From NCBI GenBank assembly GCA_013822345.1, contig PNKH01000022.1, forward strand, positions 1-64,000: a stretch of 64,000 bases of DNA, given 5' to 3'. Below the pieces are notes generated by a model. The model ran no database searches. It saw only the letters and a list, made by a program, of their open reading frames with translations, and was not told the DNA's origin. Made by a program: the position numbers and the translations under genes. Source of the DNA: Isosphaera sp. (GTDB lineage: Bacteria; Planctomycetota; Planctomycetia; Gemmatales; Gemmataceae). Shown piece by piece: positions 1 to 64,000 of the stretch (within the stretch, counting starts at the first letter, position 1; each line of letters opens with the position of its first letter).

Positions 1-24
1 GGTTCGCCCGGCAAGGGGGAAGAC

Positions 25-837
25 ATGGACCGCGGGATGGTGGTGTTCCTCGGGGCGCTGCTCACCTTCTCGTCGAGCTGGCTCGGCCTCGTCCTGTTCC
101 CGTACTGGCAGCTCGGCGCGGAGCGGCCGTACCAGAAGGACGCGGCCGACGACCCGTACCCGCGGCCGCTGGCGGGGGCGGCGGCCGCCGGGCGGAAGGT
201 GTACCAGCAGAACGGGTGCGTGTACTGCCACAGCCAGCAGGTGCGGGGCGAGCGGTTCGGGAACTGGTGGGACGAGAACGGGCAGGAGCGGACCGGGGCG
301 GACATCAAGCGCGGCTGGGGGAACCGCCGGACCGTGTCGCGGGACTACATCTACGACAGCCCGACGATGCTCGGGACGATGCGGACCGGGCCGGACCTGG
401 CGAACGTCGGCGGGCGGTACTCGGAGGCGTGGCAGCACGCCCACACGTTCAACCCGCGGGCGTTCAACGACTGGAGCATCATGCCGTCCTTCGCCTTCCT
501 GTACCGCAAGGAGAAGGTGGCCGGCGAGCGGTCCGGGAAGGCGCTGACGCTCGGCCGGGAGTGGACCGTCGACCCCGGCTACCGGTGGCGGCCGACGGAC
601 CGGGAGTGGGACGCGATCCTCGCCGCGCAGAGCGACGCGATCCGCGGCCGGTTCCTGGCCGACGCCGGGGGTGTCGACCCGGCGACGCCGGAGGGGAAGG
701 CCCGGCTGCTCGAGTTCTGGCTGACGACGGAGGAGGAGGGCGTGCAGGTGGTGCCGACCGCCGAGGCCGAGGCGCTGGTCGCGTACCTGCTCGCCCTGCG
801 GAAGGCCGAGGTCCCGCTGCCGGAGGCGAAGGAATGA
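25..837 (+). CDS. ccoO: cbb3-type cytochrome c oxidase subunit II (CcoO-like)
   Basis: Mono-haem membrane-anchored cytochrome c subunit of a cbb3-type terminal oxidase, passing electrons toward the CcoN haem-copper site. An N-terminal membrane helix (about residues 5-27) is followed by a c-type haem motif C65-V-Y-C68-H69 in the CcoO-typical context YCHSQQVRGE. Later segments, including TMLGTMRTGPDLANVGGRY with likely axial Met, also match CcoO. A purine-rich ribosome site (GGGGGAAG) lies just before the ATG. The 270 aa length is somewhat above usual for CcoO. The catalytic subunit CcoN is presumably just upstream, outside the window. The next gene overlaps by ATGA, so translation is probably coupled. 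Confidence 0.92.
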   Translation: MDRGMVVFLGALLTFSSSWLGLVLFPYWQLGAERPYQKDAADDPYPRPLAGAAAAGRKVYQQNGCVYCHSQQVRGERFGNWWDENGQERTGADIKRGWGNRRTVSRDYIYDSPTMLGTMRTGPDLANVGGRYSEAWQHAHTFNPRAFNDWSIMPSFAFLYRKEKVAGERSGKALTLGREWTVDPGYRWRPTDREWDAILAAQSDAIRGRFLADAGGVDPATPEGKARLLEFWLTTEEEGVQVVPTAEAEALVAYLLALRKAEVPLPEAKE

Positions 838-1694
838 GTACCACCCCGCCGCCCGGCGACGAGCCGCCGGCCCCGCCCGGCACCGGCGACACCGTGCTGG
901 AGCTGCACCGCCGGCACATGGCGGAGATGAACGAGGCGTCGCTGACGTTCGACGGGACCCCGCCGGACGAGGAGCCGGACGCGGTCCGGCGGCTGCTGGA
1001 GGTGCGGGCGCGGGAGCACGCCGAGCCGCGGGACGGGTTCGAGCCGGTCCCGTTCTGGGTGGCGTGCGTGTTCGGCGGGCTCCTCGCCTGGGGCGGGTAC
1101 TACCTCGGCACCCGCTCGGCCGACTTCCGCCCGGACGTGTTCGACGGGGCCGACCTCGCCGGTCCGACCGCCGGCGGCCCGGCCGGACCCGCCCCGCCCG
1201 ACCCGGACCCGCAGACGGTGCCGGAGCTGATGAAGGTCGGGGAGCAGAAGTACGCGGTGTGCGCGGCGTGCCACCAGCCGGACGGCCGCGGCAACCCGGC
1301 CCAGGGGATCCCGCCGCTGGACGGGTCGGAGTGGGTGGCCGGGGACCAGGCGTCGGCCGCCCGGCTGACGCGGATCCTGCTGTACGGGCTGCAGGGACCG
1401 ATCACGGTCGGCGGCCGGCCGTACAACGGGCAGATGCCGAACCAGGGGAACGTGATGAAGGACTACGAGATCGCCGGGGTGATCACGTACGTCCGGAACA
1501 GTTGGGGGAACAAGGCGGACGCCGGGAAGCCGCCGGCGGTGACGGCGGCGGCGGTCCGGGCGGCCCGGGCGAAGGAGGGGACCCGGAAGCCGAACGGCAC
1601 CCAGCCGGTGACCGCCGACGAGTTGCTGAAGCTGCCGGTCGACTACGCGGACCCCGGGGCCGCCCCCGAGGCGAAAAAGGACGAGAAGAAGTAG
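834..1694 (+). CDS. Membrane-anchored mono-haem cytochrome c, CcoP-like oxidase subunit
   Basis: A 286 aa protein with an acidic, proline-rich N-terminus, one membrane helix at about residues 77-95 (FWVACVFGGLLAWGGYYLG), a linker, and one class I cytochrome c domain with C143-A-A-C146-H147. Its place right after ccoO, with an ATGA overlap, suggests the third oxidase subunit (CcoP role). Classical CcoP carries two haems, whereas only one CXXCH is visible here. The C-terminus is a charged, low-complexity tail. The TAG stop codon lies inside the palindromic element that begins at 1691. The oxidase role rests on context; the cytochrome fold is clear. Confidence 0.8.
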   Translation: MSTTPPPGDEPPAPPGTGDTVLELHRRHMAEMNEASLTFDGTPPDEEPDAVRRLLEVRAREHAEPRDGFEPVPFWVACVFGGLLAWGGYYLGTRSADFRPDVFDGADLAGPTAGGPAGPAPPDPDPQTVPELMKVGEQKYAVCAACHQPDGRGNPAQGIPPLDGSEWVAGDQASAARLTRILLYGLQGPITVGGRPYNGQMPNQGNVMKDYEIAGVITYVRNSWGNKADAGKPPAVTAAAVRAARAKEGTRKPNGTQPVTADELLKLPVDYADPGAAPEAKKDEKK

Positions 1695-1790
1695 GGTGGG
1701 CCGAGCCCGGCGCTTCGCCGGGCGAGTCCCACCGCCTTGCCCCACCCGGTGGGACTCGCCCGGCGAAGCGCCGGGCTCGGCCCTCCCTAC
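1691..1790. repeat. Dispersed palindromic element, family A copy 1
   Basis: Two 43-base arms (1691-1733 and 1748-1790) are inverted copies with one mismatch. Each arm also holds its own hairpin, a CCCGGCG stem closed by a short loop. The outer end reads GTAGGGTGGGCCGAG, and its TAG at 1692-1694 is the stop codon of the upstream cytochrome gene. Five related copies occur in this window (near 4.5, 29.6, 40.4, 52.1 and 63.1 kb). Confidence 0.9.
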
Positions 1791-1797
1791 CGAACCG

Positions 1798-4494
1798 ATG
1801 TCCCACTGCTCCCACTGCCGCGGCCCGGTCACCGCCCCGCACGCCGGCCGGCCGTGGCCCGGCCGCCCGGCCGCGACGTACTGCTGCTTCGGCTGCCTGA
1901 GCCTCGGCGAACAGCGCCTGCAAGAAACGGCCGCGCCGAGGCCGGGGTTCGGGGTCGGGGTCCGGCTCGGGGTCGGGCTGCTGGTCGTCAGCCAGTCGAT
2001 GATCTTCGGCCTCGCGCTGAACCTCCACGACGACATCCCCCCGGCCGCCCGCCTCGTCGCCGAGTCCCTCCTCCTCGCCGCCACCCTCGTCGTCGTCGCC
2101 CTCCTCGGCCCGCCGCTGGCCCGGACCGGCTGGCACGAACTCCGCCGCGGCCGGCTCACCATCGAGGCGCTGTTTCTGCTGACGCTCGGCGGGGCGATGG
2201 CGGCGTCGCTGCAGGCGTCCGTCACCGGCCGCGGGAAGGTCTACTTCGAGGTGGTGTCTGTCCTGCTCGTGGTCTACACACTCGGGAAGCTGATCGGGGC
2301 GCGGAGCCGGGCGGCGGCGCTAGCCGGGGCGCGGGCGTGGGCCGGGCAACTCGCGACGTGCCGGCTCGTCGACGGGAACCGGGCACGGGTGGTGCCGGTG
2401 ACCGAGGTGCGGCCCGGCGACGTGGTCGAGGTAAACCCGGGCGAGACGTTCGCGGTCGACGGGGTGATCCGGTCCGGGGTCGGGTTCGTGTCGGAGGCGG
2501 CGGTGAGCGGGGAGCCGTTCCCGGTGGTGCGGCGGCCCGGCGACCGGGTGTCGGCCGGGGCCGCGAGCCACGACGCGGCGTTCCGGGTCGAGGCGACGGC
2601 CCCCGGCGCCGGGCGGCAGGTGGACCGACTGCTCGCCGCGGTCGAGGCGGCCAGTGACAGGCCGGTGTCACTGCAGGCCCGGGCCGACGCCCTCGGCCGG
2701 TGGCTCCTCCCGCTGGTCGTGCTCGTCGCCCTCGGCACCTTCGGCTACTGGACGTTCCTCGCCCCGGACGGGTGGGAGGCGGGGCTGTTCCACGCGATGT
2801 CGGTGCTGTTGGTGGCGTGCCCGTGCGTGATCGGCCTGGCGACGCCGGTCGTGATCTGGTCGGCGCTCGGGCGGCTGGCCGAGCGCGGGGTGATCGTCCG
2901 GGCCGGGGACGCGGTCGAGCGGCTGGCCGAAGTCGACCGGGTGATGTTCGACAAGACCGGCACCCTGACCGACGACCGGTTCGCCCTCCTCGACATCGCC
3001 ACGACCGCGACCGGGGACGAGCGGGCGGAGCTGCTCGGGTGGCTGTCGGCGGTGCAGGAGCGGAGCCGGCACCCCGCGGCGAAGCCGTTCGCCGCGCTGC
3101 CGCGGCCGGCCGGCGAGCCACGCGTCCTGTCGCTGAGGGCCGTGCCCGGCTGCGGGGTCGACGCGGTGATCGACGCGGACGGCAAGCACCACGCGCTTCA
3201 GGTCGGAACCCCGGAGTGGATCCGCACGTTTAGCCGCGACGCAGAGTCTTCGGAGCGGAGCGTTCTGGCGGGTCAACTCCGGGCGACCGGGCACCGCGTC
3301 GATGTCGCCCTCGACGGCGAACTCGCCGCGGTGGCGGTGCTGGCCGAACGCCTCCGCGACTCGGCCCCGCAGGCGCTCGCCGGGTTCCGCCGCCTCGGGC
3401 TGCCGGTCGAGGTGCTGACCGGCGACGCGACGGAGCGGGCCGCCGCTCTGGGTCTGCCGTCGCCGCGCGGCGGGCTTCTGCCCGACGACAAGCGGGCGGC
3501 GGCGGGCGGGCGGACGCTGTTCGTCGGGGACGGGATCAACGACGCGTCCGCCCTCGCCGCGGCCCACGTCGGCGTCGCGCTGGCGTCCGGCACCGACCTC
3601 GCCGTCGGGGCGGCGGACGTGACGCTGTACCACGACGACCTGCGGGTGCTGCCGTGGGCGGTCGAGCTGAGCCGGGGAGCGGTCCGGGCGGCCCGCCGAA
3701 ATCTGTGTCGCGCGCTGTGCTACAACCTGGCCGGGGTGGCGCTCGCGGCGTGCGGCCTGCTCCACCCGGTCGCCGCCGTCCTCCTGATGGTGCTGTCGAG
3801 CCTGTCACTCGTCTTCTCGTCCACCCGCGTCGGGGTCGTGCCGGACCACTGCCGGGAGCCGGGAGTCGGGAGTCGGGGGTCGGGAGACCCGGCCGCGGCG
3901 GGCGGCCCCGGGGTTCGGTGGCGCTCCGTCGCCCACGGCTCCGCCCTCGCGCTGCAGGGCGTCGCGCTCCTCCTCCTCGTCCCGTCGGCCGGCGCGGGCG
4001 TCGTCGCCGGCTCCGCCGCCGGCGGCGTGGCGCTCGCCTTCCTCTGGCGCCGCTGGGCGGCGATCCCGCATTCGCTCGACATGTGCGTCGGCATGCTCAC
4101 CCTCGGCAACCTCGGCATGCTCCTCGGGTGGTGGTCCGACGGCCCCGCGTGCTGTCGGTGCCTCGACGGCGGCCCGTGGATGTGGGTCGGGATGCTGGCG
4201 TTCGCGAACGCCGCGATGTGGTGGCTGCCGCGCCGGCCGGTCCCGTCGGGGAACCACCGCCTGGCGATGTTCACCGGCGGGAACGTCGGGATGGCGGCGG
4301 GGATGGTCGCCGGCGGGTGGTGTGCGGCGCAGGTCGCGACGGAATCTATGACAGCCGCCTTCGCCGGGATGACCGCCGGCATGCTCGCCGGGATGCTGCT
4401 CGGGACGTGGCTCGCGGAACGGGCGCTCGACGCGGCCGGGGCGGCGCGGCTCCTGCCGCGGTGGTTACGGGCCGGCCCGGTCTCGGCCGGGTAG
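1798..4494 (+). CDS. ccoI: CcoI/FixI-like copper-transporting P1B-type ATPase with extra C-terminal membrane domain
   Basis: P1B-type ATPase of 898 aa, expected to export copper for cbb3 oxidase assembly. The N-terminus is a Cys-rich metal-binding segment (CSHC near residue 3, CCFGC near 32) of the type in CcoI/FixI, with no recognisable HMA domain after it. Visible motifs are the transmembrane C341-P-C343, the phosphorylation site D385-KTGT, and the hinge GDGIND with D578 and D582. After the normal last helix pair (about residue 680) lies a 13-residue low-complexity insert, then about 200 aa of extra membrane segments rich in Met, with a CCRC motif. The ATG at 1798 is preferred over an in-frame start at 1696, because the intervening codons are palindromic repeat. 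The TAG stop lies in family A copy 2. Confidence 0.88.
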   Translation: MSHCSHCRGPVTAPHAGRPWPGRPAATYCCFGCLSLGEQRLQETAAPRPGFGVGVRLGVGLLVVSQSMIFGLALNLHDDIPPAARLVAESLLLAATLVVVALLGPPLARTGWHELRRGRLTIEALFLLTLGGAMAASLQASVTGRGKVYFEVVSVLLVVYTLGKLIGARSRAAALAGARAWAGQLATCRLVDGNRARVVPVTEVRPGDVVEVNPGETFAVDGVIRSGVGFVSEAAVSGEPFPVVRRPGDRVSAGAASHDAAFRVEATAPGAGRQVDRLLAAVEAASDRPVSLQARADALGRWLLPLVVLVALGTFGYWTFLAPDGWEAGLFHAMSVLLVACPCVIGLATPVVIWSALGRLAERGVIVRAGDAVERLAEVDRVMFDKTGTLTDDRFALLDIATTATGDERAELLGWLSAVQERSRHPAAKPFAALPRPAGEPRVLSLRAVPGCGVDAVIDADGKHHALQVGTPEWIRTFSRDAESSERSVLAGQLRATGHRVDVALDGELAAVAVLAERLRDSAPQALAGFRRLGLPVEVLTGDATERAAALGLPSPRGGLLPDDKRAAAGGRTLFVGDGINDASALAAAHVGVALASGTDLAVGAADVTLYHDDLRVLPWAVELSRGAVRAARRNLCRALCYNLAGVALAACGLLHPVAAVLLMVLSSLSLVFSSTRVGVVPDHCREPGVGSRGSGDPAAAGGPGVRWRSVAHGSALALQGVALLLLVPSAGAGVVAGSAAGGVALAFLWRRWAAIPHSLDMCVGMLTLGNLGMLLGWWSDGPACCRCLDGGPWMWVGMLAFANAAMWWLPRRPVPSGNHRLAMFTGGNVGMAAGMVAGGWCAAQVATESMTAAFAGMTAGMLAGMLLGTWLAERALDAAGAARLLPRWLRAGPVSAG
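3856..3892 (+). repeat. In-frame GGGAGTC-type repeat inside the copper ATPase gene
   Basis: Iterations of GGGAGCC, GGGAGTC and GGGGGTC form a short tract that encodes the Gly/Ser/Arg linker between the ATPase core and the added membrane tail (about residues 687-699). A similar tract lies in the intergenic repeat near 16.2 kb. Confidence 0.6.
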
Positions 4495-4576
4495 GGTGGG
4501 CCGAGCCCGGCTCTGCGGGCGAGTCCCACCACCGCCTACCCCTCGCGGGCGAAGCGCCCGCTCCGGCCCACCCCAC
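4491..4576. repeat. Dispersed palindromic element, family A copy 2 (degenerate)
   Basis: The left end GTAGGGTGGGCCGAGCCCGG matches copy 1 and supplies the TAG stop of the ATPase gene at 4492-4494. The arms have drifted: the internal stems are shortened and the right arm ends GGCCCACCCCAC. It lies between two convergent genes. Confidence 0.8.
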
Positions 4577-4581
4577 AAGGC

Positions 4582-5364
4582 CTACCGGATGAAGTAGTAC
4601 GCCGCCAGCCCGAACCCGATCGCGATCACCGCGTACCGGACGTACGCCGGCGGCAGCCGCCGGGCGACCCGCGCCCCGGCGTACCCGCCCAGGACCGCCG
4701 CCACCGCCATCGGCCACGCGAGCGGCCAGTTCACCAGCCCGTCCCGGACGAACACCACCACCGACGCCCCGTTGATCGCGGCCGCCAGGAACGTCTTCAC
4801 CGCGTTCATCCGGTGGATGTCGGGCACCCCCATGAACCCCAGGGCGCTCAGCATCAGGATCCCGATCCCGGCCCCGAAGTACCCGCCGTACACCGCCACC
4901 AGGAACTGGAACCCGACCACCGCCGCCCGCGTCGCCCACCCGGGTTGGTGGTGCGCCGGGTCGGCGCCGCCGGCCGCCGCCCGCCGCTTCACCCACCTCG
5001 ACAGCGGCGCCTGCACCACGAACAGCACCGCGGCGGTCAGGATCAGCCACGGCACCAGGCCGGCGAACGCGTCCTTGTCGAGGCCGACGAGCGTCGCCCC
5101 GACGAACCCGCCGACGAGGCTCGGGACGATCAGCAGGGCGACCAGGTGCCGGCACTCCCACAGCTCCCGGCGGTACCCGAGGGCGCCGGCGACCGACCCG
5201 GGCATCAGGGCGACGGTGCTGGTGGCGTTGGCGACGGCGGGGGAGACCACGCCGGTCAGGGCCGGGAAGGTGAGGAGCGTGCCCCCGCCGGCGACGGAGT
5301 TCATCACCCCGGCGACGAACGCGGACAGGCACAGGAACGCGAGCGGCCAGTCGGTCGGCGGCAT
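4582..5364 (-). CDS. TauE/SafE family membrane permease
   Basis: Polytopic membrane protein of 260 aa from the TauE/SafE (DUF81) family, whose members move organosulfur compounds, sulfite or other anions. The N-terminal repeat has the family signature NSVAGGGTLLTFPAL. A second half-repeat contains GYFGAGIGILML and HRMNAVKTFLAAAINGASV, as is typical. The start at 5364 (MPPTDWP) is chosen because the longer in-frame extension is encoded by the family B palindromic repeat. It lies downstream of and co-oriented with the phosphonate genes, so it could carry a phosphonate-related solute, but the substrate cannot be read from sequence. Confidence 0.85.
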   Translation of the reverse strand: MPPTDWPLAFLCLSAFVAGVMNSVAGGGTLLTFPALTGVVSPAVANATSTVALMPGSVAGALGYRRELWECRHLVALLIVPSLVGGFVGATLVGLDKDAFAGLVPWLILTAAVLFVVQAPLSRWVKRRAAAGGADPAHHQPGWATRAAVVGFQFLVAVYGGYFGAGIGILMLSALGFMGVPDIHRMNAVKTFLAAAINGASVVVFVRDGLVNWPLAWPMAVAAVLGGYAGARVARRLPPAYVRYAVIAIGFGLAAYYFIR

Positions 5365-5402
5365 CCGGACATGATACGGTTCCCGGGGCGCGGCCGTCCC
5401 GG

Positions 5403-5537
5403 CCGCTCCTCCCCTGGACCGCGGCCGTCCCGGCCGCTCCACCTGCCCCACCCCGGCCGCGACACGGCCCTACCGTTGACGTCCCCGCGCCGGGGACGTG
5501 GGGCGGCCGGGACGGCCGCGGTCCAGGGGAGGAGCGG
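5403..5537. repeat. Dispersed palindromic element, family B copy 1
   Basis: Perfect 34-base inverted arms (5403-5436 and 5504-5537) enclose a 67-base centre. The core of each arm is itself palindromic (CGGCCGTCCCGGCCG). It fills the gap between the permease gene and phnX. Part of its centre is shared with copy 2 near 8.0-8.1 kb. Confidence 0.88.
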
Positions 5538-5540
5538 CGG

Positions 5541-6338
5541 TCAGGGGCGGCCGCGGGCGGGCAGTTCGTCGAGCAGCGCCGGGAGTTCGGCCAGGGTGTC
5601 GATGACGGCGTGCGCCCCGGCCGCGCTGAACTTGGCGGCGACCGCCTCCCGCCGGGTCGCCTTCTCGGCCTCCGACAGCGCCGCGAACGCGTCCGCCGAC
5701 AGCCCCATCTCGTTGCTCGAGTCGACGACCCCGACGCTCCAACACCCGGCGTTCAACCCGTCCTCGATGTCGACCACCGTGTCCCCGACCTTCACCACCG
5801 CGGCCGGCGGGTACACCCCGAGCGCCTCCATGCACCGGAAGATCATCCACGGCGCCGGCCGCCCGGCCGGCACGTCGTCAGCGCCGATCGCGAAGTCCGG
5901 GACGTACCCCTGGCGGCGGCCGGCGTCGAGCACCACGGCCGCCGCCTCGCGGAAGTAGCCCGTCGTCGCGGCGACCTTCACCCCGCGCCCGCGGAGCCGC
6001 GCCACGACATCGGGTACACCCGGGACGAGTGCGCTGTACAAGCGGGCAGCTTCGACCTGGCGTGGCGTCACGTCCGCGTACAACTCACCCACGTCCGCCT
6101 CGGTCCAGTCCCGGCCGGCCGCCGCCCGCCACTTCGCGGCCACCGCGTCGGTCCGCAGCATCGCCCTGAGGTGGTCCTTCTTGTGCAACCCCATCGGCCC
6201 GCGCGCCTCGGCCACCGTCACGGACACCCCGCGGGCGGCGAACGCGGCGACGAACGCCCCGGCCGGGGCCAGGCACCCGAAGTCGATCGTCGTGCCGGCC
6301 CAGTCGAACACGACGAGTTTGATCTCACGCGTCGGCAC
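5541..6338 (-). CDS. phnX: Phosphonoacetaldehyde hydrolase (phosphonatase)
   Basis: HAD-superfamily enzyme that cleaves the C-P bond of phosphonoacetaldehyde, giving acetaldehyde and phosphate. At 265 aa it has the family length. The nucleophile D12 is in FDWAGTTIDFG, and the Schiff-base lysine K53 is in the cap motif MGLHKKDH (M49-x3-K53-x2-H56), both at the positions known for phosphonatase. The motif III/IV region KVGDTVVDIEDG is present. The start is GTG (6336-6338). The first 14 bases overlap the end of the HD-domain gene, so this is the third gene of a coupled operon. Confidence 0.93.
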   Translation of the reverse strand: MPTREIKLVVFDWAGTTIDFGCLAPAGAFVAAFAARGVSVTVAEARGPMGLHKKDHLRAMLRTDAVAAKWRAAAGRDWTEADVGELYADVTPRQVEAARLYSALVPGVPDVVARLRGRGVKVAATTGYFREAAAVVLDAGRRQGYVPDFAIGADDVPAGRPAPWMIFRCMEALGVYPPAAVVKVGDTVVDIEDGLNAGCWSVGVVDSSNEMGLSADAFAALSEAEKATRREAVAAKFSAAGAHAVIDTLAELPALLDELPARGRP

Positions 6339-6882
6339 AGACGGCGGCCTCCAGGTACCGGCGGAAGTGGGCGAGCGGCGGGGTCGCCCGGCCGACCGCC
6401 TTCGCCGCGTCGTCGTACTCGCGGAGCTTCACCGCGGCGGCGTGGTGCGGGTTCGCCTCGAAACCGGCGACCTCGGCCGCGGTCATCGGCCCGCCCTGCA
6501 AGGCGAGGCTGCGGATCGACGCCGGCGACAGCCGCGCGAGGTAGCCCGGGCGGGCGGCGGTGAGGTAGCGCTTCGCCGCGACGTGCAGCCGGACCGGCTC
6601 GGTCACCGCCGGGCCGAACGCCTTCGCCAGGAACCGCACCCCGAGGTCCTCGTGCCGGTCGTCGACCCCGCGCCCCGCCGCGTACCCGCCGCCGTGGAGC
6701 AGGTGGCCGACGTCGTGCAGCAGGGCGGCGGCGACCAGGTCGGGGCCGGCGGCGGCGGCCTCCGCCAGGGCCGCGGCCTGCAGGGCGTGCTCGAGCTGCG
6801 ACACCGCCTCGCCGCCGTACTCGGCCGCCCCGTGTGTGGCGAACAGCCGGTCGATCGTGTCGAGCACAGTTTCCGCGGTCAT
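6325..6882 (-). CDS. PhnZ-like HD-domain phosphonate oxygenase
   Basis: HD-domain protein of 185 aa. Likely metal ligands are H32, H56-D57, H77 and H100. Y22-x-x-E25 lies seven residues before H32, and H100 is followed four residues later by K104. That spacing matches the ligand and substrate-binding pattern I recall for PhnZ, the mixed-valent di-iron oxygenase that cleaves 1-hydroxyphosphonates. HD proteins of this kind are a known companion of phosphonate operons. It overlaps the oxidoreductase gene by ATGA and phnX by 14 bases. No PhnY-type hydroxylase gene is in the window, so the hydroxylated substrate must come from elsewhere, or this enzyme has another substrate. Confidence 0.8.
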   Translation of the reverse strand: MTAETVLDTIDRLFATHGAAEYGGEAVSQLEHALQAAALAEAAAAGPDLVAAALLHDVGHLLHGGGYAAGRGVDDRHEDLGVRFLAKAFGPAVTEPVRLHVAAKRYLTAARPGYLARLSPASIRSLALQGGPMTAAEVAGFEANPHHAAAVKLREYDDAAKAVGRATPPLAHFRRYLEAAVCADA

Positions 6883-8012
6883 GTGGCGTCCCACCAGTCC
6901 CGGGCGAACCCGAACGACAGCGTCATCCCGGCCCCGCCCGGCGCGGCCGCGACCACGCACCCGGGCTGCGGCTCGGCGTACACGATCGGCTCGTCCGGGT
7001 GCTTGGCGTACACCCCGTGCCACCGGGCGGCGACGGCCCAGTCCGGGAGCCGGGCCATCTTCCGCAGGTACGCCAGGACGAGGTCGTCGATCTCGGCCTT
7101 GTCGAACGGGGAGATGTCCGCGTCGTACTCGTGGGAGTCGCCGATGACCACCTCGCCGCGGTCGTTCTGCGACGCCATGACGTGGATGCCGTACCGGACG
7201 TACTCCGGCAGTTCGGCCGCGACCCGGGCCTTCAGCGCGGGGAGTGAGCGGCACAGTTCGAACGCCTTGTAGTGGCACAGCGTCAGCCCGCCGGCGAGGT
7301 GCGGCCCGACCCGCCACCCGCCCGGCTGCGGCCGCGTCTTCATCATCTGCAGCTTGCAGCGGCGGACCCCGGCGGCCGCGAACACCTCCGGGAACAGCGT
7401 CTCGAAGTCCGCCCCGCCGCAGACGAACACCCGGTCGGCCCGCCACACCTCCCCGCCGGCCGCGCGGACCCGCGGCATGTCCACCCCGACCACCGCGGCC
7501 CCGAGCCGGAGCGTCACCCCGTGCGCCTCGGCGAGGAACTGCTGGAGGCGGGCGACCGCCGCCGGCGGGTTCACGGCCAGTTCCGCCGGGCTGTGCAGCG
7601 CGCCGCGTAGGCCGCCCGGGTTGACCGCCGGGAACCGCCCGGCGGCTTCCGCCGCGGGGAGGTAGGTGCATTCGACCCCGGCGGCCGGGGCCTTGTCGGC
7701 GAACTCGCGGAGGACGGCGTCCTCGTCCGGCCCGTGGGCGAGGTGGAGCGACCCGCACTCGGCGGCCCACACCCCGGCCCGGTCGCGCAGCTCGAGCCAC
7801 CGCTCGCGGCTGCGCAGCGCGCGGGCGTGGTCGGGCCCCGGCGGCTGCCCGATCGGCCAGACCATGCCGAAGTTCCGGACCGACGCCCCCTGCGGGACCG
7901 GGGTGCGGTCGAACACGACGACGGACCGGCCGCGGCGGGCCGCCTCCCAGGCGAACGCCAGCCCGACGATCCCGCCGCCCACCACCGCCACGTCCGCCCG
8001 CCGGTCGTCCAC
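6879..8012 (-). CDS. FAD-dependent oxidoreductase of phosphonate operons (TIGR03364-like)
   Basis: DAO-type flavoprotein of 377 aa. The N-terminal dinucleotide-binding motif VVGGGIVGLAFAWEAARRG is at about residues 8-27, and a conserved PGGAGMTLSFGFA segment is near the C-terminus. Flavoproteins of this subgroup sit next to phnX in many bacteria, and some are thought to oxidise 2-aminoethylphosphonate or its N-methyl derivative to phosphonoacetaldehyde. That would feed PhnX directly and explain why no PhnW transaminase is visible. The GTG start at 8012 has a strong ribosome site (GGGGGAAGG) close upstream, and everything further upstream is repeat. First gene of the three-gene operon. Confidence 0.85.
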   Translation of the reverse strand: MDDRRADVAVVGGGIVGLAFAWEAARRGRSVVVFDRTPVPQGASVRNFGMVWPIGQPPGPDHARALRSRERWLELRDRAGVWAAECGSLHLAHGPDEDAVLREFADKAPAAGVECTYLPAAEAAGRFPAVNPGGLRGALHSPAELAVNPPAAVARLQQFLAEAHGVTLRLGAAVVGVDMPRVRAAGGEVWRADRVFVCGGADFETLFPEVFAAAGVRRCKLQMMKTRPQPGGWRVGPHLAGGLTLCHYKAFELCRSLPALKARVAAELPEYVRYGIHVMASQNDRGEVVIGDSHEYDADISPFDKAEIDDLVLAYLRKMARLPDWAVAARWHGVYAKHPDEPIVYAEPQPGCVVAAAPGGAGMTLSFGFARDWWDAT

Positions 8013-8020
8013 GCCTTCCC

Positions 8021-8133
8021 CCTGGAGCGCGGCCGTCCCGGCCGCTCCGCCTGCCCCGCCGCGGCCGCGACACGGCCGTACCGTCGATGTCCCCGCGGGG
8101 TACGTGGGGCGGCCGGGACGGCCGCGCTCCAGG
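8021..8133. repeat. Dispersed palindromic element, family B copy 2
   Basis: Perfect 24-base arms (8021-8044 and 8110-8133) with the CGGCCGTCCCGGCCG core. It lies between the regulator gene and the phosphonate operon, and its left edge reaches the ribosome site of the oxidoreductase gene. Any operon promoter must lie in or beyond this element. Confidence 0.88.
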
Positions 8134-8137
8134 CGGA

Positions 8138-9271
8138 CTACTCCCGCGCCCCGCCGCTGCTCTCCCGGACGATCAGGTGCCCGGGCACCACCACCTTGAT
8201 CGGCGGCCGGCCCGGGTTCTTCAGCCGCTCCCGCATCAGCCGGACGGCGTGCTCGGCCATCCCTTCGGACGGGTACGCGTAGGTCGTCACCCCGATCGTG
8301 AACAGGTTCCCGATCGGCAGGTCGTCGAACCCGACCACGGCCACGTCGTCCGGGACGGCCAGGCCCCGCGTCAGCAGCTCCATGATGAGGCCGATGGCGG
8401 TGTAGTCCTGGTAGCAGACCACCCCGTCGACCTCGGCCTTCCGCACCTGGTCGGCCAGCCGGGCGTACGCGTCCCGGCTCGGCAGGTCGTCGCTCTGGTG
8501 CAGCACCACCGGGCGGAAGTCCGACTTCCGCCCGGGGTGGTGCCCGGCCGCGTGCAGGGCGTGCAGGTAACCGGCGACCCGGTCGTTGTGGCTGCTGGTC
8601 GGGGACGCGACCACGATCGCCACCCGCCTCCGCCCCTGGTCGAGCAGGTGCCGGGTGCACCGGGCGGCCCCGTCCAGGTCGTCGACCGCCACCAGGTCGC
8701 GCTCCAGCGGGCGGTTGTGCCCCCGCAGGTTCCGCTCCAGCAGGACGACCGGCAGCTCCTCGGCCTCGCAGGCGGCGAGGAGCCGCTCGTCCGTCCGCAT
8801 CTCGGCCTCGCTCCACCGGGACGGGAGCAGGAACACCCCGCGCACCCCCTGCTCCTTCGCCCGCCGGACCATCGGGAGGATGTCGGCCGGGGCCGCGTCC
8901 GGGCCGAGCGGGAACAGGTCCGCCTCCAGGTGCATCGGCTCCCGCCGGGCCAGGGCCTCGAACCCGACCCGGGACATGCTCAGCGTCGCCTTCTGCCACG
9001 GCCCGGGGGTGAGCCGCAGGGCCAGGGCCCACCGGTCCGCCCCCGGCGGCGGCACCCGGTAGCACCCGGACCGCTCGATCGTCTGGATCAGCCCCTTGTC
9101 CCGCAGCACCTGCAGCGCCCGGGACGCGGTCACCACGCTCACCCCGTGCCGGCCGGCGATCCCGCGGACGCTCGGCATCCGCCCCCCGTCCCACTTCCCG
9201 GCCTGGACCTGGGCCTCGATCGCGGCCGCCACCTCCAGGTACTTCGGCCCCCCCGTCAGCCTGGGCGACAT
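8138..9271 (-). CDS. GntR-type transcription regulator with LacI-like ligand-binding domain
   Basis: Regulator of 377 aa. A GntR winged helix (residues about 12-75: GGRMPSVRGIAGRHGVSVVTASRAL) is followed by a periplasmic-binding-protein-like sensor domain of the LacI/GalR fold, ending VAVVGFDDLPIGNLF plus a dimerisation tail. This is the AraR-like arrangement. The ATG at 9271 is chosen: the upstream in-frame extension has no sequence resembling a regulator N-terminus and covers a palindrome that looks like an operator. It precedes the phosphonate operon in the same direction and may control it, though a sugar-type ligand is equally possible. Confidence 0.85.
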   Translation of the reverse strand: MSPRLTGGPKYLEVAAAIEAQVQAGKWDGGRMPSVRGIAGRHGVSVVTASRALQVLRDKGLIQTIERSGCYRVPPPGADRWALALRLTPGPWQKATLSMSRVGFEALARREPMHLEADLFPLGPDAAPADILPMVRRAKEQGVRGVFLLPSRWSEAEMRTDERLLAACEAEELPVVLLERNLRGHNRPLERDLVAVDDLDGAARCTRHLLDQGRRRVAIVVASPTSSHNDRVAGYLHALHAAGHHPGRKSDFRPVVLHQSDDLPSRDAYARLADQVRKAEVDGVVCYQDYTAIGLIMELLTRGLAVPDDVAVVGFDDLPIGNLFTIGVTTYAYPSEGMAEHAVRLMRERLKNPGRPPIKVVVPGHLIVRESSGGARE

Positions 9272-9278
9272 GATTCCC

Positions 9279-9305
9279 CCCGTGGTATGAATCACAGACC
9301 ACGGG
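9279..9305. promoter_or_regulatory. Candidate autoregulatory operator palindrome
   Basis: CCCGTGGT and ACCACGGG form perfect 8-base arms around an 11-base spacer, 8 bases upstream of the regulator start codon. The size and symmetry fit a dimeric winged-helix site, and binding there would also block the ribosome site. No second copy was spotted ahead of the oxidoreductase gene. Confidence 0.4.
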
Positions 9306-9332
9306 CCTTGTTTATCACACCCGCACGGGCGT

Positions 9333-9471
9333 GTCACTCCTGATTCGGGGCGAACTCGTCGAGCCGCCGGACCCCGGCCGGGCTCGTCTCGTAGCACAAG
9401 CGAGGGCGCTTGTGCTACGGGAAGACACCCGGCGTCACTCCTTATTCAGGGCGAACTCGTCGAACAGCCGG
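9333..9471. repeat. Direct duplication of a gene 3' end flanking a small hairpin
   Basis: The segment from 9433 holds the last codons and stop of the metallophosphoesterase gene. A diverged copy, including the stop codon, lies at 9333-9370. The two copies share GTCACTCC, ATTC and GGGCGAACTCGTCGA. Between them is a perfect 13-base hairpin (9390-9402 with 9407-9419) around TAGCACAAGCG. This looks like an insertion with a target duplication of about 38 bases. Confidence 0.75.
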
Positions 9472-11318
9472 CCCTCCTGGTCGAACGCCTTCAGCCCGAG
9501 CGCCCCGCCGTGGACGGTGACGTAACAGAAGTGGTGGTCGACCCGCCCCTCCCGCTTGAAGAACGCCGGGGTCGGGGCGAAGTCCTCCAGCCGCCCGCCG
9601 CCCCCGCCGCTGGTCACGTGCACCACCCCGCCCTTCGCCGCCACCCGCCCGCCGCGGACCGGCCACGTCCGCTCGTACAGGTGGATGTGGCCGTTGAACA
9701 CCACGTCCACGTTGTGCTTCTCGTACAGCCCGTTCAGCGCCCGGGTCCGCGGGTCGCCGCCGGCCGTCGGCCCCTTCCAACTGTTCCCGTAGTCGTCCGA
9801 GTCGGACGAGTACACCGGGTGGTGGTGGTAGCACACCTTCCACCTGGCGGTCGACGCCGCCAGCGCATTGTCCAGCCACCTGTACTGCTCGCCGTTCGGC
9901 GTCAGGTCGCGCGGCGTGTTGGTGTCGAGGACGAAGAACTCCGCGTTGCCGTAGGTGTACGAGTAGTGGTACTCCGGCTTCGGGAGGGCGAAGTACTTGT
10001 AGTAGTGCGGGTGGTTCTTCTCGTGGTTGCCGATGCACGGGAACACCGCCACCCGGCCGAACAGCTCGCCGCACGGGCGGAACAGGTCGCCGGTCCACTG
10101 CCACTTCGCCGCCCCGTCGTCCACCACGTCCCCGACGTGCACGACGAAGTTCGGCCGCCGCTCCCACATCAGCTTCGCCACCCGCGCCGTCACCGCCGGG
10201 TTCCGCTGGGTGTCGCCGACCACGCAGAAGCTCCACGCGTCGTCCGGCCCCGGGGCGGTCATGAACGTCAGCGGCCGGCCCTCCATCCTCCGGCCGGCGG
10301 CGTCGGTGCAGACGACGCGGTAGAAGTACTTCGTCCCGGGCTGCAGGTCGGCCAGCACCACCTCGCCGAGGGCCGCCGGCTTGTCGACCTTCGCCGCCCC
10401 CTTCGGCGGGAACGTCGTCCCGTACTCGACCGCCGCGGCCGCCGGCGCCTCCTCCGTCTCCCACATCACCGTCATCGAGGTGCGGGTCGCGTACTGCAGG
10501 TACGGCTCGACCACGAACCGCGGGCCGGGCGGGATCACGGTCGGCAGGTCGGCCAGGTGCCGGTCGGCGTCGAAGTGGGCGGCGACCTGCTCGGCGGAGA
10601 GCGCGTGCGGGCAGAGGAGCACCTCCCGCACCGCCCCGCGCATCGGGAAGTCCTCGTCGTCGTCCCGGTACCGGCCGATCACGAGCGGGGCCGCCGTCGC
10701 GTACCGCACGCCGCCGGACTGCTCGGCGCTCGTCCCGTCGGGCTTGCCGTTGACGTACAGCCGCATCGCCCTGCCGTCGTACACCGCGGCCAGGTGGTAC
10801 CACTTGCCGCGCTCGTACCTCGTCCCGCCGGCGAGGTACGTCATCTTCTTCGACCCGGCCGACGCGAGCCCGAACTGGAACGCGGTCGGGTTGAACCCGA
10901 GGAGGAACCCGGCCTCGGCCGGGCCGTTGTCCTGGAAGCAGCCGACCACCCCGCCCCACTCGGCCGGCTCGTCCACCCGCACCCAGGCGACCAGCGACAG
11001 CGCCTCCTTCGGCAGGAAGTCGGCGTCGGCCGGGACGCGGTCCCGGACCAGTACGCCGTCGGACGGGCCGGCGAGTTCGAGCCGCGGGCCGGGCGGTCCG
11101 GTCTCCACCCTCGCCGCCCCGAGGACGGTGCCGGTCAGCTTGCCGGCGCGGTCGGCGACCTTGTTCCCGGCGACGCCGTCGGCGTCGAACACCCAGTGGG
11201 CGGACGGCTTCAGGTCCGGCCGCGGGCCGGCGCCGGCCGGGCCGCCGAGGTGGACCGCGGCGGCGACCAGGCCGGCGGCGCCGGCCGCGGCCGCGCCGGC
11301 CTTCCACGCTCGTGTCAT
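9435..11318 (-). CDS. Secreted LamG-domain metallophosphoesterase (purple acid phosphatase-like)
   Basis: Protein of 627 aa with three parts. First comes an Ala-rich signal segment (residues 1-30). Next is a concanavalin/LamG-like domain (about 38-240) with the typical WYHLAAVYDGRAMRLYVNG. Then a fibronectin-like purple acid phosphatase N-domain precedes a calcineurin-like phosphoesterase. Metal-binding motifs appear in order: GDTQ, GDVVDDG, GNHE, HHHPVY and NGHIHLYERT. It probably hydrolyses extracellular phosphate esters. It stands alone between the regulator gene and the repeat-rich 11.3-11.7 kb gap. The C-terminal codons are duplicated downstream. Confidence 0.88.
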   Translation of the reverse strand: MTRAWKAGAAAAGAAGLVAAAVHLGGPAGAGPRPDLKPSAHWVFDADGVAGNKVADRAGKLTGTVLGAARVETGPPGPRLELAGPSDGVLVRDRVPADADFLPKEALSLVAWVRVDEPAEWGGVVGCFQDNGPAEAGFLLGFNPTAFQFGLASAGSKKMTYLAGGTRYERGKWYHLAAVYDGRAMRLYVNGKPDGTSAEQSGGVRYATAAPLVIGRYRDDDEDFPMRGAVREVLLCPHALSAEQVAAHFDADRHLADLPTVIPPGPRFVVEPYLQYATRTSMTVMWETEEAPAAAAVEYGTTFPPKGAAKVDKPAALGEVVLADLQPGTKYFYRVVCTDAAGRRMEGRPLTFMTAPGPDDAWSFCVVGDTQRNPAVTARVAKLMWERRPNFVVHVGDVVDDGAAKWQWTGDLFRPCGELFGRVAVFPCIGNHEKNHPHYYKYFALPKPEYHYSYTYGNAEFFVLDTNTPRDLTPNGEQYRWLDNALAASTARWKVCYHHHPVYSSDSDDYGNSWKGPTAGGDPRTRALNGLYEKHNVDVVFNGHIHLYERTWPVRGGRVAAKGGVVHVTSGGGGGRLEDFAPTPAFFKREGRVDHHFCYVTVHGGALGLKAFDQEGRLFDEFALNKE

Positions 11319-11368
11319 GGGAACCCCCGGGATCTGTGCTGCGCGCGAGGTGCGGCTGTACCGTTGTC

Positions 11369-11374
11369 AGTATA
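11369..11374 (-). promoter_or_regulatory. Possible -10 element for the metallophosphoesterase gene
   Basis: On the minus strand the hexamer TATACT lies about 50 bases upstream of the ATG at 11318, in a short A+T-richer patch. No convincing -35 hexamer is seen 16-18 bases further up, so this is only a candidate. Confidence 0.25.
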
Positions 11375-11440
11375 CCCGCGGGACGTGTGGGTGGCGTGAA
11401 ATCGCCCGGGTCGGGTTGCCAACCTGGTGACTCGGTCGGT

Positions 11441-11609
11441 GGTGCCCCTCACCCGGCCCGGCGAAGCGCCGGGCCGACCTCTCCCCGGCGGGGAGAGGTG
11501 GGGCTGGTGCGGCCCCTCCCCAGGTCACCGACCCGGAGGCCCCCACCTCGCCCCGCGTCAGCGGGGCGAGGTCGGCCGCGAGTCCGCGAGCGGCCGGGTG
11601 AGGGGCGCC
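11441..11609. repeat. Large inverted repeat (CCCCTCACCCGGC type) in the 11.3-11.7 kb gap
   Basis: Outer arms GGTGCCCCTCACCCGGC (11441-11457) and its near complement (11593-11609) enclose further paired blocks, including GCGAAGCGCCGGGCC and GGGGAGAGGTGGG tracts. It fills most of the 410-base gene-free gap 11319-11728. Nothing else was recognised there except the possible promoter near 11370. Confidence 0.7.
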
Positions 11610-11728
11610 ACCTCCGGCGAAGTCCGGCGGTGGTCGACCCGTCGCTCGCGCCCCCGGCCCAGGCCGAAACGGCACCGGCCGCCCCGTTCGGGGCGGCCGG
11701 CGCGGCGGACCAGGTTTCCCGCGGCGGG

Positions 11729-13357
11729 TCACTTCGCCCCGTCGAGGATCTTGATCGCCTCGTCACCCTGCCCGGCCCGCTTGTACAGCGGCAGGTGGCG
11801 GTAGTACACCTCCAGGGTCAGCACGCACAGGGCGGTGGTGCCGAGCCGGCCGCAGTGGCTGCCGACCGTCCCGGCGTCCGGCTCCCAGCTGCCGAAGTTC
11901 GCCCCCTCCTTGGTCACCTGCAGGCTGATCAGCCAGTCCCGCATCCCGCCCTGCCGCTTGCCGCCCACCAGCTTCCCCTCGTTCCACTCCTTCCACTCGT
12001 CCCCGTCGAAGAAGTGGACCACCTGGGTGGCGTAGTAGTAGTAGTACATGTCCAGGAGCCCGCCCTTGCCCGGCTGCCCCGGGCCCCGCTTCGTCAGCCC
12101 GAGCACCCCGGCCTGCATCCCGGCGTTGTCCGGGGTCCAGTTGTCGATGTAGTACCGGCACAGCAGCCCGACCGCGGTCAGGCTGGTGCCCGGCCGGGCC
12201 CGGGTGGCGTCCTGGTACCCGTAGGCCGACTTCCGGGAGCTCTGCGGGTCCTTCCCGTCCGGGTCGGCCCCGGCGAGGTTCAGGAACCCGATCGCCTTCC
12301 GGATCACCCCGGCGTCGACCACGATGTCCTTGCCGAGCTGGGCCGCCTTCAGGGCCTGGATCTGCCACCCGACGATCGACGTGTCCCCGTTGTTCGGGTT
12401 CTTGGCCGAGTACCCCCAGCTGCCGTTGGGCCCCTGGGCCTTCTGGATGCAGTCGATCGCCGCCTGGGCGAACTGCAGCAGCCCCTTGTCCTTGGTCATC
12501 CCGTACGCCTCGGCCAGGGCGGTCGAGGCGATCCCCTGGGAGTACATGTTGCCGTCCATCATCCCGCGGTTCGGGCCGCTCAGCGGGCAGTTCCGGGTCA
12601 GGTAGGCCAGCCCGTTGGTCACCGTCTTCTGGTACTTCTTCGCGGACTTGTGGGTCTCCCCGGCGGCCAGGAACGGGAGCAGGCACATCCCGGTGGCCGC
12701 GACCTTCTCCCCCTTCGAGGTGCCGTCGAACTCCCAGCTCCCGTCCGGCTTCTGCTGCTTGGCGATCCAGGCCAGCCCGCGGGCCACCGCCAGCTCGCTC
12801 TCCTTGTTCCCGCCGCCGGCGGCCAGCAGCTTGTCCTTGGTCGCCCCGCTCCGCCCGGCGAACGAGGCGAAGATGTTCCCGTTCATCCCGCCCAGCCCGG
12901 CCTTCACGTCCCCGCTGTCCCCGGGGGCCCCGGGGTTGGCGTACTCGTTCGAGATCGCCCCGGGCGGGGCCAGGGCGGTGATGTCCGTGTTCGGGGCGTC
13001 CGGCTGGCCCAGGTTGTCCTTCGTCTCCTCCGCCTGGACCGTCTTCACGTCCTCCCGCATCTTCTCCGGGTCGGCCGCCGCCAGTTCCGACACGATCCCC
13101 GGGTCCTCGTTCGTCAGGTCCTTCTCCGGCTCCGGCTCGGTCTTCTCGGCCGTCGTGTCGATCACCTTCTCCGGGCCCTTGGCGACCAGCCCCTTCGGCG
13201 GGAACGCCAGGATCAGGACCGCGATCAGCCCGACGTGCACCGCCCCGCTGATGACCCACGCGGGGACGTGCTTCTTCATCAGCCGTTCCTGCGCCGTCTC
13301 CTCGGCCACCTCGGTCCGGCGGATGACCGCCGCGGGGGCCTGCTTCTTCTCGGTCAC
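11729..13357 (-). CDS. TonB-like membrane helix fused to a terpene-cyclase-like alpha/alpha toroid
   Basis: Protein of 542 aa. A short cytoplasmic N-terminus is followed by one membrane helix (about residues 33-52), a Glu/Pro/Asp-rich linker (about 60-185) and an alpha/alpha toroid (about 190-540). The toroid has repeated QW-type motifs (QKPDGSW at 202-208, QGPNGSW and others), as in squalene-hopene cyclases. The catalytic DXDD is not seen; the matching place reads NNGDTS, so catalysis is doubtful. The helix has S37, H41 and L48 spaced like the S-H-L residues of TonB. The GTG start at 13357 has GAGGAGA seven bases upstream. It is the last gene of the ExbB/ExbD cluster. Confidence 0.8.
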   Translation of the reverse strand: MTEKKQAPAAVIRRTEVAEETAQERLMKKHVPAWVISGAVHVGLIAVLILAFPPKGLVAKGPEKVIDTTAEKTEPEPEKDLTNEDPGIVSELAAADPEKMREDVKTVQAEETKDNLGQPDAPNTDITALAPPGAISNEYANPGAPGDSGDVKAGLGGMNGNIFASFAGRSGATKDKLLAAGGGNKESELAVARGLAWIAKQQKPDGSWEFDGTSKGEKVAATGMCLLPFLAAGETHKSAKKYQKTVTNGLAYLTRNCPLSGPNRGMMDGNMYSQGIASTALAEAYGMTKDKGLLQFAQAAIDCIQKAQGPNGSWGYSAKNPNNGDTSIVGWQIQALKAAQLGKDIVVDAGVIRKAIGFLNLAGADPDGKDPQSSRKSAYGYQDATRARPGTSLTAVGLLCRYYIDNWTPDNAGMQAGVLGLTKRGPGQPGKGGLLDMYYYYYATQVVHFFDGDEWKEWNEGKLVGGKRQGGMRDWLISLQVTKEGANFGSWEPDAGTVGSHCGRLGTTALCVLTLEVYYRHLPLYKRAGQGDEAIKILDGAK

Positions 13358-13473
13358 GGGTCGTCTCCTCGGGCGGTAAGGGTGCGAGTCGGTCGTCGGT
13401 CGGAACGGAATCGAACGGGTCGGCGTCTCGGTCTTCCCCTCGCCCCCGGCGGGGGAGAGGTGGGAAGAAGGCC

Positions 13474-14997
13474 TCAGGCCGGGCCGGGGTCGGCGAACGG
13501 GTTGCGGCCGCGGTGGGCGTCGATCTCCCGCCGGGCCTGGCGGTCGCCGCGGCGGAACCACCAGATCAGGACCACCGCGAACATCAGGGTGCCGAACAAG
13601 AGGCCGGCGACGGCCGGGACGAACCCGCCGCCCCAGGTCCACTTGCTCGGGGCCTCCGGGTCTGGGCGGACCAGGACCGTCCGGGCCAGCACCAGCGGCG
13701 CCCTCTTCGCCTTGAACTTCGCCGGGTCGTCCTTCTCCCGCTCCCCCGACTGGTAGCGGAACAGCTTGAACGAGTACCCGGCGACCGACACCCACAGGTT
13801 CACCCGGCCGGTCGCCTCGGCCCCGGCCGGCGGGTCGGTGAACACCACGCACACCGGGTTCCCGCCCGGGGTGTCCTTCGGCACCACCCACCCCTCGTAC
13901 AGCTTCTCCGCCCCGGCCGCCAGGAGCTTCCCGGTCGGCTTCGTCTCCCGGAGCATCAGCAGCCGGCCCTCGAACCCGACCAGCTCGTTCCGGAAGTCCC
14001 GGCCCTCGTTGAACAGCCGGGCGAAGTCGACCGGGGCGGCGTGCCGCTCCAGCTCCTCGGGGTCGAACCGGCGGGCGTGCAGGAGGACGTGGTTCCACGC
14101 CCACGCCTCCTCCGGGTTGGTCTCGGCCCCGGCCACCTCCTTGTCGTCCCGGACGAACCGGAACACCCGCAGCCCCTTGTCCAGGGCGGCCGGGTTCGGC
14201 CCGGCGGCGACCGGGGCGGCCGCCCGCGGGGTGACCGCCCGGCACACCAGGACCGGGATCGCCGGGGCCCCCGGGGCGTCGTCCTGCTTGACCTTGAAGA
14301 AGTACCCGGCGGCGGTCGCCCACCCGTCGGCGTCGCGCCAGTCCGCCCCCGGCTTCTCCCCGAGCCCGGCCGGCCAGTCCGAGAACACCGCTGACACCAC
14401 CGCCCCGGGCGGCTCCGGGACCGGCACCAGCAGGGCCTCGAACAGGTCGCGGGCCTGGCCGTCCGGCCCCGCCGGGGCGGCCACCCGGCGGACCTTGGTC
14501 AGCCGGCCGTCGAACCGCAGCAGGCCGAGCCGCACCCCGTACCGCGGGGCGGCGAGCAGCTCGTCCCGGAGCAGGTCGCGGGACGCGTGCTCCTCCAGCA
14601 CGGCGGCGTCGAACTGCCGGGCGTGGGCCACCACCTCCTGCCACGCCTCGTACTCGTCCGGGTTCCGCGCCTCCGACACGAACGGGGTGAAGTCCTGGAT
14701 GCCGGTCCCCGGGACCTGGTTCCCCTTCGCGTCGGTCCGCCCCTGGAAGATCGCCCGGTCCGGCTGCGGGACCCGCAGCTTCTCGGCCAACTCGACCCGC
14801 TTCGGGTCGGTCGGCGGCAGCGGCGGCCGGGCGTCGACGGCCTTGGCCCCCTTCGACGCGGGGTCCGTCTCCTGGCCGCGGGCCGGCGGGCCGGCCGCGG
14901 CGGCCAGGGCGGCGAGCGCGACGAGAACGGCGCCGGGGGCCAGGCGGGCGGTCCGGGGTGGCGTCGGCTGCGAGTTCGTGGCGGCCAGACCGGACAT
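13474..14997 (-). CDS. Secreted, C-terminally anchored protein with duplicated domain (unknown function)
   Basis: Protein of 507 aa that I do not recognise by name. A signal peptide (to about residue 42, AARGQ) is followed by two copies of a domain. Each copy contains a NPxExxAWxxVxxHARxFDxxxLExHA pattern, then a GFEGRL/RFDGRL strand, then a GYFFKVK/GYSFKLF segment. The copies lie at about 108-255 and 280-425. A single membrane helix near the C-terminus (about 463-487, ending VVLIWWFRRGD) leaves a short Arg-rich cytoplasmic tail. The exbD gene upstream and the toroid gene downstream share the strand, which suggests one surface complex. Confidence 0.7.
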   Translation of the reverse strand: MSGLAATNSQPTPPRTARLAPGAVLVALAALAAAAGPPARGQETDPASKGAKAVDARPPLPPTDPKRVELAEKLRVPQPDRAIFQGRTDAKGNQVPGTGIQDFTPFVSEARNPDEYEAWQEVVAHARQFDAAVLEEHASRDLLRDELLAAPRYGVRLGLLRFDGRLTKVRRVAAPAGPDGQARDLFEALLVPVPEPPGAVVSAVFSDWPAGLGEKPGADWRDADGWATAAGYFFKVKQDDAPGAPAIPVLVCRAVTPRAAAPVAAGPNPAALDKGLRVFRFVRDDKEVAGAETNPEEAWAWNHVLLHARRFDPEELERHAAPVDFARLFNEGRDFRNELVGFEGRLLMLRETKPTGKLLAAGAEKLYEGWVVPKDTPGGNPVCVVFTDPPAGAEATGRVNLWVSVAGYSFKLFRYQSGEREKDDPAKFKAKRAPLVLARTVLVRPDPEAPSKWTWGGGFVPAVAGLLFGTLMFAVVLIWWFRRGDRQARREIDAHRGRNPFADPGPA

Positions 14998-15060
14998 GCG
15001 ACATTTCCTCAGACCGTTCGACGCACGCCCCGCCCCGCCGGTTCCCGGTTTTCCCGGTAT

Positions 15061-15128
15061 CTCGGTGGGGCAGGCATTCCTGCCTGCCGCTTTTCTGCTT
15101 GGCAGGCAGGAATGCCTGCCCCACCGAG
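15061..15128. repeat. Dispersed palindromic element, family C copy 1
   Basis: Perfect 28-base arms (15061-15088 and 15101-15128) built on GGGGCAGGCATTCCTGCCTG enclose a 12-base loop. Copies of the same core occur at 31.37 and 57.69 kb. It splits the ExbB/ExbD cluster between the second exbD gene and the 507-aa protein gene. A hairpin this strong could attenuate read-through. Confidence 0.9.
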
Positions 15129-15139
15129 ACGAGTCCCTC

Positions 15140-15685
15140 TTACCGGTTCTTCTTGTCGATCGGGACCGGGGCGATGTCGGTGAACCCGGCCTGGACGGAC
15201 GCGTCCATCAGCTGCACGACGTAGGCGTGCAACAACTTCTCGCCGATCTCCAGGGTGAGCTTCGGCGGCGGGATGGTCCGCGGCGGCTTCTCGGCCGCGG
15301 CCGCGTCCCGCCGCCGCTTGTCCTCGTCGGCCAACTTCTTGATCCGCGGCAGGAGCCCGGTGGCGACGCTGGCCCCGAGGTCCTCCCCGCGGTCGTCCGT
15401 CGCGCCCTCCTCCCGGAGGGTCATCTTGGCGATCTGCCCGTTGTCGGTGGCGAGGACGACGACCGCCCACTTCATCGGCTTCTCGTCGGCCGGGCTGGGC
15501 GGGGTGGACGATCGGCTGTCACCCATGTCCGGGGGCGGCAGGGCCATCCGGATCTGCCCCTCGGTCGGGGTCGGGTTGAACGTCATGATGAAGAAGGCCA
15601 GGAGCTGGAACGACATGTCGAGCATCGGGGTGATCGGCAGGTCCGGCTGCACGTCGTCGTCGGCCTTGCGCTTGCGGCGGGACAT
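15140..15685 (-). CDS. ExbD/TolR-family proton-channel subunit (second copy)
   Basis: Protein of 181 aa with a basic cytoplasmic N-terminus and one membrane helix starting PITPMLDMSFQLLAFFIMTF, in which D23 is the expected protonatable aspartate. A periplasmic domain follows, with a charged, low-complexity centre. ExbD/TolR proteins work with ExbB/TolQ to turn proton flow into movement of a partner protein. The gene lies 41 bases after the first exbD gene. The two ExbD proteins differ clearly in their periplasmic parts, so they may form a mixed dimer or serve different partners. Confidence 0.85.
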   Translation of the reverse strand: MSRRKRKADDDVQPDLPITPMLDMSFQLLAFFIMTFNPTPTEGQIRMALPPPDMGDSRSSTPPSPADEKPMKWAVVVLATDNGQIAKMTLREEGATDDRGEDLGASVATGLLPRIKKLADEDKRRRDAAAAEKPPRTIPPPKLTLEIGEKLLHAYVVQLMDASVQAGFTDIAPVPIDKKNR

Positions 15686-15726
15686 GGAGTTGGCCGGGGG
15701 TTGTGGGGTCGGCGGGACCGGGTCGC

Positions 15727-16203
15727 TCACTGGCCGAGGATGGCCCGCAGCTCGACCTTGCTGTAGTTCGCCTGCCGGCACGCCTTCATCAGCGGGTACG
15801 ACTTCTCGAACGTGGTGTCCTTGTCGATCCGCATGATCAGGGTGGTCTGCGGCTTCCAGTCGATCGGCGGGTCCTCCGCCTTCCGGGTGGTGGCCCGGTA
15901 CTCGCGCTTGGCCGCCCGCTTCAGGTACGCCTCCAACTCCGGCGGGGTGTCGAGCGCCTCCTTGTCCTCCATCTGGTTGCGGGACAGCAGCACCTGCCCC
16001 TTCGAGTTGATGTTGAGGAAGATCGGGTCGCCCTCGTTCTTGTCCAGCGCCTTGGCCGCGATCGCCTCCGGCAGCTTGATCTCGACCGCCGTCTGCTCCA
16101 GCACGAAGTTGGCGCAGAGCATGAAGAACATCACCAGCTGCAGGACGAGGTCCAGCAGCGGGGTGAAGTTCGGTTCGCACTTCTCGGTGCTGCCGTGGCT
16201 CAT
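15727..16203 (-). CDS. exbD: ExbD/TolR-family proton-channel subunit (first copy)
   Basis: Protein of 158 aa with the ExbD layout: a short N-terminus, a membrane helix NFTPLLDLVLQLVMFFML with the key aspartate at D18, and a periplasmic domain of about 115 residues that includes a GDPIFLNINSKGQVLL strand pair. It lies between exbB and the second exbD gene on the same strand. The spacing to exbB (97 bases) is filled by a GTCGGGAGTC-type repeat. Confidence 0.88.
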   Translation of the reverse strand: MSHGSTEKCEPNFTPLLDLVLQLVMFFMLCANFVLEQTAVEIKLPEAIAAKALDKNEGDPIFLNINSKGQVLLSRNQMEDKEALDTPPELEAYLKRAAKREYRATTRKAEDPPIDWKPQTTLIMRIDKDTTFEKSYPLMKACRQANYSKVELRAILGQ

Positions 16204-16205
16204 GG

Positions 16206-16298
16206 CGGGGGTCGGGAGTCAGGGATCGGGGGTCAGGAACCGAGCGCGAGACCGGGGGTCGGGCCTCTTCTGACTCCTGACCCCCGGCTCCCGGCTCC
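16206..16298. repeat. Imperfect inverted repeat of GTCGGGAGTC type between exbB and exbD
   Basis: Tracts of GGGAGTC, GGGGGTCAGG and their complements (CTCCTGACCCCCGG) face each other across about 40 bases. The unit resembles the in-frame tract inside the copper ATPase gene at 3.86 kb. It may put a stable hairpin between the channel genes. Confidence 0.6.
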
Positions 16299-16300
16299 TG

Positions 16301-17098
16301 CTACCGGCCCGGCGGGGCGGCCGGGGCCCGGCTGCCCTCGGGCGGGGCGGCGCCGCCGGCCGGCTTCTTCGAGTTGTGGTACATCTGGGTCAGCAGGTCG
16401 TCGGCGATGTGCCCGACATCCATCATGACCCGGGTGATCCGGTTCTTGAAGAAGGCGTTGAAGAAGATCGCCGGGACGGAGATGGCGACCCCGACCAGGG
16501 TGACGGACAGGGCGTGCGAGATCCCCTCGGCCAGCTTCGCCGGGTTGATCTGGGTGCCGGTGGCGAGCACCGAGAACGACTGGATCATCCCGAACACGGT
16601 GCCGACCAGCCCGAGCATCGGCCCGAGGGTGGCGACGACGGCGGTGTAATTGTTCTTCTGGTCCTTGTCGCTCTTGATCGACTCCAGGGTGTTCATCGCC
16701 GCCTCCCGGGCGTCCTCCAGCCCGTACTGCAGCCGGCTCATCCCGGCGGTCAGCACCTGGCCGAGGAACGACGGGTCGTTCCGGGCCATGTCGAACGCCT
16801 CCTTGAACTTCCGCTTGTTCACCGTGTCGGTGAACTCGTCGACGAACCCGGGCGGGATGGCCGATGTCATCCGCAGGTCGAGGACGAGGAGGACGCACAG
16901 GGCCAGGAGGCCGACGGAGACGGCCAGCAGGAGCGGGCCGAACACCCACCCGAGCGACTTGATCATGAACAGGACGAGCGGCTCACCCTCCTTGATGCCG
17001 CCCTCCTCGGCCCGGGCGAGGTCGGGGGTGGCGGCGACCGCCAGGACGGCGAGGGCCGCGACGCCCAGGAACCTGAAGTGCTTGTGGAACCGCGGCAT
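16301..17098 (-). CDS. exbB: MotA/TolQ/ExbB proton-channel family protein
   Basis: Protein of 265 aa. An N-terminal signal-like segment (residues 1-30, ending ATPDLARA) precedes the three-helix ExbB core. Helix 1 includes VFGPLLLAVSVGLLALCVLL, and the helix 2-3 block includes TLGPMLGLVGTVFGMIQSF and SVTLVGVAISVPAIFFNAFF. A cleaved leader before helix 1 is seen in some ExbB proteins. First gene of the cluster. The C-terminus is Pro/Ala-rich. Its partners are the two ExbD proteins just downstream. Confidence 0.88.
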   Translation of the reverse strand: MPRFHKHFRFLGVAALAVLAVAATPDLARAEEGGIKEGEPLVLFMIKSLGWVFGPLLLAVSVGLLALCVLLVLDLRMTSAIPPGFVDEFTDTVNKRKFKEAFDMARNDPSFLGQVLTAGMSRLQYGLEDAREAAMNTLESIKSDKDQKNNYTAVVATLGPMLGLVGTVFGMIQSFSVLATGTQINPAKLAEGISHALSVTLVGVAISVPAIFFNAFFKNRITRVMMDVGHIADDLLTQMYHNSKKPAGGAAPPEGSRAPAAPPGR

Positions 17099-17470
17099 GC
17101 GTCGAGTCCTGAGGGTGTCCGTGAACCGGGCGCGAGGGTGGGCGGCGAGTCCAACTTGGACGCGACCGGGCGCGAGTAAGTTCCGGGTAACGGGGCGCGG
17201 GCGTTGTGTTCAGCTTCAGCAACTATTAAGGCATCGAATCACCGCGGAGGCAAGGGAAATTCTACCGGTGGGCGCGGAAGTGCCAGTCGGAGGTGTCCGT
17301 CCGCCGCCTCCGCGGGATTGTTCTTCCTTCGCCCCGCTCCGCCGCCTCATTCCGATCGGGTCCGGCACTTCGACGGTCGTCAACCCGACTAATCGACGCG
17401 GTAACGGTGGCCGGTCGACGCCACGCCGACGGCCGCCGGCCGGCCCCGGCCGGCGGCGTAGACTACCGGT
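17099..17470. other. Divergent promoter region between exbB and the M48 protease gene
   Basis: Gene-free stretch of 372 bases. Its middle (about 17215-17275) is A+T-richer than its surroundings and contains CAACTATTAAGGCATC, a plausible place for divergent promoters. No clear paired -35/-10 set, palindrome or RNA structure was recognised. Confidence 0.4.
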
Positions 17471-19015
17471 ATGCCAATCCTCGTCGTGTTCGCCCTCACC
17501 GCCGCGTGCCTGCCGGTGCGGTGGCCGGACCCGGTGTTCGGGGGCGGGCCGTGGGCGGCCGCCGGGGCCACCGCCGCCGCCGTCGCCCTGTCCCTCTCGG
17601 CCGCCGTCGCCCTCCGGGTGTGGGTCGTCCGCACCCTCCGCCGGCAGCCGGTCCGGAAGGCCGAGGTGACGGCCACGTACGCCCGCCTCCGCCGGCTCCT
17701 GTTCTTCGCCAACGTCGGGCTGGCCGCGCTGTGCGTCCTCGGGCTCGGGTGGGGGGCGTTCGTCCGCCGCCACCTGGTGGTGCCCGGGCGGGTCGACGCC
17801 GACGGCGGGCCGCTGCTGGGCCCGTTCGCCGAGCTGGCCGTGCCGCTCCCGTACTTCGCCATCCTGCTCGGGGCGTGGGTGATCTACTACGACGCCGAGC
17901 GGGCCCTGCACCGGACCACCCCGGCCGGCCCGGTCGACCGCCCGTTCTGGGGCCGGGCCGGGTACTTCGTCCACCACCTCCGCCAGTTCGCCCTGCTGGC
18001 CGTCCTCCCGGTCGGGCTGTTCGTCGCCCAGCAGACGGCCGCCCGGTTCGCCCCGGAGACCGTGCAGACCGAGTGGTACCGGGTCGGCCAGGTGGCGATG
18101 GTCCCGGTCCTGGTGCTGTTCCTGCCGCTGCTGATCAAGCCGCTGCTGGGGCTCCAGCCGCTCCCGCCCGGGCCGCACCGGGACCGGCTGGGGGCGACCG
18201 CCCGGCGGCTCCACTTCCGGTGCGCCGACCTGCTCCTGTGGCCGACCCACGGGGCGGCGGCGAACGCCATGATCGTCGGGCTGCTGCCGCGGGTGCGGTA
18301 CGTGATCTTCACCGACCGGGTGCTGGACGAGCTGGACCCGGACGAGCTGGACGCGGTGTTCGGGCACGAGGTCGGGCACGCCCGGCACGGGCACGTCTGG
18401 CTGTACGCCGGGTTCCTGCTCCTGAGCATGACGGTGCTGGCCGCCGGGGCGCTCCTGGCCGGGAAGCGGCTGGACGCGGCCGGGGTGGGTCTGCCGGAGT
18501 GGGCGGAGGGGTGGGTGGCGCTGCCGCCCTTGGTGCTGGTGGCCGGGTACGTGTTCCTGGTGTTCGGGTTCCTGTCCCGGCGGTGCGAGCGGCAGGCGGA
18601 CGTGTACGGGTGCCGGACCGTGTCGTGCGCCGACCCGGACTGCCGGGGGCACGACGCGAAGACGCGGCTCCCGGACCGGGCGGCCGGGCTGTGCCCGACG
18701 GGGATCCGAACGTTCGTCTCGGCCCTGGAGCGGGTCAGCCTGGTGAACGGGTACGTCGGGGCGTCGGCGGACCGGCGGCGGTCCGGGGCGGGTCGGGCGG
18801 CGGGCGGGTTCGTGCGGTGGCTGCGGGCGTGGCAGCACTCGACCCCGGAGCGGCGGGCGGCGTTCCTGCTCGGGCTGATCGGCCGGCCGGACCGGGAGCG
18901 GCGGTTCCAGCGGTCGCTGGCGGTGCTGCGGTGGGGGCTGATCCTGGGGCTGGCGGCCGCCCTGTACGGCCTCGGCGAGGCGGTCGGGTGGGGCGAGCTG
19001 CTGCAGGTGCTGTGA
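17471..19015 (+). CDS. M48-family membrane metalloprotease
   Basis: Integral membrane zinc protease of 514 aa in the HtpX/STE24 (M48) group. About four hydrophobic segments precede the catalytic part. The zinc motif is H299-E-V-G-H303, followed by a membrane helix pair and the downstream zinc-ligand region SRRCERQADVYG. After that comes an unusual Cys-rich insert (CRTVSCADPDCRGHD), absent from typical HtpX, which might bind another metal. It probably degrades damaged membrane proteins. It stands alone, divergent from exbB and convergent with the Gfo/Idh/MocA gene. Confidence 0.88.
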   Translation: MPILVVFALTAACLPVRWPDPVFGGGPWAAAGATAAAVALSLSAAVALRVWVVRTLRRQPVRKAEVTATYARLRRLLFFANVGLAALCVLGLGWGAFVRRHLVVPGRVDADGGPLLGPFAELAVPLPYFAILLGAWVIYYDAERALHRTTPAGPVDRPFWGRAGYFVHHLRQFALLAVLPVGLFVAQQTAARFAPETVQTEWYRVGQVAMVPVLVLFLPLLIKPLLGLQPLPPGPHRDRLGATARRLHFRCADLLLWPTHGAAANAMIVGLLPRVRYVIFTDRVLDELDPDELDAVFGHEVGHARHGHVWLYAGFLLLSMTVLAAGALLAGKRLDAAGVGLPEWAEGWVALPPLVLVAGYVFLVFGFLSRRCERQADVYGCRTVSCADPDCRGHDAKTRLPDRAAGLCPTGIRTFVSALERVSLVNGYVGASADRRRSGAGRAAGGFVRWLRAWQHSTPERRAAFLLGLIGRPDRERRFQRSLAVLRWGLILGLAAALYGLGEAVGWGELLQVL

Positions 19016-19050
19016 CCGGCGCGGGCCGTCCCCGTTCGGGCGGGTCGTGC

Positions 19051-19087
19051 GCCCCGCGGCCCCGTGCCGGGCGGGGCCCGCGGGGGC
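19051..19087. terminator. Candidate bidirectional terminator hairpin between convergent genes
   Basis: GCCCCGCGGCCCCG (19051-19064) pairs with CGGGGCCCGCGGGGGC (19072-19087), with one bulge and a 7-base loop. It lies between two convergent genes. There is no U-tract, so termination is inferred from place and stem strength only. Confidence 0.35.
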
Positions 19088-19137
19088 GCCCGTCACCACG
19101 TCCCCGAGGCGGGTCCGACACCGCCCGGACCACCCGC

Positions 19138-20427
19138 TCACACCCCCTTCGGCACCGCCCAGTGGTCGCGGTACTTCCGCCGCAGCAGCCCGTTCGCGTC
19201 CGGGCTGTTCGTCACCCGCTCCTTCGCCGGGTCGAACTCGACCGTCTTCCGCAGCCGCGTCGCGATGTTCGCCAGGTGGCAGATCCCGGCCGACAGGTGC
19301 CCGACCTCCGCCGGCGCCGCCGGCTTCTCACCCTTCAGCACCGCGTCGACGAAGTTCTGGTGGTGCGCCGGCAGGCTGACCGGCCCGGCCAGCTCCTCGA
19401 CCAGCTTGTTCCGCTCCCCGTACAGCTTCCACCCCTGGGTGTGGCCGATGATCAGCATCCCCTTCGTCCCGTAGAACGCGTTCCCGTTCTCGTACCCCTC
19501 CTGGACGTACGGCGACCAGATCCGCTGCTCGAACACGAACTGCCGCGGCCTCTTCCCGCCGTTCCCGGCGTCGTACTCGCACACCACGTACTGGGTGTCC
19601 GGCCACTCCTGGTCGTCGTCGAAGAAGTACTTCCCGCCGAGCGCCGCGACCCGGTTCGGCAGCGTCGTCAGGCCGAGGCCCCAGACGCCCACGTCGACGT
19701 TGTGGACCCCGTCGTTCCCCATGTCGCCGGCCCCGTAGTCGAGGAAGAACCGCCACGACCCGTGGACCCGGTTGGTGAAGAACGGGGCGACCGGCGCCGG
19801 CCCGAGCCAGGCGTCGAAGTCGATGTGCGGCGGCGGGTCGGACGGCTTCACCTTCCCGAGGTTGCGGCGGAGCTGGCTGTTCCACGCCTTCCCGGCCAGC
19901 ACCTCGCCGATCGCCCCGCCGTGCAGCCGGGCCATCGCCTCCTGCACCGTCTTGGTGCTCCGGGCCTGGGTGCCGACCTGGATGACCACCTTGTTCCGCA
20001 CCCCGGCGTCGGCCAGCAGCCGGCCCTCGCGGACGTTGTGCGAGCACGGCTTCTCGACGTACACGTGCTTGCCGTGGTCGGCCGCGAGGATCCCGGCCGG
20101 GGCGTGCCAGTGGTCGGGGGTGGCGATCCACACCGCCCGGACCGCCTTGTCGTCGAGCACCTTGCGGAGGTCCTTCTCGGCCTTCGGCTGGTGGCCGCCG
20201 TCGGTCGCCACCTTGGCCGCGGCCGCGAGCCGGTTCGCGTCCACGTCGCAGACGTGGGTGATCGTCAGCTGCGGGTGCTTGGCGAGCAGCCGGAGGTGGT
20301 TGGTGCCCATCCCGCCGCACCCGATCAGGGCGACGGCGAGCTTGTCCGGCTTACCGGCGGCCGGGGCGGCGGCCGGGACCGCGAGGGCGGCGGCCGACGA
20401 GGCGAGGAAGGTGCGGCGGGTGGTCAT
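19138..20427 (-). CDS. Gfo/Idh/MocA-family oxidoreductase with Tat-type leader
   Basis: Protein of 429 aa. It has a twin-arginine leader (MTTRRTFLASSAAALAVPAA), then an NAD(P)-binding Rossmann fold with VALIGCGGMGTNHLR, and the family motif EKPCSHN (Lys as catalytic or substrate contact). A C-terminal GFO_IDH_MocA domain includes DYGAGDMGNDGVHNVDV. Exported members are very numerous in planctomycetes and are thought to act on sugars or polyols. The substrate cannot be inferred. It stands alone, convergent with the M48 gene. Confidence 0.9.
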   Translation of the reverse strand: MTTRRTFLASSAAALAVPAAAPAAGKPDKLAVALIGCGGMGTNHLRLLAKHPQLTITHVCDVDANRLAAAAKVATDGGHQPKAEKDLRKVLDDKAVRAVWIATPDHWHAPAGILAADHGKHVYVEKPCSHNVREGRLLADAGVRNKVVIQVGTQARSTKTVQEAMARLHGGAIGEVLAGKAWNSQLRRNLGKVKPSDPPPHIDFDAWLGPAPVAPFFTNRVHGSWRFFLDYGAGDMGNDGVHNVDVGVWGLGLTTLPNRVAALGGKYFFDDDQEWPDTQYVVCEYDAGNGGKRPRQFVFEQRIWSPYVQEGYENGNAFYGTKGMLIIGHTQGWKLYGERNKLVEELAGPVSLPAHHQNFVDAVLKGEKPAAPAEVGHLSAGICHLANIATRLRKTVEFDPAKERVTNSPDANGLLRRKYRDHWAVPKGV

Positions 20428-20661
20428 GGCGGGAGGGGGGTTGGTGGGAGGGGGCCGGCGCCGATCGTACCCCGGCCGCGGCGGGCGGTCCAGAACCTAC
20501 CCCGCGTAGCCGCGACGCGGAGTCAGCGGAGCGGAGCGCGGCCGGTGCGGTGGGGTTGCGCCGGCGCCGCGCCGCACACCGCCCGGGTTCGCCGGCGGAA
20601 TCCCTTCGCGCCGCCGGTTGGCGGGCCGAAAATACCGACACGTCACACCCGGAGTCCGGCG

Positions 20662-21459
20662 ATGCTCTACCCCGCGCTGTTCACCAGCAACACCGGCCTG
20701 CGGGCCGCGTCCGCGTTCCTGGAGGTGGTCGGGAACAACGTCGCGAACACCGCCACCACCGGGTTCAAGGCCGCCCGGGTCGAGTTCCAGGACCTGTTCT
20801 ACACCCGCCAGGTCGGCGTCACCGGGGAGGTCGGGGCGTCCACCCCGGTCGACAACCAGAGCGGGTTCGGGGTCCGGGTCGACGCCGTCACCGGCATCTT
20901 CACCCCCGGGCCGACCATCCCCACCGGCCGGCAGTTCGACCTGGCGGTCGACGGGGACGGGTTCTTCCAGGTGACCCTTGGCGACGGGACGGTCGCCTAC
21001 ACCCGGGCCGGGAACTTCATCGTCGATTCCAACGGGCAACTGGCCACCCCGGACGGGTTCCTCGTCTCCCCCGCGCTCACCATCCCGTCGGGGGCGATCC
21101 GGGTGTCGGTGTCGCCCGGCGGGCTGGTGACCGCCGACACGGACGCCGGGACGGTGACCGTCGGGCAGTTGAGTCTGACGCGGTTCATCAACCCGGCCGG
21201 GCTGCAGCGGCTCGGGGACACGTTGTTCGGGACGACGGGGGCGGAAGGGGCGCCGACGACCGGGAACCCCGGGGAGAACGGGCTGGGGCGGGTGACCCAG
21301 GGGTTCCTGGAGGACTCGAACGTGGACCTGCCGACGGAGCTGACGAACCTGATCGTCGCCCAGCGGACGTTCCAGTTCAACGCCCGGGCGATCCAGATCG
21401 AGAACCAGACCCTGGCGGTGACCGCCCAACTGACCCCGGACACGAACGCCGGCCAGTGA
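20662..21459 (+). CDS. flgG: Flagellar hook-basal body rod protein (FlgG-like)
   Basis: Protein of 265 aa, the usual FlgG length. The N-terminal rod motif is VVGNNVANTATTGFKAARVE (about residues 22-41). A central FlgE/F/G domain contains DLAVDGDGFFQV and YTRAGNF. The C-terminal coiled segment is DLPTELTNLIVAQRTFQFNA. FlgG forms the distal rod of the flagellum. No other flagellar gene lies nearby; in many bacteria flgG sits with flgF, flgA or flgH. An internal hook-related protein is a less likely alternative. Confidence 0.88.
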   Translation: MLYPALFTSNTGLRAASAFLEVVGNNVANTATTGFKAARVEFQDLFYTRQVGVTGEVGASTPVDNQSGFGVRVDAVTGIFTPGPTIPTGRQFDLAVDGDGFFQVTLGDGTVAYTRAGNFIVDSNGQLATPDGFLVSPALTIPSGAIRVSVSPGGLVTADTDAGTVTVGQLSLTRFINPAGLQRLGDTLFGTTGAEGAPTTGNPGENGLGRVTQGFLEDSNVDLPTELTNLIVAQRTFQFNARAIQIENQTLAVTAQLTPDTNAGQ

Positions 21460-21491
21460 CCGAGAACCGCGCGGGGGCCGTCCGGACGGAG

Positions 21492-21918
21492 TCAGGCGAC
21501 CCAGTTCTCCAACTTCAGACCGGGGATGCCGGCGAAGTCTTTGGTGTTGCGGGTCACGAGGGTGGCTTCGTTCGCCAGGGCGATGCACGCGATGAGGAGG
21601 TCGTTGCGGCCCGCCTTCTTGACGTTCTTGTCCCCGCGGAGGCGGTCGAACTGCGCCGCGGCCGCGGGGTCGAAGGGGAGGACGCGAAACCCCGCGAGGT
21701 AGACCTCGGAACCCCTCAGCAGTTCGTGCGCGCGGACCACGGCCGCCCCGTCGGCGGCCTTCACAACTGCGTCGAACCGCCCGCGAAGCACTTCGATCCG
21801 CGTCACGACCGAGATGAGGATCTCGTGCGACCCCCCGCTCGGCGTCGACGCGCTCCCTCAACCCGTGCCTTCCGAGGTGGGCGAGCGTGAACACGTCCGT
21901 GTCGAGGAGGTAAGTCAT
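21492..21918 (-). pseudogene. PIN-domain toxin gene with a one-base frameshift
   Basis: Reading from the ATG at 21918 gives MTYLLDTDVFTLAHLGRHGL, the start of a PIN-domain RNase with its first acidic residues. The frame breaks near a run of six C at 21831-21836 (plus strand). Removing one C restores SHEILISVVTRIEVLRGRF and the rest of a 141-aa PIN protein ending TRNTKDFAGIPGLKLENWVA, with the conserved C-terminal TRNTKDF. Its start overlaps the stop of the HTH gene by ATGA, as in toxin-antitoxin pairs. Either the toxin is inactivated or the homopolymer count is a sequence error. Confidence 0.75.
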
Positions 21919-22457
21919 TCCGGCGCGTACTTCCCGGAGCCGGTAACCCGGTCGATTTCGTCCCGGTGGGCGCGGATGCCCGCCAGGAAAGCCTCCTGCT
22001 CCTCCGGCGTTTCTTGCGGGTGGGGCAGAGCCGGGATAGGCCGCGGCTTGCGGGCCGGCACCCGGAGCCAGTCGGCGACGCCTTGCCGGACGAACCGCCA
22101 CTCGCCACCGACGTTCCGCCCGGCCAGCCGCCCGGCCTCCGCCTCGGCCCGCACGACGGCTTCGGGCAGTTGAAGGTACTCCGCCGCCTCGGCCAAGGTC
22201 AGGACGTCGAGCGGCGACGGCCGCGCGGGAGACCCCGGTAGCGGGAGCAACGGGAACGGCGCGGCCGCACCGGCCTGGTCCGCCGCCGCCGAGGCCGCGA
22301 CGTACCCGGCCGCCAGCGCCCCGTACGCGGCCGCGAGCGTCGCCGCGTGCTTCCCGGGGGCGTGCCTCAGGGCGTCCGACGCGGCGGTGAAGTCGGCCAC
22401 CATCGCGGCGTCGCCGGCGGCGATCTTGTTTGCGGTCTCGGTCATCACTTCAGGCAT
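21915..22457 (-). CDS. Helix-turn-helix (excisionase-type) protein, likely antitoxin of the PIN gene
   Basis: Protein of 180 aa. An Ala-rich N-terminal half is followed by an excisionase/MerR-like helix-turn-helix (LTLAEAAEYLQLPEAVVRAE, then AGRNVGGEWRFVRQGVADWL) and a C-terminal tail. The stop overlaps the PIN toxin start by ATGA. The start follows the nadA stop by only a few bases; ATG at 22457 or 22445 are both possible. HTH-PIN pairing is an inference from the overlap. The Ala-rich N-terminus is not known to me. Confidence 0.6.
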   Translation of the reverse strand: MPEVMTETANKIAAGDAAMVADFTAASDALRHAPGKHAATLAAAYGALAAGYVAASAAADQAGAAAPFPLLPLPGSPARPSPLDVLTLAEAAEYLQLPEAVVRAEAEAGRLAGRNVGGEWRFVRQGVADWLRVPARKPRPIPALPHPQETPEEQEAFLAGIRAHRDEIDRVTGSGKYAPE

Positions 22458-22461
22458 GGTT

Positions 22462-23451
22462 TCAGTCCCCGTGGGGGTGGTCCTCGGCGACCGGCGTGAC
22501 CGCGACCGGCGGGTTCAGCAGGCTCCGGGTCAGCACCTCCTTCGCCTTGTCGAACTCCGGCTGCCACAGGATCTCGGGCCGCCCGTCCCGCATGCAGTCG
22601 CGGACCTTCTCGAGCGTGTTCCGGGCCATGTGCGGGCACTTGTTGCACGCGCACGACACCCCGGGGACGCCGAGGTAGGTGTGCTGCGGGTGGAGCCGCT
22701 GCAGGTCCCACATCATGTTCGCCTCGGTCGCCACCAGGAACGTGGTCGGCTCCCGGTAGGTGCCGACGTGCTTCCGCATCGCCTCCGTCCCGCCGGCGAA
22801 GTCCGCGTGCTCGAGGATGTTCCGCGGGCACTCGGGGTGCGCGATCGTGACGGCCCTCGGGTGCTCGCGCTTCATCTTCAGCAGGTCGGTGACGCTGAAG
22901 ATCTCGTGCACCATGCACGACCCGTCCCACAGGATCATGTCCCGGCCGGTGAGGTCGCGGAGGTACGCCCCGAGGTGCTTGTCCGGGACGAACAGGATCT
23001 CCTGCCCCGCCGGCACCCGGTTCCGGACCACGTCCTCGGCGTTCCCGCTCGTCACCACCCAGTCGGACAGGGCCTTCACCTTGGCCGAGCTGTTGATGTA
23101 GCAGACGGTCTGGAACTGCCGCCCGTTCGCCCGCAGCCGCTCCTGCTCGCGGGCCAGCTTGTCGGCCGGGCAGGCGTCGACCAGGCTGCACCCGGCCTGG
23201 AGGTCGGGGAGGAGGACGCGCTTCTTCGGGTTGAGCATCTTGGCCGTCTCGGCCATGAACAGGACGCCGCAGAAGACGATCACCGGGGAGTCGACCTTGG
23301 TGGCCTCGCGGGCCAGCTTCAGGCTGTCGCCGGTGACGTCGGCGAGGGCCTGGATCTCGCCGTCCTGGTAGTAGTGGGCGAGGATCGTGGCGCCGATCCG
23401 CTTCTTGAGGTCGAGGATCTCGGCGGAGACGTCGTCGAGGACGGCGGGCAT
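22462..23451 (-). CDS. nadA: Quinolinate synthase NadA
   Basis: Protein of 329 aa that condenses iminoaspartate with dihydroxyacetone phosphate to quinolinate in NAD synthesis. Family features: [21 protein letters not shown] near the N-terminus, [17 protein letters not shown] with the first 4Fe-4S cysteine, HPECPRNI with the second, and [12 protein letters not shown] with the third region. The start at 23451 has GGGAG upstream; the longer in-frame extension has no NadA similarity. NadB and NadC are not in the window. Confidence 0.94.
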
Positions 23452-23599
23452 CGGAGGTGCTCCCTTGTTTTTAACGTGGCGGAGGGGGAACCCACACGGA
23501 TTGTTCACACACATCATACGCCCCCCGCCGGCGGAACGGCGAGGGAAACCGGCCCGGGCCGGGTATGATGGCAGCACACCCACCCCCGGAGCCGTCCCG

Positions 23600-25042
23600 A
23601 TGCCGGAACCGCAGCCGTTCGACGTGGTCGTGATCGGGGCCGGACCGGCCGGGTGCGCCGCCGCCAACACCGCCGCCCTCCTCGGCAAGAAGGTCGCCGT
23701 CGTCGAGAAGAACCCGGCCGTCGGCGGGGCGGCGATCAACACCGGCACCATCCCGAGCAAGACCCTCCGGGAGACCGCCGTCGCCCTCTCCGGGATGCGC
23801 GCCCGCGCCCTCTACGGCGTCGACCTGTCGCTCCGCCGGGAGGCCACCGTCGACGACTTCCTCCGGCACGAGCGGCAGGTGCGGACGGTCGAGGCCGCCC
23901 AGGCCCGGCACCTGCTCGGCCGGTTCGGGGTGACGGTGCTCACCGGCACCGGCAGCTTCGTCGACCCCCACACGGTCAAGGTCACCCACCCGACCCCGCC
24001 GGGCGGGTCCACCCTGCTGTCGGCCGAGAAGGTCGTGGTCGCGATCGGGTCGGCCCCGAGCCGCCCGCCGCTGTTCCCGTTCCAGCACAACCGGGTCCAC
24101 GACTCGGACGAGCTGCTGTACCTGACCTCCATGCCGCGGTCGCTGGCGGTGGTCGGGGCCGGGGTGATCGGGAGCGAGTACGCGTGCATGTTCGCCGTCC
24201 TCGGCACCCGGGTCCACCTGGTCGACGGCCGGGACGCGCTCCTGCCGTTCCTCGACCACGACCTGTCGGCGGCGCTGGCGGCGGCGATGACCCGGCAGGG
24301 GGTGGTGTTCCACTGGAAGGAGAACGTGACGGCGGTGACCGCCCCGAGGGTCGGGGAGATCGAGCTGACGCTGACATCCGGCGACACGGTGACGGTGGAC
24401 CACGTGCTGGTGTGCGCCGGGCGGACCAGCCCGACGGCCGGGCTGAACCCGGGGGCGGCCGGGGTGGGGCTGACGGGCCGGGGGCTGATCCCGGTGGACG
24501 AGCACTACCGGACGACGGTCCCGCACATCTACGCGGTGGGGGACGTGATCGGGTTCCCGGCGCTGGCGAGCACCGGGGCGGAGCAGGGGCGGGTGGCGGC
24601 GTGCCACGCCTGCGGGTCGAGCCTGCTGACCGGGCTGTCGGCGGTGCTGCCGACCGGGATCTACACCATCCCGGAGGTGAGCTGCGCCGGGCTGACGGAG
24701 GGCCAGGCGAGGGAGAAGGGGATCGACTACGTGGTGGGCCGGGGGGAGTACGCGCACAACCCGCGGGGCCAGATCATCGGGGACAAGACGGGGTTCCTGA
24801 AGCTGGTGTTCCGGCGGGAGGACATGAAGCTGCTGGGGGTGCACGTGATCGGGGAGCTGGCGTCGGAGGTGGTGCACGTGGGGCTGACGGCCCTGGTGAC
24901 GGGGTCCGGGGCGGACCTGTTCCTGAACACGTGCTTCAACTACCCGACGCTGGGGGACCTGTACAAGCTGGCGGCGTCCGACGCCCTGCTGAAGCGGGAC
25001 AAGCTCGGCCGCGACCCGGCGATCCTGGAGGGGAACTGGTGA
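23600..25042 (+). CDS. sthA: Soluble pyridine nucleotide transhydrogenase-like flavoprotein (SthA)
   Basis: Class I flavoprotein disulfide-reductase fold, 480 aa. FAD-binding motif [19 protein letters not shown] is at about residues 11-29, NAD-binding motif [19 protein letters not shown] at about 190, and a C-terminal dimerisation domain follows. The redox-disulfide site reads [17 protein letters not shown], so the usual CXXXXC is absent, as in SthA, which interconverts NADH and NADPH. A ribosome-like GGAG lies 9-12 bases upstream of the ATG at 23600. Divergent from nadA across a 148-base promoter region. Confidence 0.9.
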
Positions 25043-25143
25043 CGCGGCAGGGCCGAACGATCAAGCTCAGCAGCCGGGGCCGCGGGAGCGACGACAAACT
25101 CCGAATAGCCAGTCGTGCGGCCCCGATCCACTACGGCGCCGGG

Positions 25144-25773
25144 TTAGGCAGTTCGGGACCTGGAAACGTCTCTGCCCCTCTGATAGATGAGGAAGCCCGC
25201 GGCCCCAGCGGCGAGCAGAACCAGGGAGTTGGGCTCGGGTACCACACTCGGAGTCTGCCGGATCACGAACGTACCTGGGCCGGAAACCTGGAGGGTGAGC
25301 TCGGGTCGGAAGCCACTCGGATTCATGATCGGATTTCCGCTCGGCACCGTGCCCCCATCGAAGAGAATGGAGCCGGGAGTCACCATCGGTGGCTGGAAGC
25401 GGGGCGGGGGAAACAGCGGGTTCTCCCTGGCCGACAGGAACGACGAGCCCGTCGGTGCCGAGAGGAGGGTGTACTCGAAGTGGGTCCAAGTCTCGCCGGT
25501 GTTGTTCAGAACCCCGGGGATTTGGGATCTCGATTCAAAGATCGAGTAGACCCCCCCGGCGCTGACCGTGATCGTGAGATCGATCGGGGCGACGGAGGAG
25601 AAGATCTTCGCGACGTCTACCACGGTGTCGCCGGGGGTGAAGATCGAGGCTCCGGCTCCCCCCGGCCCGTCCACGGCCACGGAAATGATGCCGGCCGAGG
25701 CTAGCTCGCCCCGGAGCAGGATCAGAGCCGAGACCGCTACGAAGAGGGTAACCGCCTTGAACTGCTTTCCCAT
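25144..25773 (-). CDS. PEP-CTERM surface protein
   Basis: Protein of 209 aa. A signal peptide (residues 1-27, ending LASA) is followed by a beta-rich body and a C-terminal sorting tail: VVPEPNSLVLLAAGAAGFLI then the basic YQRGRD, about residues 177-202. PEP-CTERM proteins are processed by an exosortase and usually displayed on the surface. No exosortase gene is in the window. Codon use and base composition are visibly less G+C-rich than neighbours. Body function unknown. Confidence 0.85.
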   Translation of the reverse strand: MGKQFKAVTLFVAVSALILLRGELASAGIISVAVDGPGGAGASIFTPGDTVVDVAKIFSSVAPIDLTITVSAGGVYSIFESRSQIPGVLNNTGETWTHFEYTLLSAPTGSSFLSARENPLFPPPRFQPPMVTPGSILFDGGTVPSGNPIMNPSGFRPELTLQVSGPGTFVIRQTPSVVPEPNSLVLLAAGAAGFLIYQRGRDVSRSRTA

Positions 25774-26261
25774 GACGAGTCCTCCGTTACTGGCTCTCGA
25801 AGACGAGTGGTAATAGCCGAGGCCCGGGCAAGCGTGAGACCGCCGCGAGCAGAGCCTTCCTCCGCGCCGCCGAACTTGGAATTAGGTCGCTCCGGGGCCG
25901 GGTTCGGCCGCGCGGACGGCCTATCGGCCGCCCAGACGGCTAGATTGGCCACTCGGAGCGCGACCTGCAAGGAAATTCCGGCCGGAAACCGATAATGATT
26001 CCGGACTAACTCCCGCGGCGGCTCTCTTCCGCACGGGGCTTCCCGCTCCGAACTCGGGATTCGAGCGGGTTTCACCGCAGTGTCGCGGGGTGGCGAGCCG
26101 CGACCGCCCGGGAGCGGCTGAGGTTGGCCGCGCCCGGGCGGTCGCGGCTCGCCACCGGCACCCGACACCCGACACCCGCGCGAGCCTGACATGCGGTGCG
26201 TTCGGGCGGACCGGCTTCGCAGGCGGCGGTACACTGAAGGGACGCGACCCGGAGGCCCGCC
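25774..26261. other. Gene-free 488-base region with an inverted repeat
   Basis: The first 270 bases are relatively A+T-rich for this genome and probably carry the PEP-CTERM gene promoter. At 26089-26112 and 26133-26156 lies a perfect 24-base inverted repeat built on GGCGAGCCGCGACCGCCCGGG with a 20-base loop, a palindromic element seen once here. No protein-coding remnant was recognised. Confidence 0.6.
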
Positions 26262-26648
26262 GTGAACCACCCCGACACCCTCACCCCCGCCGCCCCGGCC
26301 GCCGAGCCGGCGTTCCTCGCCCGCGCCCGCCGCATCCTCGGCGGCGACGTCCGCCCCGACGACTACCTCCCGGTCACCCCGGAGGTGCGGCGCCGGGTCG
26401 ACCTGTTCCTGGAGTGGGCGCGGGCCCGCGGGAACGGGATGCCGCTCGCCCCGGGGGTCGAGGCCAGGCAGGAGCGGGTCGAGACGCTCTCGTTCCACCA
26501 CGGCGGGGAGAACATCGTCTACATCGAGGACGAACGGGGCATCATCGTGCTGGCCGTCGGGCTGGACCGCGGGACCGACCTCTTCCGCGAGTTCCACGGC
26601 CGCACCCCGCACACCCTGGTCGACGCCGTCCCGTTCCCGACCGCCTGA
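26262..26648 (+). CDS. Small conserved-type hypothetical protein
   Basis: Protein of 128 aa, GTG start with GGAGG nine bases upstream. No signal peptide or membrane segment. The second half is a beta-rich stretch (ENIVYIEDERGIIVLAVGLD). I do not recognise the family. It lies 7 bases before the retropepsin-like gene, so the two are probably co-transcribed. Confidence 0.6.
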   Translation: MNHPDTLTPAAPAAEPAFLARARRILGGDVRPDDYLPVTPEVRRRVDLFLEWARARGNGMPLAPGVEARQERVETLSFHHGGENIVYIEDERGIIVLAVGLDRGTDLFREFHGRTPHTLVDAVPFPTA

Positions 26649-26655
26649 CCCGCCC

Positions 26656-27135
26656 ATGCTGCCGTACCGCCTGCCGATCACCCGGACCGTCACCGATCCG
26701 GACCCGGACGGCCCGATCCGCACCGTCCTCCGGGCGGCCGTCCGGGTCGAGGTACTGACCCCGTCCGGGCTTCCGGTCGCGCTCGACGCCGCGGCGATCG
26801 ACACCGGGGCCAGCTACACCACGATGAGCGCCGTCCGGGCGCGGGCCCGCGGCCTCGCGGTCCCTGCCGAGTCCTCGCGGATCCCGCTCACCACGGCCGG
26901 CGGCCGCGCCACCGCTGTGGTTCACGACGGCCAGCTGCGGGTCCGGTTCCCGCAGTCCTCCGACCAGGTCTACACCCTGTACTGCCTGTTCTCCGAGGCG
27001 ATGCCGCCGAACACCCCGCTCCTCCTCGGGCTGAACAACTTCATCGACCTGTTTCGGGTCACGTTCGACGGCCGGTTCGCCCCCGACGCCCCGGCCGGGC
27101 ACGTCACCCTGGAGCCGACCGACGCCTCGCCTTGA
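26656..27135 (+). CDS. Retropepsin-like aspartic protease domain protein
   Basis: Protein of 159 aa. It contains the aspartic protease motif AAIDTGASYTTMS (about residues 46-58), with the catalytic Asp in DTGA. A C-terminal LLLGLNNFIDLFRVTFDGRF matches the second conserved strand pair of bacterial retropepsin-like proteins. No signal peptide. Substrate unknown. It lies just upstream of rsmH in the same direction. Confidence 0.75.
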   Translation: MLPYRLPITRTVTDPDPDGPIRTVLRAAVRVEVLTPSGLPVALDAAAIDTGASYTTMSAVRARARGLAVPAESSRIPLTTAGGRATAVVHDGQLRVRFPQSSDQVYTLYCLFSEAMPPNTPLLLGLNNFIDLFRVTFDGRFAPDAPAGHVTLEPTDASP

Positions 27136-27155
27136 CCCGCCCCCCGGGACGCCGT

Positions 27156-28046
27156 ATGTCCGCCCCCCGCGAGCCGCGCCACGCCGCCGTGCTGCCGGCC
27201 GAAGTCCTCGACCTCCTCGACCCCCGGCCCGGCCAGACGTGGGTCGACTGCACCGTCGGGGCCGGCGGGCACACCCGGCTCGTCGCGGAACGGCTCGGCG
27301 AGACCGGCCGGCTGGTCGGGCTCGACCAGGACCCGACCATGCTCGACCTCGCCCGGCCGCGGCTCGCGGGGCTGCCGGTCACCCTGGTCCGGGCGAACTT
27401 CGACCAACTCCCCGGCGTCCTCGCCAACCTCGGGGTGGGAACGGTCGACGGGGTCCTCGCGGACCTCGGATTCGCGTCCGACCAGTTGCAGGACGCCGCC
27501 CGCGGGCTCAGCTTCCGCGACGACGGCCCGCTCGACATGCGGCTCGACCCGTCCGCCGGGGCGACCGCCGCCGACCTCGTCAACACACTGTCCGAGGCGG
27601 CCCTCGCCGACGTGTTCTTCGAGTACGGCGAGGAACGGCACAGCCGGCGGGTCGCCCGGAAGGTGGTCGAACGGCGGAAGGCCAGGCCGTTCGCGACGAC
27701 CGCCGATCTCGCCGCGGTGGTGCGGTCGTGCGTGCCGCGGGCCGGCGGGATCGACCCGGCCACCCGGGTGTTCCAGGCCCTGCGGGTGGCGGTGAACGAC
27801 GAGCTCGGGGCGCTCGACCGCCTCCTCGCCGCCCTGCCGCGGGTGGTGAAGCCCGGCGGCCGGGCGGGCGTCATCAGCTTCCACTCGCTCGAGGACCGGC
27901 GGGTGAAGCAGGCGTTCCGCACCCCTGGCGTGTGGGAGCCGCGGACGAAGAAGCCGGTCGAGGCCGGCCCCGACGAACTGGCCCGCAACCCCCGCGCCCG
28001 TAGCGCCAAGCTGCGGGTGGCGGTCCGGTCCGGCGGGCCGACGTAA
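27156..28046 (+). CDS. rsmH: 16S rRNA (cytosine1402-N4)-methyltransferase RsmH
   Basis: Protein of 296 aa. SAM-binding motif TVGAGGHTRLVAERL and GLDQDP lie near the N-terminus. VDGVLADLGFASDQLQDAARG and the conserved block GPLDMR follow. The C-terminal GVISFHSLEDRRVKQAF is diagnostic of RsmH (MraW). The ATG at 27156 is chosen over TTG at 27132. The downstream gene is 20 bases away. In most bacteria rsmH opens the dcw cluster followed by ftsL and ftsI; here the next gene encodes a LysM-like protein. Confidence 0.94.
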   Translation: MSAPREPRHAAVLPAEVLDLLDPRPGQTWVDCTVGAGGHTRLVAERLGETGRLVGLDQDPTMLDLARPRLAGLPVTLVRANFDQLPGVLANLGVGTVDGVLADLGFASDQLQDAARGLSFRDDGPLDMRLDPSAGATAADLVNTLSEAALADVFFEYGEERHSRRVARKVVERRKARPFATTADLAAVVRSCVPRAGGIDPATRVFQALRVAVNDELGALDRLLAALPRVVKPGGRAGVISFHSLEDRRVKQAFRTPGVWEPRTKKPVEAGPDELARNPRARSAKLRVAVRSGGPT

Positions 28047-28066
28047 CCCGAACCCGCAGGTCACGG

Positions 28067-29605
28067 ATGACCGAACCGATCGCCGTCGACGCCCCGCCGA
28101 AGCCGGCCCCGGCCCCGCGGCCGGTCGTGGTCGTGGCCCCGCCCGCCCCGCGCCTCCCGGACGTGCCGGCCCCGGCCGTGAAACCCGACCCGAAGCCGGC
28201 CGAGCCGACCCCGCCGGCCGGGCGGTCGCTCCTCGCCCGGGTGCTGGCCCTCGCGACGCGGAAGCAGGCGGCGGTCGGGGCGTCGGCCCTGTTCAGTTTG
28301 GTGGCCGGGGTCGCCGGGGTGCGGCTGCTGTTCCCGGACGACCCCGCCCCGACGCCCCCCGCCCTGCCGGCCCCGCCCGCCCCGAAGGCGCCCGCGGCGC
28401 CGGCCAGGCCCGAGCCGAAGGCCGACCCGGTGACGCTGCCGGAGCCGTCCCCAGCGTCCCCGCCTCCGAAGGACACGGGCGAGCCAAAGTCGTCGCCGGT
28501 GGAGGTGCCGACTTCCGCCCCCACGCTCCCGCCCGTCGTGCCGCTGCTCCCCGTCCCCCCCCCGGCGAAAGGGGACAACCCACCGCCGCCGGCCGACCTC
28601 CCCGTCCTCCCGGTGGGCGGGATCGAGCCGCCGAAGTTGCCCACGGCGGCCCTCCCGAAGGTCGACCCGCCCGCCGCCGAGCCGCCGGCCGTGCCCCCGC
28701 TCCCGATGCTCCCCGCCCTGCCCGCGGGCCCGGTCACCCCGCCGACCAAGGACTCCGGCACGCCCCCCCCGATGCTCCCGCTGCCGGAGGTGAAGTCGGA
28801 CACCCCCGCCCCGAAGGTGCCGGAGCCGGCGGCCCCCGCCGCGCCACCGCTCCCGGGCGTCGGGATGGCGCCGGTGATCCCGCCGCCCCCGGCGCCGCTC
28901 GGATTCGCGCCCAAGCCCGCCCCGAAGACTCCGGCCGCCGACCCGCCGCCGGTCACCGGCTTCCCGGTCGGCGACGCCCCGAAGCCGCCGCCGCTGACGC
29001 CCAAGGAGCCGCCGGCGAAGGTCGAGGTGCCGCTCCCGAACCCGATGGTGCCGGCGGTCGGCGCCGAACCGCCCCCGCTTCCGAAGGAGCCGGGTGCGAC
29101 GCCGGCCGGTGCGACCGCCCCGGTGATCGAACTCAGCCGGCCGGCGGGAGGCGCGGCGACGCCGCCGGCGGCCACCCCGGACCGGGCCCCGACCACGTCC
29201 TACGACGTGGACATCTACTACCCGAAGAAGGGCGACACCTACGAGACGGTCAGCCGCGAGTTCTACGGGGACGGGCGGTACGCCGCCGCCCTCCAGGCGT
29301 ACAACCGGAACCGGCCGGTCCAGGGGACGGTGGACGTGCCGCCGATCCACGTCGTCCGGCGGTACGGGGCGGGCGCCGGCCGGCCGGCGGGTAACCCCGA
29401 GTGGTCGGCCCCGGCCAGGCCCGGCGGCGGGAAGTCGTTCCGCGTCCCGGCCGGCGGGATGACCATGTCGGACGTGGCCCGGGCCGCGTTCGGCGACGCC
29501 CGGCGGTGGAAAGACGTGTACCAACTGAACCCGCAGCACCGCCCCGACGAGGTGCTCGCCGCCGGGACCGAGCTGCGGCTCCCGACCGACGCCCGCGGCC
29601 CGTGA
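28067..29605 (+). CDS. Proline-rich membrane protein with C-terminal LysM-like domains
   Basis: Protein of 512 aa. The N-terminus is Pro-rich and cytoplasmic, followed by one membrane helix (about residues 68-86, AAVGASALFSLVAGVAGVRL). About 280 residues of Pro/Ala-rich low complexity could span the periplasm. Near the C-terminus are two LysM-like units: KKGDTYETVSREFYGDGRYA and a later FRVPAGGMTMSDVARAAFGD with LNPQHRPDEVLAAGTELRLP. It is co-directional with rsmH at 20 bases, in the dcw place of ftsL/ftsI. A role at the cell wall or division site is inferred only. Confidence 0.7.
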   Translation: MTEPIAVDAPPKPAPAPRPVVVVAPPAPRLPDVPAPAVKPDPKPAEPTPPAGRSLLARVLALATRKQAAVGASALFSLVAGVAGVRLLFPDDPAPTPPALPAPPAPKAPAAPARPEPKADPVTLPEPSPASPPPKDTGEPKSSPVEVPTSAPTLPPVVPLLPVPPPAKGDNPPPPADLPVLPVGGIEPPKLPTAALPKVDPPAAEPPAVPPLPMLPALPAGPVTPPTKDSGTPPPMLPLPEVKSDTPAPKVPEPAAPAAPPLPGVGMAPVIPPPPAPLGFAPKPAPKTPAADPPPVTGFPVGDAPKPPPLTPKEPPAKVEVPLPNPMVPAVGAEPPPLPKEPGATPAGATAPVIELSRPAGGAATPPAATPDRAPTTSYDVDIYYPKKGDTYETVSREFYGDGRYAAALQAYNRNRPVQGTVDVPPIHVVRRYGAGAGRPAGNPEWSAPARPGGGKSFRVPAGGMTMSDVARAAFGDARRWKDVYQLNPQHRPDEVLAAGTELRLPTDARGP

Positions 29606-29624
29606 CCTCGGGTAGTGACCTCGG

Positions 29625-29721
29625 GTAGGGTGGGCCGAGCCCGGCGCTTCGCCGGGCTCGGCCCACCAGGGGTAGCGCGGTGGGACTCGCCCGGCGAAGC
29701 GCCGGGCTCGGCCCACCCTAC
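29625..29721. repeat. Dispersed palindromic element, family A copy 3
   Basis: Both outer ends read GTAGGGTGGGCCGAG. The left arm is shortened and closes directly on its own hairpin; the right arm is complete. Its right-end TAG (minus strand, 29718-29720) is the stop codon of the gene ending there. It lies between convergent genes. Confidence 0.88.
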
Positions 29722-31337
29722 TTCCCGAGTTCCAGCAGCAGGACGTACCCGTCCGCCGCCCCGCCGCCGAACCTCCCGCCGGCCGCGTCGGTCGCCGGCG
29801 GGGGGCGGCCCTTGTCGTCCTTCTCCCCGGCGCTGCCGACGCACAGCACCACCTCCTTCCCGCCCTGCTTCCCGCGGACGAACGCCCACCGGCCGGTCTC
29901 GGCCACCTCTGCCACCGCCGTCCCCGGCAGCGCCGAGCAGAACCGCAGGGACGTGGTGTCGGCGTTGAACACCGCCACGTACGGCCCGGCCGGCTCGCCG
30001 GTGTTCAGCCGGTTCCCGGTCTCGATCAGGCCGGACGCGCTCTTCCCGCCGGCGCACACCGACCCGTCCCCGGCGAACCCGAGCGAGTCGACCCAGATGC
30101 TGTTCGGCTTGTCCGGGTTGGCGGTGAACGCCAGCCACAGCGTCCCGCCGATCACCCGGTAGTCTTTCGGGTCGAGCTTGATGATGTAGGCACAACTCAG
30201 CACCCCGGCGCCCCACGCCGACATCCCCAGCCCCTTGAAGTTCTTCGCCGTCGTCCGCACGTCGAACGGCTCACGGTACATCACCGAGTTCCCGCCGTCG
30301 CTCCACGCGTACACGATCAGGTTCCCGTCCGCGTCGTACTTCAAGAGCCGGATCTCCGAGTCCGACACGAGCCGGAGGTTGTCCAGGCCGACGAGCGGGC
30401 CGTCCCAGTGGTACAGCTCGTACCGCAGTTTGCCGTCCGGCCGGTGGACGTACAGGAACGGGTCGCGGTACGGCTCCCGGCCGGTGTGCCAGTTGACCGT
30501 CTGGCCGCCGCGGGCGAAGCTCCCGTCGGTCGGGCTGACGGCCGACCGCCGGCCGAGCAGGAACGGCACCGCGGTGACCGACTCCTGCTTCCCGTCCGGG
30601 GAGAAGGTGCGGAGGTCCGGCCCGGTGAACACGACCTTTCCGTCGGCCCGCAGGGTCACATCCGGAGCGTTGCTCGCCGCCTTCACGTGCCGCAGCCAGA
30701 GCACCTTCGACGCGTCCGGGGAGAGCTTCGCGAGGTAGGTGTGGCCGACCGCCCCCTTCGCCGGCCCGCCCTCGGTCGGCTTCAGTTCCTGCACGTCCCC
30801 GCCGACCGCCACCACGCCGTCGCCGGCCGGCCCGGCCAGGTAAATGTTCCCCTTCTCGTCCACCGCCGCGGCCGTCACCCCGCCGGCCTTCCACGGGAAC
30901 CGGGCGACCGACTTCACCTCCTTGAGGTCGGCGGACAGCCGGGCGACGAAGGCGGTGGCGGCCGGGTCGGCCCAGCCCGGGTCGAGGAACCGCGGCTTGC
31001 CGTCCTTGGTCACCTCCGGCTTCCCCTTGGCGTCGAGCTTCGGGCGGGGGGCGTAGGCGTCCGGGGCTGGGGCGTCCTTCCCGAGGACGGCGGCCTTCGT
31101 CCCGCGGAGGTCGAGGGTCGGGCCGAGGCTGGTGCCGGCGAGGACGACGGTCCCGTCCGGCTGGAACCCGCCGCCGGCGAGCCACTCGGTACCCGCCCCA
31201 CCGACCAGGCCGGCCGCCTTCACGGCGGCGCGGTCCGGGGCGTTCTCGAACTTCTTGGTGAACTGGGCGAACCGGTTCTGGGCGGACGCCGGGGCGGCGA
31301 GGGCCGTCGCGGCGAGGAGGCCGAGGAGGGGTTTCAT
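29718..31337 (-). CDS. Secreted beta-propeller-like protein of unknown function
   Basis: Protein of 539 aa with a clear signal peptide (residues 1-19, ATALAAPASA). The body has recurring units of the kind VDEKGNIYLAG, LRADGKVVFTGPD and YDADGNLIVYAW, typical of SBBP/NHL-like propeller blades. I do not recognise a specific family. The start at 31337 follows from the signal peptide; longer frames run through a family C repeat. The TAG stop is part of family A copy 3. Confidence 0.7.
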   Translation of the reverse strand: MKPLLGLLAATALAAPASAQNRFAQFTKKFENAPDRAAVKAAGLVGGAGTEWLAGGGFQPDGTVVLAGTSLGPTLDLRGTKAAVLGKDAPAPDAYAPRPKLDAKGKPEVTKDGKPRFLDPGWADPAATAFVARLSADLKEVKSVARFPWKAGGVTAAAVDEKGNIYLAGPAGDGVVAVGGDVQELKPTEGGPAKGAVGHTYLAKLSPDASKVLWLRHVKAASNAPDVTLRADGKVVFTGPDLRTFSPDGKQESVTAVPFLLGRRSAVSPTDGSFARGGQTVNWHTGREPYRDPFLYVHRPDGKLRYELYHWDGPLVGLDNLRLVSDSEIRLLKYDADGNLIVYAWSDGGNSVMYREPFDVRTTAKNFKGLGMSAWGAGVLSCAYIIKLDPKDYRVIGGTLWLAFTANPDKPNSIWVDSLGFAGDGSVCAGGKSASGLIETGNRLNTGEPAGPYVAVFNADTTSLRFCSALPGTAVAEVAETGRWAFVRGKQGGKEVVLCVGSAGEKDDKGRPPPATDAAGGRFGGGAADGYVLLLELGK

Positions 31338-31365
31338 GGCGGATCCGCTGATGGTGAAGCCAGTG

Positions 31366-31434
31366 TTCCGGTGGGGCAGGCATTCCTGCCTGCCTCCGCA
31401 AACTTGGCAGGCAGGAATGCCTGCCCCACCGGAA
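31366..31434. repeat. Dispersed palindromic element, family C copy 2
   Basis: Perfect 29-base arms (31366-31394 and 31406-31434) with the GGGGCAGGCATTCCTGCCTG core and an 11-base loop. It lies between two divergent genes, so promoters for both must flank or include it. Confidence 0.9.
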
Positions 31435-31473
31435 CCGAGTCGGGGGCCGGTCGTATCGTAACTCAAGACGACC

Positions 31474-31917
31474 ATGACCGGAAACGAAACCGACACCACC
31501 CCGAACCCAGCCGACCCGCCCCGGCGGACGCCGGCGACCGGGTTGCGCCGGCTGCTGTTCGTCGCCGCCGGGCTGGTGTGCGTCGGTTTGGCGTATCTGG
31601 GGGCCATCCTGCCCGGGCTGCCGACGACCCCGTGGGTGCTGCTGGCGAGCTACTGCTTCTCGCGTTCGTCGCCGCGGCTCCAGCGGTGGCTGCGGCGGTC
31701 GCCGGTGTTCGGGAAGCTGCTCCGCGACTGGGAGGAGCACGGCGGGATCCGCCGGCCGGTGAAGGTGCTGGCGGTGACGTTGATCGTGGTCGTGGTGACG
31801 GTCAGCCTGGTGGTCGGCGGCCTGCCGGTGTGGGCGAAGTGCGTGGTCGGCGGGCTGGCGGCAGTTGGGGTGGGCGTGATCGTGTTCGTGGTCCCGACGG
31901 TCCGGGACCACGGGTAG
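31474..31917 (+). CDS. YbaN/DUF454-family membrane protein
   Basis: Protein of 147 aa. The DUF454 signature GLAYLGAILPGLPTTPWVLLAS is followed by YCFSRSSPRLQRWL and a conserved GKLLRDWEEHGGIRRPVK segment. Two C-terminal membrane helices follow. The function of the family is not established. It is convergent with ruvB, with only 4 bases between the stops. Confidence 0.88.
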   Translation: MTGNETDTTPNPADPPRRTPATGLRRLLFVAAGLVCVGLAYLGAILPGLPTTPWVLLASYCFSRSSPRLQRWLRRSPVFGKLLRDWEEHGGIRRPVKVLAVTLIVVVVTVSLVVGGLPVWAKCVVGGLAAVGVGVIVFVVPTVRDHG

Positions 31918-31921
31918 CGCG

Positions 31922-32965
31922 TCACTCGAACAGCCCGGGCTGCGGGTCCTCGGCCTTCGGCTTCGGCGGCACCTTCCCGAGCACCCCGAACCCGCGCGGC
32001 GTCGCCACCCGGCCGCGCGGCGACCGGACGATGTACTGCTCCCGGAGCAGGTACAACTCGATCTCGTCCGACAGCGTGTCGGTGGCGAGGTTCATCGTCG
32101 CGGCCAGGGCTTCCACGCCGGTCGGGCCGCCGCCGAACACGTCGATCAGCGTCTCCAGGTACTTCCGGTCGTTCCGGTCCAGCCCGTCCCGGTCGACCTC
32201 GGCCATGTCCAGGGCGGCCCGGGCCACGTCCTCGGTGATCGACCCGTCGTGCCGGGCGGCGGCGTAGCTCCGGGCCCAGTACAGCCGGGCGTTCGCCACC
32301 CGCGGGGTGCCGCGGCTGCGGTGGGCCAGCTCGTGCGCCGCCCCGGGGGTGATCGGCGTGTTCAGCTTCGCCGCGTTCACCGTCACGATCTTCGCCAGCT
32401 CCTCGACGCTGTAGAACTCCAGGTGCTCGTGGATCTTGAACCGGTCCCGCATCGGGCCGGACAGCATCCCGCTGCGGGTCGTCGCCCCGATCAGGGTGAA
32501 CGGCTTGAGTTGCATCGAGATGGTGCGGGCGGACATCCCCTCGCCGAGGACGATGTCGACCCGGAAGTCCTCCATCGCCGGGTAGATGAACTCCTCGACG
32601 ATCCGCGGCATCCGGTGGATCTCGTCGATGAACAGGATGCTCCCCTCGTCCAGGTTGGTGAGGAACGGGAGCATGTCGGCCGGCTTGGCGAGGGCCGGCC
32701 CGCTGGTCATCTGGATGGTGGTCCCGAGCTCGTTCGGCAGGACGGTGGCGAACGTCGTCTTGCCGAGGCCGGGCGGGCCGTCGAACAGGATGTGCCCGAG
32801 CGGCTCCTTGAGCTTCTTGCACCCGGCGACGGCGACCTCCAGCCGCTCCGCGACCTTCCGCTGCCCGATCACCTCCTTGAGGAGCTTCGGGCGCAGGGCC
32901 GCGTCGACCTTCCGGTCGTCGCCGTCGTCCGCCGGCATCGTGGTGATGACCTTCTCACGGGGCAT
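31922..32965 (-). CDS. ruvB: Holliday junction branch migration ATPase RuvB
   Basis: Protein of 347 aa. AAA+ ATPase with Walker A GPPGLGKTT (residues 63-71), Walker B FIDEIH (about 112-117), sensor ATTRSG, arginine-finger region GPMRDRF, and a C-terminal winged helix ending GFGVLGKVP. RuvB drives branch migration with RuvA. Its first codons overlap the end of the doc gene by 11 bases, so ruvB depends on translation through a toxin gene. Confidence 0.95.
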   Translation of the reverse strand: MPREKVITTMPADDGDDRKVDAALRPKLLKEVIGQRKVAERLEVAVAGCKKLKEPLGHILFDGPPGLGKTTFATVLPNELGTTIQMTSGPALAKPADMLPFLTNLDEGSILFIDEIHRMPRIVEEFIYPAMEDFRVDIVLGEGMSARTISMQLKPFTLIGATTRSGMLSGPMRDRFKIHEHLEFYSVEELAKIVTVNAAKLNTPITPGAAHELAHRSRGTPRVANARLYWARSYAAARHDGSITEDVARAALDMAEVDRDGLDRNDRKYLETLIDVFGGGPTGVEALAATMNLATDTLSDEIELYLLREQYIVRSPRGRVATPRGFGVLGKVPPKPKAEDPQPGLFE

Positions 32966-33368
32966 TCGTTTCTCCCGCGGCCGCGTCGAGCGGCGTGATG
33001 TGTGCCCGGACCCACTCGGTGAACTCGTCCCGCGTCAGCACCTTGGCCGCGAGCCACAGGAACACGGCCTCCTGCTCGTCGACTGGGGCGGCGACCTCGT
33101 ACCCGTTCAGGACGAGGAACGTTTCCATCGCCGCGTGCGCGATCCGCTTGTTCCCGTCCTCAAACCCGTGGTTCCGGGCGAGCGAGAACCCGAGGGCCGA
33201 CGCCTTGTCCGCGAGCGTCGGGTACAGGTCGTCGCCGCCGAACGACATCCGGGGTTGGGCCACGGCCGACTCGACCAACCCGCGGTTCTTCACGCCGGGC
33301 AGCCCGCCCGACCTGGCGATCACCAACTCCTGCAGACGGATCACCTCGTCCGCGTCGAGGTACCTCAT
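32955..33368 (-). CDS. doc: Doc-type (Fic fold) toxin, death-on-curing family
   Basis: Protein of 137 aa with the Fic/Doc active-site motif H67-G-F-E-D-G-N-K-R75 (consensus HxFx(D/N)GNKR). The preceding GGLPGVKNRGLVESAVAQP is typical of Doc. Family members phosphorylate or otherwise modify translation factors. It overlaps the antitoxin stop by ATGA and ruvB by 11 bases. All expected active-site residues are present, so it is likely functional. Confidence 0.88.
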   Translation of the reverse strand: MRYLDADEVIRLQELVIARSGGLPGVKNRGLVESAVAQPRMSFGGDDLYPTLADKASALGFSLARNHGFEDGNKRIAHAAMETFLVLNGYEVAAPVDEQEAVFLWLAAKVLTRDEFTEWVRAHITPLDAAAGETNAP

Positions 33369-33562
33369 CGGGCGAGTCGCCGGTATAGCTCGGCGTTCTT
33401 CGCCAGGACGTACCCCGCCGCAGCCTCGAAGCCCTGTTGGCGGGCGAGGAAGTCGTCCGTGATCTGCCGGAGCAGCGCCTCGACGGCGACGCCCCGCTCC
33501 CGGGCCGCGTCCGCCAGCCGCACGGCCTTCTCGTCCTCGACCTGGAACGTCACGGTGCTCAT
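33365..33562 (-). CDS. Small antitoxin partner of Doc
   Basis: Protein of 65 aa. The N-terminal strand STVTFQVEDEKAVRLADAAR resembles ribbon-helix-helix antitoxins. The C-terminal half is a helix (FEAAAGYVLAKNAELYRRLAR) like antitoxin tails that bind the toxin. Its ATGA overlap with doc and short length support an antitoxin. It starts 4 bases after the ruvA stop. Confidence 0.75.
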   Translation of the reverse strand: MSTVTFQVEDEKAVRLADAARERGVAVEALLRQITDDFLARQQGFEAAAGYVLAKNAELYRRLAR

Positions 33563-33566
33563 CGCG

Positions 33567-34307
33567 TCACCCCTTCTGGCCGAAGATCAGCGTCAGCGCC
33601 TGCTGTAGGCTCTTGAACGGCTTCCCGCACGTCAGAAGGCCGTCGAGCTTGCTCCGGGCGTCGAGCGGGTTCAGCCCCAGCCCCATCAGCGCCTGGTACA
33701 CGTCCTCGATCAGCTGCCCGTCGGCCGGCGTCACCAGCGGCTCCGGGGCCGGCTCCTCCTCCGCGGCCGCCTTCTTCTTCCCGTTCGCCTTCTTCTTCCC
33801 GTTCGCCTCGACCACCGCGTCCGGCACCGGGGCCGCCTCCGCCGGCTCCGGCAGGCTCGGCTGCTGCGCCGCCGCCATCAGCGCGAACCGCGTCACCTTC
33901 CGCTTCAGCGAGATGATGATCTGGTCGGCCGTCTGCGCCCCGATCCCCGGGAGCGTCGCCAGCCACCGGGCGTCCTGCCGGCTGACCGCGTCCGCGATCT
34001 CCTTCACCGACCGGCTCATCGCCCGCAGCGCCTTCTTCACCCCGATCTTCTCGACCGTGCAGAACAGGTCGAAGAACTCCAGTTCGCTCTCCGTCAGGAA
34101 CCCGATCCGCCGCGGCACGAACCGGTTCCCCCCGCCGTTCCCCTCCAGAAACTCGGTGACGTGGAACGTCACCTCCCGCCCGGTCCGCAGCTGCAACTGC
34201 CGGCGGACCGTCTCCGGGATCAGCACCTGGTACTCGATCGGCCCGACCTGCACCCGGGCCTCGTCGTCCAGCACTCGCGCCAGGACGCCCGTCATCTTGG
34301 TGATCAT
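33567..34307 (-). CDS. ruvA: Holliday junction DNA-binding protein RuvA
   Basis: Protein of 246 aa. The N-terminal OB fold begins MITKMTGVLARVLDDEARVQ. The helix-hairpin-helix pair includes the second motif LATLPGIGAQTADQIIISLK. After a Lys/Glu/Pro-rich linker, a C-terminal RuvB-contact domain follows (DVYQALMGLGLNPLDARSKL). The linker, with two NGKKKANGKKK-like blocks, makes the protein longer than the usual 200 aa. The start ATG overlaps the ruvC stop. Confidence 0.93.
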   Translation of the reverse strand: MITKMTGVLARVLDDEARVQVGPIEYQVLIPETVRRQLQLRTGREVTFHVTEFLEGNGGGNRFVPRRIGFLTESELEFFDLFCTVEKIGVKKALRAMSRSVKEIADAVSRQDARWLATLPGIGAQTADQIIISLKRKVTRFALMAAAQQPSLPEPAEAAPVPDAVVEANGKKKANGKKKAAAEEEPAPEPLVTPADGQLIEDVYQALMGLGLNPLDARSKLDGLLTCGKPFKSLQQALTLIFGQKG

Positions 34308-34939
34308 GCCGCGTCGTCCGTGGTGTCGAGAACGTCGGGGTCGTGGCTGAGCAGGGCCGCCCGGTTCACGCCGGTGAAGGTCACCGCCCGGGCCCCGCCG
34401 GTCACCCCGCGGCCTGTCGCCGCGTGGTAGTGGCACAGGGCGACGGCCAGGGCGTCGGCGACGTCGTGCGGCTCGGGCGGGGCGGCCAGCCCGAGTTCCC
34501 GCGCGACGGCGTGCTGCATCTGCTCCTTCCCGGCCCGGCCGTTGCCGGTGATCAGCTTCTTCACCCGGGCCGGGGCGTAGCTGGTCACCGGTATACTACA
34601 CTGCGACCCGACCAGGAGGAAGACCCCGCGGGCGTGGGCCATGAGTACCGCCGTCCGCGGGTGGTCGTAGTGGGCGAACAACTGCTCGACGGCCATCGCC
34701 GTCGGCTTCCACTGGTGGACGACTTCGAGGAGGCCATCGTAAAGGACGCGGACGCGGGCTGCCATGTCCGCAGGGTCGCGGCCGTCGGCCGACCGGATGA
34801 CGCCGGCCTCGCACACCTTGGGGCCGGCGTCGGTGAACTCGAGGACGGCGTACCCGGTGACGTGCAGCCCGGGGTCGAGGCCGAGGACGCGCGGGGTGAC
34901 CGGCGGGGCGGCGGTCGGCGGGTGCGGGTGGGGGGTCAT
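34304..34939 (-). CDS. ruvC: Crossover junction endodeoxyribonuclease RuvC
   Basis: Protein of 211 aa. The first catalytic Asp is D22 in VLGLDPGLHVTGYAVLE. AVEQLFAHYD carries the catalytic Glu, and HDVADALAVALCHY carries the C-terminal acidic pair. A short Pro/His-rich extension precedes the fold. The start at 34939 is preferred to 34990. First gene of the ruvC-ruvA-antitoxin-doc-ruvB operon. Confidence 0.94.
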   Translation of the reverse strand: MTPHPHPPTAAPPVTPRVLGLDPGLHVTGYAVLEFTDAGPKVCEAGVIRSADGRDPADMAARVRVLYDGLLEVVHQWKPTAMAVEQLFAHYDHPRTAVLMAHARGVFLLVGSQCSIPVTSYAPARVKKLITGNGRAGKEQMQHAVARELGLAAPPEPHDVADALAVALCHYHAATGRGVTGGARAVTFTGVNRAALLSHDPDVLDTTDDAA

Positions 34940-35116
34940 GGCGGCGGTCCCGGCGGGTTCGGACGGCCTCACACGAGGGTGCCCATCCATAGCCGAGCGG
35001 CCGTGCCGCGTGAACCTCAGGTTGGGTGCGCCGTACCGGTATCTTAACCCACGCGCCAGGTCGTGTTGGTGGTGCGGTCTTGCAGGGTGACGCCGCGGCG
35101 GCCGGGTTGAATCCTC

Positions 35117-35179
35117 GGACCGCGGCCGTCTCGGCCGCTGTTTTGAAGCGCGGAGCAGCGGCCGAGACGGCCGCGGTCC
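35117..35179. repeat. Dispersed palindromic element, family B copy 3 (short)
   Basis: Perfect 23-base arms (35117-35139 and 35157-35179) with core CGGCCGTCTCGGCCG, changed at the middle base from the other copies while the arms still match each other. It lies in the 252-base gap between ruvC and cysS, which holds nothing else recognised. Confidence 0.85.
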
Positions 35180-35191
35180 CAGGGAAAGACC

Positions 35192-36796
35192 CTACCCGAC
35201 GCGCCAGGTGGTGCCGCCGGGACGGTCTTCGAGGGTGACGCCGAGTTCGCCGAGCCGCTTCCGGATCAGGTCCGTCTGGTCGAACAGGGACTTCTTCAGC
35301 GGGTTGTCCTTGGCGGCCGCCTTCGCCTCGGCGCGGAGGTTGTTACGCAGGTCGATGAGAAGCTCCATCAGCCCGCTGACGGTCTGTTGGCTACGGTTCA
35401 ACTGCTCGAGCGCCGGACCAGCCAAAAGCGCGGCGCCCTCGCCCTGAGCGCTCACGGTGAACTTCGCGATCCCGGCCGCTTCTGCAAGGGTGGCCTTCGG
35501 CGGGGGTTCCCAGAAGAGGCCCAGCACATTGCCCATCGTCCGCAGAATGAGCGCCGCTGCCTTGAACTGATCCGAGCGCGGTTCGCTGTACTTCTCGATT
35601 CTGTCGGCGAACCGATTCACCGCCCCGAGCGAGTCATGAAGGATGCCGATTGCCCCGCCCGTGTTGAAGTCATCATTCATGCTCTCACGGAAGTGCTCCC
35701 ACCGGCCGCGAAGACTGATCACCTCGTCAGTCGCCTCTTGAGTGGTCGGCAGGTCGTCGTCGGGCTTCAACGGCTCGATGGAGTAGTAACTCTCGCCGGT
35801 CATCCGTTCGTACCGCTCGAAGAAGCGGTAGAAGCCTTGGAGGGACTTAGCGATCTCGTTCAGCCGTTCCTCGCTGTACTCAATCGGGCTGCGGTAGTGG
35901 GTGCTCAGCAGCAGGAACCGCACCGTCTCGGCGGTGTGGCGCTTGAGCAGGTCGGCGATGTTCACCACGTTCCCGACCGACCCGGCCATCTTCGCCGTGC
36001 CCATCTTCAGCAGCCCGTTGTGCATCCACACCCGGGCGAACTCCTTCCCGGTCGCGCTCTCGCTCTGGGCCAGCTCGTTCTCGTGGTGCGGGAACTGCAG
36101 GTCCAGCCCGCCGCCGTGGATGTCGAGCGTCTCGCCGAGCAGCTTCGTCGCCATCGCCGAGCACTCGATGTGCCAGCCCGGCCGGCCCTTCCCCCACGGG
36201 CTGTCGAACTGCACCTCCGCCGGCTCCCCCGGCTTCGCCCCTTTCCATAGCGCGAAGTCGCCCGGGTTCCGCTTCCGGTCGCTCACCTCCACCCGCGACC
36301 CCGCCTCCAACTGCTCCGGGTCGCGGTTGCACAGCTTCCCGTAGTCCGCGTCCTTCGACACGTCGAAGTACACGTCCCCGCCGGCCGGGTACGCATGCCC
36401 CTTCTCGACCAGCGTCCCGATCATCGCCACCATCCCGGCGATGTGCTCGGTCGCCTTCGGGAAGTGGTCGATCCCGGTGACGTTCAGCTTCTTCAGGCAC
36501 TCGTGGTAGTCGGCCGTCATCTCGGCCGCGAGCGCCGGGACCGTCGTCCCCAGCTCCCCGGCCCGCTTGATCAGCTTGTCGTCGACGTCGGTGATGTTGA
36601 CGACCCACGTCACCCGATAACCGAGGTACGTGAGGTACCGCTTCACGGTGTCGAAGATGACCGGGCCGACCATGTGCCCGATGTGGCTCGGCTTGTACAC
36701 CGTCGGCCCGCACACGTACATCGACACCGCGTCGCCCGGCCGCTTGTGGAACGGCTCCTTCCGGCGGGTCAGCGTCGAGTACACCTGCAGGGCCAT
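35192..36796 (-). CDS. cysS: Cysteinyl-tRNA synthetase
   Basis: Class I synthetase of 534 aa. The HIGH motif is H38-I-G-H41 in KPSHIGHMVGP. Zinc ligands C29, C212 and H237 are in place. The KMSKS loop reads K269-M-A-G-S273 (KMAGSVGN), losing the second lysine that normally stabilises the transition state. The C-terminal DALR-like domain is long. The start at 36796 gives the canonical MALQVYSTLTRR; a longer frame into the palindromic element at 36.82-36.90 kb is rejected. Confidence 0.93.
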   Translation of the reverse strand: MALQVYSTLTRRKEPFHKRPGDAVSMYVCGPTVYKPSHIGHMVGPVIFDTVKRYLTYLGYRVTWVVNITDVDDKLIKRAGELGTTVPALAAEMTADYHECLKKLNVTGIDHFPKATEHIAGMVAMIGTLVEKGHAYPAGGDVYFDVSKDADYGKLCNRDPEQLEAGSRVEVSDRKRNPGDFALWKGAKPGEPAEVQFDSPWGKGRPGWHIECSAMATKLLGETLDIHGGGLDLQFPHHENELAQSESATGKEFARVWMHNGLLKMGTAKMAGSVGNVVNIADLLKRHTAETVRFLLLSTHYRSPIEYSEERLNEIAKSLQGFYRFFERYERMTGESYYSIEPLKPDDDLPTTQEATDEVISLRGRWEHFRESMNDDFNTGGAIGILHDSLGAVNRFADRIEKYSEPRSDQFKAAALILRTMGNVLGLFWEPPPKATLAEAAGIAKFTVSAQGEGAALLAGPALEQLNRSQQTVSGLMELLIDLRNNLRAEAKAAAKDNPLKKSLFDQTDLIRKRLGELGVTLEDRPGGTTWRVG

Positions 36797-36815
36797 GAAC
36801 CCGTCCTTGAAGACG

Positions 36816-36902
36816 AGCCACGGATGGACACGGATGAAACACGGATCAGACAGAAACACTGATTTCGTCCGATCCGTGTTTCATCCGTGTCCATCCGTGG
36901 CT
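36816..36902. repeat. Perfect 32-base inverted repeat between ispF and cysS
   Basis: Arms 36816-36847 and 36871-36902, built on CACGGATGGACACGGATGA, enclose a 23-base loop. The element forms the last 7 codons and the stop of ispF. It is less G+C-rich than its surroundings. I recall very similar sequences scattered in many environmental genomes, but cannot search here. Confidence 0.9.
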
Positions 36903-37378
36903 GGTTTTTGAATCAGCACGACCGCGTGGGCGCCGATCGCCTCGCCGCGGCCGATGTGCCCGACCCTCTCCCCGGTCTTCGCCTTCACGTTCACCGCCCC
37001 GGCCGGCAGCCCGAGCAGCCCCGCCAGCGACTCCCGCATCGCCGCCTTCACCGGCCCGAGCCTCGGCTCCTGGGCGAACACCGTCACGTCCAGGTTGACA
37101 ACCCGCCAGCCGAACTGGTTCAGTCGGGCGAGCGTTTCCGTCAGGAACCGGCGGGAGTCGGCCCCGGCGTACCGCGGGTCGGTGTCCGGGTAGGCGTCCC
37201 CGATGTCGCCGAGGCCGGCCGCCCCGAGCAGGGCGTCGGTCACCGCGTGCAGCACCGCGTCCGCGTCCGAGTGCCCGACCAGCCCCTTGTCGTGCGGGAC
37301 GGTCACCCCGCCGAGGACGAGCGGCCGGCCGGCCGCCAGCCGGTGCGTGTCGTGCCCACTGCCGACCCGGAAGGACAC
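36881..37378 (-). CDS. ispF: 2-C-methyl-D-erythritol 2,4-cyclodiphosphate synthase
   Basis: Protein of 165 aa in the MEP isoprenoid pathway. Metal ligands D10 and H12 lie in VGSGHDTHRL, and GHSDADAVLHAVTDALLGA carries the third ligand. NVKAKTGERVGHIGRGEAI is the C-terminal signature. The start is GTG. The normal C-terminus AHAVVLI is followed by a QKPATDGHG tail, of which about the last 7 residues and the stop are encoded by the palindromic element. Confidence 0.94.
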   Translation of the reverse strand: MSFRVGSGHDTHRLAAGRPLVLGGVTVPHDKGLVGHSDADAVLHAVTDALLGAAGLGDIGDAYPDTDPRYAGADSRRFLTETLARLNQFGWRVVNLDVTVFAQEPRLGPVKAAMRESLAGLLGLPAGAVNVKAKTGERVGHIGRGEAIGAHAVVLIQKPATDGHG

Positions 37379-37456
37379 GGTGTGCTCCCTGGGGTACCGG
37401 ATCGGGGGGGATTTTACCGGGCGGGCGCCCGGCGAAGAAGGCCAAGCGGCGGGGCG

Positions 37457-37747
37457 TCAACGGAACAGCCAGCTCACCCACATGCCGATCGCGGCCCCGT
37501 AGAACAGCCCGATCACGCCCCAGAACCGGGCCGCCCGCCGGTACCGCGCCCGCAGCCGCCCGACCGCGACCTCCAGCTCGGTCAGCCGGGCGCGGAGTTC
37601 CGCCGCCTCCTCCGCCTGGTCCCGGGTGGCCGCGGTCAGCTGGTCCAGCCGGGCCTGGAGCCGGACCATCTCCGCCCGCAGCTCCCGGATCAGCGGCTCG
37701 TGGTCGCTCTCGTCGTCGTAGGGGAGTTCGTCTTCGCGCGGTTCCAT
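37457..37747 (-). CDS. Small coiled-coil protein with C-terminal membrane anchor
   Basis: Protein of 96 aa. An acidic N-terminus is followed by a heptad-like coiled coil (about residues 18-67, LIRELRAEMVRLQARLDQL and onward) and one C-terminal membrane helix (FWGVIGLFYGAAIGMWVSWLF). Function unknown. It lies between ispF and moaA on the same strand. Confidence 0.6.
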   Translation of the reverse strand: MEPREDELPYDDESDHEPLIRELRAEMVRLQARLDQLTAATRDQAEEAAELRARLTELEVAVGRLRARYRRAARFWGVIGLFYGAAIGMWVSWLFR

Positions 37748-37792
37748 CGGCGGCTCGGGGTGGCGGGCGCGGGGCGGTGTTCCCAGCTTACA

Positions 37793-38866
37793 CTATCCGC
37801 CGATCGCGTGCATCGTCCGGTCCGGCTTCACGAAGTCCGCGGCGTTGAACCCGTGCCCGGCCCACTTCGCCCGGACCGCCTCGCGGATCAACGCGGCGAG
37901 GTCGGCGTCCGCCGCCCCGGACCGGAGCAGCGCCCGGGCGTCCGCCTCGTCCAGCGCGAACAGGCAGTTCCGCACCTTCCCGTCGGCGGTCAGCCGGAGG
38001 CGGTTGCACGCCCCGCAGAACGGCCGGGTGACCGACGCGATCACCCCGACCCGCCCGCCCCCGTCCGCGTAGTCGTAGTCCGCCGACGGCGACGCCGCGT
38101 CCCCGCCGGCCGGCACCAGGTCGCCGACCGCCCGGCCGATCCGGTCGAGGATCTCGTCGGCCGGGACCACCTTGTCCCGCTCCCACGGGTCGGCCCCGAT
38201 CGGCATGTACTCGATGAACCGGAGCTCGAACCCGTGCTCCCGGCAGTACCGGGCGAGCGGGACGATGTCGTGCTCGGCGAACCCGCGGACGGCGACCGCG
38301 TTCACCTTGATCGGCCCGAACCCCGCCCGCTTCGCGGCGGCGAGGCCGGCCAGCACCGCCGGCAGGCCGTCGCGGCGGGTGAGTTCGCGGAACCGCCCCG
38401 GGTCGAGGGTGTCGAGGGAGACGTTCAGCCGCCGCAACCCGGCGGCGAACAGGGCGTCGGCCCGGCCGGCAAGGAGGAGCCCGTTGGTGGTCAGCCCGAG
38501 GTCGGTGATCCCCGGCACCGCCGCGATCATCCGGACGAGCGTGTGCAGCTCCCGCCGCACCAGCGGCTCCCCGCCGGTCAGCCGGACCTTGTCGACGCCG
38601 AGCCCGGCCGCGACCCGCACGACGCGGGCGATCTCCTCGAACGTCAGCAGCTCGGCCCGCGGGAGGAAGGCCACGTCCTCCGGCATGCAGTAGGTGCAAC
38701 GGAGGTTGCACCGGTCGGTGACCGAGACGCGGAGGTTGGTGTGGACCCGGCCGAAGGTGTCGACGAGCGCGGAACCCGGGGCGCGGACCTCGGGGCGGAA
38801 CACCGAGGCCGGGTCGGACGCCAGGCGTAACGGGTGTCGCGCGCTCACCGCAGTGGTCTTCCCCAT
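37793..38866 (-). CDS. moaA: GTP 3',8-cyclase MoaA
   Basis: Radical SAM enzyme of 357 aa that starts molybdenum cofactor synthesis from GTP. The SAM cluster is C53-x3-C57-x2-C60 (TDRCNLRCTYCMPED). The second 4Fe-4S cluster uses the cysteines of PFCGACNRLR and VRNCLF. The C-terminus ends HAIGG with the conserved Gly-Gly. The ATG at 38866 is two bases before a palindromic element, and no clear ribosome site is seen. Confidence 0.94.
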   Translation of the reverse strand: MGKTTAVSARHPLRLASDPASVFRPEVRAPGSALVDTFGRVHTNLRVSVTDRCNLRCTYCMPEDVAFLPRAELLTFEEIARVVRVAAGLGVDKVRLTGGEPLVRRELHTLVRMIAAVPGITDLGLTTNGLLLAGRADALFAAGLRRLNVSLDTLDPGRFRELTRRDGLPAVLAGLAAAKRAGFGPIKVNAVAVRGFAEHDIVPLARYCREHGFELRFIEYMPIGADPWERDKVVPADEILDRIGRAVGDLVPAGGDAASPSADYDYADGGGRVGVIASVTRPFCGACNRLRLTADGKVRNCLFALDEADARALLRSGAADADLAALIREAVRAKWAGHGFNAADFVKPDRTMHAIGG

Positions 38867-38869
38867 AAG

Positions 38870-38973
38870 AACCCAGGCCGGTGGCCTGGGCTGAGGGAGG
38901 TCGCCCCTTCGGGGCTGTAGAGGCTGAGGGCCGAAGGCCCGCCCTCCCTCAGCCCAGGCCACCGGCCTGGGTT
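38870..38973. repeat. Inverted repeat upstream of moaA (CCCAGGCCGGTGGCCTGGG type)
   Basis: Perfect 31-base arms (38870-38900 and 38943-38973). Each arm begins with its own small palindrome CCAGGCCGGTGGCCTGG, and the centre holds CCCCTTCGGGG and GGGCCGAAGGCCC hairpins. It occupies most of the gap between the histidine phosphatase gene and moaA. Seen once in this window. Confidence 0.88.
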
Positions 38974-39005
38974 TCGGGCCCCGGGGACGATGGCCGGGGA
39001 CGCCC

Positions 39006-39578
39006 TCAGCCGCTGTTCCACACCTTGATCGCCGGCTCGTGCGGGTTGCCGTGGTCGAAGCTCAGGACGCACAGGGTGGCGGTCCCGAGCAGCAGCGACG
39101 CGGCGAGCGCCACCGGCTGGCCGACCCACCGGGCGGCCAACACCCGCAGCAGGTGGCCGTGGGCGAAGCACAGGACGTTGCCGTCCAGAGCCTTGAGCCG
39201 CGCCGCCAGGCGGTCGACCCGGGCGGCGATGTCGGCCGGGGACTCGCCCCCGGGGCAGCCGTCGCGGAACAGCAGCCACCCCGGGTTCGCCGCCCGGATC
39301 TCGGCCCCCGTCTTCCCCTCGTTGGTGCCGTAGTCCCACTCCAGCAGGTCGGGGTCGAGTTCGGGGGCGAACCCGGCCAGCTCGGCCGTCCGGCGGGCGC
39401 GGCCCAGCGGGCTGCTGAACACCCGGGAGAAGGTGACGCCGGCGAGCCGCTGCCCGAGCCGCCGGCCGTCCTCCTCGCCGGCGGGGGTGAGCAGCAGGTC
39501 GGTCCGGCCGGTGTGCCGGCCGTTCCGGGACCACTCGGTCTCGCCGTGCCGGGCGAGGTAGACCGTCGGGACGCTCAT
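39006..39578 (-). CDS. Histidine phosphatase (phosphoglycerate-mutase-like)
   Basis: Protein of 190 aa with the RHGE motif in YLARHGETEWSRNGRHTG (catalytic His near residue 10), the conserved SSPLGRARRTAEL, and the second catalytic His in CFAHGHLLRVLAARW. Broad phosphatase or mutase family; substrate unknown. It overlaps the end of moaE by ATGA and precedes moaA, so it is embedded in the molybdenum cofactor operon. Confidence 0.88.
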   Translation of the reverse strand: MSVPTVYLARHGETEWSRNGRHTGRTDLLLTPAGEEDGRRLGQRLAGVTFSRVFSSPLGRARRTAELAGFAPELDPDLLEWDYGTNEGKTGAEIRAANPGWLLFRDGCPGGESPADIAARVDRLAARLKALDGNVLCFAHGHLLRVLAARWVGQPVALAASLLLGTATLCVLSFDHGNPHEPAIKVWNSG

Positions 39579-40003
39579 CGGGCACCGGGCTTGGCGGACT
39601 GGTGCTGCCACTCCCCGGTCCCGTCCGGGGCGTTCTCCTTCTTCCAGATCGGGACCAACTCCTTCAGCGTGTCGACGGCGAACCGGAGGGCGTCGAACGC
39701 CTCGGCCCGGTGCGGACAGCTGACGGCCGCCGCCACGCTCACCTCGCCGACCGCCAGGCGGCCGAGCCGGTGGACCAGGGCGACGCCGCCGACCGGCCAC
39801 CGCCGCCGCACCTCGGCCGCGATCTCGGCCAGCTTCTTCTCGGCCATCGGGCCGTACGCCTCGTAGTCGAGGGCGACGGTGACCGCGTCCCCGGTCAGGT
39901 CGCGGACCGTGCCGAGGAACAGGGCGACCGCCCCGCAGTGCGGGTCGCGGACCGCGTCCGTCACGGCGGCCGGGTCGATCGGTTCGCGGGTGAGCCGGAC
40001 CAT
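39575..40003 (-). CDS. moaE: Molybdopterin synthase catalytic subunit MoaE
   Basis: Protein of 142 aa. Family motifs: CGAVALFLGTVRDLTGDAV near the N-terminus, YEAYGPMAEKKLAEI, VHRLGRLAVGEVSVAAAVS, and LKELVPIWKKE with the catalytic lysine. It works with MoaD to make molybdopterin. The ATG at 40003 follows family B copy 4, which separates it from moaD. Confidence 0.93.
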   Translation of the reverse strand: MVRLTREPIDPAAVTDAVRDPHCGAVALFLGTVRDLTGDAVTVALDYEAYGPMAEKKLAEIAAEVRRRWPVGGVALVHRLGRLAVGEVSVAAAVSCPHRAEAFDALRFAVDTLKELVPIWKKENAPDGTGEWQHQSAKPGAR

Positions 40004-40020
40004 GCGGGTAGTATACGCCC

Positions 40021-40131
40021 CCTGGACCGCGGCCGTCCCGGCCGCTCCACCGACACGACTCCGATCGCCCCCGGGACGGTCGTGTTGCACCCCGACCAGG
40101 ATAGCAGCGGCCGGGACGGCCGCGCTCCAGG
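40021..40131. repeat. Dispersed palindromic element, family B copy 4
   Basis: Near-perfect 26-base arms (40021-40046 and 40106-40131) with the CGGCCGTCCCGGCCG core. The centre holds an unrelated small palindrome (ACACGAC with GTCGTGT). It separates moaD and moaE, which are often adjacent or fused. Confidence 0.87.
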
Positions 40132-40135
40132 AACG

Positions 40136-40381
40136 CTACCCGCCGCTGACGGGGGGGATGACGGCGAGTTCGTCGGCGGGGGCGATGACACGGTCGTCCT
40201 CCGCGAAGTCGTGGTTCACGGCGACCGACGACCGGCGCAGGAGCGGGGCGAGCCCCGGCACCCGGGCGGCCAGCGCGGCGCGGAGGTCGGCGACCGTCGC
40301 CCCCGCCGGCAGTTCGACCGCCACGGCGTCGGCCGCGGCGAGGTCGCGGGCGGCGGCGAACAGCAGGACGCGGTGGGTCAT
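40136..40381 (-). CDS. moaD: Molybdopterin synthase sulfur carrier subunit MoaD
   Basis: Protein of 81 aa with the ubiquitin-like MoaD fold: LPAGATVADLRAALAARVPG in the middle, VAVNHDFAEDDRVIAPADELAVIPPVSGG at the end. The C-terminal Gly-Gly is the site of thiocarboxylation. First gene of the moaD-moaE-phosphatase-moaA group. MoaC and MoaB are not in the window. Confidence 0.92.
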   Translation of the reverse strand: MTHRVLLFAAARDLAAADAVAVELPAGATVADLRAALAARVPGLAPLLRRSSVAVNHDFAEDDRVIAPADELAVIPPVSGG

Positions 40382-40410
40382 GGCGCGGCGTCGTTGGGGC
40401 GGTCGTTGGG

Positions 40411-40508
40411 GTAGGGTGGGCCGAGACCCGCGCTTCGCGGGGCGAGTCCCACCACGGCCGGCCGTGGTGGGACTCGCCCCGCGAAGCGCGGGTCTCGGCC
40501 CACCCTAC
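40411..40508. repeat. Dispersed palindromic element, family A copy 4
   Basis: Complete element with arms of about 44 bases. The internal hairpin is CCCGCGCTTCGCGGGG rather than the CCCGGCGCTTCGCCGGG of copy 1; both stem sides changed together. Neither end touches a stop codon here. Confidence 0.9.
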
Positions 40509-40527
40509 GATGCTACGATGCCCGCCG

Positions 40528-43512
40528 TCACTCGCTCACCAGCTCGCCCAGCGGCCGCCGCAGCCGGGCCTCGATCTCCGGCAGCAGCCCGTACGCCAGG
40601 GCCAGGTACTGCACCGGGTGCAGCGTCCGCTTCCCGGTCGCGTCCTGCAGCTGCAGCCGGCAGGCGCTGCACTCGGTCGACCCGAACAGCACCCCCGGCC
40701 GGCCCATCTCCGCGAACACCGCCGCCCCGGCCGCCAGCGACACCGCCCGGTGCGCCGCCTGCATCCCCCACGTCCCGGCCATGCCCGAACAGCCGACGTC
40801 GATCGTCCGCACCGTCACCCCGGGGACCAGGCCGAGCAGCCCCGGCCCGGCCGGCGGCCGGCGGAGCGCCTTGACATGGCACGGGACGTGGTGCCCGAGG
40901 GTCAGGTCGAGCGGGCGGAAGTCGGTCCGGAGCCGGCCGGCGGCCCGCAACTCGCCGAGGAACGCGGTCAGCTCGACGGTGGCGGCGGCGACCGCGGCCG
41001 CGTCCGGGTCGGCGAGCAGGTCCGGGTAGTCTTCCGTCAGGGTGAGGGCGGCGGTCGGCTCGGAGCAGACGACGCGGTAGCCCTCGCGGACGAGGTCGGC
41101 GAGCACCCGGACGTTCCGGGCGGCCGCCTCCCGGGCGGTCTCCGCGTCCCCGACCGACAGGGCCGACACCCCGCACCCGACCTGCCGCGGCGGGACGTAC
41201 ACCTCGACCCCGTGGTGCCGCAGCACCCGCACCGCCGCCTCCCCGACCAGCGGGTCGTTGTACGCGGCGAACACGTCCACGAAGTACGCCACCCGGGCGG
41301 TCCGCCTGGCGTCCCGGACCGGACCGGCCGGCTTCGCGGTCAGCCCGGACCGGCGGGCGCGGCGGAAGAAGTGGTGGAGGGCGAACGCCGGGAGCCGCCG
41401 GCGGCGCGACAGCCCGAACAGCTTCTCGAGCACCCACCGGACCGGGCGGCGGGCCAACATCAGGTTGACCGCCGGGGCGAGGTTGCTGGCGGCGGCGGCG
41501 AACCCGCCGGCCCGGGCCCGGGCCCAGTCGGCCAGGTTCAGCCCGCCGTCCCGGTGGGCCGCCGCCTTCGCCTCCAGCATGAGCTTCGGGACGTTCACCC
41601 GGGCGCCGCACTCGTCCCGGCACATCCGGCAGTTGACGCACAGGGCGGCGACCGCCCGCACCTCGTCCGGACTCGCCTCCGCCCCGCCGGCGAGGATCCG
41701 CAGCAGGTTGGCCTTCGCCCGCGGCGTCGCCGCCTCGTCCCCGGTCGCCCGGAACACCGGGCACATCCGCCCGGCGGTGGCCGTCCGGCAGTCCCCGCAC
41801 CCGGAGCACCGGGCGGCCTCTTCGAGGGCGGGTATCGGGTACCGGGTATCGGGCGTCGGGGAAGACGGGCCGGCCGGCCCGGCCGCCGGGTTCGGCCCGA
41901 TACCCGGTACCCGATACCCGACACCCGCCCCCCGCAGCGGCCACGCCTCCCGGCTCGGGTCGGGGCCGACGATCTTCCCGGGGTTCAGCAGGTTCTTCGG
42001 GTCGAACACCCGCTTCAGCTCGCGGAACACCGCGTACGCCGGGCCGTACTGCCGCTCGACCCACGGGGTGCGGGCGATCCCGGTCCCGTGCTGGGTGCTG
42101 ACCGTCCCGCCGAGCGACAGGGCCAGGGCGTGGACCGCCTCCGCCGCCGGCCACAGCTTCGCCCGGTCGGCCGGGTCGTCCAGGTCGACCAGCGGGCGGG
42201 TGTGGACCTGCCCGGTCAGGGCGTGGATCAGGAACGACGCGGTCAGGTCCTGGTCCCGCAGCACGTCCTGCACCCCGGCCAGGTACTCGGCCACCGCCGC
42301 CGGCGGGACCCCGACGTCCTCGACGAACGCGACCGGCCGGGGCCCGCGGCCCAGCCCGTACATCCCGGCGACGGCCGCCGCCCGCACCCCCCGGACCCGG
42401 TCCGCCCCGTCCGGGGCGCAGGTCGGGTCCGCGAGGACCTTCAGCAGGTGGGACCGGCGGAGGGTTTCCACGACGCCCCACCCGGCCTCGGTCGCCTCCC
42501 GCTCGGTGTCGCCCTCGACCGTCACCACCAGCGCCGCCCCGACCGCCGGCGGGATCCCGTACCCGTCCCCGCCCTCGACCCGGCGGGTGGCCGACAGGAG
42601 CCGGCGGTCGAGCAGGTCGCACCCGACGACGTTCAGCTTGCGGAGGTCGAGGCCGGCCCGGACCGCCGCGTCGAGGGTGGGGAAGCCGATCAGGGCCAGG
42701 CACGTCCCGCCCGGCAGCGGGACGGTGCGGAGCGTGGCGGCGGTGACGACCGCGAGCGTTCCTTCGGAGCCGACGAGCAGCTTCGCCAGGTCCGGGCCGT
42801 CGGGGGTGAGGACGTCGTGGAGGAGGTAGCCGCACCGGTTGAACGGCGTCCGCGGGCGGTGCCGGGCGATCAGGTCGGCGTTGGCGGCGAGGAGGGCGGA
42901 GACGGCGGGGGCCCGGTCGGAGCCCGGCGAGCCGGGAGCGTCAGCGACCGGAGGGGCGTCGCTCCGGTCGCCGACGCTCCCGGCTCGCCCGAACGTCGCC
43001 GGGGTGCCGTCGTCCAGCACCACGTCGAGCGCGGCGACGTGGTCCCGGGTGTACCCGTACCGGAACGCGTTCCCGCCCGAGGCGTTCGTCGCCACCATCC
43101 CGCCGACGGTGCAGGTGGCGGCGCTGGCCGGGTCCGGGGCGAACCGCCGCCCGACCCTCGCCAGCTCCGCGTTCAGGGCGGCACACGTCACCCCGGCCTC
43201 GGCCGTGACGGCGTCGCCGGTGACCGGCCCGATCCGGCGGAACTTGACGCTGAGGTCGAGGACGACGCCCGGCCCGAGGCTCTCGCCGGCGACCCCGGTC
43301 CCGGCCCCGCGGGGGACCACCGGCAGGTTGTGCTCGTGGCAGTACCGGACGAGGGCGGCGACGTCGGCAGCGTCCTCCGGGACGGCGACCGCGAGGGGGG
43401 TGACGGCGAACGGGCTGGCGTCGGTCGCGTACAGCCCGCGGGTGAGGGCGTCGGACCGGAAGGCGCCGCGGAACACCCCGCGGAGGTCGTCGGCGATCTG
43501 CTTCGCGTCCAA
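40528..43512 (-). CDS. FAD-linked oxidase / Fe-S fusion (GlcD-GlpC type 2-hydroxyacid dehydrogenase)
   Basis: Protein of 994 aa. The N-terminal FAD-binding PCMH domain has PRGAGTGVAGESLGPGVVLD, then FAD-oxidase C-domain motifs such as STQHGTGIARTPWVERQYG. Next are two 4Fe-4S motifs (CSGCGDC and CVNCRMCRDEC) and a GlpC-like CCG domain region (HHVPCHVKAL, GCSGMAGTWG). This fits the D-lactate or D-2-hydroxyglutarate dehydrogenase group. A TTG start at 43512 is proposed because AAGGGGGGA lies just upstream and no ATG or GTG fits. Two palindromic elements are inserted in frame, at about residues 175-196 and 529-562. Confidence 0.88.
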   Translation of the reverse strand: MDAKQIADDLRGVFRGAFRSDALTRGLYATDASPFAVTPLAVAVPEDAADVAALVRYCHEHNLPVVPRGAGTGVAGESLGPGVVLDLSVKFRRIGPVTGDAVTAEAGVTCAALNAELARVGRRFAPDPASAATCTVGGMVATNASGGNAFRYGYTRDHVAALDVVLDDGTPATFGRAGSVGDRSDAPPVADAPGSPGSDRAPAVSALLAANADLIARHRPRTPFNRCGYLLHDVLTPDGPDLAKLLVGSEGTLAVVTAATLRTVPLPGGTCLALIGFPTLDAAVRAGLDLRKLNVVGCDLLDRRLLSATRRVEGGDGYGIPPAVGAALVVTVEGDTEREATEAGWGVVETLRRSHLLKVLADPTCAPDGADRVRGVRAAAVAGMYGLGRGPRPVAFVEDVGVPPAAVAEYLAGVQDVLRDQDLTASFLIHALTGQVHTRPLVDLDDPADRAKLWPAAEAVHALALSLGGTVSTQHGTGIARTPWVERQYGPAYAVFRELKRVFDPKNLLNPGKIVGPDPSREAWPLRGAGVGYRVPGIGPNPAAGPAGPSSPTPDTRYPIPALEEAARCSGCGDCRTATAGRMCPVFRATGDEAATPRAKANLLRILAGGAEASPDEVRAVAALCVNCRMCRDECGARVNVPKLMLEAKAAAHRDGGLNLADWARARAGGFAAAASNLAPAVNLMLARRPVRWVLEKLFGLSRRRRLPAFALHHFFRRARRSGLTAKPAGPVRDARRTARVAYFVDVFAAYNDPLVGEAAVRVLRHHGVEVYVPPRQVGCGVSALSVGDAETAREAAARNVRVLADLVREGYRVVCSEPTAALTLTEDYPDLLADPDAAAVAAATVELTAFLGELRAAGRLRTDFRPLDLTLGHHVPCHVKALRRPPAGPGLLGLVPGVTVRTIDVGCSGMAGTWGMQAAHRAVSLAAGAAVFAEMGRPGVLFGSTECSACRLQLQDATGKRTLHPVQYLALAYGLLPEIEARLRRPLGELVSE
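41829..41927. repeat. In-frame palindromic element (GGGTATCGGGTACC type) inside the FAD/Fe-S gene
   Basis: Arms built on CGGGTATCGGGTACCGGG (41829-41860) and their complement (41896-41927) surround a Gly/Pro-coding centre. The element is translated as a Gly/Pro/Tyr-rich linker between the flavin half and the first 4Fe-4S motif. Confidence 0.88.
42926..42989. repeat. In-frame palindromic element, family D copy 1, inside the FAD/Fe-S gene
   Basis: Arms of 28 bases (42926-42953 and 42962-42989) with core GAGCCGGGAGCGTCAGCGAC. They match the intergenic elements at 44.18 and 60.42 kb. Translated, it adds about 21 residues (RAGSVGDRSDAPPVADAP) to a loop of the FAD-binding domain. Confidence 0.88.
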
Positions 43513-43609
43513 CGGGTGTGTCCCCCCTTGGTACGATACGCAGTCCGCCGCCCGCGGGGTATCATGACCGGCGGGTCGTTCCCGCCGCACCCGTCCCCGG
43601 CGGTGCCCC

Positions 43610-44176
43610 GTGCCCGTGCTCCTCGCCGCCGCCCTCCTCGTCGGCCAACCGGCCGAGAAGAATTCTGAACCGGCGTACACCGCGTTCCCGGACCTGAAGC
43701 CGCTCCCGTTCCCGCAGCTCGACCGGAGGGACGAGACATTCCCGGCGGCACGCGACGCGTACCAGAAGGCGATGGCCAGGCTGGTGTACCCGGAGCCGCC
43801 CGCCCTGCCGGCCGCCCCGACCCCGCTCCAGAAGGTCCGGCACGAGCAGGTCCGGGCCGGGTACCTCTTCCTGATGAAGGCGCATACGGTGCTCGAGTGC
43901 GGGCGGGTCGACTCGCCGTTCTACCCGACCTACCTCCAGGTCGCGACGGACACCTACCGGGTGGCGGCGGAACTCGACCCCGCCCCGGGCTGGCGCGTCC
44001 GCTGCTACGAGGCGCGGGTGATCCTGATGAAGGATTGCGAGCGGGTCATCAAGGCGCGGGTGGACGCGGAGGTCGAGCCGCCGCACTCGGCCGACCAGGC
44101 CCGGTTCACCCGCCTCCAGGCCGAGGCCGACCTGCTGAAGCTCAAGGCGGAGGTCGAGAAGGCCGGGAAGAAGTGA
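43610..44176 (+). CDS. Secreted hypothetical protein
   Basis: Protein of 188 aa with GTG start. A short signal-like segment (MPVLLAAALLVGQPA) is followed by a Pro-rich part and an alpha-helical, TPR-like body (YLFLMKAHTVLECGRV, YLQVATDTYRVAAELDPAPG), ending in a Lys/Glu helix. Function unknown. Divergent from the FAD/Fe-S gene, with a 97-base region between. Confidence 0.6.
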   Translation: MPVLLAAALLVGQPAEKNSEPAYTAFPDLKPLPFPQLDRRDETFPAARDAYQKAMARLVYPEPPALPAAPTPLQKVRHEQVRAGYLFLMKAHTVLECGRVDSPFYPTYLQVATDTYRVAAELDPAPGWRVRCYEARVILMKDCERVIKARVDAEVEPPHSADQARFTRLQAEADLLKLKAEVEKAGKK

Positions 44177-44182
44177 CGCCCC

Positions 44183-44246
44183 GGCGAGCCGGGAGCGTGA
44201 GCGACCGGAGCGGGCGTCCTCCGGTCGCTCACGCTCCCGGCTCGCC
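44183..44246. repeat. Dispersed palindromic element, family D copy 2
   Basis: Perfect 27-base arms (44183-44209 and 44220-44246) with core GAGCCGGGAGCGTGAGCGAC. It lies between two convergent genes and ends one base before the folE stop codon, where a strong hairpin could also end transcripts. Confidence 0.9.
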
Positions 44247-44247
44247 C

Positions 44248-44865
44248 TCACCCCCCGCGGCCGAACACCAGCGACATCAGCTCGGCCCGGGTCGGCGGGT
44301 GGTCGAGGAACCCGCCGCGCATCGAGCTGGTGATCGTCATCGCCCCCGGCTTCCGCACCCCGCGGACCGTCATGCAGGTGTGGCTCGCCTCCACGATCAC
44401 CCCCACCCCGCGCGGCTTCAGGTGGGCCATGATCAGGTCCGCCACCTGCTCCGTCATCCGCTCCTGCACCTGCGGCCGGCGGGCGACCGCGTCCACCACC
44501 CGGGCCAGCTTCGACAGCCCGACGATCTTGCCGTTCGGCAGGTAGGCGATGTGCGCCTTGCCGACGAACGGCAGCAGGTGGTGCTCGCAGCACGACGCGA
44601 ACTCGATGTCCTTCACCAGCACCATCTCGTCGTGCTTCTGGGTGAACGTCTTCGCCAGGTGCACCGCCGGGTCGGTGTGGAGCCCGCCGAACACCTCCGC
44701 GTACATCCGGGCGACCCGGTCCGGGGTCTCCAGCAGCCCTTCGCGGTCCGGGTCCTCGCCGACCGCCGCCAGGATCTCGCGGACCGCCCGGCGGATGCGG
44801 TCGTGGTCGACCCCCGGCTCGGCGGGTGGGGCGGGCCTGGCCCCGGGTCGGGGGTGGGTGTTCAC
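44248..44865 (-). CDS. folE: GTP cyclohydrolase I
   Basis: Protein of 205 aa making dihydroneopterin triphosphate. The zinc and catalytic motif [20 protein letters not shown] and the C-terminal [20 protein letters not shown] are diagnostic. The GTG at 44865 has GGAG six bases upstream; an ATG at 44895 is the alternative. It could serve folate or queuosine-type pathways. It stands alone on this strand, divergent from the PVC dehydrogenase gene. Confidence 0.93.
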
Positions 44866-44998
44866 GCGGCGCTCCGGGAATGCGGATGCGACCATTGTAG
44901 GGGGGCGGCGGCGGCGGCCGTCCAGCCGTTGCCGGGTCCGGCGCCGTGAGGTAGCCTCAACCGTACCCCGCCCCGCACCCACCTCCCGGAGTCGACGG

Positions 44999-47900
44999 AT
45001 GCCCCGCCTGCTGTGTGCCCTCCCCGTCCTCGGCCTCGCCCTCGGACTGGTCGCCGCCGAACCCCAGCCGAAGCGCACCCCGGCCGACGACGCGGCCGCC
45101 CGGATCGGCCTCGCGGACAAGGGGCTGAAGGCCGAGGCGTGGGCGGCCGAGCCGCACCTCGCCAACCCGGTCGCCTTCGCGTTCGACGAGAAAGGGCGGT
45201 GCTACGTCGCCGAGACGTTCCGCCACACCGACGGCGCCCCGGACACCCGCGGCAAGCCCTGGCGCGACGACGACCTCGCCTGCCGGACCGTCGCCGACCG
45301 GGTCGCGATGCTGAAGAAGCACAAGTTCGGCCAGTTCCCTGAGAACAGCGAGCGGCTCCGCCTGGTGTGGGACTCGGACGGCGACGGCAAGGCCGACCGG
45401 GACAGCGTGTTCGCCGACGGGTTCAACCGGTACGACGACGGGATCGCCGCCGGGGTGCTCGCCCGCAACGGCGACGTGTACTTCGCCTGCGTCCCGGACC
45501 TGTACCGGTTCCGCGACCCGAAGGGCACGAACACGGCGACCGAGAAGACCTCGCTGGCGACCGGGTTCGGGGTCCACGTCCAGTACATCGGCCACGACCT
45601 GCACGGGCTGCGGATGGGGCCGGACGGGAAGCTGTACTTCACCGTCGGGGACCGCGGGCTGAACGTCACCACCAAAGAAGGGAAGAAGCTGTTCAACCCG
45701 GACAGCGGGGCGGTGCTGCGGTGCGACCCGGACGGGTCGAACATGGAGGTCGTGCACGTCGGGCTGCGGAACCCGCAGGAGCTGGCGTTCGACGACCGCG
45801 GGAACCTGTTCACCTGGGACAACAACTCCGACTCCGGGGACCGGGCGCGGTGGATGCTGGTGGTCGAGGGCGGGGACAGCGGGTGGCGGTGCGGGTTCCA
45901 GTACGGGACCGGGTACCACACCCCGGCGGTGCCGCAGGGGAACCGCGGGCCGTGGAACACCGAGAAGCTGTGGCTGCCGCACTGGGACGGCCAGGCGGCG
46001 CACATCGTGCCCGCGCTGGCGAACTTCGGCAACGGGCCGAGCGGGATCACCCACTACCCCGGCGTCGGGCTCGCCGACGCGTACAAGGACCACTTCTTCT
46101 GCGCGGACTTCACCGGCGGGCCGGGCGGCGGCAGCGCGATCTGGTCGCTGGCGGTGAGGCCGAAGGGGGCGGCGTTCGAACTGACCGCCGAGCCGAAGAA
46201 GTTCGTCACCAACATGCTCCCGACGGACTGCGAGTTCGGCCCGGACGGGGCGTTCTACGTCCTCGACTGGGTCGACGGGTGGAGGCAGCCGGGGAAGGGC
46301 CGGATCTTCCGGGTGACGGACCCGGCGGCGATGAAGAACCCGGCGGTGGCCGAGGCGAAGCAGGTGCTCGCCGAGGGGTTCGCGAAGAAGAGTGACCGTG
46401 AACTGGGACGGCTCCTGTTTCACCCGCACCAGCAGGTGCGGCAGGAGGCGCAGATCGCGATGGCGGAGAAGACCTACGACATGACGTTCGTCGCGATCCT
46501 CCAGGAGTCCAAGGACCAACTTGCAAGGTTGCACGCGGTCTGGGGGCTCGGACTGTACGACCGCCTCCACCCGGAGAAGCGGACAGGGTGGGGCGAGATC
46601 GTCGAGAAGGTGCTCGACGATCCCGACCCCGTGATCCGTGCGAACGCACTGAAGACGCTTGCGGGTCTGCCCGTCCCGACCAAGTTCGGACCGGAAGTGA
46701 ACCGCCCGTTGGGGAAGCTCGTGAAACTCATGACGGACCCGGACGCACGGGTGCGTGCGGCCGCGGCGGTCACCTACGGGAAGCTCGGGCCGCCCGAACC
46801 GCTCGTCCGCCGGCCGCTGGCCGAGCAGGCGTTCTTCGCCCCGCTGTTCGACCTCCTGAAGGCGAACGCCGACCAGGACCCGTACCTGCGGCACGCGGCC
46901 GTGATGGGGCTGGTCCACGCCGCCCGCAACCCGGCCGACCTGTGGAACGTCTGGGCGCAGCTGAAGGACAAGTACGACGTACCGGCGGTGCGGATGGGTG
47001 TGCTCCTCGCCCTGCGGAAGCACGGCAGCGACAAGGTCGCCGAGTTCCTGGCCGACGCCGACCCGAAGGTGGCCGCCGACGCCGCCCGGGCGGTGTACGA
47101 CGAGCGGGCGATGAGCGGGTTCGCGGCGCTCGCCCGCTTCGCCGACAAGCCGAACCAGCCGGACCCGGTCGCGTTCCGGGCGCTGGCCGCGAACTTCTGG
47201 CTCGGCACCCCCGAGGCGGCCGCCCGGGTCGCCGCGTTCGCCGGCCGGGCGACGGAGCCGGACGCGACCCGCGTCTTCGCCCTCCAACTGCTCGCCGACT
47301 GGACCGCCCCCGGCCGCCGCGACCCGGTCACCGGGCTGACGATGGAGTTACCGAAGCGCGATGCGAAGGTCGCGGCCGACGCCGTCCGGCCGCAGGGGCT
47401 GGCGCTGTTCGCCGGGTCGGACGTGGTGCGGCGGGAGGCGGCGCAGCTGGCCGCGAAGCTCGGGATGAAGGAGTTCGGCCCGCTGATGGCCGGGTTGGTG
47501 CGGGACGCGAAGAACCCCGTCGGGATCCGGACCGAGGCGCTGTTCGCGGTCGAGGCGCTGAAGGACCCGTCGGCGAAGGAGCTGGCGGCGCTGGCGCTCG
47601 CGTCGGCCGAGCCGAAGCTGCGGGCCGCCGGCCGGACGGTGCGGGCGCACCTCGACCCGGCCGGGGTGCTGGCCGAACTCCCCGCGCTACTGAAGGACGA
47701 GACGGCGTCGGTCGCGGAGCGGCAGGGGGCGTTCGCGATCCTCGGCACATTCGACGAGTCGCCGGCCGTCGACAAGCTGCTCGACGAGTGGCTCGACGCC
47801 GCCCTCGCCGGGAAGGTGCTGGGGGAGTTGCTGGTCGACTTGGTGGAGGCGGCGGACGCCCGCGTCGAGCGGGACCGGGGGAAGGAGAAGTTCGCGCTGC

Positions 47901-48445
47901 ACGCCCCGCTGAAGCAGAAAGTCGAAAAGTACCGGGCGGCGCGGGCGAAGGCCGCCGCCGACCCGAAGGGCGATAAGCTTGCGCCGTACCTGGACGCGCT
48001 GGCCGGCGGGGACGCGGACCGCGGCCGGGCGGTGGTGCTCGGGAACATGGCGGTGTCGTGCCAGAAGTGCCACAAGCTCGGCGGGCAGGGCGGGGAGGTC
48101 GGGCCGGCGCTCGACGGGCTGGCCGCGGACAAGGAGAAGGACCGCCGCTACCTGCTGGAGGCGGTGGTGCACCCGGGCGCGAAGATCGCCAAGGGGTACG
48201 AGACGGTGATCCTGGTCCTGAACGACGAGACGACGGTGTCGGGGGTGGTGAAGGCGGACGACGGGAAGCAGATCCGCCTGGTGACGCCGGAGAACAAGGA
48301 GGTGGTGGTGTCGGTGAAGGACGTGGCGGCGCGGCGGACCGGGCCGAGCGCGATGCCGGACGACCTCCACACGAAACTGACGCGCCGCGAGCTGCGGGAC
48401 GTGGTCGAGTTCCTGTCGGGGTTGAAGGACCCGCCGAAGAAGTGA
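44999..48445 (+). CDS. PVC-type haem-binding dehydrogenase with HEAT repeats and cytochrome c domain
   Basis: Large secreted protein of 1148 aa. It has a signal peptide (residues 1-20), then a six-bladed propeller dehydrogenase domain (about 35-430) like PQQ-dependent sugar dehydrogenases, with [20 protein letters not shown] and [25 protein letters not shown]-repeat region (about 450-960) follows, and a C-terminal cytochrome c domain has CQKCH in [20 protein letters not shown]. This domain order is a planctomycete/verrucomicrobial hallmark. A periplasmic role in sugar or alcohol oxidation is presumed; the substrate is unknown. Confidence 0.9.
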
Positions 48446-48457
48446 ACAATGTGGCGG

Positions 48458-48487
48458 GCGGCCGGGTTCAACCGGCCGCTGTGTTGA
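48458..48487. repeat. Family B fragment between the PVC dehydrogenase and Uma2 genes
   Basis: GCGGCCGG and CCGGCCGC pair around GTTCAA, followed by TGTGTTGAAG. The same order (palindrome, then TGTTTTGAAG) is found in family B copy 3, so this is probably a decayed copy. It could also act as a weak terminator hairpin. Confidence 0.5.
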
Positions 48488-48494
48488 AGGGGGC

Positions 48495-49115
48495 ATGCCG
48501 ATGCCGGTGGTGATCTACGACCCGGTGTACGAGCAGCACGTCCGGACGGAGCGCGACCGCCAGTTCCCGAACAACCGGGACGAGGTCTGGGACGGGGTGC
48601 TGGTCATGCCGCCGATGCCGAACAACGACCACCAGTTCGTCGTGACCGACTTGGCCCTCGCGTTCGCCTCCGCCGTGGACCGGTCGGCCGGGGACCGCGT
48701 CCTGGCCGGGGCGAACGTGAGCGACCGGGACGCCGGCTGGGTGAACAACTACCGGGAGCCTGACGTCCTGGTCTACCTCGCCGGTAACCGGGCGAAGAAC
48801 GCCGGAACCCACTGGGTGGGCGGGCCGGACCTGGCGGTCGAGATCGTCAGCCCCGGCGAGGACCCGCGGCAGAAGCTCGCGTTCTACGCCAAGGTCAGCA
48901 CCCGGGAGGTGCTGATCGTCGACCGCGACCCGTGGGCGCTGGAGCTGTACCAGCTCCGCGGCGGGGCGCTGGTCCACGCCGGCACGTCGGACGCGGCGAA
49001 CCCGGCGGTGCTGGCGAGCGGGGTGCTCCCGCTGACGTTCCAGCTCCGGCCCGCCGCGCCGCGCCCGACGGTCCTGGTCACCCACACCGCGGACGGCCGC
49101 ACCTGGTCGGCCTGA
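48495..49115 (+). CDS. Uma2-family (DUF820) PD-(D/E)XK nuclease-like protein
   Basis: Protein of 206 aa with the Uma2 layout: WDGVLVMPPMPNNDHQFVV near the N-terminus, YREPDVLVYL, then the acidic DLAVEIVSPGEDPRQKLAFY with E and K of the PD-(D/E)XK site, and TREVLIVDRDP. Uma2 proteins are numerous in planctomycetes and cyanobacteria; their role is not settled. ATG at 48495 or 48501 are both near a GGGGG tract. Confidence 0.88.
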   Translation: MPMPVVIYDPVYEQHVRTERDRQFPNNRDEVWDGVLVMPPMPNNDHQFVVTDLALAFASAVDRSAGDRVLAGANVSDRDAGWVNNYREPDVLVYLAGNRAKNAGTHWVGGPDLAVEIVSPGEDPRQKLAFYAKVSTREVLIVDRDPWALELYQLRGGALVHAGTSDAANPAVLASGVLPLTFQLRPAAPRPTVLVTHTADGRTWSA

Positions 49116-49117
49116 CC

Positions 49118-49546
49118 TCACTTCGCCCGCTTGTGGACCGCCACCACCACCCCGCTCCCGGCCGCGCTCTCGAACTTCGCCGGCCGGTCCTTCCCCGGCT
49201 CCCCGTACGCGATCGTCAGCGCGTCCCCGTCCACCTTCACGATCCCCAGCAGCGTCTTCCCGTCGTACGTCCCGCCCTTCGCCGCCGTGTCGATCGTCGC
49301 CGGCGTCTTCCCCGCGTCCAGCTTGTACGTCCCGGACGACGGCTCCGCCTTCGACCCGGCCACCGGCGTGAACGTGTACGCCCCGTCCTTGTGGACCCGC
49401 ACCGCCCCCTTCAGCGCGTCCACCGGCTTCCCGTCCCGGGTCACCGACTCCACCACCCACTTCCCGGCCGTCGGGTCCTTCTTGTCGTCCCCGACCGACA
49501 CCCCGACCGTCCCGCCCAGCAGCACCACCGACAGCAGCGTCCGCAT
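49118..49546 (-). CDS. TIGR03067-like small secreted protein
   Basis: Protein of 142 aa with a signal peptide (MRTLLSVVLLGGTVGVSVG), then a lipocalin-like beta pattern. It starts GKWVVESVTRDGKPVDALKG and includes GTYKLDAGKTPATID and the closing GDALTIAYGEPGKDRPAKF. This matches the planctomycete TIGR03067 family, whose function is unknown. It faces the Uma2 gene tail to tail, 2 bases apart. Confidence 0.82.
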   Translation of the reverse strand: MRTLLSVVLLGGTVGVSVGDDKKDPTAGKWVVESVTRDGKPVDALKGAVRVHKDGAYTFTPVAGSKAEPSSGTYKLDAGKTPATIDTAAKGGTYDGKTLLGIVKVDGDALTIAYGEPGKDRPAKFESAAGSGVVVAVHKRAK

Positions 49547-49601
49547 CGCGAGCCTCCGTGTGCGCCCGCGCCCCGCGGGCCGGGAAGTTGTACGGCCGGC
49601 C

Positions 49602-50150
49602 CTACCCCGCGTCCTCGACCAGGATCGTCCCGGCCGCGACCGCCTGGGGCTCGGCGTAGTACAGCCCGACGACCGTCGGCCCCCGCCCGGCCTCGGCCCG
49701 CTCCAGCACCTCGGCGAACACCTCCACGCCCGACACCGGCCGCCGCGGCCGCCACCGCCGGTCCTCGGACGTCAGTCGGGCCCCGGCCGCGACCCGGCCG
49801 GCGAGCACGGCGACGAGCACGACCGAGTGCTCGACCGCGGGGTAGGCCGCCTCCGGCCCCGGGCCGAGCCGCATCACCCCGCACACCTGCAGCCGGACCG
49901 GCAGCCCGGACCGGTAGTCCGCCATCGCCTCCCGTGTGTCCGGGTCGGCGGCCGCGGCCAGCTCGTCGAGCCGGTCGGCGTGGGCGAACTCGGGCTCGAC
50001 CGGGACCCGGCCGGCGGTGAAGTCCAGCGACAACCGGACGAACGCCCCGGTCGGGTCGTCCTGCTCGTCCAGCCAGTCGGCGTAGGCGAGCCAGGCGGTC
50101 AGGTCGGCGGGGTCGGCGCGGAGGTGTGCGAGGAACGCGGCGCGGCTCAT
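49602..50150 (-). CDS. TIGR02996-like protein
   Basis: Protein of 182 aa whose N-terminal 45 residues (FLAHLRADPADLTAWLAYAD, then WLDEQDDPTGAFVRL) are the TIGR02996 motif, common in Gemmata-type genomes. The rest is a less conserved alpha/beta region (VVLVAVLAGRVAAGA). Function unknown. It lies 3 bases from the metallophosphoesterase gene on the same strand. Confidence 0.85.
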   Translation of the reverse strand: MSRAAFLAHLRADPADLTAWLAYADWLDEQDDPTGAFVRLSLDFTAGRVPVEPEFAHADRLDELAAAADPDTREAMADYRSGLPVRLQVCGVMRLGPGPEAAYPAVEHSVVLVAVLAGRVAAGARLTSEDRRWRPRRPVSGVEVFAEVLERAEAGRGPTVVGLYYAEPQAVAAGTILVEDAG

Positions 50151-50153
50151 CGG

Positions 50154-50981
50154 TCAGGCCGGCTCCAGGGTGATCACGTTGATCTCCGGCCGGCTCCCGA
50201 ACCGGACCGGCAGCCCGCTGGTGCCGAGCCCGCGGGACACGTACACCCGGGTCGCCGGGGCCTCCACCAACCCGCGCAGGTACTTCCGCCCGTACGCGCT
50301 CGGGACGAACGGGGCCCGGCCGCCCGGGAACACCACCTGCCCGCCGTGGGTGTGCCCGCTCAACACCAGCCCGACCCGCCGGTCCCGCAGCGTCTCGGCC
50401 ACGTCCGGGTTGTGGCTCACCAGCAGGCAGGCGTCGTCGGCCGTCGCGTCCCCGACCGCCCCGGCCACGTCAACCTGACCGGCCCACAGGTCGTCCACCC
50501 CGCCCACCCGGAGCCGCGCCCCGCCCGTCCCGACCCACACCCCGGAGTTCGTCAACTCTCCCACCCCCGCCGCCCGCATCCCCTCGACCGTCTCCCGCAG
50601 CCCGTGCCAGTAGTCGTGGTTCCCGAGCACCCCGTACACCCCGAGCGGGGCCCGCAGCGCCGACAGCACCTCGAAGCACGGGCGGACGTACTTCCCGTCC
50701 CGGTGCGAGTAGTCCCCGCCGAGCAGGACCAGGTCCGGCCGGAGGTCGAGGGCGGTGCGGACGACCGAGACGACGTAGTCGAGCGGGGTAAACGGGCCGT
50801 GGTGCAGGTCGGTCAGGAACACCACCCGGGTGCCGGCCAGCGCCGCCGGGAGCCGCGGCAGCGGCAGCGTCTGCCGGTCGACCCGCACCCACCCGGCCTC
50901 GAACAGTCCGTACCCGGCGGCGACGGCCGGGGCCGGGAGGGCGGCGGCACAGGTCGCGCGGAGGAAGGTGCGGCGGTTCAT
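50154..50981 (-). CDS. Exported metallophosphoesterase (YaeI-like)
   Basis: Protein of 275 aa with a twin-arginine leader (MNRRTFLRATCAAALPAPAV). Metal-binding motifs in order: FLTDLHHGPF, GGDYSHRDG, GNHDYWHG, and SGHTHGGQV with SHNPD before it. This is the calcineurin-like group related to YaeI. The substrate is unknown; phosphodiesters or lipid headgroups are known for relatives. First gene of a pair with the TIGR02996-like gene. Confidence 0.88.
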   Translation of the reverse strand: MNRRTFLRATCAAALPAPAVAAGYGLFEAGWVRVDRQTLPLPRLPAALAGTRVVFLTDLHHGPFTPLDYVVSVVRTALDLRPDLVLLGGDYSHRDGKYVRPCFEVLSALRAPLGVYGVLGNHDYWHGLRETVEGMRAAGVGELTNSGVWVGTGGARLRVGGVDDLWAGQVDVAGAVGDATADDACLLVSHNPDVAETLRDRRVGLVLSGHTHGGQVVFPGGRAPFVPSAYGRKYLRGLVEAPATRVYVSRGLGTSGLPVRFGSRPEINVITLEPA

Positions 50982-51176
50982 GGCGGCCGGGGACGGGGAA
51001 GCGGTCGGTTCAGCAAGGATATCAGGTGTCGGTTCGGGCGCCGAACCGGGAATCCCTCCGGGACGCCGATTCAGGGCCGGACTGACAATTAACAGCTACG
51101 CCGGCGCACCCCTGTTTTGATTCGTTTACGCCCCTTCGGCCCGCCGGCGGAATCTTCGCGGGCCGCCACACCGCGG

Positions 51177-52074
51177 TCACCGCCCGTACTCGATCGCCCG
51201 CCGGACCGTCTGCCAGTGGATGTCGACCGTGTCGGTCACCTCCCGGGCGTACCCGCCGGCCATGGTCACCGCCAGCGGCAGCCCGGCCGCCCGGCAGGCG
51301 TCGAACACGACCCGGTCGCGCTCCGCCAGCCCGGCCTTGGTGACCGCCAGCCGGCCGAGCCGGTCGCCCTCGAACGGGTCGGCCCCGGCGAGGTAGACGG
51401 CCAGGTCCGCCCGGGCCTCGCGGACCGCCCGGGCCACCGCCGCCTCGACCGCCGCCAGGTACTCGGCGTCGCCGGTCCGGTCCGGCAGCTCCACGTCCAG
51501 GTCGCTCTGCTCCTTCCGCAGCGGGTAGTTCTTCGCACCGTGGACGGACAGGGTGTAGACGGTGTCGTCGAGCCGGCAGAGGGCCGCAGTGCCGTTCCCC
51601 TGGTGGACATCCAGGTCGATCACCACGACGCGGCGGACGGTCCCGTCGGCCTGCACCTGGCGGGCGGCGACGACGGTGTCGTTGAACACCGAGTACCCCT
51701 CCCCGTGGTCGCGGAAGGCGTGGTGGGTGCCGCCGGCGAGGTTCACCGCCACCCCGCCGGCCAGCGCCGCCCGGCACGCCTCGACTGTCGCCCCGCTCGA
51801 CCGCCGGGACCGCTCGACCATCCGGGCCGACCACGGGAACCCGATCCGCCTGATCTCGTCCGCCGTCAGCAGCCCGGCGGTCGCCCGGGCCACGTACTCC
51901 GCGTCGTGGGCCCGGAGGAGCTGCTCGTCGGTCGCGGCCGGCGGCTCGACCAGCTCGCCGGGGCAGCAGTCCGGACGCCTCGGCCCGCTCGCGCAGCAGC
52001 CGGTACTTCGCCATCGGGAAGGTGTGCCCGTCCGGGAGTGGGAGGACGAACTGGTCGGTGGAGAAGAGTTTCAC
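51177..52074 (-). pseudogene. Histone deacetylase-family (AcuC-like) gene with a one-base frameshift
   Basis: The N-terminal part reads from GTG at 52074 (VKLFSTDQFVLPLPDGHTFP, then MAKYRLLRERAEASGLLP). At a run of four G (plus strand 51960-51963) the frame shifts. Dropping one base continues as GELVEPPAATDEQLLRAHDAEYVARA and gives a 298-aa deacetylase. Zinc and catalytic motifs follow: GGTHHAFRDHGEGYSVFND, DLDVHQGNGTA and AGADPFEGDRLG. All expected active-site residues are present, so either the shift is a sequence error or the gene was broken recently. Confidence 0.8.
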
Positions 52075-52104
52075 GGCGAAGCGTGCGAGTGTGAGGTTGG
52101 AGTT

Positions 52105-52193
52105 GTAGGGTGGGCCGAGCCGGCGCCTCGCCGGCAAGTCCCACCGGGGCGTGTGGTGGGACTCGGTCCGAAGCGGACCTCGGCCCACCCTAC
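52105..52193. repeat. Dispersed palindromic element, family A copy 5
   Basis: The outer ends are conserved (GTAGGGTGGGCCGAG). The internal stems differ between the two arms: CCGGCGCCTCGCCGG on the left and GGTCCGAAGCGGACC on the right, each a good hairpin by itself. It lies between the divergent deacetylase and methyltransferase genes. Confidence 0.9.
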
Positions 52194-52281
52194 CGACCGC
52201 GGCCGGCGGTTGGGGTTGTCCGGGCGGGCGGGCGGGGGATAGCATCCGCCCGGCCCAAGGTGTTGTCCACCAGGTGCGACG

Positions 52282-53058
52282 ATGACGGCCGCCCCCGCCG
52301 CCCGGAACCACTGGACCGACGCCCGGTGCGCGAAGGCGTTCTGGTCGCAGCAGGAGGTCCGCCCGTACCGCCGGCTCCTGGCCGACACGGTCGCCCTGGC
52401 CGCCCCGGCGGCCGGGGAGGCGTGGCTCGACCTGGGGTGCGGCGGCGGCCCGCTCACCCGGGCGCTCTGGGACCACACCGGCGGCACCGTCGGCGCGGTC
52501 GTCGGGGTCGACTGCGCCGCCGCCAACGCCGACGCCTACGCCCGGCTGCGGGCGGAGCTGTCCGCCGGCGACCGCGTCCGGTTCCGCCACCACGACTTCA
52601 GCAGCGGCCTGGCTCCCTTCCCCGACTCGTCCTTCGACCACGCGGTCTCCGGCCTGTCGATCAGCTACGCCGAGCACCTCGACCCGGTCTCCGGGCGGTG
52701 GACCGACGCCGCCTACGACCGGGTGCTGCACGAGGTGTACCGGGTGCTCCGGCCGGGCGGGCGGTTCGTGTTCTCGGTGAACGTCCCGGAGCCGGCGTGG
52801 TGGAAGGTCGGGCTGTTGTCGCTCGGGGACGTGTTCCGGGCGGGTCGGCCGCTCCGGTTCCTGCGGCGGTCGCTGCGGATGATGCGGTACGGCGGGTGGC
52901 TGAAGCGGGAGGCGCGGGCGGGGCGGTTCCACTACCTGCCGGCGGCGGCGGTGGCCGGGAAGTTGGAGGAAGCCGGGTTCCGTCGGGTGTTCCACCGACG
53001 GAGCTACGCCGGCCAGGCGTTCATCTTCTCGGCGGTGAAACCGTCCGACGAGGGCTGA
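52282..53058 (+). CDS. Class I SAM-dependent methyltransferase
   Basis: Protein of 258 aa. Motif I is WLDLGCGGGPLTRALWD (about residues 47-63), followed by VVGVDCAAAN, RFRHHDFSSGLAPFPDSSFD and VYRVLRPGGRFVFSVNVPE. The C-terminal part has an unusual basic stretch (RFLRRSLRMMRYGGWLKREA). The substrate is unknown; it could be a small molecule or lipid. The next gene begins 4 bases later. Confidence 0.85.
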   Translation: MTAAPAARNHWTDARCAKAFWSQQEVRPYRRLLADTVALAAPAAGEAWLDLGCGGGPLTRALWDHTGGTVGAVVGVDCAAANADAYARLRAELSAGDRVRFRHHDFSSGLAPFPDSSFDHAVSGLSISYAEHLDPVSGRWTDAAYDRVLHEVYRVLRPGGRFVFSVNVPEPAWWKVGLLSLGDVFRAGRPLRFLRRSLRMMRYGGWLKREARAGRFHYLPAAAVAGKLEEAGFRRVFHRRSYAGQAFIFSAVKPSDEG

Positions 53059-53061
53059 CCC

Positions 53062-53844
53062 ATGCGCGGCGTGTCGATCCGGCTGTCGGCCCCGCGGCGG
53101 ATCGTCGGCGACCTGATGCACTTCGCGGCCGGGGTGCCGACGGTCCCGGTGCAGCGGCACATGAACGTCGGGGCGGCGGCGGCGGCCCGGGCGGCGCTGC
53201 CGAAGCCGCTGCGGCCGGCGTGGGCGGCCCTGTTCACGAAGGCGTTCGCGCTGGTGGCCCGGGACGTGCCGGTCTTGCGGCGGGCGTACGTCAAGCTCCC
53301 GACCCCGCACCTGTACGAGTACCCGGTGAGCGTGGCGAGCGTGGCGGTGGAGCGGGAGTATGACGGGGAGCCGGCGGTGTTCGGGGCGCGGGTGACCGAC
53401 CCGGCCGGGCTGCCGCTCGCGGACCTCGACGCCCGCCTCCGGCACGCGATGACGGCCCCGGTGGGCGAGGTGAAGGAGTTCCGCCGGTCGCTGCGGGTCG
53501 CCCGGCTGCCGCGGCCGGTCCGCCGCGGGCTCTGGTGGCTCGCGCTGAACCTGGCCCGGTCCCGGCCGAACTACTTCGGGACGTTCGGGGTGTCGGTGTA
53601 CTCGGGGCTGGGGGCGGAGTCGCTGCACCCGCTGTCCCCACTGACGTACACGCTGAACTACGGGGTGATCGGCCCGGACGGGGGCGTGGCGGTGCGGCTG
53701 GTGTACGACCACCGGGTGGCGGACGGGGCGGCGGTCGCCCGGGCGCTGGCGCGGGTCGAGGAGACGCTGGCCGGGCCGGTCACGGCCGAACTGCGGCGGC
53801 GGGCCCCGGGGCGCCGCGCGTCACAGGTGGCCGCCGGCCCGTAG
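53062..53844 (+). CDS. 2-oxoacid dehydrogenase E2-like acyltransferase domain protein
   Basis: Protein of 260 aa with the fold pattern of the E2 catalytic domain but no lipoyl domain. The C-terminal VRLVYDHRVADGAAVARALA contains the HRxxDG active-site motif, and a conserved FGVSVYSGLGAESLHPLSPL strand lies upstream. Stand-alone proteins of this kind may be acyltransferases for unknown substrates. It is coupled to the methyltransferase gene, suggesting a shared pathway. The last 24 bases overlap the opposing PIN gene. Confidence 0.72.
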   Translation: MRGVSIRLSAPRRIVGDLMHFAAGVPTVPVQRHMNVGAAAAARAALPKPLRPAWAALFTKAFALVARDVPVLRRAYVKLPTPHLYEYPVSVASVAVEREYDGEPAVFGARVTDPAGLPLADLDARLRHAMTAPVGEVKEFRRSLRVARLPRPVRRGLWWLALNLARSRPNYFGTFGVSVYSGLGAESLHPLSPLTYTLNYGVIGPDGGVAVRLVYDHRVADGAAVARALARVEETLAGPVTAELRRRAPGRRASQVAAGP

Positions 53845-54545
53845 CAGCGCCACCACGTCGATCAGTGACGGGACGTACTCCAGGTGGGCGGCGGTGAAGT
53901 CGTCGCGCAGGTCCTGGTGGACCTGGTTGGCTGGCTTCTCGGCGAAGTCCCCGGTGTTCGAGCTGACGAAGTACCGGGGCTTCGGGTAACCCGCGCCGAG
54001 GCGGGCGGAGAGGTCGAGAGCGTGTTCCAGGATGATGCAGTCCTTCGCCCCTTTGCCCCCGGCTTTCGAGTTGGCCGGGCGTCTCGGCGGCCTCGGCAGA
54101 AACCGGCGAGGGCCCGGCTCAGGCACCCGCCGTCGCGTTCGAGACAGGCCGCGGCCTTGACCAGGGCGTCCGACAGTCGGGTCAGGTGGTCGGTGAGTTG
54201 ACCCGGCAGCGTCGCGCGGTCGGGCATCCCGGCCGGGGCGAACCCGGTGACCACTTGGGTCGCCGTCAGGATGTCGTTCGTGGTCAAGAAGGTGCCGGCG
54301 CTCTCTTCACACTCCTCCCGGACGGCCGGGAGGTTGTTCACCCACTCGGCGGTCACGACATCGGTGAGGACGACGTACACCCGCGTCGGCAGGGCGGCGA
54401 GTAGGGCTTCCGCGGCGGCGACGGTTTCGGCCCCGCCCTCCCGCCCAGGGGCGCGGACCACGTCCAGCAGGACGCAGGTGTCGAGGAAGACGACCGGGAG
54501 CGGGTTCGCGGCGAACGCCGCGGCTGCGGCGGCGATGGAGGTCAT
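53821..54545 (-). pseudogene. Second PIN-domain gene with a one-base frameshift
   Basis: The N-terminal frame from ATG 54545 gives a PIN-like start (PLPVVFLDTCVLLDVVR, about residues 15-31) and continues to about SRALAGF. The C-terminal frame then carries NSKAGGKGAKDCIILEHALD and RYFVSSNTGDF, the conserved acidic part of large PIN proteins. Adding one base near 54100-54110 joins the two into a 241-aa protein. There is no long homopolymer at the break. The start overlaps the upstream gene stop by ATGA. Confidence 0.72.
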
Positions 54546-55210
54546 GCGGACTGCCGCTCGGATTCGTACTCGGAGAGGATCCGGGAGTCGGCGAGTAGGC
54601 GGGCGAACAGCTGCTCGGCCTCGTCCCGGGAGTAGCCGTGCGAATCGACCAGCCACCGGCGGAACTCGTCCGGGTCCAACAGCGTCTCGGACTGGTACGC
54701 CGCGATGACCAACTTCCGCCACGCCCGGCCGGCACGTTCGGACTGCGGCCAACCGCGCTCGCCGCAATCCAGGTACTCGTTCAGGACCACCCGCACCTGT
54801 TCCGGCAGAACCGTCCGCGGCCCCGGGCGCTTCGAGCGGATCGCCACCCCGGTCGCGCCCGCGGCCGGTTTCAGCGCGGCCCACTCGAACTCGAGAATCG
54901 CCTCCGCGGCGTCCGGGTAGTAGCGGGCCCGATCCGAGGACTCGACGACCCCGCCCTGCAGCTCCTCCGGCTTGGTGCGGAGTAGCCAAAGGGTGACCTT
55001 CACCCCCGTACGCGGCTCCCGGACGAAGCAGGCCGAACCGGGGTGCGCGCCACGTCGACCGTAGTCGCGTTCGCGGCTCGCGTCACGGCTCCAGTCGGGC
55101 GGCAGTGAGCGGCCGAGCTCCAGGAGGAACGCCTCGATCTGCCGGTCGGCACCAGACAGGACCAGGTCGTTCCACCGCCGCAGGATGGGAAATGAGTCGA
55201 GTTCGGTCAT
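54542..55210 (-). CDS. Hypothetical protein coupled to a PIN gene (possible antitoxin or partner)
   Basis: Protein of 222 aa, soluble, with a basic middle (SRDASRERDYGRRGAHPG) and a C-terminal helical region (WPQSERAGRAWRKLVIAAYQ, FRRWLVDSHGYSRDEAEQLF). I do not recognise the family. Its ATGA overlap with the PIN gene repeats the layout of the HTH/PIN pair near 22 kb, but it has no evident DNA-binding motif. Confidence 0.55.
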   Translation of the reverse strand: MTELDSFPILRRWNDLVLSGADRQIEAFLLELGRSLPPDWSRDASRERDYGRRGAHPGSACFVREPRTGVKVTLWLLRTKPEELQGGVVESSDRARYYPDAAEAILEFEWAALKPAAGATGVAIRSKRPGPRTVLPEQVRVVLNEYLDCGERGWPQSERAGRAWRKLVIAAYQSETLLDPDEFRRWLVDSHGYSRDEAEQLFARLLADSRILSEYESERQSA

Positions 55211-55269
55211 CGCATGTCCCCCCGTCGCTGTTCCGCCGCTCTGCATTGTAACCCGCCGGCCTTCCCCGT

Positions 55270-56406
55270 TCACCCCGCCCACACCCAGTGGACGTACCTG
55301 TTCAGCAGCACCAACTGCGCCGCCGCGAACCCGACCACTGTCGTCCGGAACAGCAGTCGGTTCCGCAGCACGTCGGCGAGTTCGACGAACGCCGGCAGCG
55401 CCGCGAGCACCAGCCGGTGCCCGCTCAGGAACGTCCCGGACATCACCATCTGGCCGACCGGGACCAGCGCCAGCACGCCCCAGAACGCCCCGCGCCGCGC
55501 CCACGCCCGCACCCCCAGCACCACGAACCCGACCACCACCGCCGCCTCGCCCCAGTGCGGCACGTCCGGGTCCCACACCGACTCCAGCGCGTGCCACGGG
55601 TTCCACACCGAGAACCCCCGCCGGCCCCACGCCGCCTGCGACCGCAGCCCCGCCAGCGGGTCGCCGACCGCCCACCCGAGGTACGCCCAGAACGCCGCCA
55701 GCCCGGCGAAGCTCCCGGCCGCCACCACCGCCGCCCGCCAGAACCCCGCCCGCGTCCGGTCGCCGCACACCCAACCCGCCACCGCCGCCACCCCGACCGC
55801 CACCCCCGTCATCCGGGCCAGCGACCCGAGCCCGGCCCACACCGCCGACCCGACCGCCTTCCGGTCGAGCCACGCGGCCATCGCCAGCGCGGTGAACAGC
55901 AGCCCGAACGCCTCGTTGTACGGGGCCGAGAGGAAAAACGCGGTCGGGAAGGCGAGCAGCAGCACGAACGCCCGCGGCCCGACGTCCGCGTCGCCGGTCA
56001 CCCGGGCCGCGACCCGCGCCAGCACCGCCGCCCCCGCCGCCCCGGCCAGGTTCGCCGCCAGCAACACCGCCCAGAACGGGTTGACCCCGACCGCGTCGGC
56101 CAGTGCGAACACCGCCGGCGCCGCCGGCAGGAACGCCACCCCGAGCCGCCCGCCCGAGTCCTCCGCCGCCGCGTACCCGTTCCGCCCGACGTTCGCCAGC
56201 CACAGCGCGTCGAACCGGTACCACGGCTCGATCGGCCGCGCCGCCCCGGACCGCATCTCGCCGCGGAAGCGGGTCGGGGTCGCCGGGTCGGTGAACGGGT
56301 CGGGGGGGAGGACGGCCAGGCACGACCCGAGCACGACGGTGCCGAGTCGGACAGCGAGGGCGACCGCGAACAGCGGGAGGAACCGGAGAGGGGCGGGCAT
56401 GCCCAA
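55270..56406 (-). CDS. PIG-V-like membrane glycosyltransferase
   Basis: Polytopic membrane protein of 378 aa with about nine hydrophobic segments. The first loop contains PWYRFDALWLANVGRNGY, resembling the catalytic loop of PIG-V-type mannosyltransferases. FLSAPYNEAFGLLFTALAMA and GLGSLARMTGVAVGVAAVA also match that group. It probably transfers a sugar from a lipid donor to a surface acceptor. Specificity unknown. Confidence 0.75.
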   Translation of the reverse strand: MGMPAPLRFLPLFAVALAVRLGTVVLGSCLAVLPPDPFTDPATPTRFRGEMRSGAARPIEPWYRFDALWLANVGRNGYAAAEDSGGRLGVAFLPAAPAVFALADAVGVNPFWAVLLAANLAGAAGAAVLARVAARVTGDADVGPRAFVLLLAFPTAFFLSAPYNEAFGLLFTALAMAAWLDRKAVGSAVWAGLGSLARMTGVAVGVAAVAGWVCGDRTRAGFWRAAVVAAGSFAGLAAFWAYLGWAVGDPLAGLRSQAAWGRRGFSVWNPWHALESVWDPDVPHWGEAAVVVGFVVLGVRAWARRGAFWGVLALVPVGQMVMSGTFLSGHRLVLAALPAFVELADVLRNRLLFRTTVVGFAAAQLVLLNRYVHWVWAG

Positions 56407-56430
56407 CGATAGGACATGCCGGGAGGGGAG

Positions 56431-56504
56431 TCGGGGCGACAGGATTTGAACCTGCGGCTTCGTGGTCCCAAACCACGCGCTCTACCGGGCTGAGCTACGC
56501 CCCG
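56431..56504 (-). tRNA. tRNA-Pro (anticodon TGG)
   Basis: Read on the minus strand, the acceptor stem CGGGGCG pairs with CGCCCCG followed by discriminator A. The D-arm TAGCTCAGCCCGGTAGAGC, anticodon stem GTGGT/ACCAC around loop with TGG, and T-arm GCAGGTTCAAATCCTGT are all present. No CCA is encoded. Confidence 0.95.
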
Positions 56505-56574
56505 AACGGCACGGGCCGCCGGGCGGCCCGCCCCACCAGTCTACGACTACGGACACGCGGGCGGAAGACCGCGT

Positions 56575-57075
56575 TCACTTCCGCACCTCGAACGACTCGA
56601 AGAACGCGTCACCGGCCCTCCCGGTCACCGCCTCCTTCGTCCCGATCGCGACCACCTGGTACAGCCGCCCGCCGGAGACGATCAGCGTCGCCCGGAGCTG
56701 CTTGGTGACCGCCCCGACCACCGCCTCCCCGGCCAGCTCCCGGGCCGGCAGCTTGTCCGGGCCGAACGTCACGTCCTTCGCCTTCACCCCCTTCGCCCCG
56801 AGGCCGGCGGCCAGGGTCTTCTCGCCGGTCCCCAGGACGTCGGCCGGCTTCGCCCCGGCCCCGCCCGGCAGGTCGGACCACGTCACCACGAACACCACCC
56901 CCTTCCCCTCCGCGGTCGCGGTGTGGAGGGTCAGGTCGCCGACCTTGTCCGAGTCCGTCTCCGGGGCGCCCGGGAAGGCGACCGCGTACTTCCCCTCCTT
57001 CGACTCGTACTTCTTGTCCTGGGCGGACAGCCCGGCGGACGACAGGACCGCGGCGGCGAGGACGGCGGATCGCAT
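56575..57075 (-). CDS. Secreted small protein, paralogue of the next gene
   Basis: Protein of 166 aa with a signal peptide (MRSAVLAAAVLSSAGLSA). The body is beta-rich: KYAVAFPGAPETDSDKVGDL, VVFVVTWSDLP and GGRLYQVVAIGTKEAVTGRA. The start at 57075 has GGGGA at good spacing; 57081 is the alternative. It shares layout and closing motif (FFESFEVRK versus FLASFEVTK) with the gene at 57093-57617, so the two are tandem paralogues. Function unknown. Confidence 0.75.
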   Translation of the reverse strand: MRSAVLAAAVLSSAGLSAQDKKYESKEGKYAVAFPGAPETDSDKVGDLTLHTATAEGKGVVFVVTWSDLPGGAGAKPADVLGTGEKTLAAGLGAKGVKAKDVTFGPDKLPARELAGEAVVGAVTKQLRATLIVSGGRLYQVVAIGTKEAVTGRAGDAFFESFEVRK

Positions 57076-57092
57076 CGGCATTCCCCGGCTGG

Positions 57093-57617
57093 TTACTTGG
57101 TGACTTCGAACGAGGCGAGGAAGCGGTCGGCGGACGGGGACAGGACCACGTCCTTCGGCCCCTGCACCATCACCTGGTACAGCCGGTTCCCGGCGATCAC
57201 GATCCGGTTCCGCAGGTGGCCGCCCGGCTTCTCGATCAGCACGTCCCGGCCCGGGTACTTCTCCGCCCCGACCGCCACGTCCTTCTCCTCGACCAGCTTC
57301 CCGTCGGCCCCCTTGTTCCCGTCCCGGACCTTGTCGAGCCGCGGCCCGGGCGGCTGCTTCGCGAACTCGGCCGGGGCGTCGACGTAGGTGACCAGGAACG
57401 AGGTGCCGGCCAGCAACTCGACCGAGTCGACCACCACCGTCAGCTCGCCCTTCTCGTCCTTGACCGGGACGGTCTGGGTGGTGACCGGGCCGGGGAACAC
57501 CGCCTTGTACCGCCCGTCGGTCGAGGCGTACGGCTTGAACTCCGGGGCCTGGCCCCACGCCCCGGCCGCCGAGAGCAGACCCGCCAACCCGAGAAGCCCG
57601 ACCGTCCGTGGCCGCAT
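57093..57617 (-). CDS. Secreted small protein, paralogue of the previous gene
   Basis: Protein of 174 aa with a signal peptide (MRPRTVGLLGLAGLLSAAGA). The body matches its neighbour: YKAVFPGPVTTQTVPVKDEK, TSFLVTYVDAPAEF and GNRLYQVMVQGPKDVVLSPS. Both are likely periplasmic or outer-surface. No pathway clue is seen. It lies 18 bases upstream of its paralogue. Confidence 0.75.
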   Translation of the reverse strand: MRPRTVGLLGLAGLLSAAGAWGQAPEFKPYASTDGRYKAVFPGPVTTQTVPVKDEKGELTVVVDSVELLAGTSFLVTYVDAPAEFAKQPPGPRLDKVRDGNKGADGKLVEEKDVAVGAEKYPGRDVLIEKPGGHLRNRIVIAGNRLYQVMVQGPKDVVLSPSADRFLASFEVTK

Positions 57618-57687
57618 GACCGTCCTCCGTGGGTGAAGTGGGTGGAGCGTACCGGATCGCGGCGGGCGGGGCAAGGCGGGGCAGGTC

Positions 57688-57750
57688 CGGGTGGGGCAGG
57701 CATTCCTGCCTGCCCAGCCGCACGGCAGGCAGGAATGCCTGCCCCACCCG
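57688..57750. repeat. Dispersed palindromic element, family C copy 3
   Basis: Perfect 27-base arms (57688-57714 and 57724-57750) with the GGGGCAGGCATTCCTGCCTG core and a 9-base loop. It lies between parB and the downstream paralogue pair on the same strand. Confidence 0.9.
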
Positions 57751-57759
57751 ACCGGGAAC

Positions 57760-57792
57760 GACGCGACCCCCGGGGTCGCCGGGGGTCGCGTC
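57760..57792 (-). terminator. Hairpin just downstream of parB
   Basis: GACGCGACCCCC (57760-57771) pairs perfectly with GGGGGTCGCGTC (57781-57792) around a 9-base loop, 20 bases after the parB stop. There is no U-tract, so a terminator role rests on position and stem strength. Confidence 0.4.
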
Positions 57793-57811
57793 GCGGGCCG
57801 GGGCAACCGGG

Positions 57812-58681
57812 TCAGCGCTTCAGCGCCTCCAGGATCCGCTCGAAGTCGTCGTTCGAGTCGAACCCGATCACGATCTGCCCGCGGTCCGCCGCCTTCACCC
57901 GGATCTCGACCTTCACCGCCAGCCGCTGCCGCAGGTCGTCCTCCAGCCCCTTGACGTGTGCCGTCTTCTCGACCGGCTCCCGCCGGGCCGGCGGGGCGGT
58001 GCCGCCGGCCGCGGCGGCCGCCCGGTCCTGCTTCACGACCAGGTCGAGGGCATGGACCGAGTAGTTCTTCATCACCGCCTCCCGGCACAGCTGCACCTGC
58101 CGGTCCGGGTCGGCGACCCCCTTGATGATCTTCGCGTGCCCCAGCGACAGCTGCCCGTTCCGGACCGCGTTCTGCACCTCGGCCGGCAGGTGCAGCAGCC
58201 CGAGCAGGTTGCTCACCGTCGACCGGTCGAGCCCGAGCTTCGCCCCGAGCTGCTCCTGGGTCAGCCCGAACCGGTCCAGGTACTCCTTGAACCCCTCCGC
58301 CTTCTCGACCGCGTTCAGGTCGCTCCGCTGGATGTTCTCGACCAGGGCCGCCTCGAACACCTGCTGGTCGTCGAACCCGACCAGGTGGACCGGCACCTCG
58401 GCCAGCCCGGCCGCCAGGGCCGCCCGCAGCCGCCGCTCCCCGGCGATCAACTGGTACCCGTCCCCGGCCGCCCGGACGACCAGCGGCTGCAGCACCCCGT
58501 GCGTCCGGACGCTGTCGGTCAGGGCCCGCAGCTCGTCGTCGTCGAACCGCTTCCGCGGCTGGTGCGGGTTCGGCCCGATCGCGGCCACCGGGAGCCGGCA
58601 GACCGGCCCGCCGGGGGCGTCCGCGGCGGCCCCGAGCAGTGCGTCCAGCCCGCGCCCGAGGCGCGGCTTCGTGGCGTCCAT
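57812..58681 (-). CDS. parB: Chromosome partitioning protein ParB
   Basis: Protein of 289 aa. The N-terminal LGRGLDALLG is typical of chromosomal ParB. The CTP-binding core has HQPRKRFDDDELRALTDSVR and QLIAGERRLRAALAAG. ENIQRSDLNAVEKAEGFKEY leads into the helix-turn-helix LTQEQLGAKLGLDRSTVSNL. The C-terminal dimerisation domain ends FDSNDDFERILEALKR. ParA, often just upstream, is not here. A parS-like site lies 93 bases upstream of the start. Confidence 0.94.
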   Translation of the reverse strand: MDATKPRLGRGLDALLGAAADAPGGPVCRLPVAAIGPNPHQPRKRFDDDELRALTDSVRTHGVLQPLVVRAAGDGYQLIAGERRLRAALAAGLAEVPVHLVGFDDQQVFEAALVENIQRSDLNAVEKAEGFKEYLDRFGLTQEQLGAKLGLDRSTVSNLLGLLHLPAEVQNAVRNGQLSLGHAKIIKGVADPDRQVQLCREAVMKNYSVHALDLVVKQDRAAAAAGGTAPPARREPVEKTAHVKGLEDDLRQRLAVKVEIRVKAADRGQIVIGFDSNDDFERILEALKR

Positions 58682-59303
58682 GCCGTCTCCCCCGTATCGC
58701 CGACACCCGGTTCCCCGGGACGATGTTTCGCCCCGTCATACCACGCCCGGCCGCCCGGGGAAGCCGGGTTTGTCGTTCCACGTAGAACGGCCGCAACCAC
58801 CGGGAGAACCAGCCGCTCGGGCGCGACCCGCACGCCCGGCCCGGTCCGCGGGGGCGAAAAAACCAGGTCCGAGCCCGAGCGCGGGCGGGGGTCTCCGCCC
58901 GGTCCCTCGCTCGCGCTCGGGCTCGGACCGGGGGTGCGACGGCCCAGGTCAAAGTCGCCTTGTCGGCCGCGCGAAAACCGGACTACGATCCGCCCGCTCG
59001 GCCGCGGACCGGAACCCGCCGGCCGAGCCCGACCTGCCCCGGGACCGGAACCCCGGGGCAGGTCGGACACGGGCCGCGATCGGCCCGCCGGAGAAGAGGT
59101 GTCGAGAGGCTCGGACCCGCCCGCGCGTCCCCCGACGCGCACGTCCGCGTTCGCGGCGGCCCAACCCTTCGCACCAACCCGGTTCGCGCGTGCGCCCCGC
59201 CCACGGGGTGCGGCCCCACGTCCCCGCTGCCGGGGACCGCCCGCACCCCCGCCGCCGGCCGCCCGCGCCACTGACAACCCCGGTTGTGGAGGAGGACGCG
59301 CGC
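58682..59303. other. Gene-free 622-base region upstream of parB and the PseG-like gene
   Basis: Divergent intergenic region. Apart from the parS-like site it holds two inverted repeats: 58866-58883 with 58912-58929 (GGTCCGAGCCCGAGCGCG) and 59029-59043 with 59052-59066 (CCGACCTGCCCCGGG). These do not match families A-D. Long frames cross this region, but none resembles a protein. The region is unusually long for this window. Confidence 0.6.
58774..58789. promoter_or_regulatory. parS-like site upstream of parB
   Basis: CGTTCCACGTAGAACG matches the widely conserved chromosomal parS palindrome TGTTNCACGTGNAACA at all but three specified positions, and is itself nearly palindromic. parS sites often lie close to parB, which supports the reading. 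It could mark the origin-proximal region or autoregulate parB. Confidence 0.6.
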
Positions 59304-60407
59304 ATGGACGCGACCCGCGGGCCGATCCTGTTTCGCTGCGACGGCACCCCCGGCGGCGGCTGGGAGCCGCTGTACCAGTGCCTGTCCCTGGCCGCCGCCC
59401 TGCAGCGGCGGCGGCGCGGCACCCACTTCTTCAGCTACCTCGAACCCCTGTCTCTGGCGACCGCCATCAACCGGGCGAACAACGACTGGGCCCCGGCCGA
59501 GCACCCGCTCGGCGAACCCGCCGACCTCGACGCCACGATCGCCCAGGTCCGCAAGCTGAACGCCGCCGCGGTCGTCGTCGCCGGCCCCGGCATGACCGCC
59601 GACTACCTCGCCGCCCTGCGCGAGACCGGCACCCTGGTCGCCGCCTTCGACTCCACCGCCGCGATGACCTTCCCGTGCGACCTGGTGGTGAACCCGCTCC
59701 TCGCCCCGGGGAAGAAGCCGTACCGCGTCCGCCCCGGGTGCCAGCGGCTGCTCGGCCACCGGTTCGCACTGTGCCGGGGCGTGTTCCGCCGCCAGCGGAC
59801 GATCCGGGCGACCGAGCCGCCGGCCCCGTTCCGGGCGCTGGTCGCGGTCGGGGACGACGACCCGGCGGGGGAGGTGGTGACCCGCACGGAACAGCTGCTG
59901 GCGACCGGGAAGGTGGCGAAGGTGTCGGTCGCGGCCCGCACCCACCACCCGCGGTACGACGACCTGCTCGAGCTGGCCGACGGGTCCGGCGGGAAGGTCG
60001 AGGTGGTGACCGAGGCGAAGGAGCTGATGACCCGGCTGGTGCGGGTCCACTTCGCCGTCACCGCCGGGGACATGTGGTCGCCGGAGCTGGGGGTGGTCGG
60101 CATCCCGCAGCTGATCATCAGCCAGACGGCCCGGCACGGGCTGAGCGGGAAGAAGATGGACGACGAGGGGGTGGGGACGTTCCTCGGGGACGCCCGGGAC
60201 GTGTCGGCCGGGCACCTGGCCGAGGCGGTCGACGCCCTGCTCGACGACCCGATGGAGCGGAAGGGGATGACCCGCTGCGCCCGCAACCTGTTCGACGGCC
60301 GCGGCCCGGACCGGATCGTGAACGGGCTGGAGGTGCTGCTCCACGCCCCGGCCCGGCGCGGCGCGGCCACGATGCCGGCGACCCTGCCGCTCCGCCTCGC
60401 GGCGTGA
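59304..60407 (+). CDS. PseG-like GT-B fold protein
   Basis: Protein of 367 aa. The N-terminus PILFRCDGTPGGGWEPLYQC aligns with the start of PseG-type sugar-nucleotide hydrolases and spore-coat polysaccharide proteins. The usual GHVMRC loop with the catalytic His is replaced by GWEPLYQC. The C-terminal half keeps a GT-B donor-site pattern (FAVTAGDMWSPELGVVGIPQ, LIISQTARHGLSGKKMDDEG). The start at 59304 has GGAGGAGGA upstream. Probably a nucleotide-sugar enzyme or a glycosyltransferase with altered chemistry. Confidence 0.65.
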   Translation: MDATRGPILFRCDGTPGGGWEPLYQCLSLAAALQRRRRGTHFFSYLEPLSLATAINRANNDWAPAEHPLGEPADLDATIAQVRKLNAAAVVVAGPGMTADYLAALRETGTLVAAFDSTAAMTFPCDLVVNPLLAPGKKPYRVRPGCQRLLGHRFALCRGVFRRQRTIRATEPPAPFRALVAVGDDDPAGEVVTRTEQLLATGKVAKVSVAARTHHPRYDDLLELADGSGGKVEVVTEAKELMTRLVRVHFAVTAGDMWSPELGVVGIPQLIISQTARHGLSGKKMDDEGVGTFLGDARDVSAGHLAEAVDALLDDPMERKGMTRCARNLFDGRGPDRIVNGLEVLLHAPARRGAATMPATLPLRLAA

Positions 60408-60415
60408 GATCCGTT

Positions 60416-60481
60416 CCGTCCGAGCCGGAAGCGTGAGCGACGGCCGCTCGCCTCCGTCGCTCACGCTTCCGGCTCGGACGG
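60416..60481. repeat. Dispersed palindromic element, family D copy 3
   Basis: Perfect 28-base arms (60416-60443 and 60454-60481) with core GAGCCGGAAGCGTGAGCGACGG. The second G of the GGGAGC core is A here, with the matching change in the opposite arm. It follows the PseG-like gene. Confidence 0.9.
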
Positions 60482-60557
60482 AGCCCCCGCACATTTCTCC
60501 CGCCCGGCCCCGCCTGGTATCCTCACCTCATCCCGTCGCCCGGGCCGGAGCCACCCC

Positions 60558-62297
60558 ATGTCCCAGGACGAAGTCGCCGCCGCGCTCGACGAGATCGGCA
60601 CCCTGTTGGAGCTGAAGGGCGAGAACCCGTTCCGGACGAACGCCTACCACAACGCCGCACGGCTGGTGGAGCAACTCCCCGGCGACCTCCGCCAGCTCGT
60701 CGCCGCCGGGAAGCTGGCCGGCGTCCGCGGCATCGGCGACGCCCTCGCCGAGAAGATCACCACCCTCGTGACCACCGGGGCGCTGCCGTACCTGGACGAG
60801 CTGCGGGCGTCGGTCCCGCCCGGCCTGGTCCGGATGCTCCGCATCCCGGGCCTCGGGCCGAAGAAGGTGAAGGCCCTCCACGACCACCTCGGGGTGACGA
60901 CCGTCGCCGAGCTGCGCGGCCGGTGCGAGTCCGGCGAGGTCGCCGCGGTGAAGGGGTTCGGGGCCAAGACGCAGGAGAAGATCCTGGCCGGGATCGCCTT
61001 CCTCGACACCGTCGGGAACCGCGTCCGGATCGACCTCGCGAACCCGCTCGGGCTGGCCCTCCGGGACCGGGTGCGGGCGATGCCCGGGGTGATCCGGGCG
61101 GAACTGTGCGGCAGCCTCCGCCGCCGGCGGGAGACCATCGGCGACCTCGACATCCTGGCCAGCAGCGCCGACCCGCAGCCGGTCATGGACGCGTTCGTCA
61201 CGCTCCCGGAGGTGGTGCAGGTCCTCGGCCACGGGCCGACCAAGTCGAGCGTCGTCGCGGCCCTCCCGGTCCCCGGCGGGAGGGTGACGATGCAGGCCGA
61301 CCTGCGGGTCATCCCGGACGACCAGTTCGCGTTCGGGCTGGTCCACTTCACCGGCGGGAAGGAGCACAACATCCGCCTGCGGCAGCGGGCGATCGACCGC
61401 GGCCTCGTGCTGAACGAGTACGCCCTGGCGAACCAGACCCGGTCGGTGCCGGCGGCGACCGAGGCGGACGTGTACGCGGCGCTCGGGCTGCCGCTCATCC
61501 CGCCGGAGCTGCGCGAGGACACCGGCGAAGTGGAGGCCGCCGAGGCCGCAACCCTCCCCGACCTGGTGACCGAGGCCGATGTCCGCGGCGTCTTCCACAA
61601 CCACACAACGTACAGCGACGGGACGGCCAGCCTGGAGGAGATGGCGCTGGCGGCCAAGGCGCTCGGGTTCGAGTACTTCGGGGTCGGGGACCACTCGCAG
61701 TCGCTGACCGTCGCCCGCGGGCTGCCGCCGGGGGCGGTCAAGAAGCAGTGGGCCGAGATCGACCGGGTCAACCGCACGCTCGACGGGGTCACCATCCTGA
61801 AGGGGACGGAGTGCGACATCCTGGAGGACGGGTCGCTCGACTACGACGACGACCTGCTCGCCGGGTTCGACTACGTGGTGGCCAGCGTCCACACCCGGTT
61901 CGAGATGTCCGAGGCGGACATGACCGCCCGGGTGTGCCGGGCGCTGGCCCACCCGCGGGTGACGATGCTCGGCCACCCGACCGGCCGGCTGCTGCTGAAG
62001 CGCGGCGGGTACAAGATCGACCTGGACGAGGTGCTGCGGGCGGCCGCCCGGCACGGGAAGATGGTCGAGATCAACGCCCAGCCGTCGCGGCTCGACCTCG
62101 ACTGGGTGTACGTCAAGCGGGCGAAGGCGATGGGGATCCCGGTCGTCATCAACCCGGACGCCCACAGCACGGGGGAACTGGCCCTGTACCGGTTCGGGGT
62201 GGACGTCGCCCGCCGCGGGTGGCTGACCAAGGACGACGTGTTCAACACCCGCGGCCTGGCCGAGGTGCTGAAGGAACTGCGCCGCCGGGGGGGGTAA
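60558..62297 (+). CDS. polX: PolX family DNA polymerase / 3'-5' exonuclease
   Basis: Protein of 579 aa. N-terminal helix-hairpin-helix region: GVRGIGDALAEKI and IPGLGPKKVKALHDHLG. The polymerase beta-type nucleotidyltransferase site is GSLRRRRETIGDLDIL, with D196 and D198. The C-terminal PHP exonuclease domain begins FHNHTTYSDGTASLEEMALA (H347, H349) and continues through VGDHSQSLTVARGL and INPDAHSTGEL. This is the usual bacterial PolX layout, used in base excision repair. Confidence 0.94.
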   Translation: MSQDEVAAALDEIGTLLELKGENPFRTNAYHNAARLVEQLPGDLRQLVAAGKLAGVRGIGDALAEKITTLVTTGALPYLDELRASVPPGLVRMLRIPGLGPKKVKALHDHLGVTTVAELRGRCESGEVAAVKGFGAKTQEKILAGIAFLDTVGNRVRIDLANPLGLALRDRVRAMPGVIRAELCGSLRRRRETIGDLDILASSADPQPVMDAFVTLPEVVQVLGHGPTKSSVVAALPVPGGRVTMQADLRVIPDDQFAFGLVHFTGGKEHNIRLRQRAIDRGLVLNEYALANQTRSVPAATEADVYAALGLPLIPPELREDTGEVEAAEAATLPDLVTEADVRGVFHNHTTYSDGTASLEEMALAAKALGFEYFGVGDHSQSLTVARGLPPGAVKKQWAEIDRVNRTLDGVTILKGTECDILEDGSLDYDDDLLAGFDYVVASVHTRFEMSEADMTARVCRALAHPRVTMLGHPTGRLLLKRGGYKIDLDEVLRAAARHGKMVEINAQPSRLDLDWVYVKRAKAMGIPVVINPDAHSTGELALYRFGVDVARRGWLTKDDVFNTRGLAEVLKELRRRGG

Positions 62298-62352
62298 TCT
62301 GGCCGCTCGGTTGGAACGCGGTGTGCTCCGTCCGCGGCCGGAGGAGCCGCCG

Positions 62353-63066
62353 ATGACCCCCGAAGCCCTGTACTGGTACGCGTCGATCTTCGGCTGGATG
62401 TTCTTCACCGGGGTCGGCGTCCCGCCGGTGCCGGAGGAGGCGGGCATCCTGTACGCCGCCGGGGTGTACGCCCTGCACCCGGAGGTGAAGTGGTGGCTGG
62501 CGTGGCCGGCGGTGGCGCTGGGGATCACCGCCGCGGACGTGACGCTGTACGGGGTCGGGCGGTGGTGGGGGCCGCGGCTGTTCGAGTACCGGTGGGTGCA
62601 GAAGGTGATGAGCGCCGAGCGGCGGGCGCGGATCGAGCACCGGTTCGGGCGGCACGGGATCGGGATCCTGCTGCTGGCCCGGTTCCTCCCGCCGCTGCGG
62701 ACCGGGGTGTTCCTGATCGCCGGGGCGACCCGGTACTCGTTCGCCAAGTTCCTGCTGGCGGACGCGATCTACGGGGTGGTCGGGGTCGGGATCTTCTTCT
62801 TCGGCGGGACGTGGGTGATCGGGCTGATCGACCAGGCCCGGCACCTGCTGGGGCACTGGGCGGTCTACCTCGTCGCGGTCCCGGTGGTGCTGTACGCGGT
62901 GTACCGGTACTACCGGTACCTGAAGGCGCGGGAGCTGAAGGGGCCGCAGCCGCCGGTGTCGGTGCTGCAGGGGCCGGACGGGGCGGTGCCGGAGGGCCAA
63001 CCGGCGACGAACCCGGCCGCCGCCCGCGCCGCCGAGCGCGAGGCGAAGGCGGTGCTGAAGGATTAG
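62353..63066 (+). CDS. DedA-family membrane protein
   Basis: Protein of 237 aa. The DedA/VTT features are FFTGVGVPPVPEEAGILYAA near the N-terminus, then VTLYGVGRWWGPRLFE, and the family block LLLARFLPPLRTGVFLIAGA. Several membrane helices are followed by a charged C-terminal tail. DedA proteins are linked to lipid scrambling and proton-driven homeostasis. The ATG at 62353 matches the start of the conserved domain. The gene ends 11 bases before family A copy 6. Confidence 0.85.
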   Translation: MTPEALYWYASIFGWMFFTGVGVPPVPEEAGILYAAGVYALHPEVKWWLAWPAVALGITAADVTLYGVGRWWGPRLFEYRWVQKVMSAERRARIEHRFGRHGIGILLLARFLPPLRTGVFLIAGATRYSFAKFLLADAIYGVVGVGIFFFGGTWVIGLIDQARHLLGHWAVYLVAVPVVLYAVYRYYRYLKARELKGPQPPVSVLQGPDGAVPEGQPATNPAAARAAEREAKAVLKD

Positions 63067-63077
63067 CGGGGTGGGTT

Positions 63078-63177
63078 GTAGGGTGGGCCGAAGCCCGGCG
63101 CTTCGCCGGGCGAGTCCCACCATGCGTGACGGTGGTGGGACTCGCCCGGCGAAGCGCCGGGCTCCGGCCCACCCTAC
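63078..63177. repeat. Dispersed palindromic element, family A copy 6
   Basis: Complete element with arms of about 43 bases and the CCCGGCGCTTCGCCGGG hairpin. The right-end TAG (minus strand, 63174-63176) is the stop codon of the aminotransferase gene. It lies between convergent genes. Confidence 0.9.
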
Positions 63178-64000
63178 GAGAGCCGGTACTTCGGGTGGGC
63201 GTCGAGGTACGCCTTGAGCCGGTCGGCCCGGGTGACCGCGTCCGTGAAGAACCGCACCGCCTCGACCAGCCGCTCGTCCGGCTCGGCGCAGCTGAACCGG
63301 ACGAACCCCTGCCCGGCCGCCCCAAAGCACTCCCCGCCCAGGCACGCCACGCCCCGCCTCTCGTCCGCCCCCTCCAGCAGGTACATCGCCAGGCCGTGCG
63401 ACGTGATCCCGAACCGCCGGCAGATCGGCTCCACCTTCGGGAACACGTAGAACGTCCCCTTCGGCATCAGCACCGTCACGTCCGGCACCTTCCGCAGCTC
63501 TTCGACGAGCAGCTTCACCTTCGCGTGGAACTTCGCCATCGCCCCGTCGCGCTCGGCGGCGTCGTGCTCCAGCGCCGCCCGGCCGCCGAGCTGCACGAAC
63601 GGCGGGGCGCACGACAGCGACGTGTTGATCATCTTCCCGATCAGCTCGGCGTGCCGGGGCGACGCGACCGCGTACCCGCACCGCCACCCGCTCATGCTGT
63701 AGCTCTTCGAGAAGGTGAACGCCGACACCGCCTGGTCCAGCATCCCCGGCTCGGCCGACAGGCTGTGGTGCCGGCCCTCCCACACCATGTGGCAGTACGG
63801 CTCGTCGCTCAGCACCGCCACGTCCCGCCCGCGGACCAGGTCGGCGACCGCCCTCAGGTCGTCGTGCGTCGCCACCCCGCCGGTCGGATTGTGCGGCGAG
63901 TTCAGGAAGACCGCCCTCGCCTTCGGCTGTCGCGTGACGAAGTCGCGGACGGCGTCGAGGTCGGGGCGGAAGTCGTTCTCCTGCCGGAGCGGGCGGTACA
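63174..64000 (-). CDS. Class I/II pyridoxal-phosphate aminotransferase (partial, start outside window)
   Basis: The C-terminal 275 aa of an aminotransferase are visible; the N-terminus lies beyond the right edge. AVFLNSPHNPTGGVATHDDL is the substrate-loop motif, VAVLSDEPYCHMVW carries the PLP-contact Asp and Tyr, and TFSKSYSMSGWRCGY carries the Schiff-base Lys. RFSCAEPDERLVEAV near the end holds the carboxylate-binding Arg. Likely an aspartate-type or general amino-acid aminotransferase. The TAG stop lies in family A copy 6. Confidence 0.9.
   Translation of the reverse strand, partial: YRPLRQENDFRPDLDAVRDFVTRQPKARAVFLNSPHNPTGGVATHDDLRAVADLVRGRDVAVLSDEPYCHMVWEGRHHSLSAEPGMLDQAVSAFTFSKSYSMSGWRCGYAVASPRHAELIGKMINTSLSCAPPFVQLGGRAALEHDAAERDGAMAKFHAKVKLLVEELRKVPDVTVLMPKGTFYVFPKVEPICRRFGITSHGLAMYLLEGADERRGVACLGGECFGAAGQGFVRFSCAEPDERLVEAVRFFTDAVTRADRLKAYLDAHPKYRLS

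Follow-up and report, generated by a model that had tools for sequence, protein, structure and literature searches.

A toroid protein with a TonB/TolA-type membrane helix, encoded behind ExbB and ExbD genes in planctomycetes, is a likely proton-driven force transducer

ExbB and ExbD drive TonB through its membrane helix. According to PMC12215075, Ser16 and His20 of E. coli TonB (Ser-x3-His) contact Ser34 and Trp38 of ExbB, and the Leu and the last Ser of the SHLS motif are less conserved in Ton systems. In 2025, Williams-Jones et al. (PMC12204202) proposed a further class, the vWA force transducers, which share this helix, a linker and the motor genes and have a TPR neighbour. These proteins are described as having one SHLS-type transmembrane (TM) helix, a disordered linker and a C-terminal domain that is neither that of TonB nor that of TolA.

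We compared these systems with a five-gene cluster of Isosphaera sp. (Planctomycetota; Gemmataceae). The window, that is, the whole stretch of DNA analysed, spans 64,000 nucleotides (GCA_013822345.1, contig PNKH01000022.1, positions 1 to 64,000). The five genes, in the order ExbB-ExbD-ExbD-P2-toroid, are co-directional on the minus strand from 17098 to 11729, with intergenic gaps of 41 to 142 bases. In our view, the product of the last gene is likely to be a force transducer that the motor drives, built like TonB or TolA but with a toroid as its new working domain, which would grip a partner. The features of the cluster are as follows.

16301..17098, minus strand: ExbB/TolQ-like proton channel subunit, 265 aa (P0005); PF01618, 82.8 bits, cut-off 22.9
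15727..16203, minus strand: first ExbD/TolR-like subunit, 158 aa (P0004); PF02472, 70.3 bits, cut-off 25.4
15140..15685, minus strand: second ExbD/TolR-like subunit, 181 aa; PF02472, 40.0 bits, cut-off 25.4
15060..15129, no strand: perfect 29-nt inverted repeat between the second ExbD gene and P2; a dispersed repeat
13474..14997, minus strand: P2, 507 aa, predicted periplasmic; AlphaFold2 mean pLDDT 86.2
11729..13357, minus strand: candidate toroid transducer, 542 aa, GTG start (P0001); from sequence, AlphaFold2 and the match to 2sqc
13205..13261, minus strand: TonB/TolA-like TM helix, residues 33-51, with S37 and H41; AlphaFold2 helix and motif
12863..13201, minus strand: acidic, Pro-containing linker, residues 53-165, predicted periplasmic; from composition, with pLDDT <50 over most of it
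11780..12850, minus strand: (alpha/alpha)6 toroid domain, residues 170-526, without DXDD; match to 2sqc

The co-directional cluster with one ExbB and two ExbD genes, as described in the original prediction, is present in full, and all three motor proteins pass their Pfam cut-offs. The second ExbD starts at the ATG at 15685, as read from the reading frame, and the P0003 call begins three codons later. The toroid gene starts with the GTG at 13357, which is preceded by GAGGAG. The inverted repeat is probably incidental to the operon. A second ExbB-ExbD-ExbD set was found in the same genome, on contig C5.

The single helix of the toroid protein holds S37, H41 and L48 at the predicted positions, and the last position of the SHLS motif is F52 instead of Ser. 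The protein has a TM helix with Ser-x3-His, as TonB/TolA-type transducers do, but not the complete SHLS motif. The linker, which had been called acidic and Pro-rich, is acidic (22 acidic and 10 basic residues in 53-165) and, with 13 Pro residues, better described as Pro-containing; it is presumably less Pro-rich than that of E. coli TonB. In the AlphaFold2 model, built with 59 sequences, residues 33-51 form a helix, which a disordered linker joins to a helical domain predicted with confidence at about 170-526. The pLDDT is under 50 for residues 98-162 and between 82 and 98 for blocks of 181-520. This model therefore has the disordered linker and the folded distal domain of the TonB/TolA type. 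A beta-strand 'motor box' follows the helix in TonB and TolA, as described in PMC12204202. We noticed by eye a short hydrophobic stretch after the helix of the toroid protein, but the AlphaFold2 model has no beta strand there, and we do not claim a motor box.

The closest described class is that of the vWA transducers, and we regard the window protein as being of the same kind and differing in its end domain. In PMC12204202, the end domain is vWA and the operon contains a TPR gene; the window protein ends in an (alpha/alpha)6 toroid, no TPR gene was found in the window, and a P2 gene lies in between. The VWA family had no Pfam match in the window protein or in ten relatives (L062, L069, L082, L088, L098-L103). 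The words 'toroid', 'squalene' and 'Gemmata' are absent from the main text of PMC12204202. Among the literature matches listed, we found no description of a toroid transducer; a planctomycete-envelope paper that PMC8567305 cites for 'biopolymer transport protein complexes' may deal with these genes. The claim that the system is undescribed therefore applies to the toroid C-terminal domain and not to the plan of helix, linker and motor, which the 2025 vWA proteins share.

By structural comparison (VIA), the best match of the toroid model is squalene-hopene cyclase 2sqc (Z 26.6, rmsd 3.0, 286 aligned residues); further terpene cyclases, sugar epimerases and GH76 come next. Three QW-like motifs are located at 202, 308 and 480, and the DXDD acid motif is absent from the window protein sequence. 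This bears out the predicted alpha/alpha toroid with QW motifs and no DXDD, and the predicted model has the (alpha/alpha)6 toroid of class II terpene cyclases. Foldseek ranked a GH76 mannanase first (E 1.1e-6) and squalene-hopene cyclase third. The (alpha/alpha)6 toroid fold is very common and is found with many other activities.

One could therefore read the protein as a membrane-tethered terpene or hopanoid cyclase, adjacent to ExbBD through shared envelope regulation, with the top match by Z and the QW-like motifs speaking for it. However, it differs from class II cyclases such as squalene-hopene cyclase in lacking DXDD, in having one toroid instead of two, and in a toroid that, judged from the helix, would be tethered outside the inner membrane. 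A plain anchor would also have no need of S-x3-H. The Pfam cyclase models match the window protein partly and below cut-off (squalene-hopene cyclase, 20.7 vs 26.1 bits); some relatives pass this cut-off (L069, 34.2 bits; L062, 38.8 bits). We consider this reading highly improbable and rejected it for the missing DXDD and the inferred location outside the inner membrane.

To assess whether the motor and the toroid belong together, we examined relatives found by a scan for shared short exact peptides, and kept the best 80 of 103 loci; 79 of the 80 are labelled as planctomycetes or by a planctomycete genus, and one only as 'Bacterium'. A whole-length toroid protein was called linked if an ExbD gene in the same orientation lay no more than 3 kb upstream of its gene. 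This was the case in 36 of these 80 loci. The complete operon, with P2 between the ExbD and toroid genes, occurs in 19 of the same 80 loci. Furthermore, we sampled 30 genomes drawn evenly over the phylum (the window's genome and 29 others). The toroid family was found in 28 of the 30 at E 1e-20, with up to 22 matches in one genome, and ExbD in all 30. At least 6 of the 29 other genomes (G025, G036, G038, G041, G042 and G049, among the matches listed) have an ExbD gene closely followed by a co-directional toroid gene. By chance 0.6 would be expected (P about 4e-5), a rough figure that takes 5 kb downstream, halved for strand, with each ExbD counted singly.

The linked state is also clustered in the toroid tree, with 11 changes compared to a mean of 32.6 when shuffled, and none of 500 shuffles was as low. 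There are three main linked groups: Gemmataceae, which has P2 and interspersed unlinked copies; Pirellulaceae/Planctomycetaceae (12 rows); and Phycisphaerae-and-others (8 rows), with middling support (87/69). The linked protein of L054 stands apart from all three. The root serves for drawing only and long branches meet in places, so these are groups and not origins. In view of the linkage counts, the tree clustering and the 6 of 29 genomes vs 0.6 expected, we rejected the idea that ExbBD and toroid genes are chance neighbours, and the co-occurrence on which the original prediction depended holds.

Next to the linked copies there are many toroid proteins elsewhere. The 94 toroid rows in the best 80 of 103 loci, sorted by hand, comprise 36 linked proteins, 34 unlinked ones with the motif, 9 unlinked ones with a helix lacking the motif (L030_9278, L059, L064, L071, L074, L078, L085, L089, L090), 9 signal-peptide-like ones without it (two each in L022 and L030; one each in L041, L045, L052, L054 and L066), and 6 fragments without an N-terminus (L018, L026, L039, L040, L042, L066). 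In the two unlinked classes with a helix, this helix lies at least 50 residues before the toroid. Among the 34 unlinked proteins with S-x3-H, 17 have at least 4 kb of upstream sequence in which our custom ExbB/ExbD models found no ExbBD. Such proteins would need a motor in trans; ExbD was present in 23 of 23 checked genomes behind unlinked loci.

We found S-x3-H in 33 of the 36 ExbBD-linked toroid proteins and its His in 35 of 36 (best 80 of 103 loci). The exceptions read A-x3-H (L079), C-x3-H (L088) and S-x3-N (L029); the helix of L069 reads SLLLH, and in L086 the toroid protein is split over two frames, with the S-x3-H helix in the other frame. As background, S-x3-H occurs in 13 of 1244 TM segments from other ORFs of at least 150 aa in the fetched loci, a set that includes non-coding frames, uses a stricter hydropathy limit and counts one toroid helix among its 13 positives. 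The L48 position holds Leu, Met, Ala or Phe, and the remaining helix positions differ between groups. Of the S-H-L residues that the original prediction likened to the essential ones of TonB, the Ser and His are therefore conserved and the Leu is not. The distance from helix to toroid ranges from about 110 to over 1100 residues.

A second set gave a similar picture. It consists of 20 stretches from 19 genomes, hand-picked as linked or possibly linked or, in most other cases, for a match reaching the N-terminal part, and is not a random sample. Its 22 toroid proteins with a helix comprise 18 with S-x3-H, three with A-x3-H (L101, L105, L114) and one with neither (L104, about 4 kb from an ExbBD set). 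All six linked proteins of this set (L098-L103) have the motif His. The motif is kept across much of the phylum.

The same genome encodes a further copy on contig C81, with a toroid that is 76% identical and sits closest in the tree; a signal-peptide-like segment replaces its helix. Judged from sequence, the motif travels together with the helix.

The motor itself appears intact. In a 33-row ExbB alignment with gaps left out, the pore threonines T167 and T200 are conserved in 32/32 and 33/33 rows and the TM1 serine S61 in 31/31. The TM Asp is found in 36/36 first ExbD proteins (D18) and in 25/25 second ones (D20 of P0003); we take this invariant Asp to be the proton-carrying Asp of E. coli ExbD. 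Thus, PF01618 and PF02472, the ExbD Asp and the ExbB threonines, by which an ExbB/ExbD motor is recognised, are all in place. ExbB residues were equated with those of E. coli by motif and alignment; S61 was equated with Ser34 by eye, the tool alignment covering only residues 145-253. The Trp that lies four residues after the contacting Ser in E. coli ExbB is absent from the linked ExbB rows, and six rows, all of the Planctomycetaceae group (L069, L079, L080, L083, L086, L087), lack the TM3 Pro. The contacts between helix and ExbB may therefore differ in detail.

Because the motif is present and the motor residues are intact, we propose that the helix of the toroid protein would use S37 and H41 to dock laterally on an ExbB5-ExbD2 motor, the product of the three genes that precede P2 and the toroid gene. 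Proton flow through the motor would act on the flexible linker and so move the periplasmic toroid, which would grip a partner that is either periplasmic or located at the outer membrane. P2, anchored in the inner membrane, might shape this contact or hand it over. In the AlphaFold2 model, P2, which the original prediction described as an anchored 507-aa protein, combines a signal peptide with two helix-plus-OB-like-barrel repeats and carries a TM helix at its C-terminus; its best structural match is weak (Z 8.7, to an OB-fold protein).

The helix could instead be an anchor or sensor only, with the toroid gating or placing the motor and no force being passed. PMC12215075 discusses a signal path to the pore that involves the Ser and His of the E. 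coli helix, and the toroid domain also occurs in secreted paralogues without the motor helix. Nevertheless, a helix, a long linker and a folded distal domain are kept together over large sequence distances, and we regard this possibility as quite unlikely. We therefore retain the force transducer as the preferred reading: the transducer features, the co-occurrence and the kept Ser and His agree with the predicted coupling of motor and toroid, in which the pulling itself is what we infer.

To place the system among known ones, we examined the sister operons. Toroid proteins of the Pirellulaceae/Planctomycetaceae and Phycisphaerae-and-others groups are longer, and S-x3-H usually lies in their third TM helix, which would therefore still run from the cytoplasm outwards. 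L098 has two TM segments only. A PD40 propeller lies between the first two helices in L099-L103 (five of the six linked second-set proteins), and L082 has PD40 repeats and a further toroid at this place (66.6-81.9 bits in these six proteins, cut-off 20.9). Pfam found no PD40 in L098, or in L062, L069 and L088 of the second tree group. A TPR protein of about 1000-1200 residues is encoded directly upstream of ExbB in 15 loci, with the gene disrupted in L086 and L101. A model built from the sister operons detected no TPR gene in the window at E 1e-20. The fused PD40 propeller is a further difference from the vWA transducers of PMC12204202.

These operons resemble Tol-Pal (TolQ, TolR, TolA, TolB, CpoB, Pal) in the motor subunits and the SHLS-type helix, in a PD40 propeller as in TolB and in a TPR protein as in CpoB. 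They differ in that the toroid system has no TolA C-terminal domain and the sister-operon propeller sits on the transducer itself. The window system shares with TonB-ExbB-ExbD the ExbB and ExbD subunits, the S-x3-H helix and an acidic, Pro-containing linker, and the window protein lacks the TonB C-terminal domain. TonB proper was ruled out, since PF03544 matched neither P0001 nor the genome. TonB_C and the plug domain of TonB-dependent transporters (TBDT) were not found in the window's genome, which is 95.2% complete (controls matched 3/14 each); its motors would therefore have no recognisable TonB to serve. TonB_C is present in 23 of the 30 sampled planctomycete genomes, including four of the six linked ones, and TolB_N in one of the 30, at the cut-off (22.5 vs 22.4 bits). 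Thus, although the window's genome gave no match, classical TonB is widespread in the phylum, and classical TolB is nearly absent at Pfam sensitivity.

The original prediction suggested that the motor moves something across the envelope. In such an uptake reading, the motor would pull in what the toroid has bound: a polysaccharide, another polymer or an outer-membrane channel. The (alpha/alpha)6 fold is common to many carbohydrate-active enzymes. The GH76 mannanase ranked first by Foldseek, the sugar epimerases and GH76 in the VIA list and Pec_lyase matches over the Pfam cut-off in L062, L069 and L103 fit this reading, and a genome in which neither TonB_C nor a plug domain was found could well use another route in place of TonB uptake. 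However, terpene cyclases come first by Z and the fold is very common, the Pfam scan found no glycan gene in the window's operon, and TonB_C occurs in most sampled planctomycetes, linked genomes included, anyway. We regard uptake as possible but unlikely, and movement across the envelope is not supported as a specific claim. The sister operons point at least equally to a Tol-like task.

By analogy, the system would read as Tol-like rather than TonB-like. Given the TPR and TolB-like propeller partners in the sister operons, a mechanical task of the Tol kind, in which the envelope is held or remodelled, seems to us more likely than nutrient uptake. A still more specific proposal, which we make tentatively and hold to be rather doubtful, is a planctomycete counterpart of Tol-Pal, consisting of the motor, the large TPR protein and a polypeptide of propeller, TolA-like helix and toroid, which in Gemmataceae would be split into P2 and the toroid protein; its role would be to hold the envelope or to constrict it as cells grow or divide. 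Since the P2 model found no homologue in the 20 second-set stretches at E 1e-4, the pairing of P2 with the propeller part is an analogy of layout only.

If the force-transducer reading is right, the toroid would be the second working domain other than those of TonB and TolA among proton-driven force transducers, made from a fold that is familiar chiefly in enzymes rather than in mechanical parts. The S-x3-H residues offer a single clean handle on motor dependence, and the toroid domain could be used as bait for its partner. Taken together, the system would be a hitherto undescribed means by which planctomycetes perform mechanical work in their unusual envelope.

We found a near-palindromic dispersed repeat with the core GGCAGGCATTCCTGCC in the window, located as follows:
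15060-15129, near-palindromic repeat copy
31375-31425, near-palindromic repeat copy
57695-57743, near-palindromic repeat copy
With both strands counted, the core has 13 matches against 0.86 expected. The copy at 15060-15129 is a perfect 29-nt inverted repeat that separates the ExbD2 gene from P2, and it could terminate or tune transcription within the operon.

The genome of Isosphaera sp. also carries a second ExbB-ExbD-ExbD set, on contig C5 (L092 8064-11434), together with a convergent gene on the minus strand (10364-11434). This gene encodes a single-helix protein that has A-x3-H inside the helix and no Pfam match, and it is perhaps another transducer carrying a different end domain.

Among the fetched loci, L022 holds a complete operon (ExbBD, P2 and toroid gene) in which two additional toroid proteins are encoded immediately 5' of ExbB (2809-5823). 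One has a signal-peptide-like start and the other a lipobox-like LVALGC, and they are a possible outer-membrane partner. In genome G042, the ExbD-linked toroid protein (L102 513-5153) has a PDZ domain C-terminal to the toroid, where PDZ_6 exceeds its own cut-off. The toroid proteins of L064, L071, L074, L078, L085 and L089 form one clade, in which the helix and linker are present and the motif His is absent. Read as stop-to-stop frames, they have a long N-terminal stretch, and no ExbBD linkage was found within the fetched loci.

In the Isosphaera sp. genome, genes for a MoxR-type AAA protein, DUF58 and BatA adjoin a secreted toroid paralogue on contig C28 (L096 3811-10298), and a VWA protein is encoded three genes away from another on contig C4 (L097 1300-11229). 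Toroids and vWA domains may be associated outside the motor operons too.
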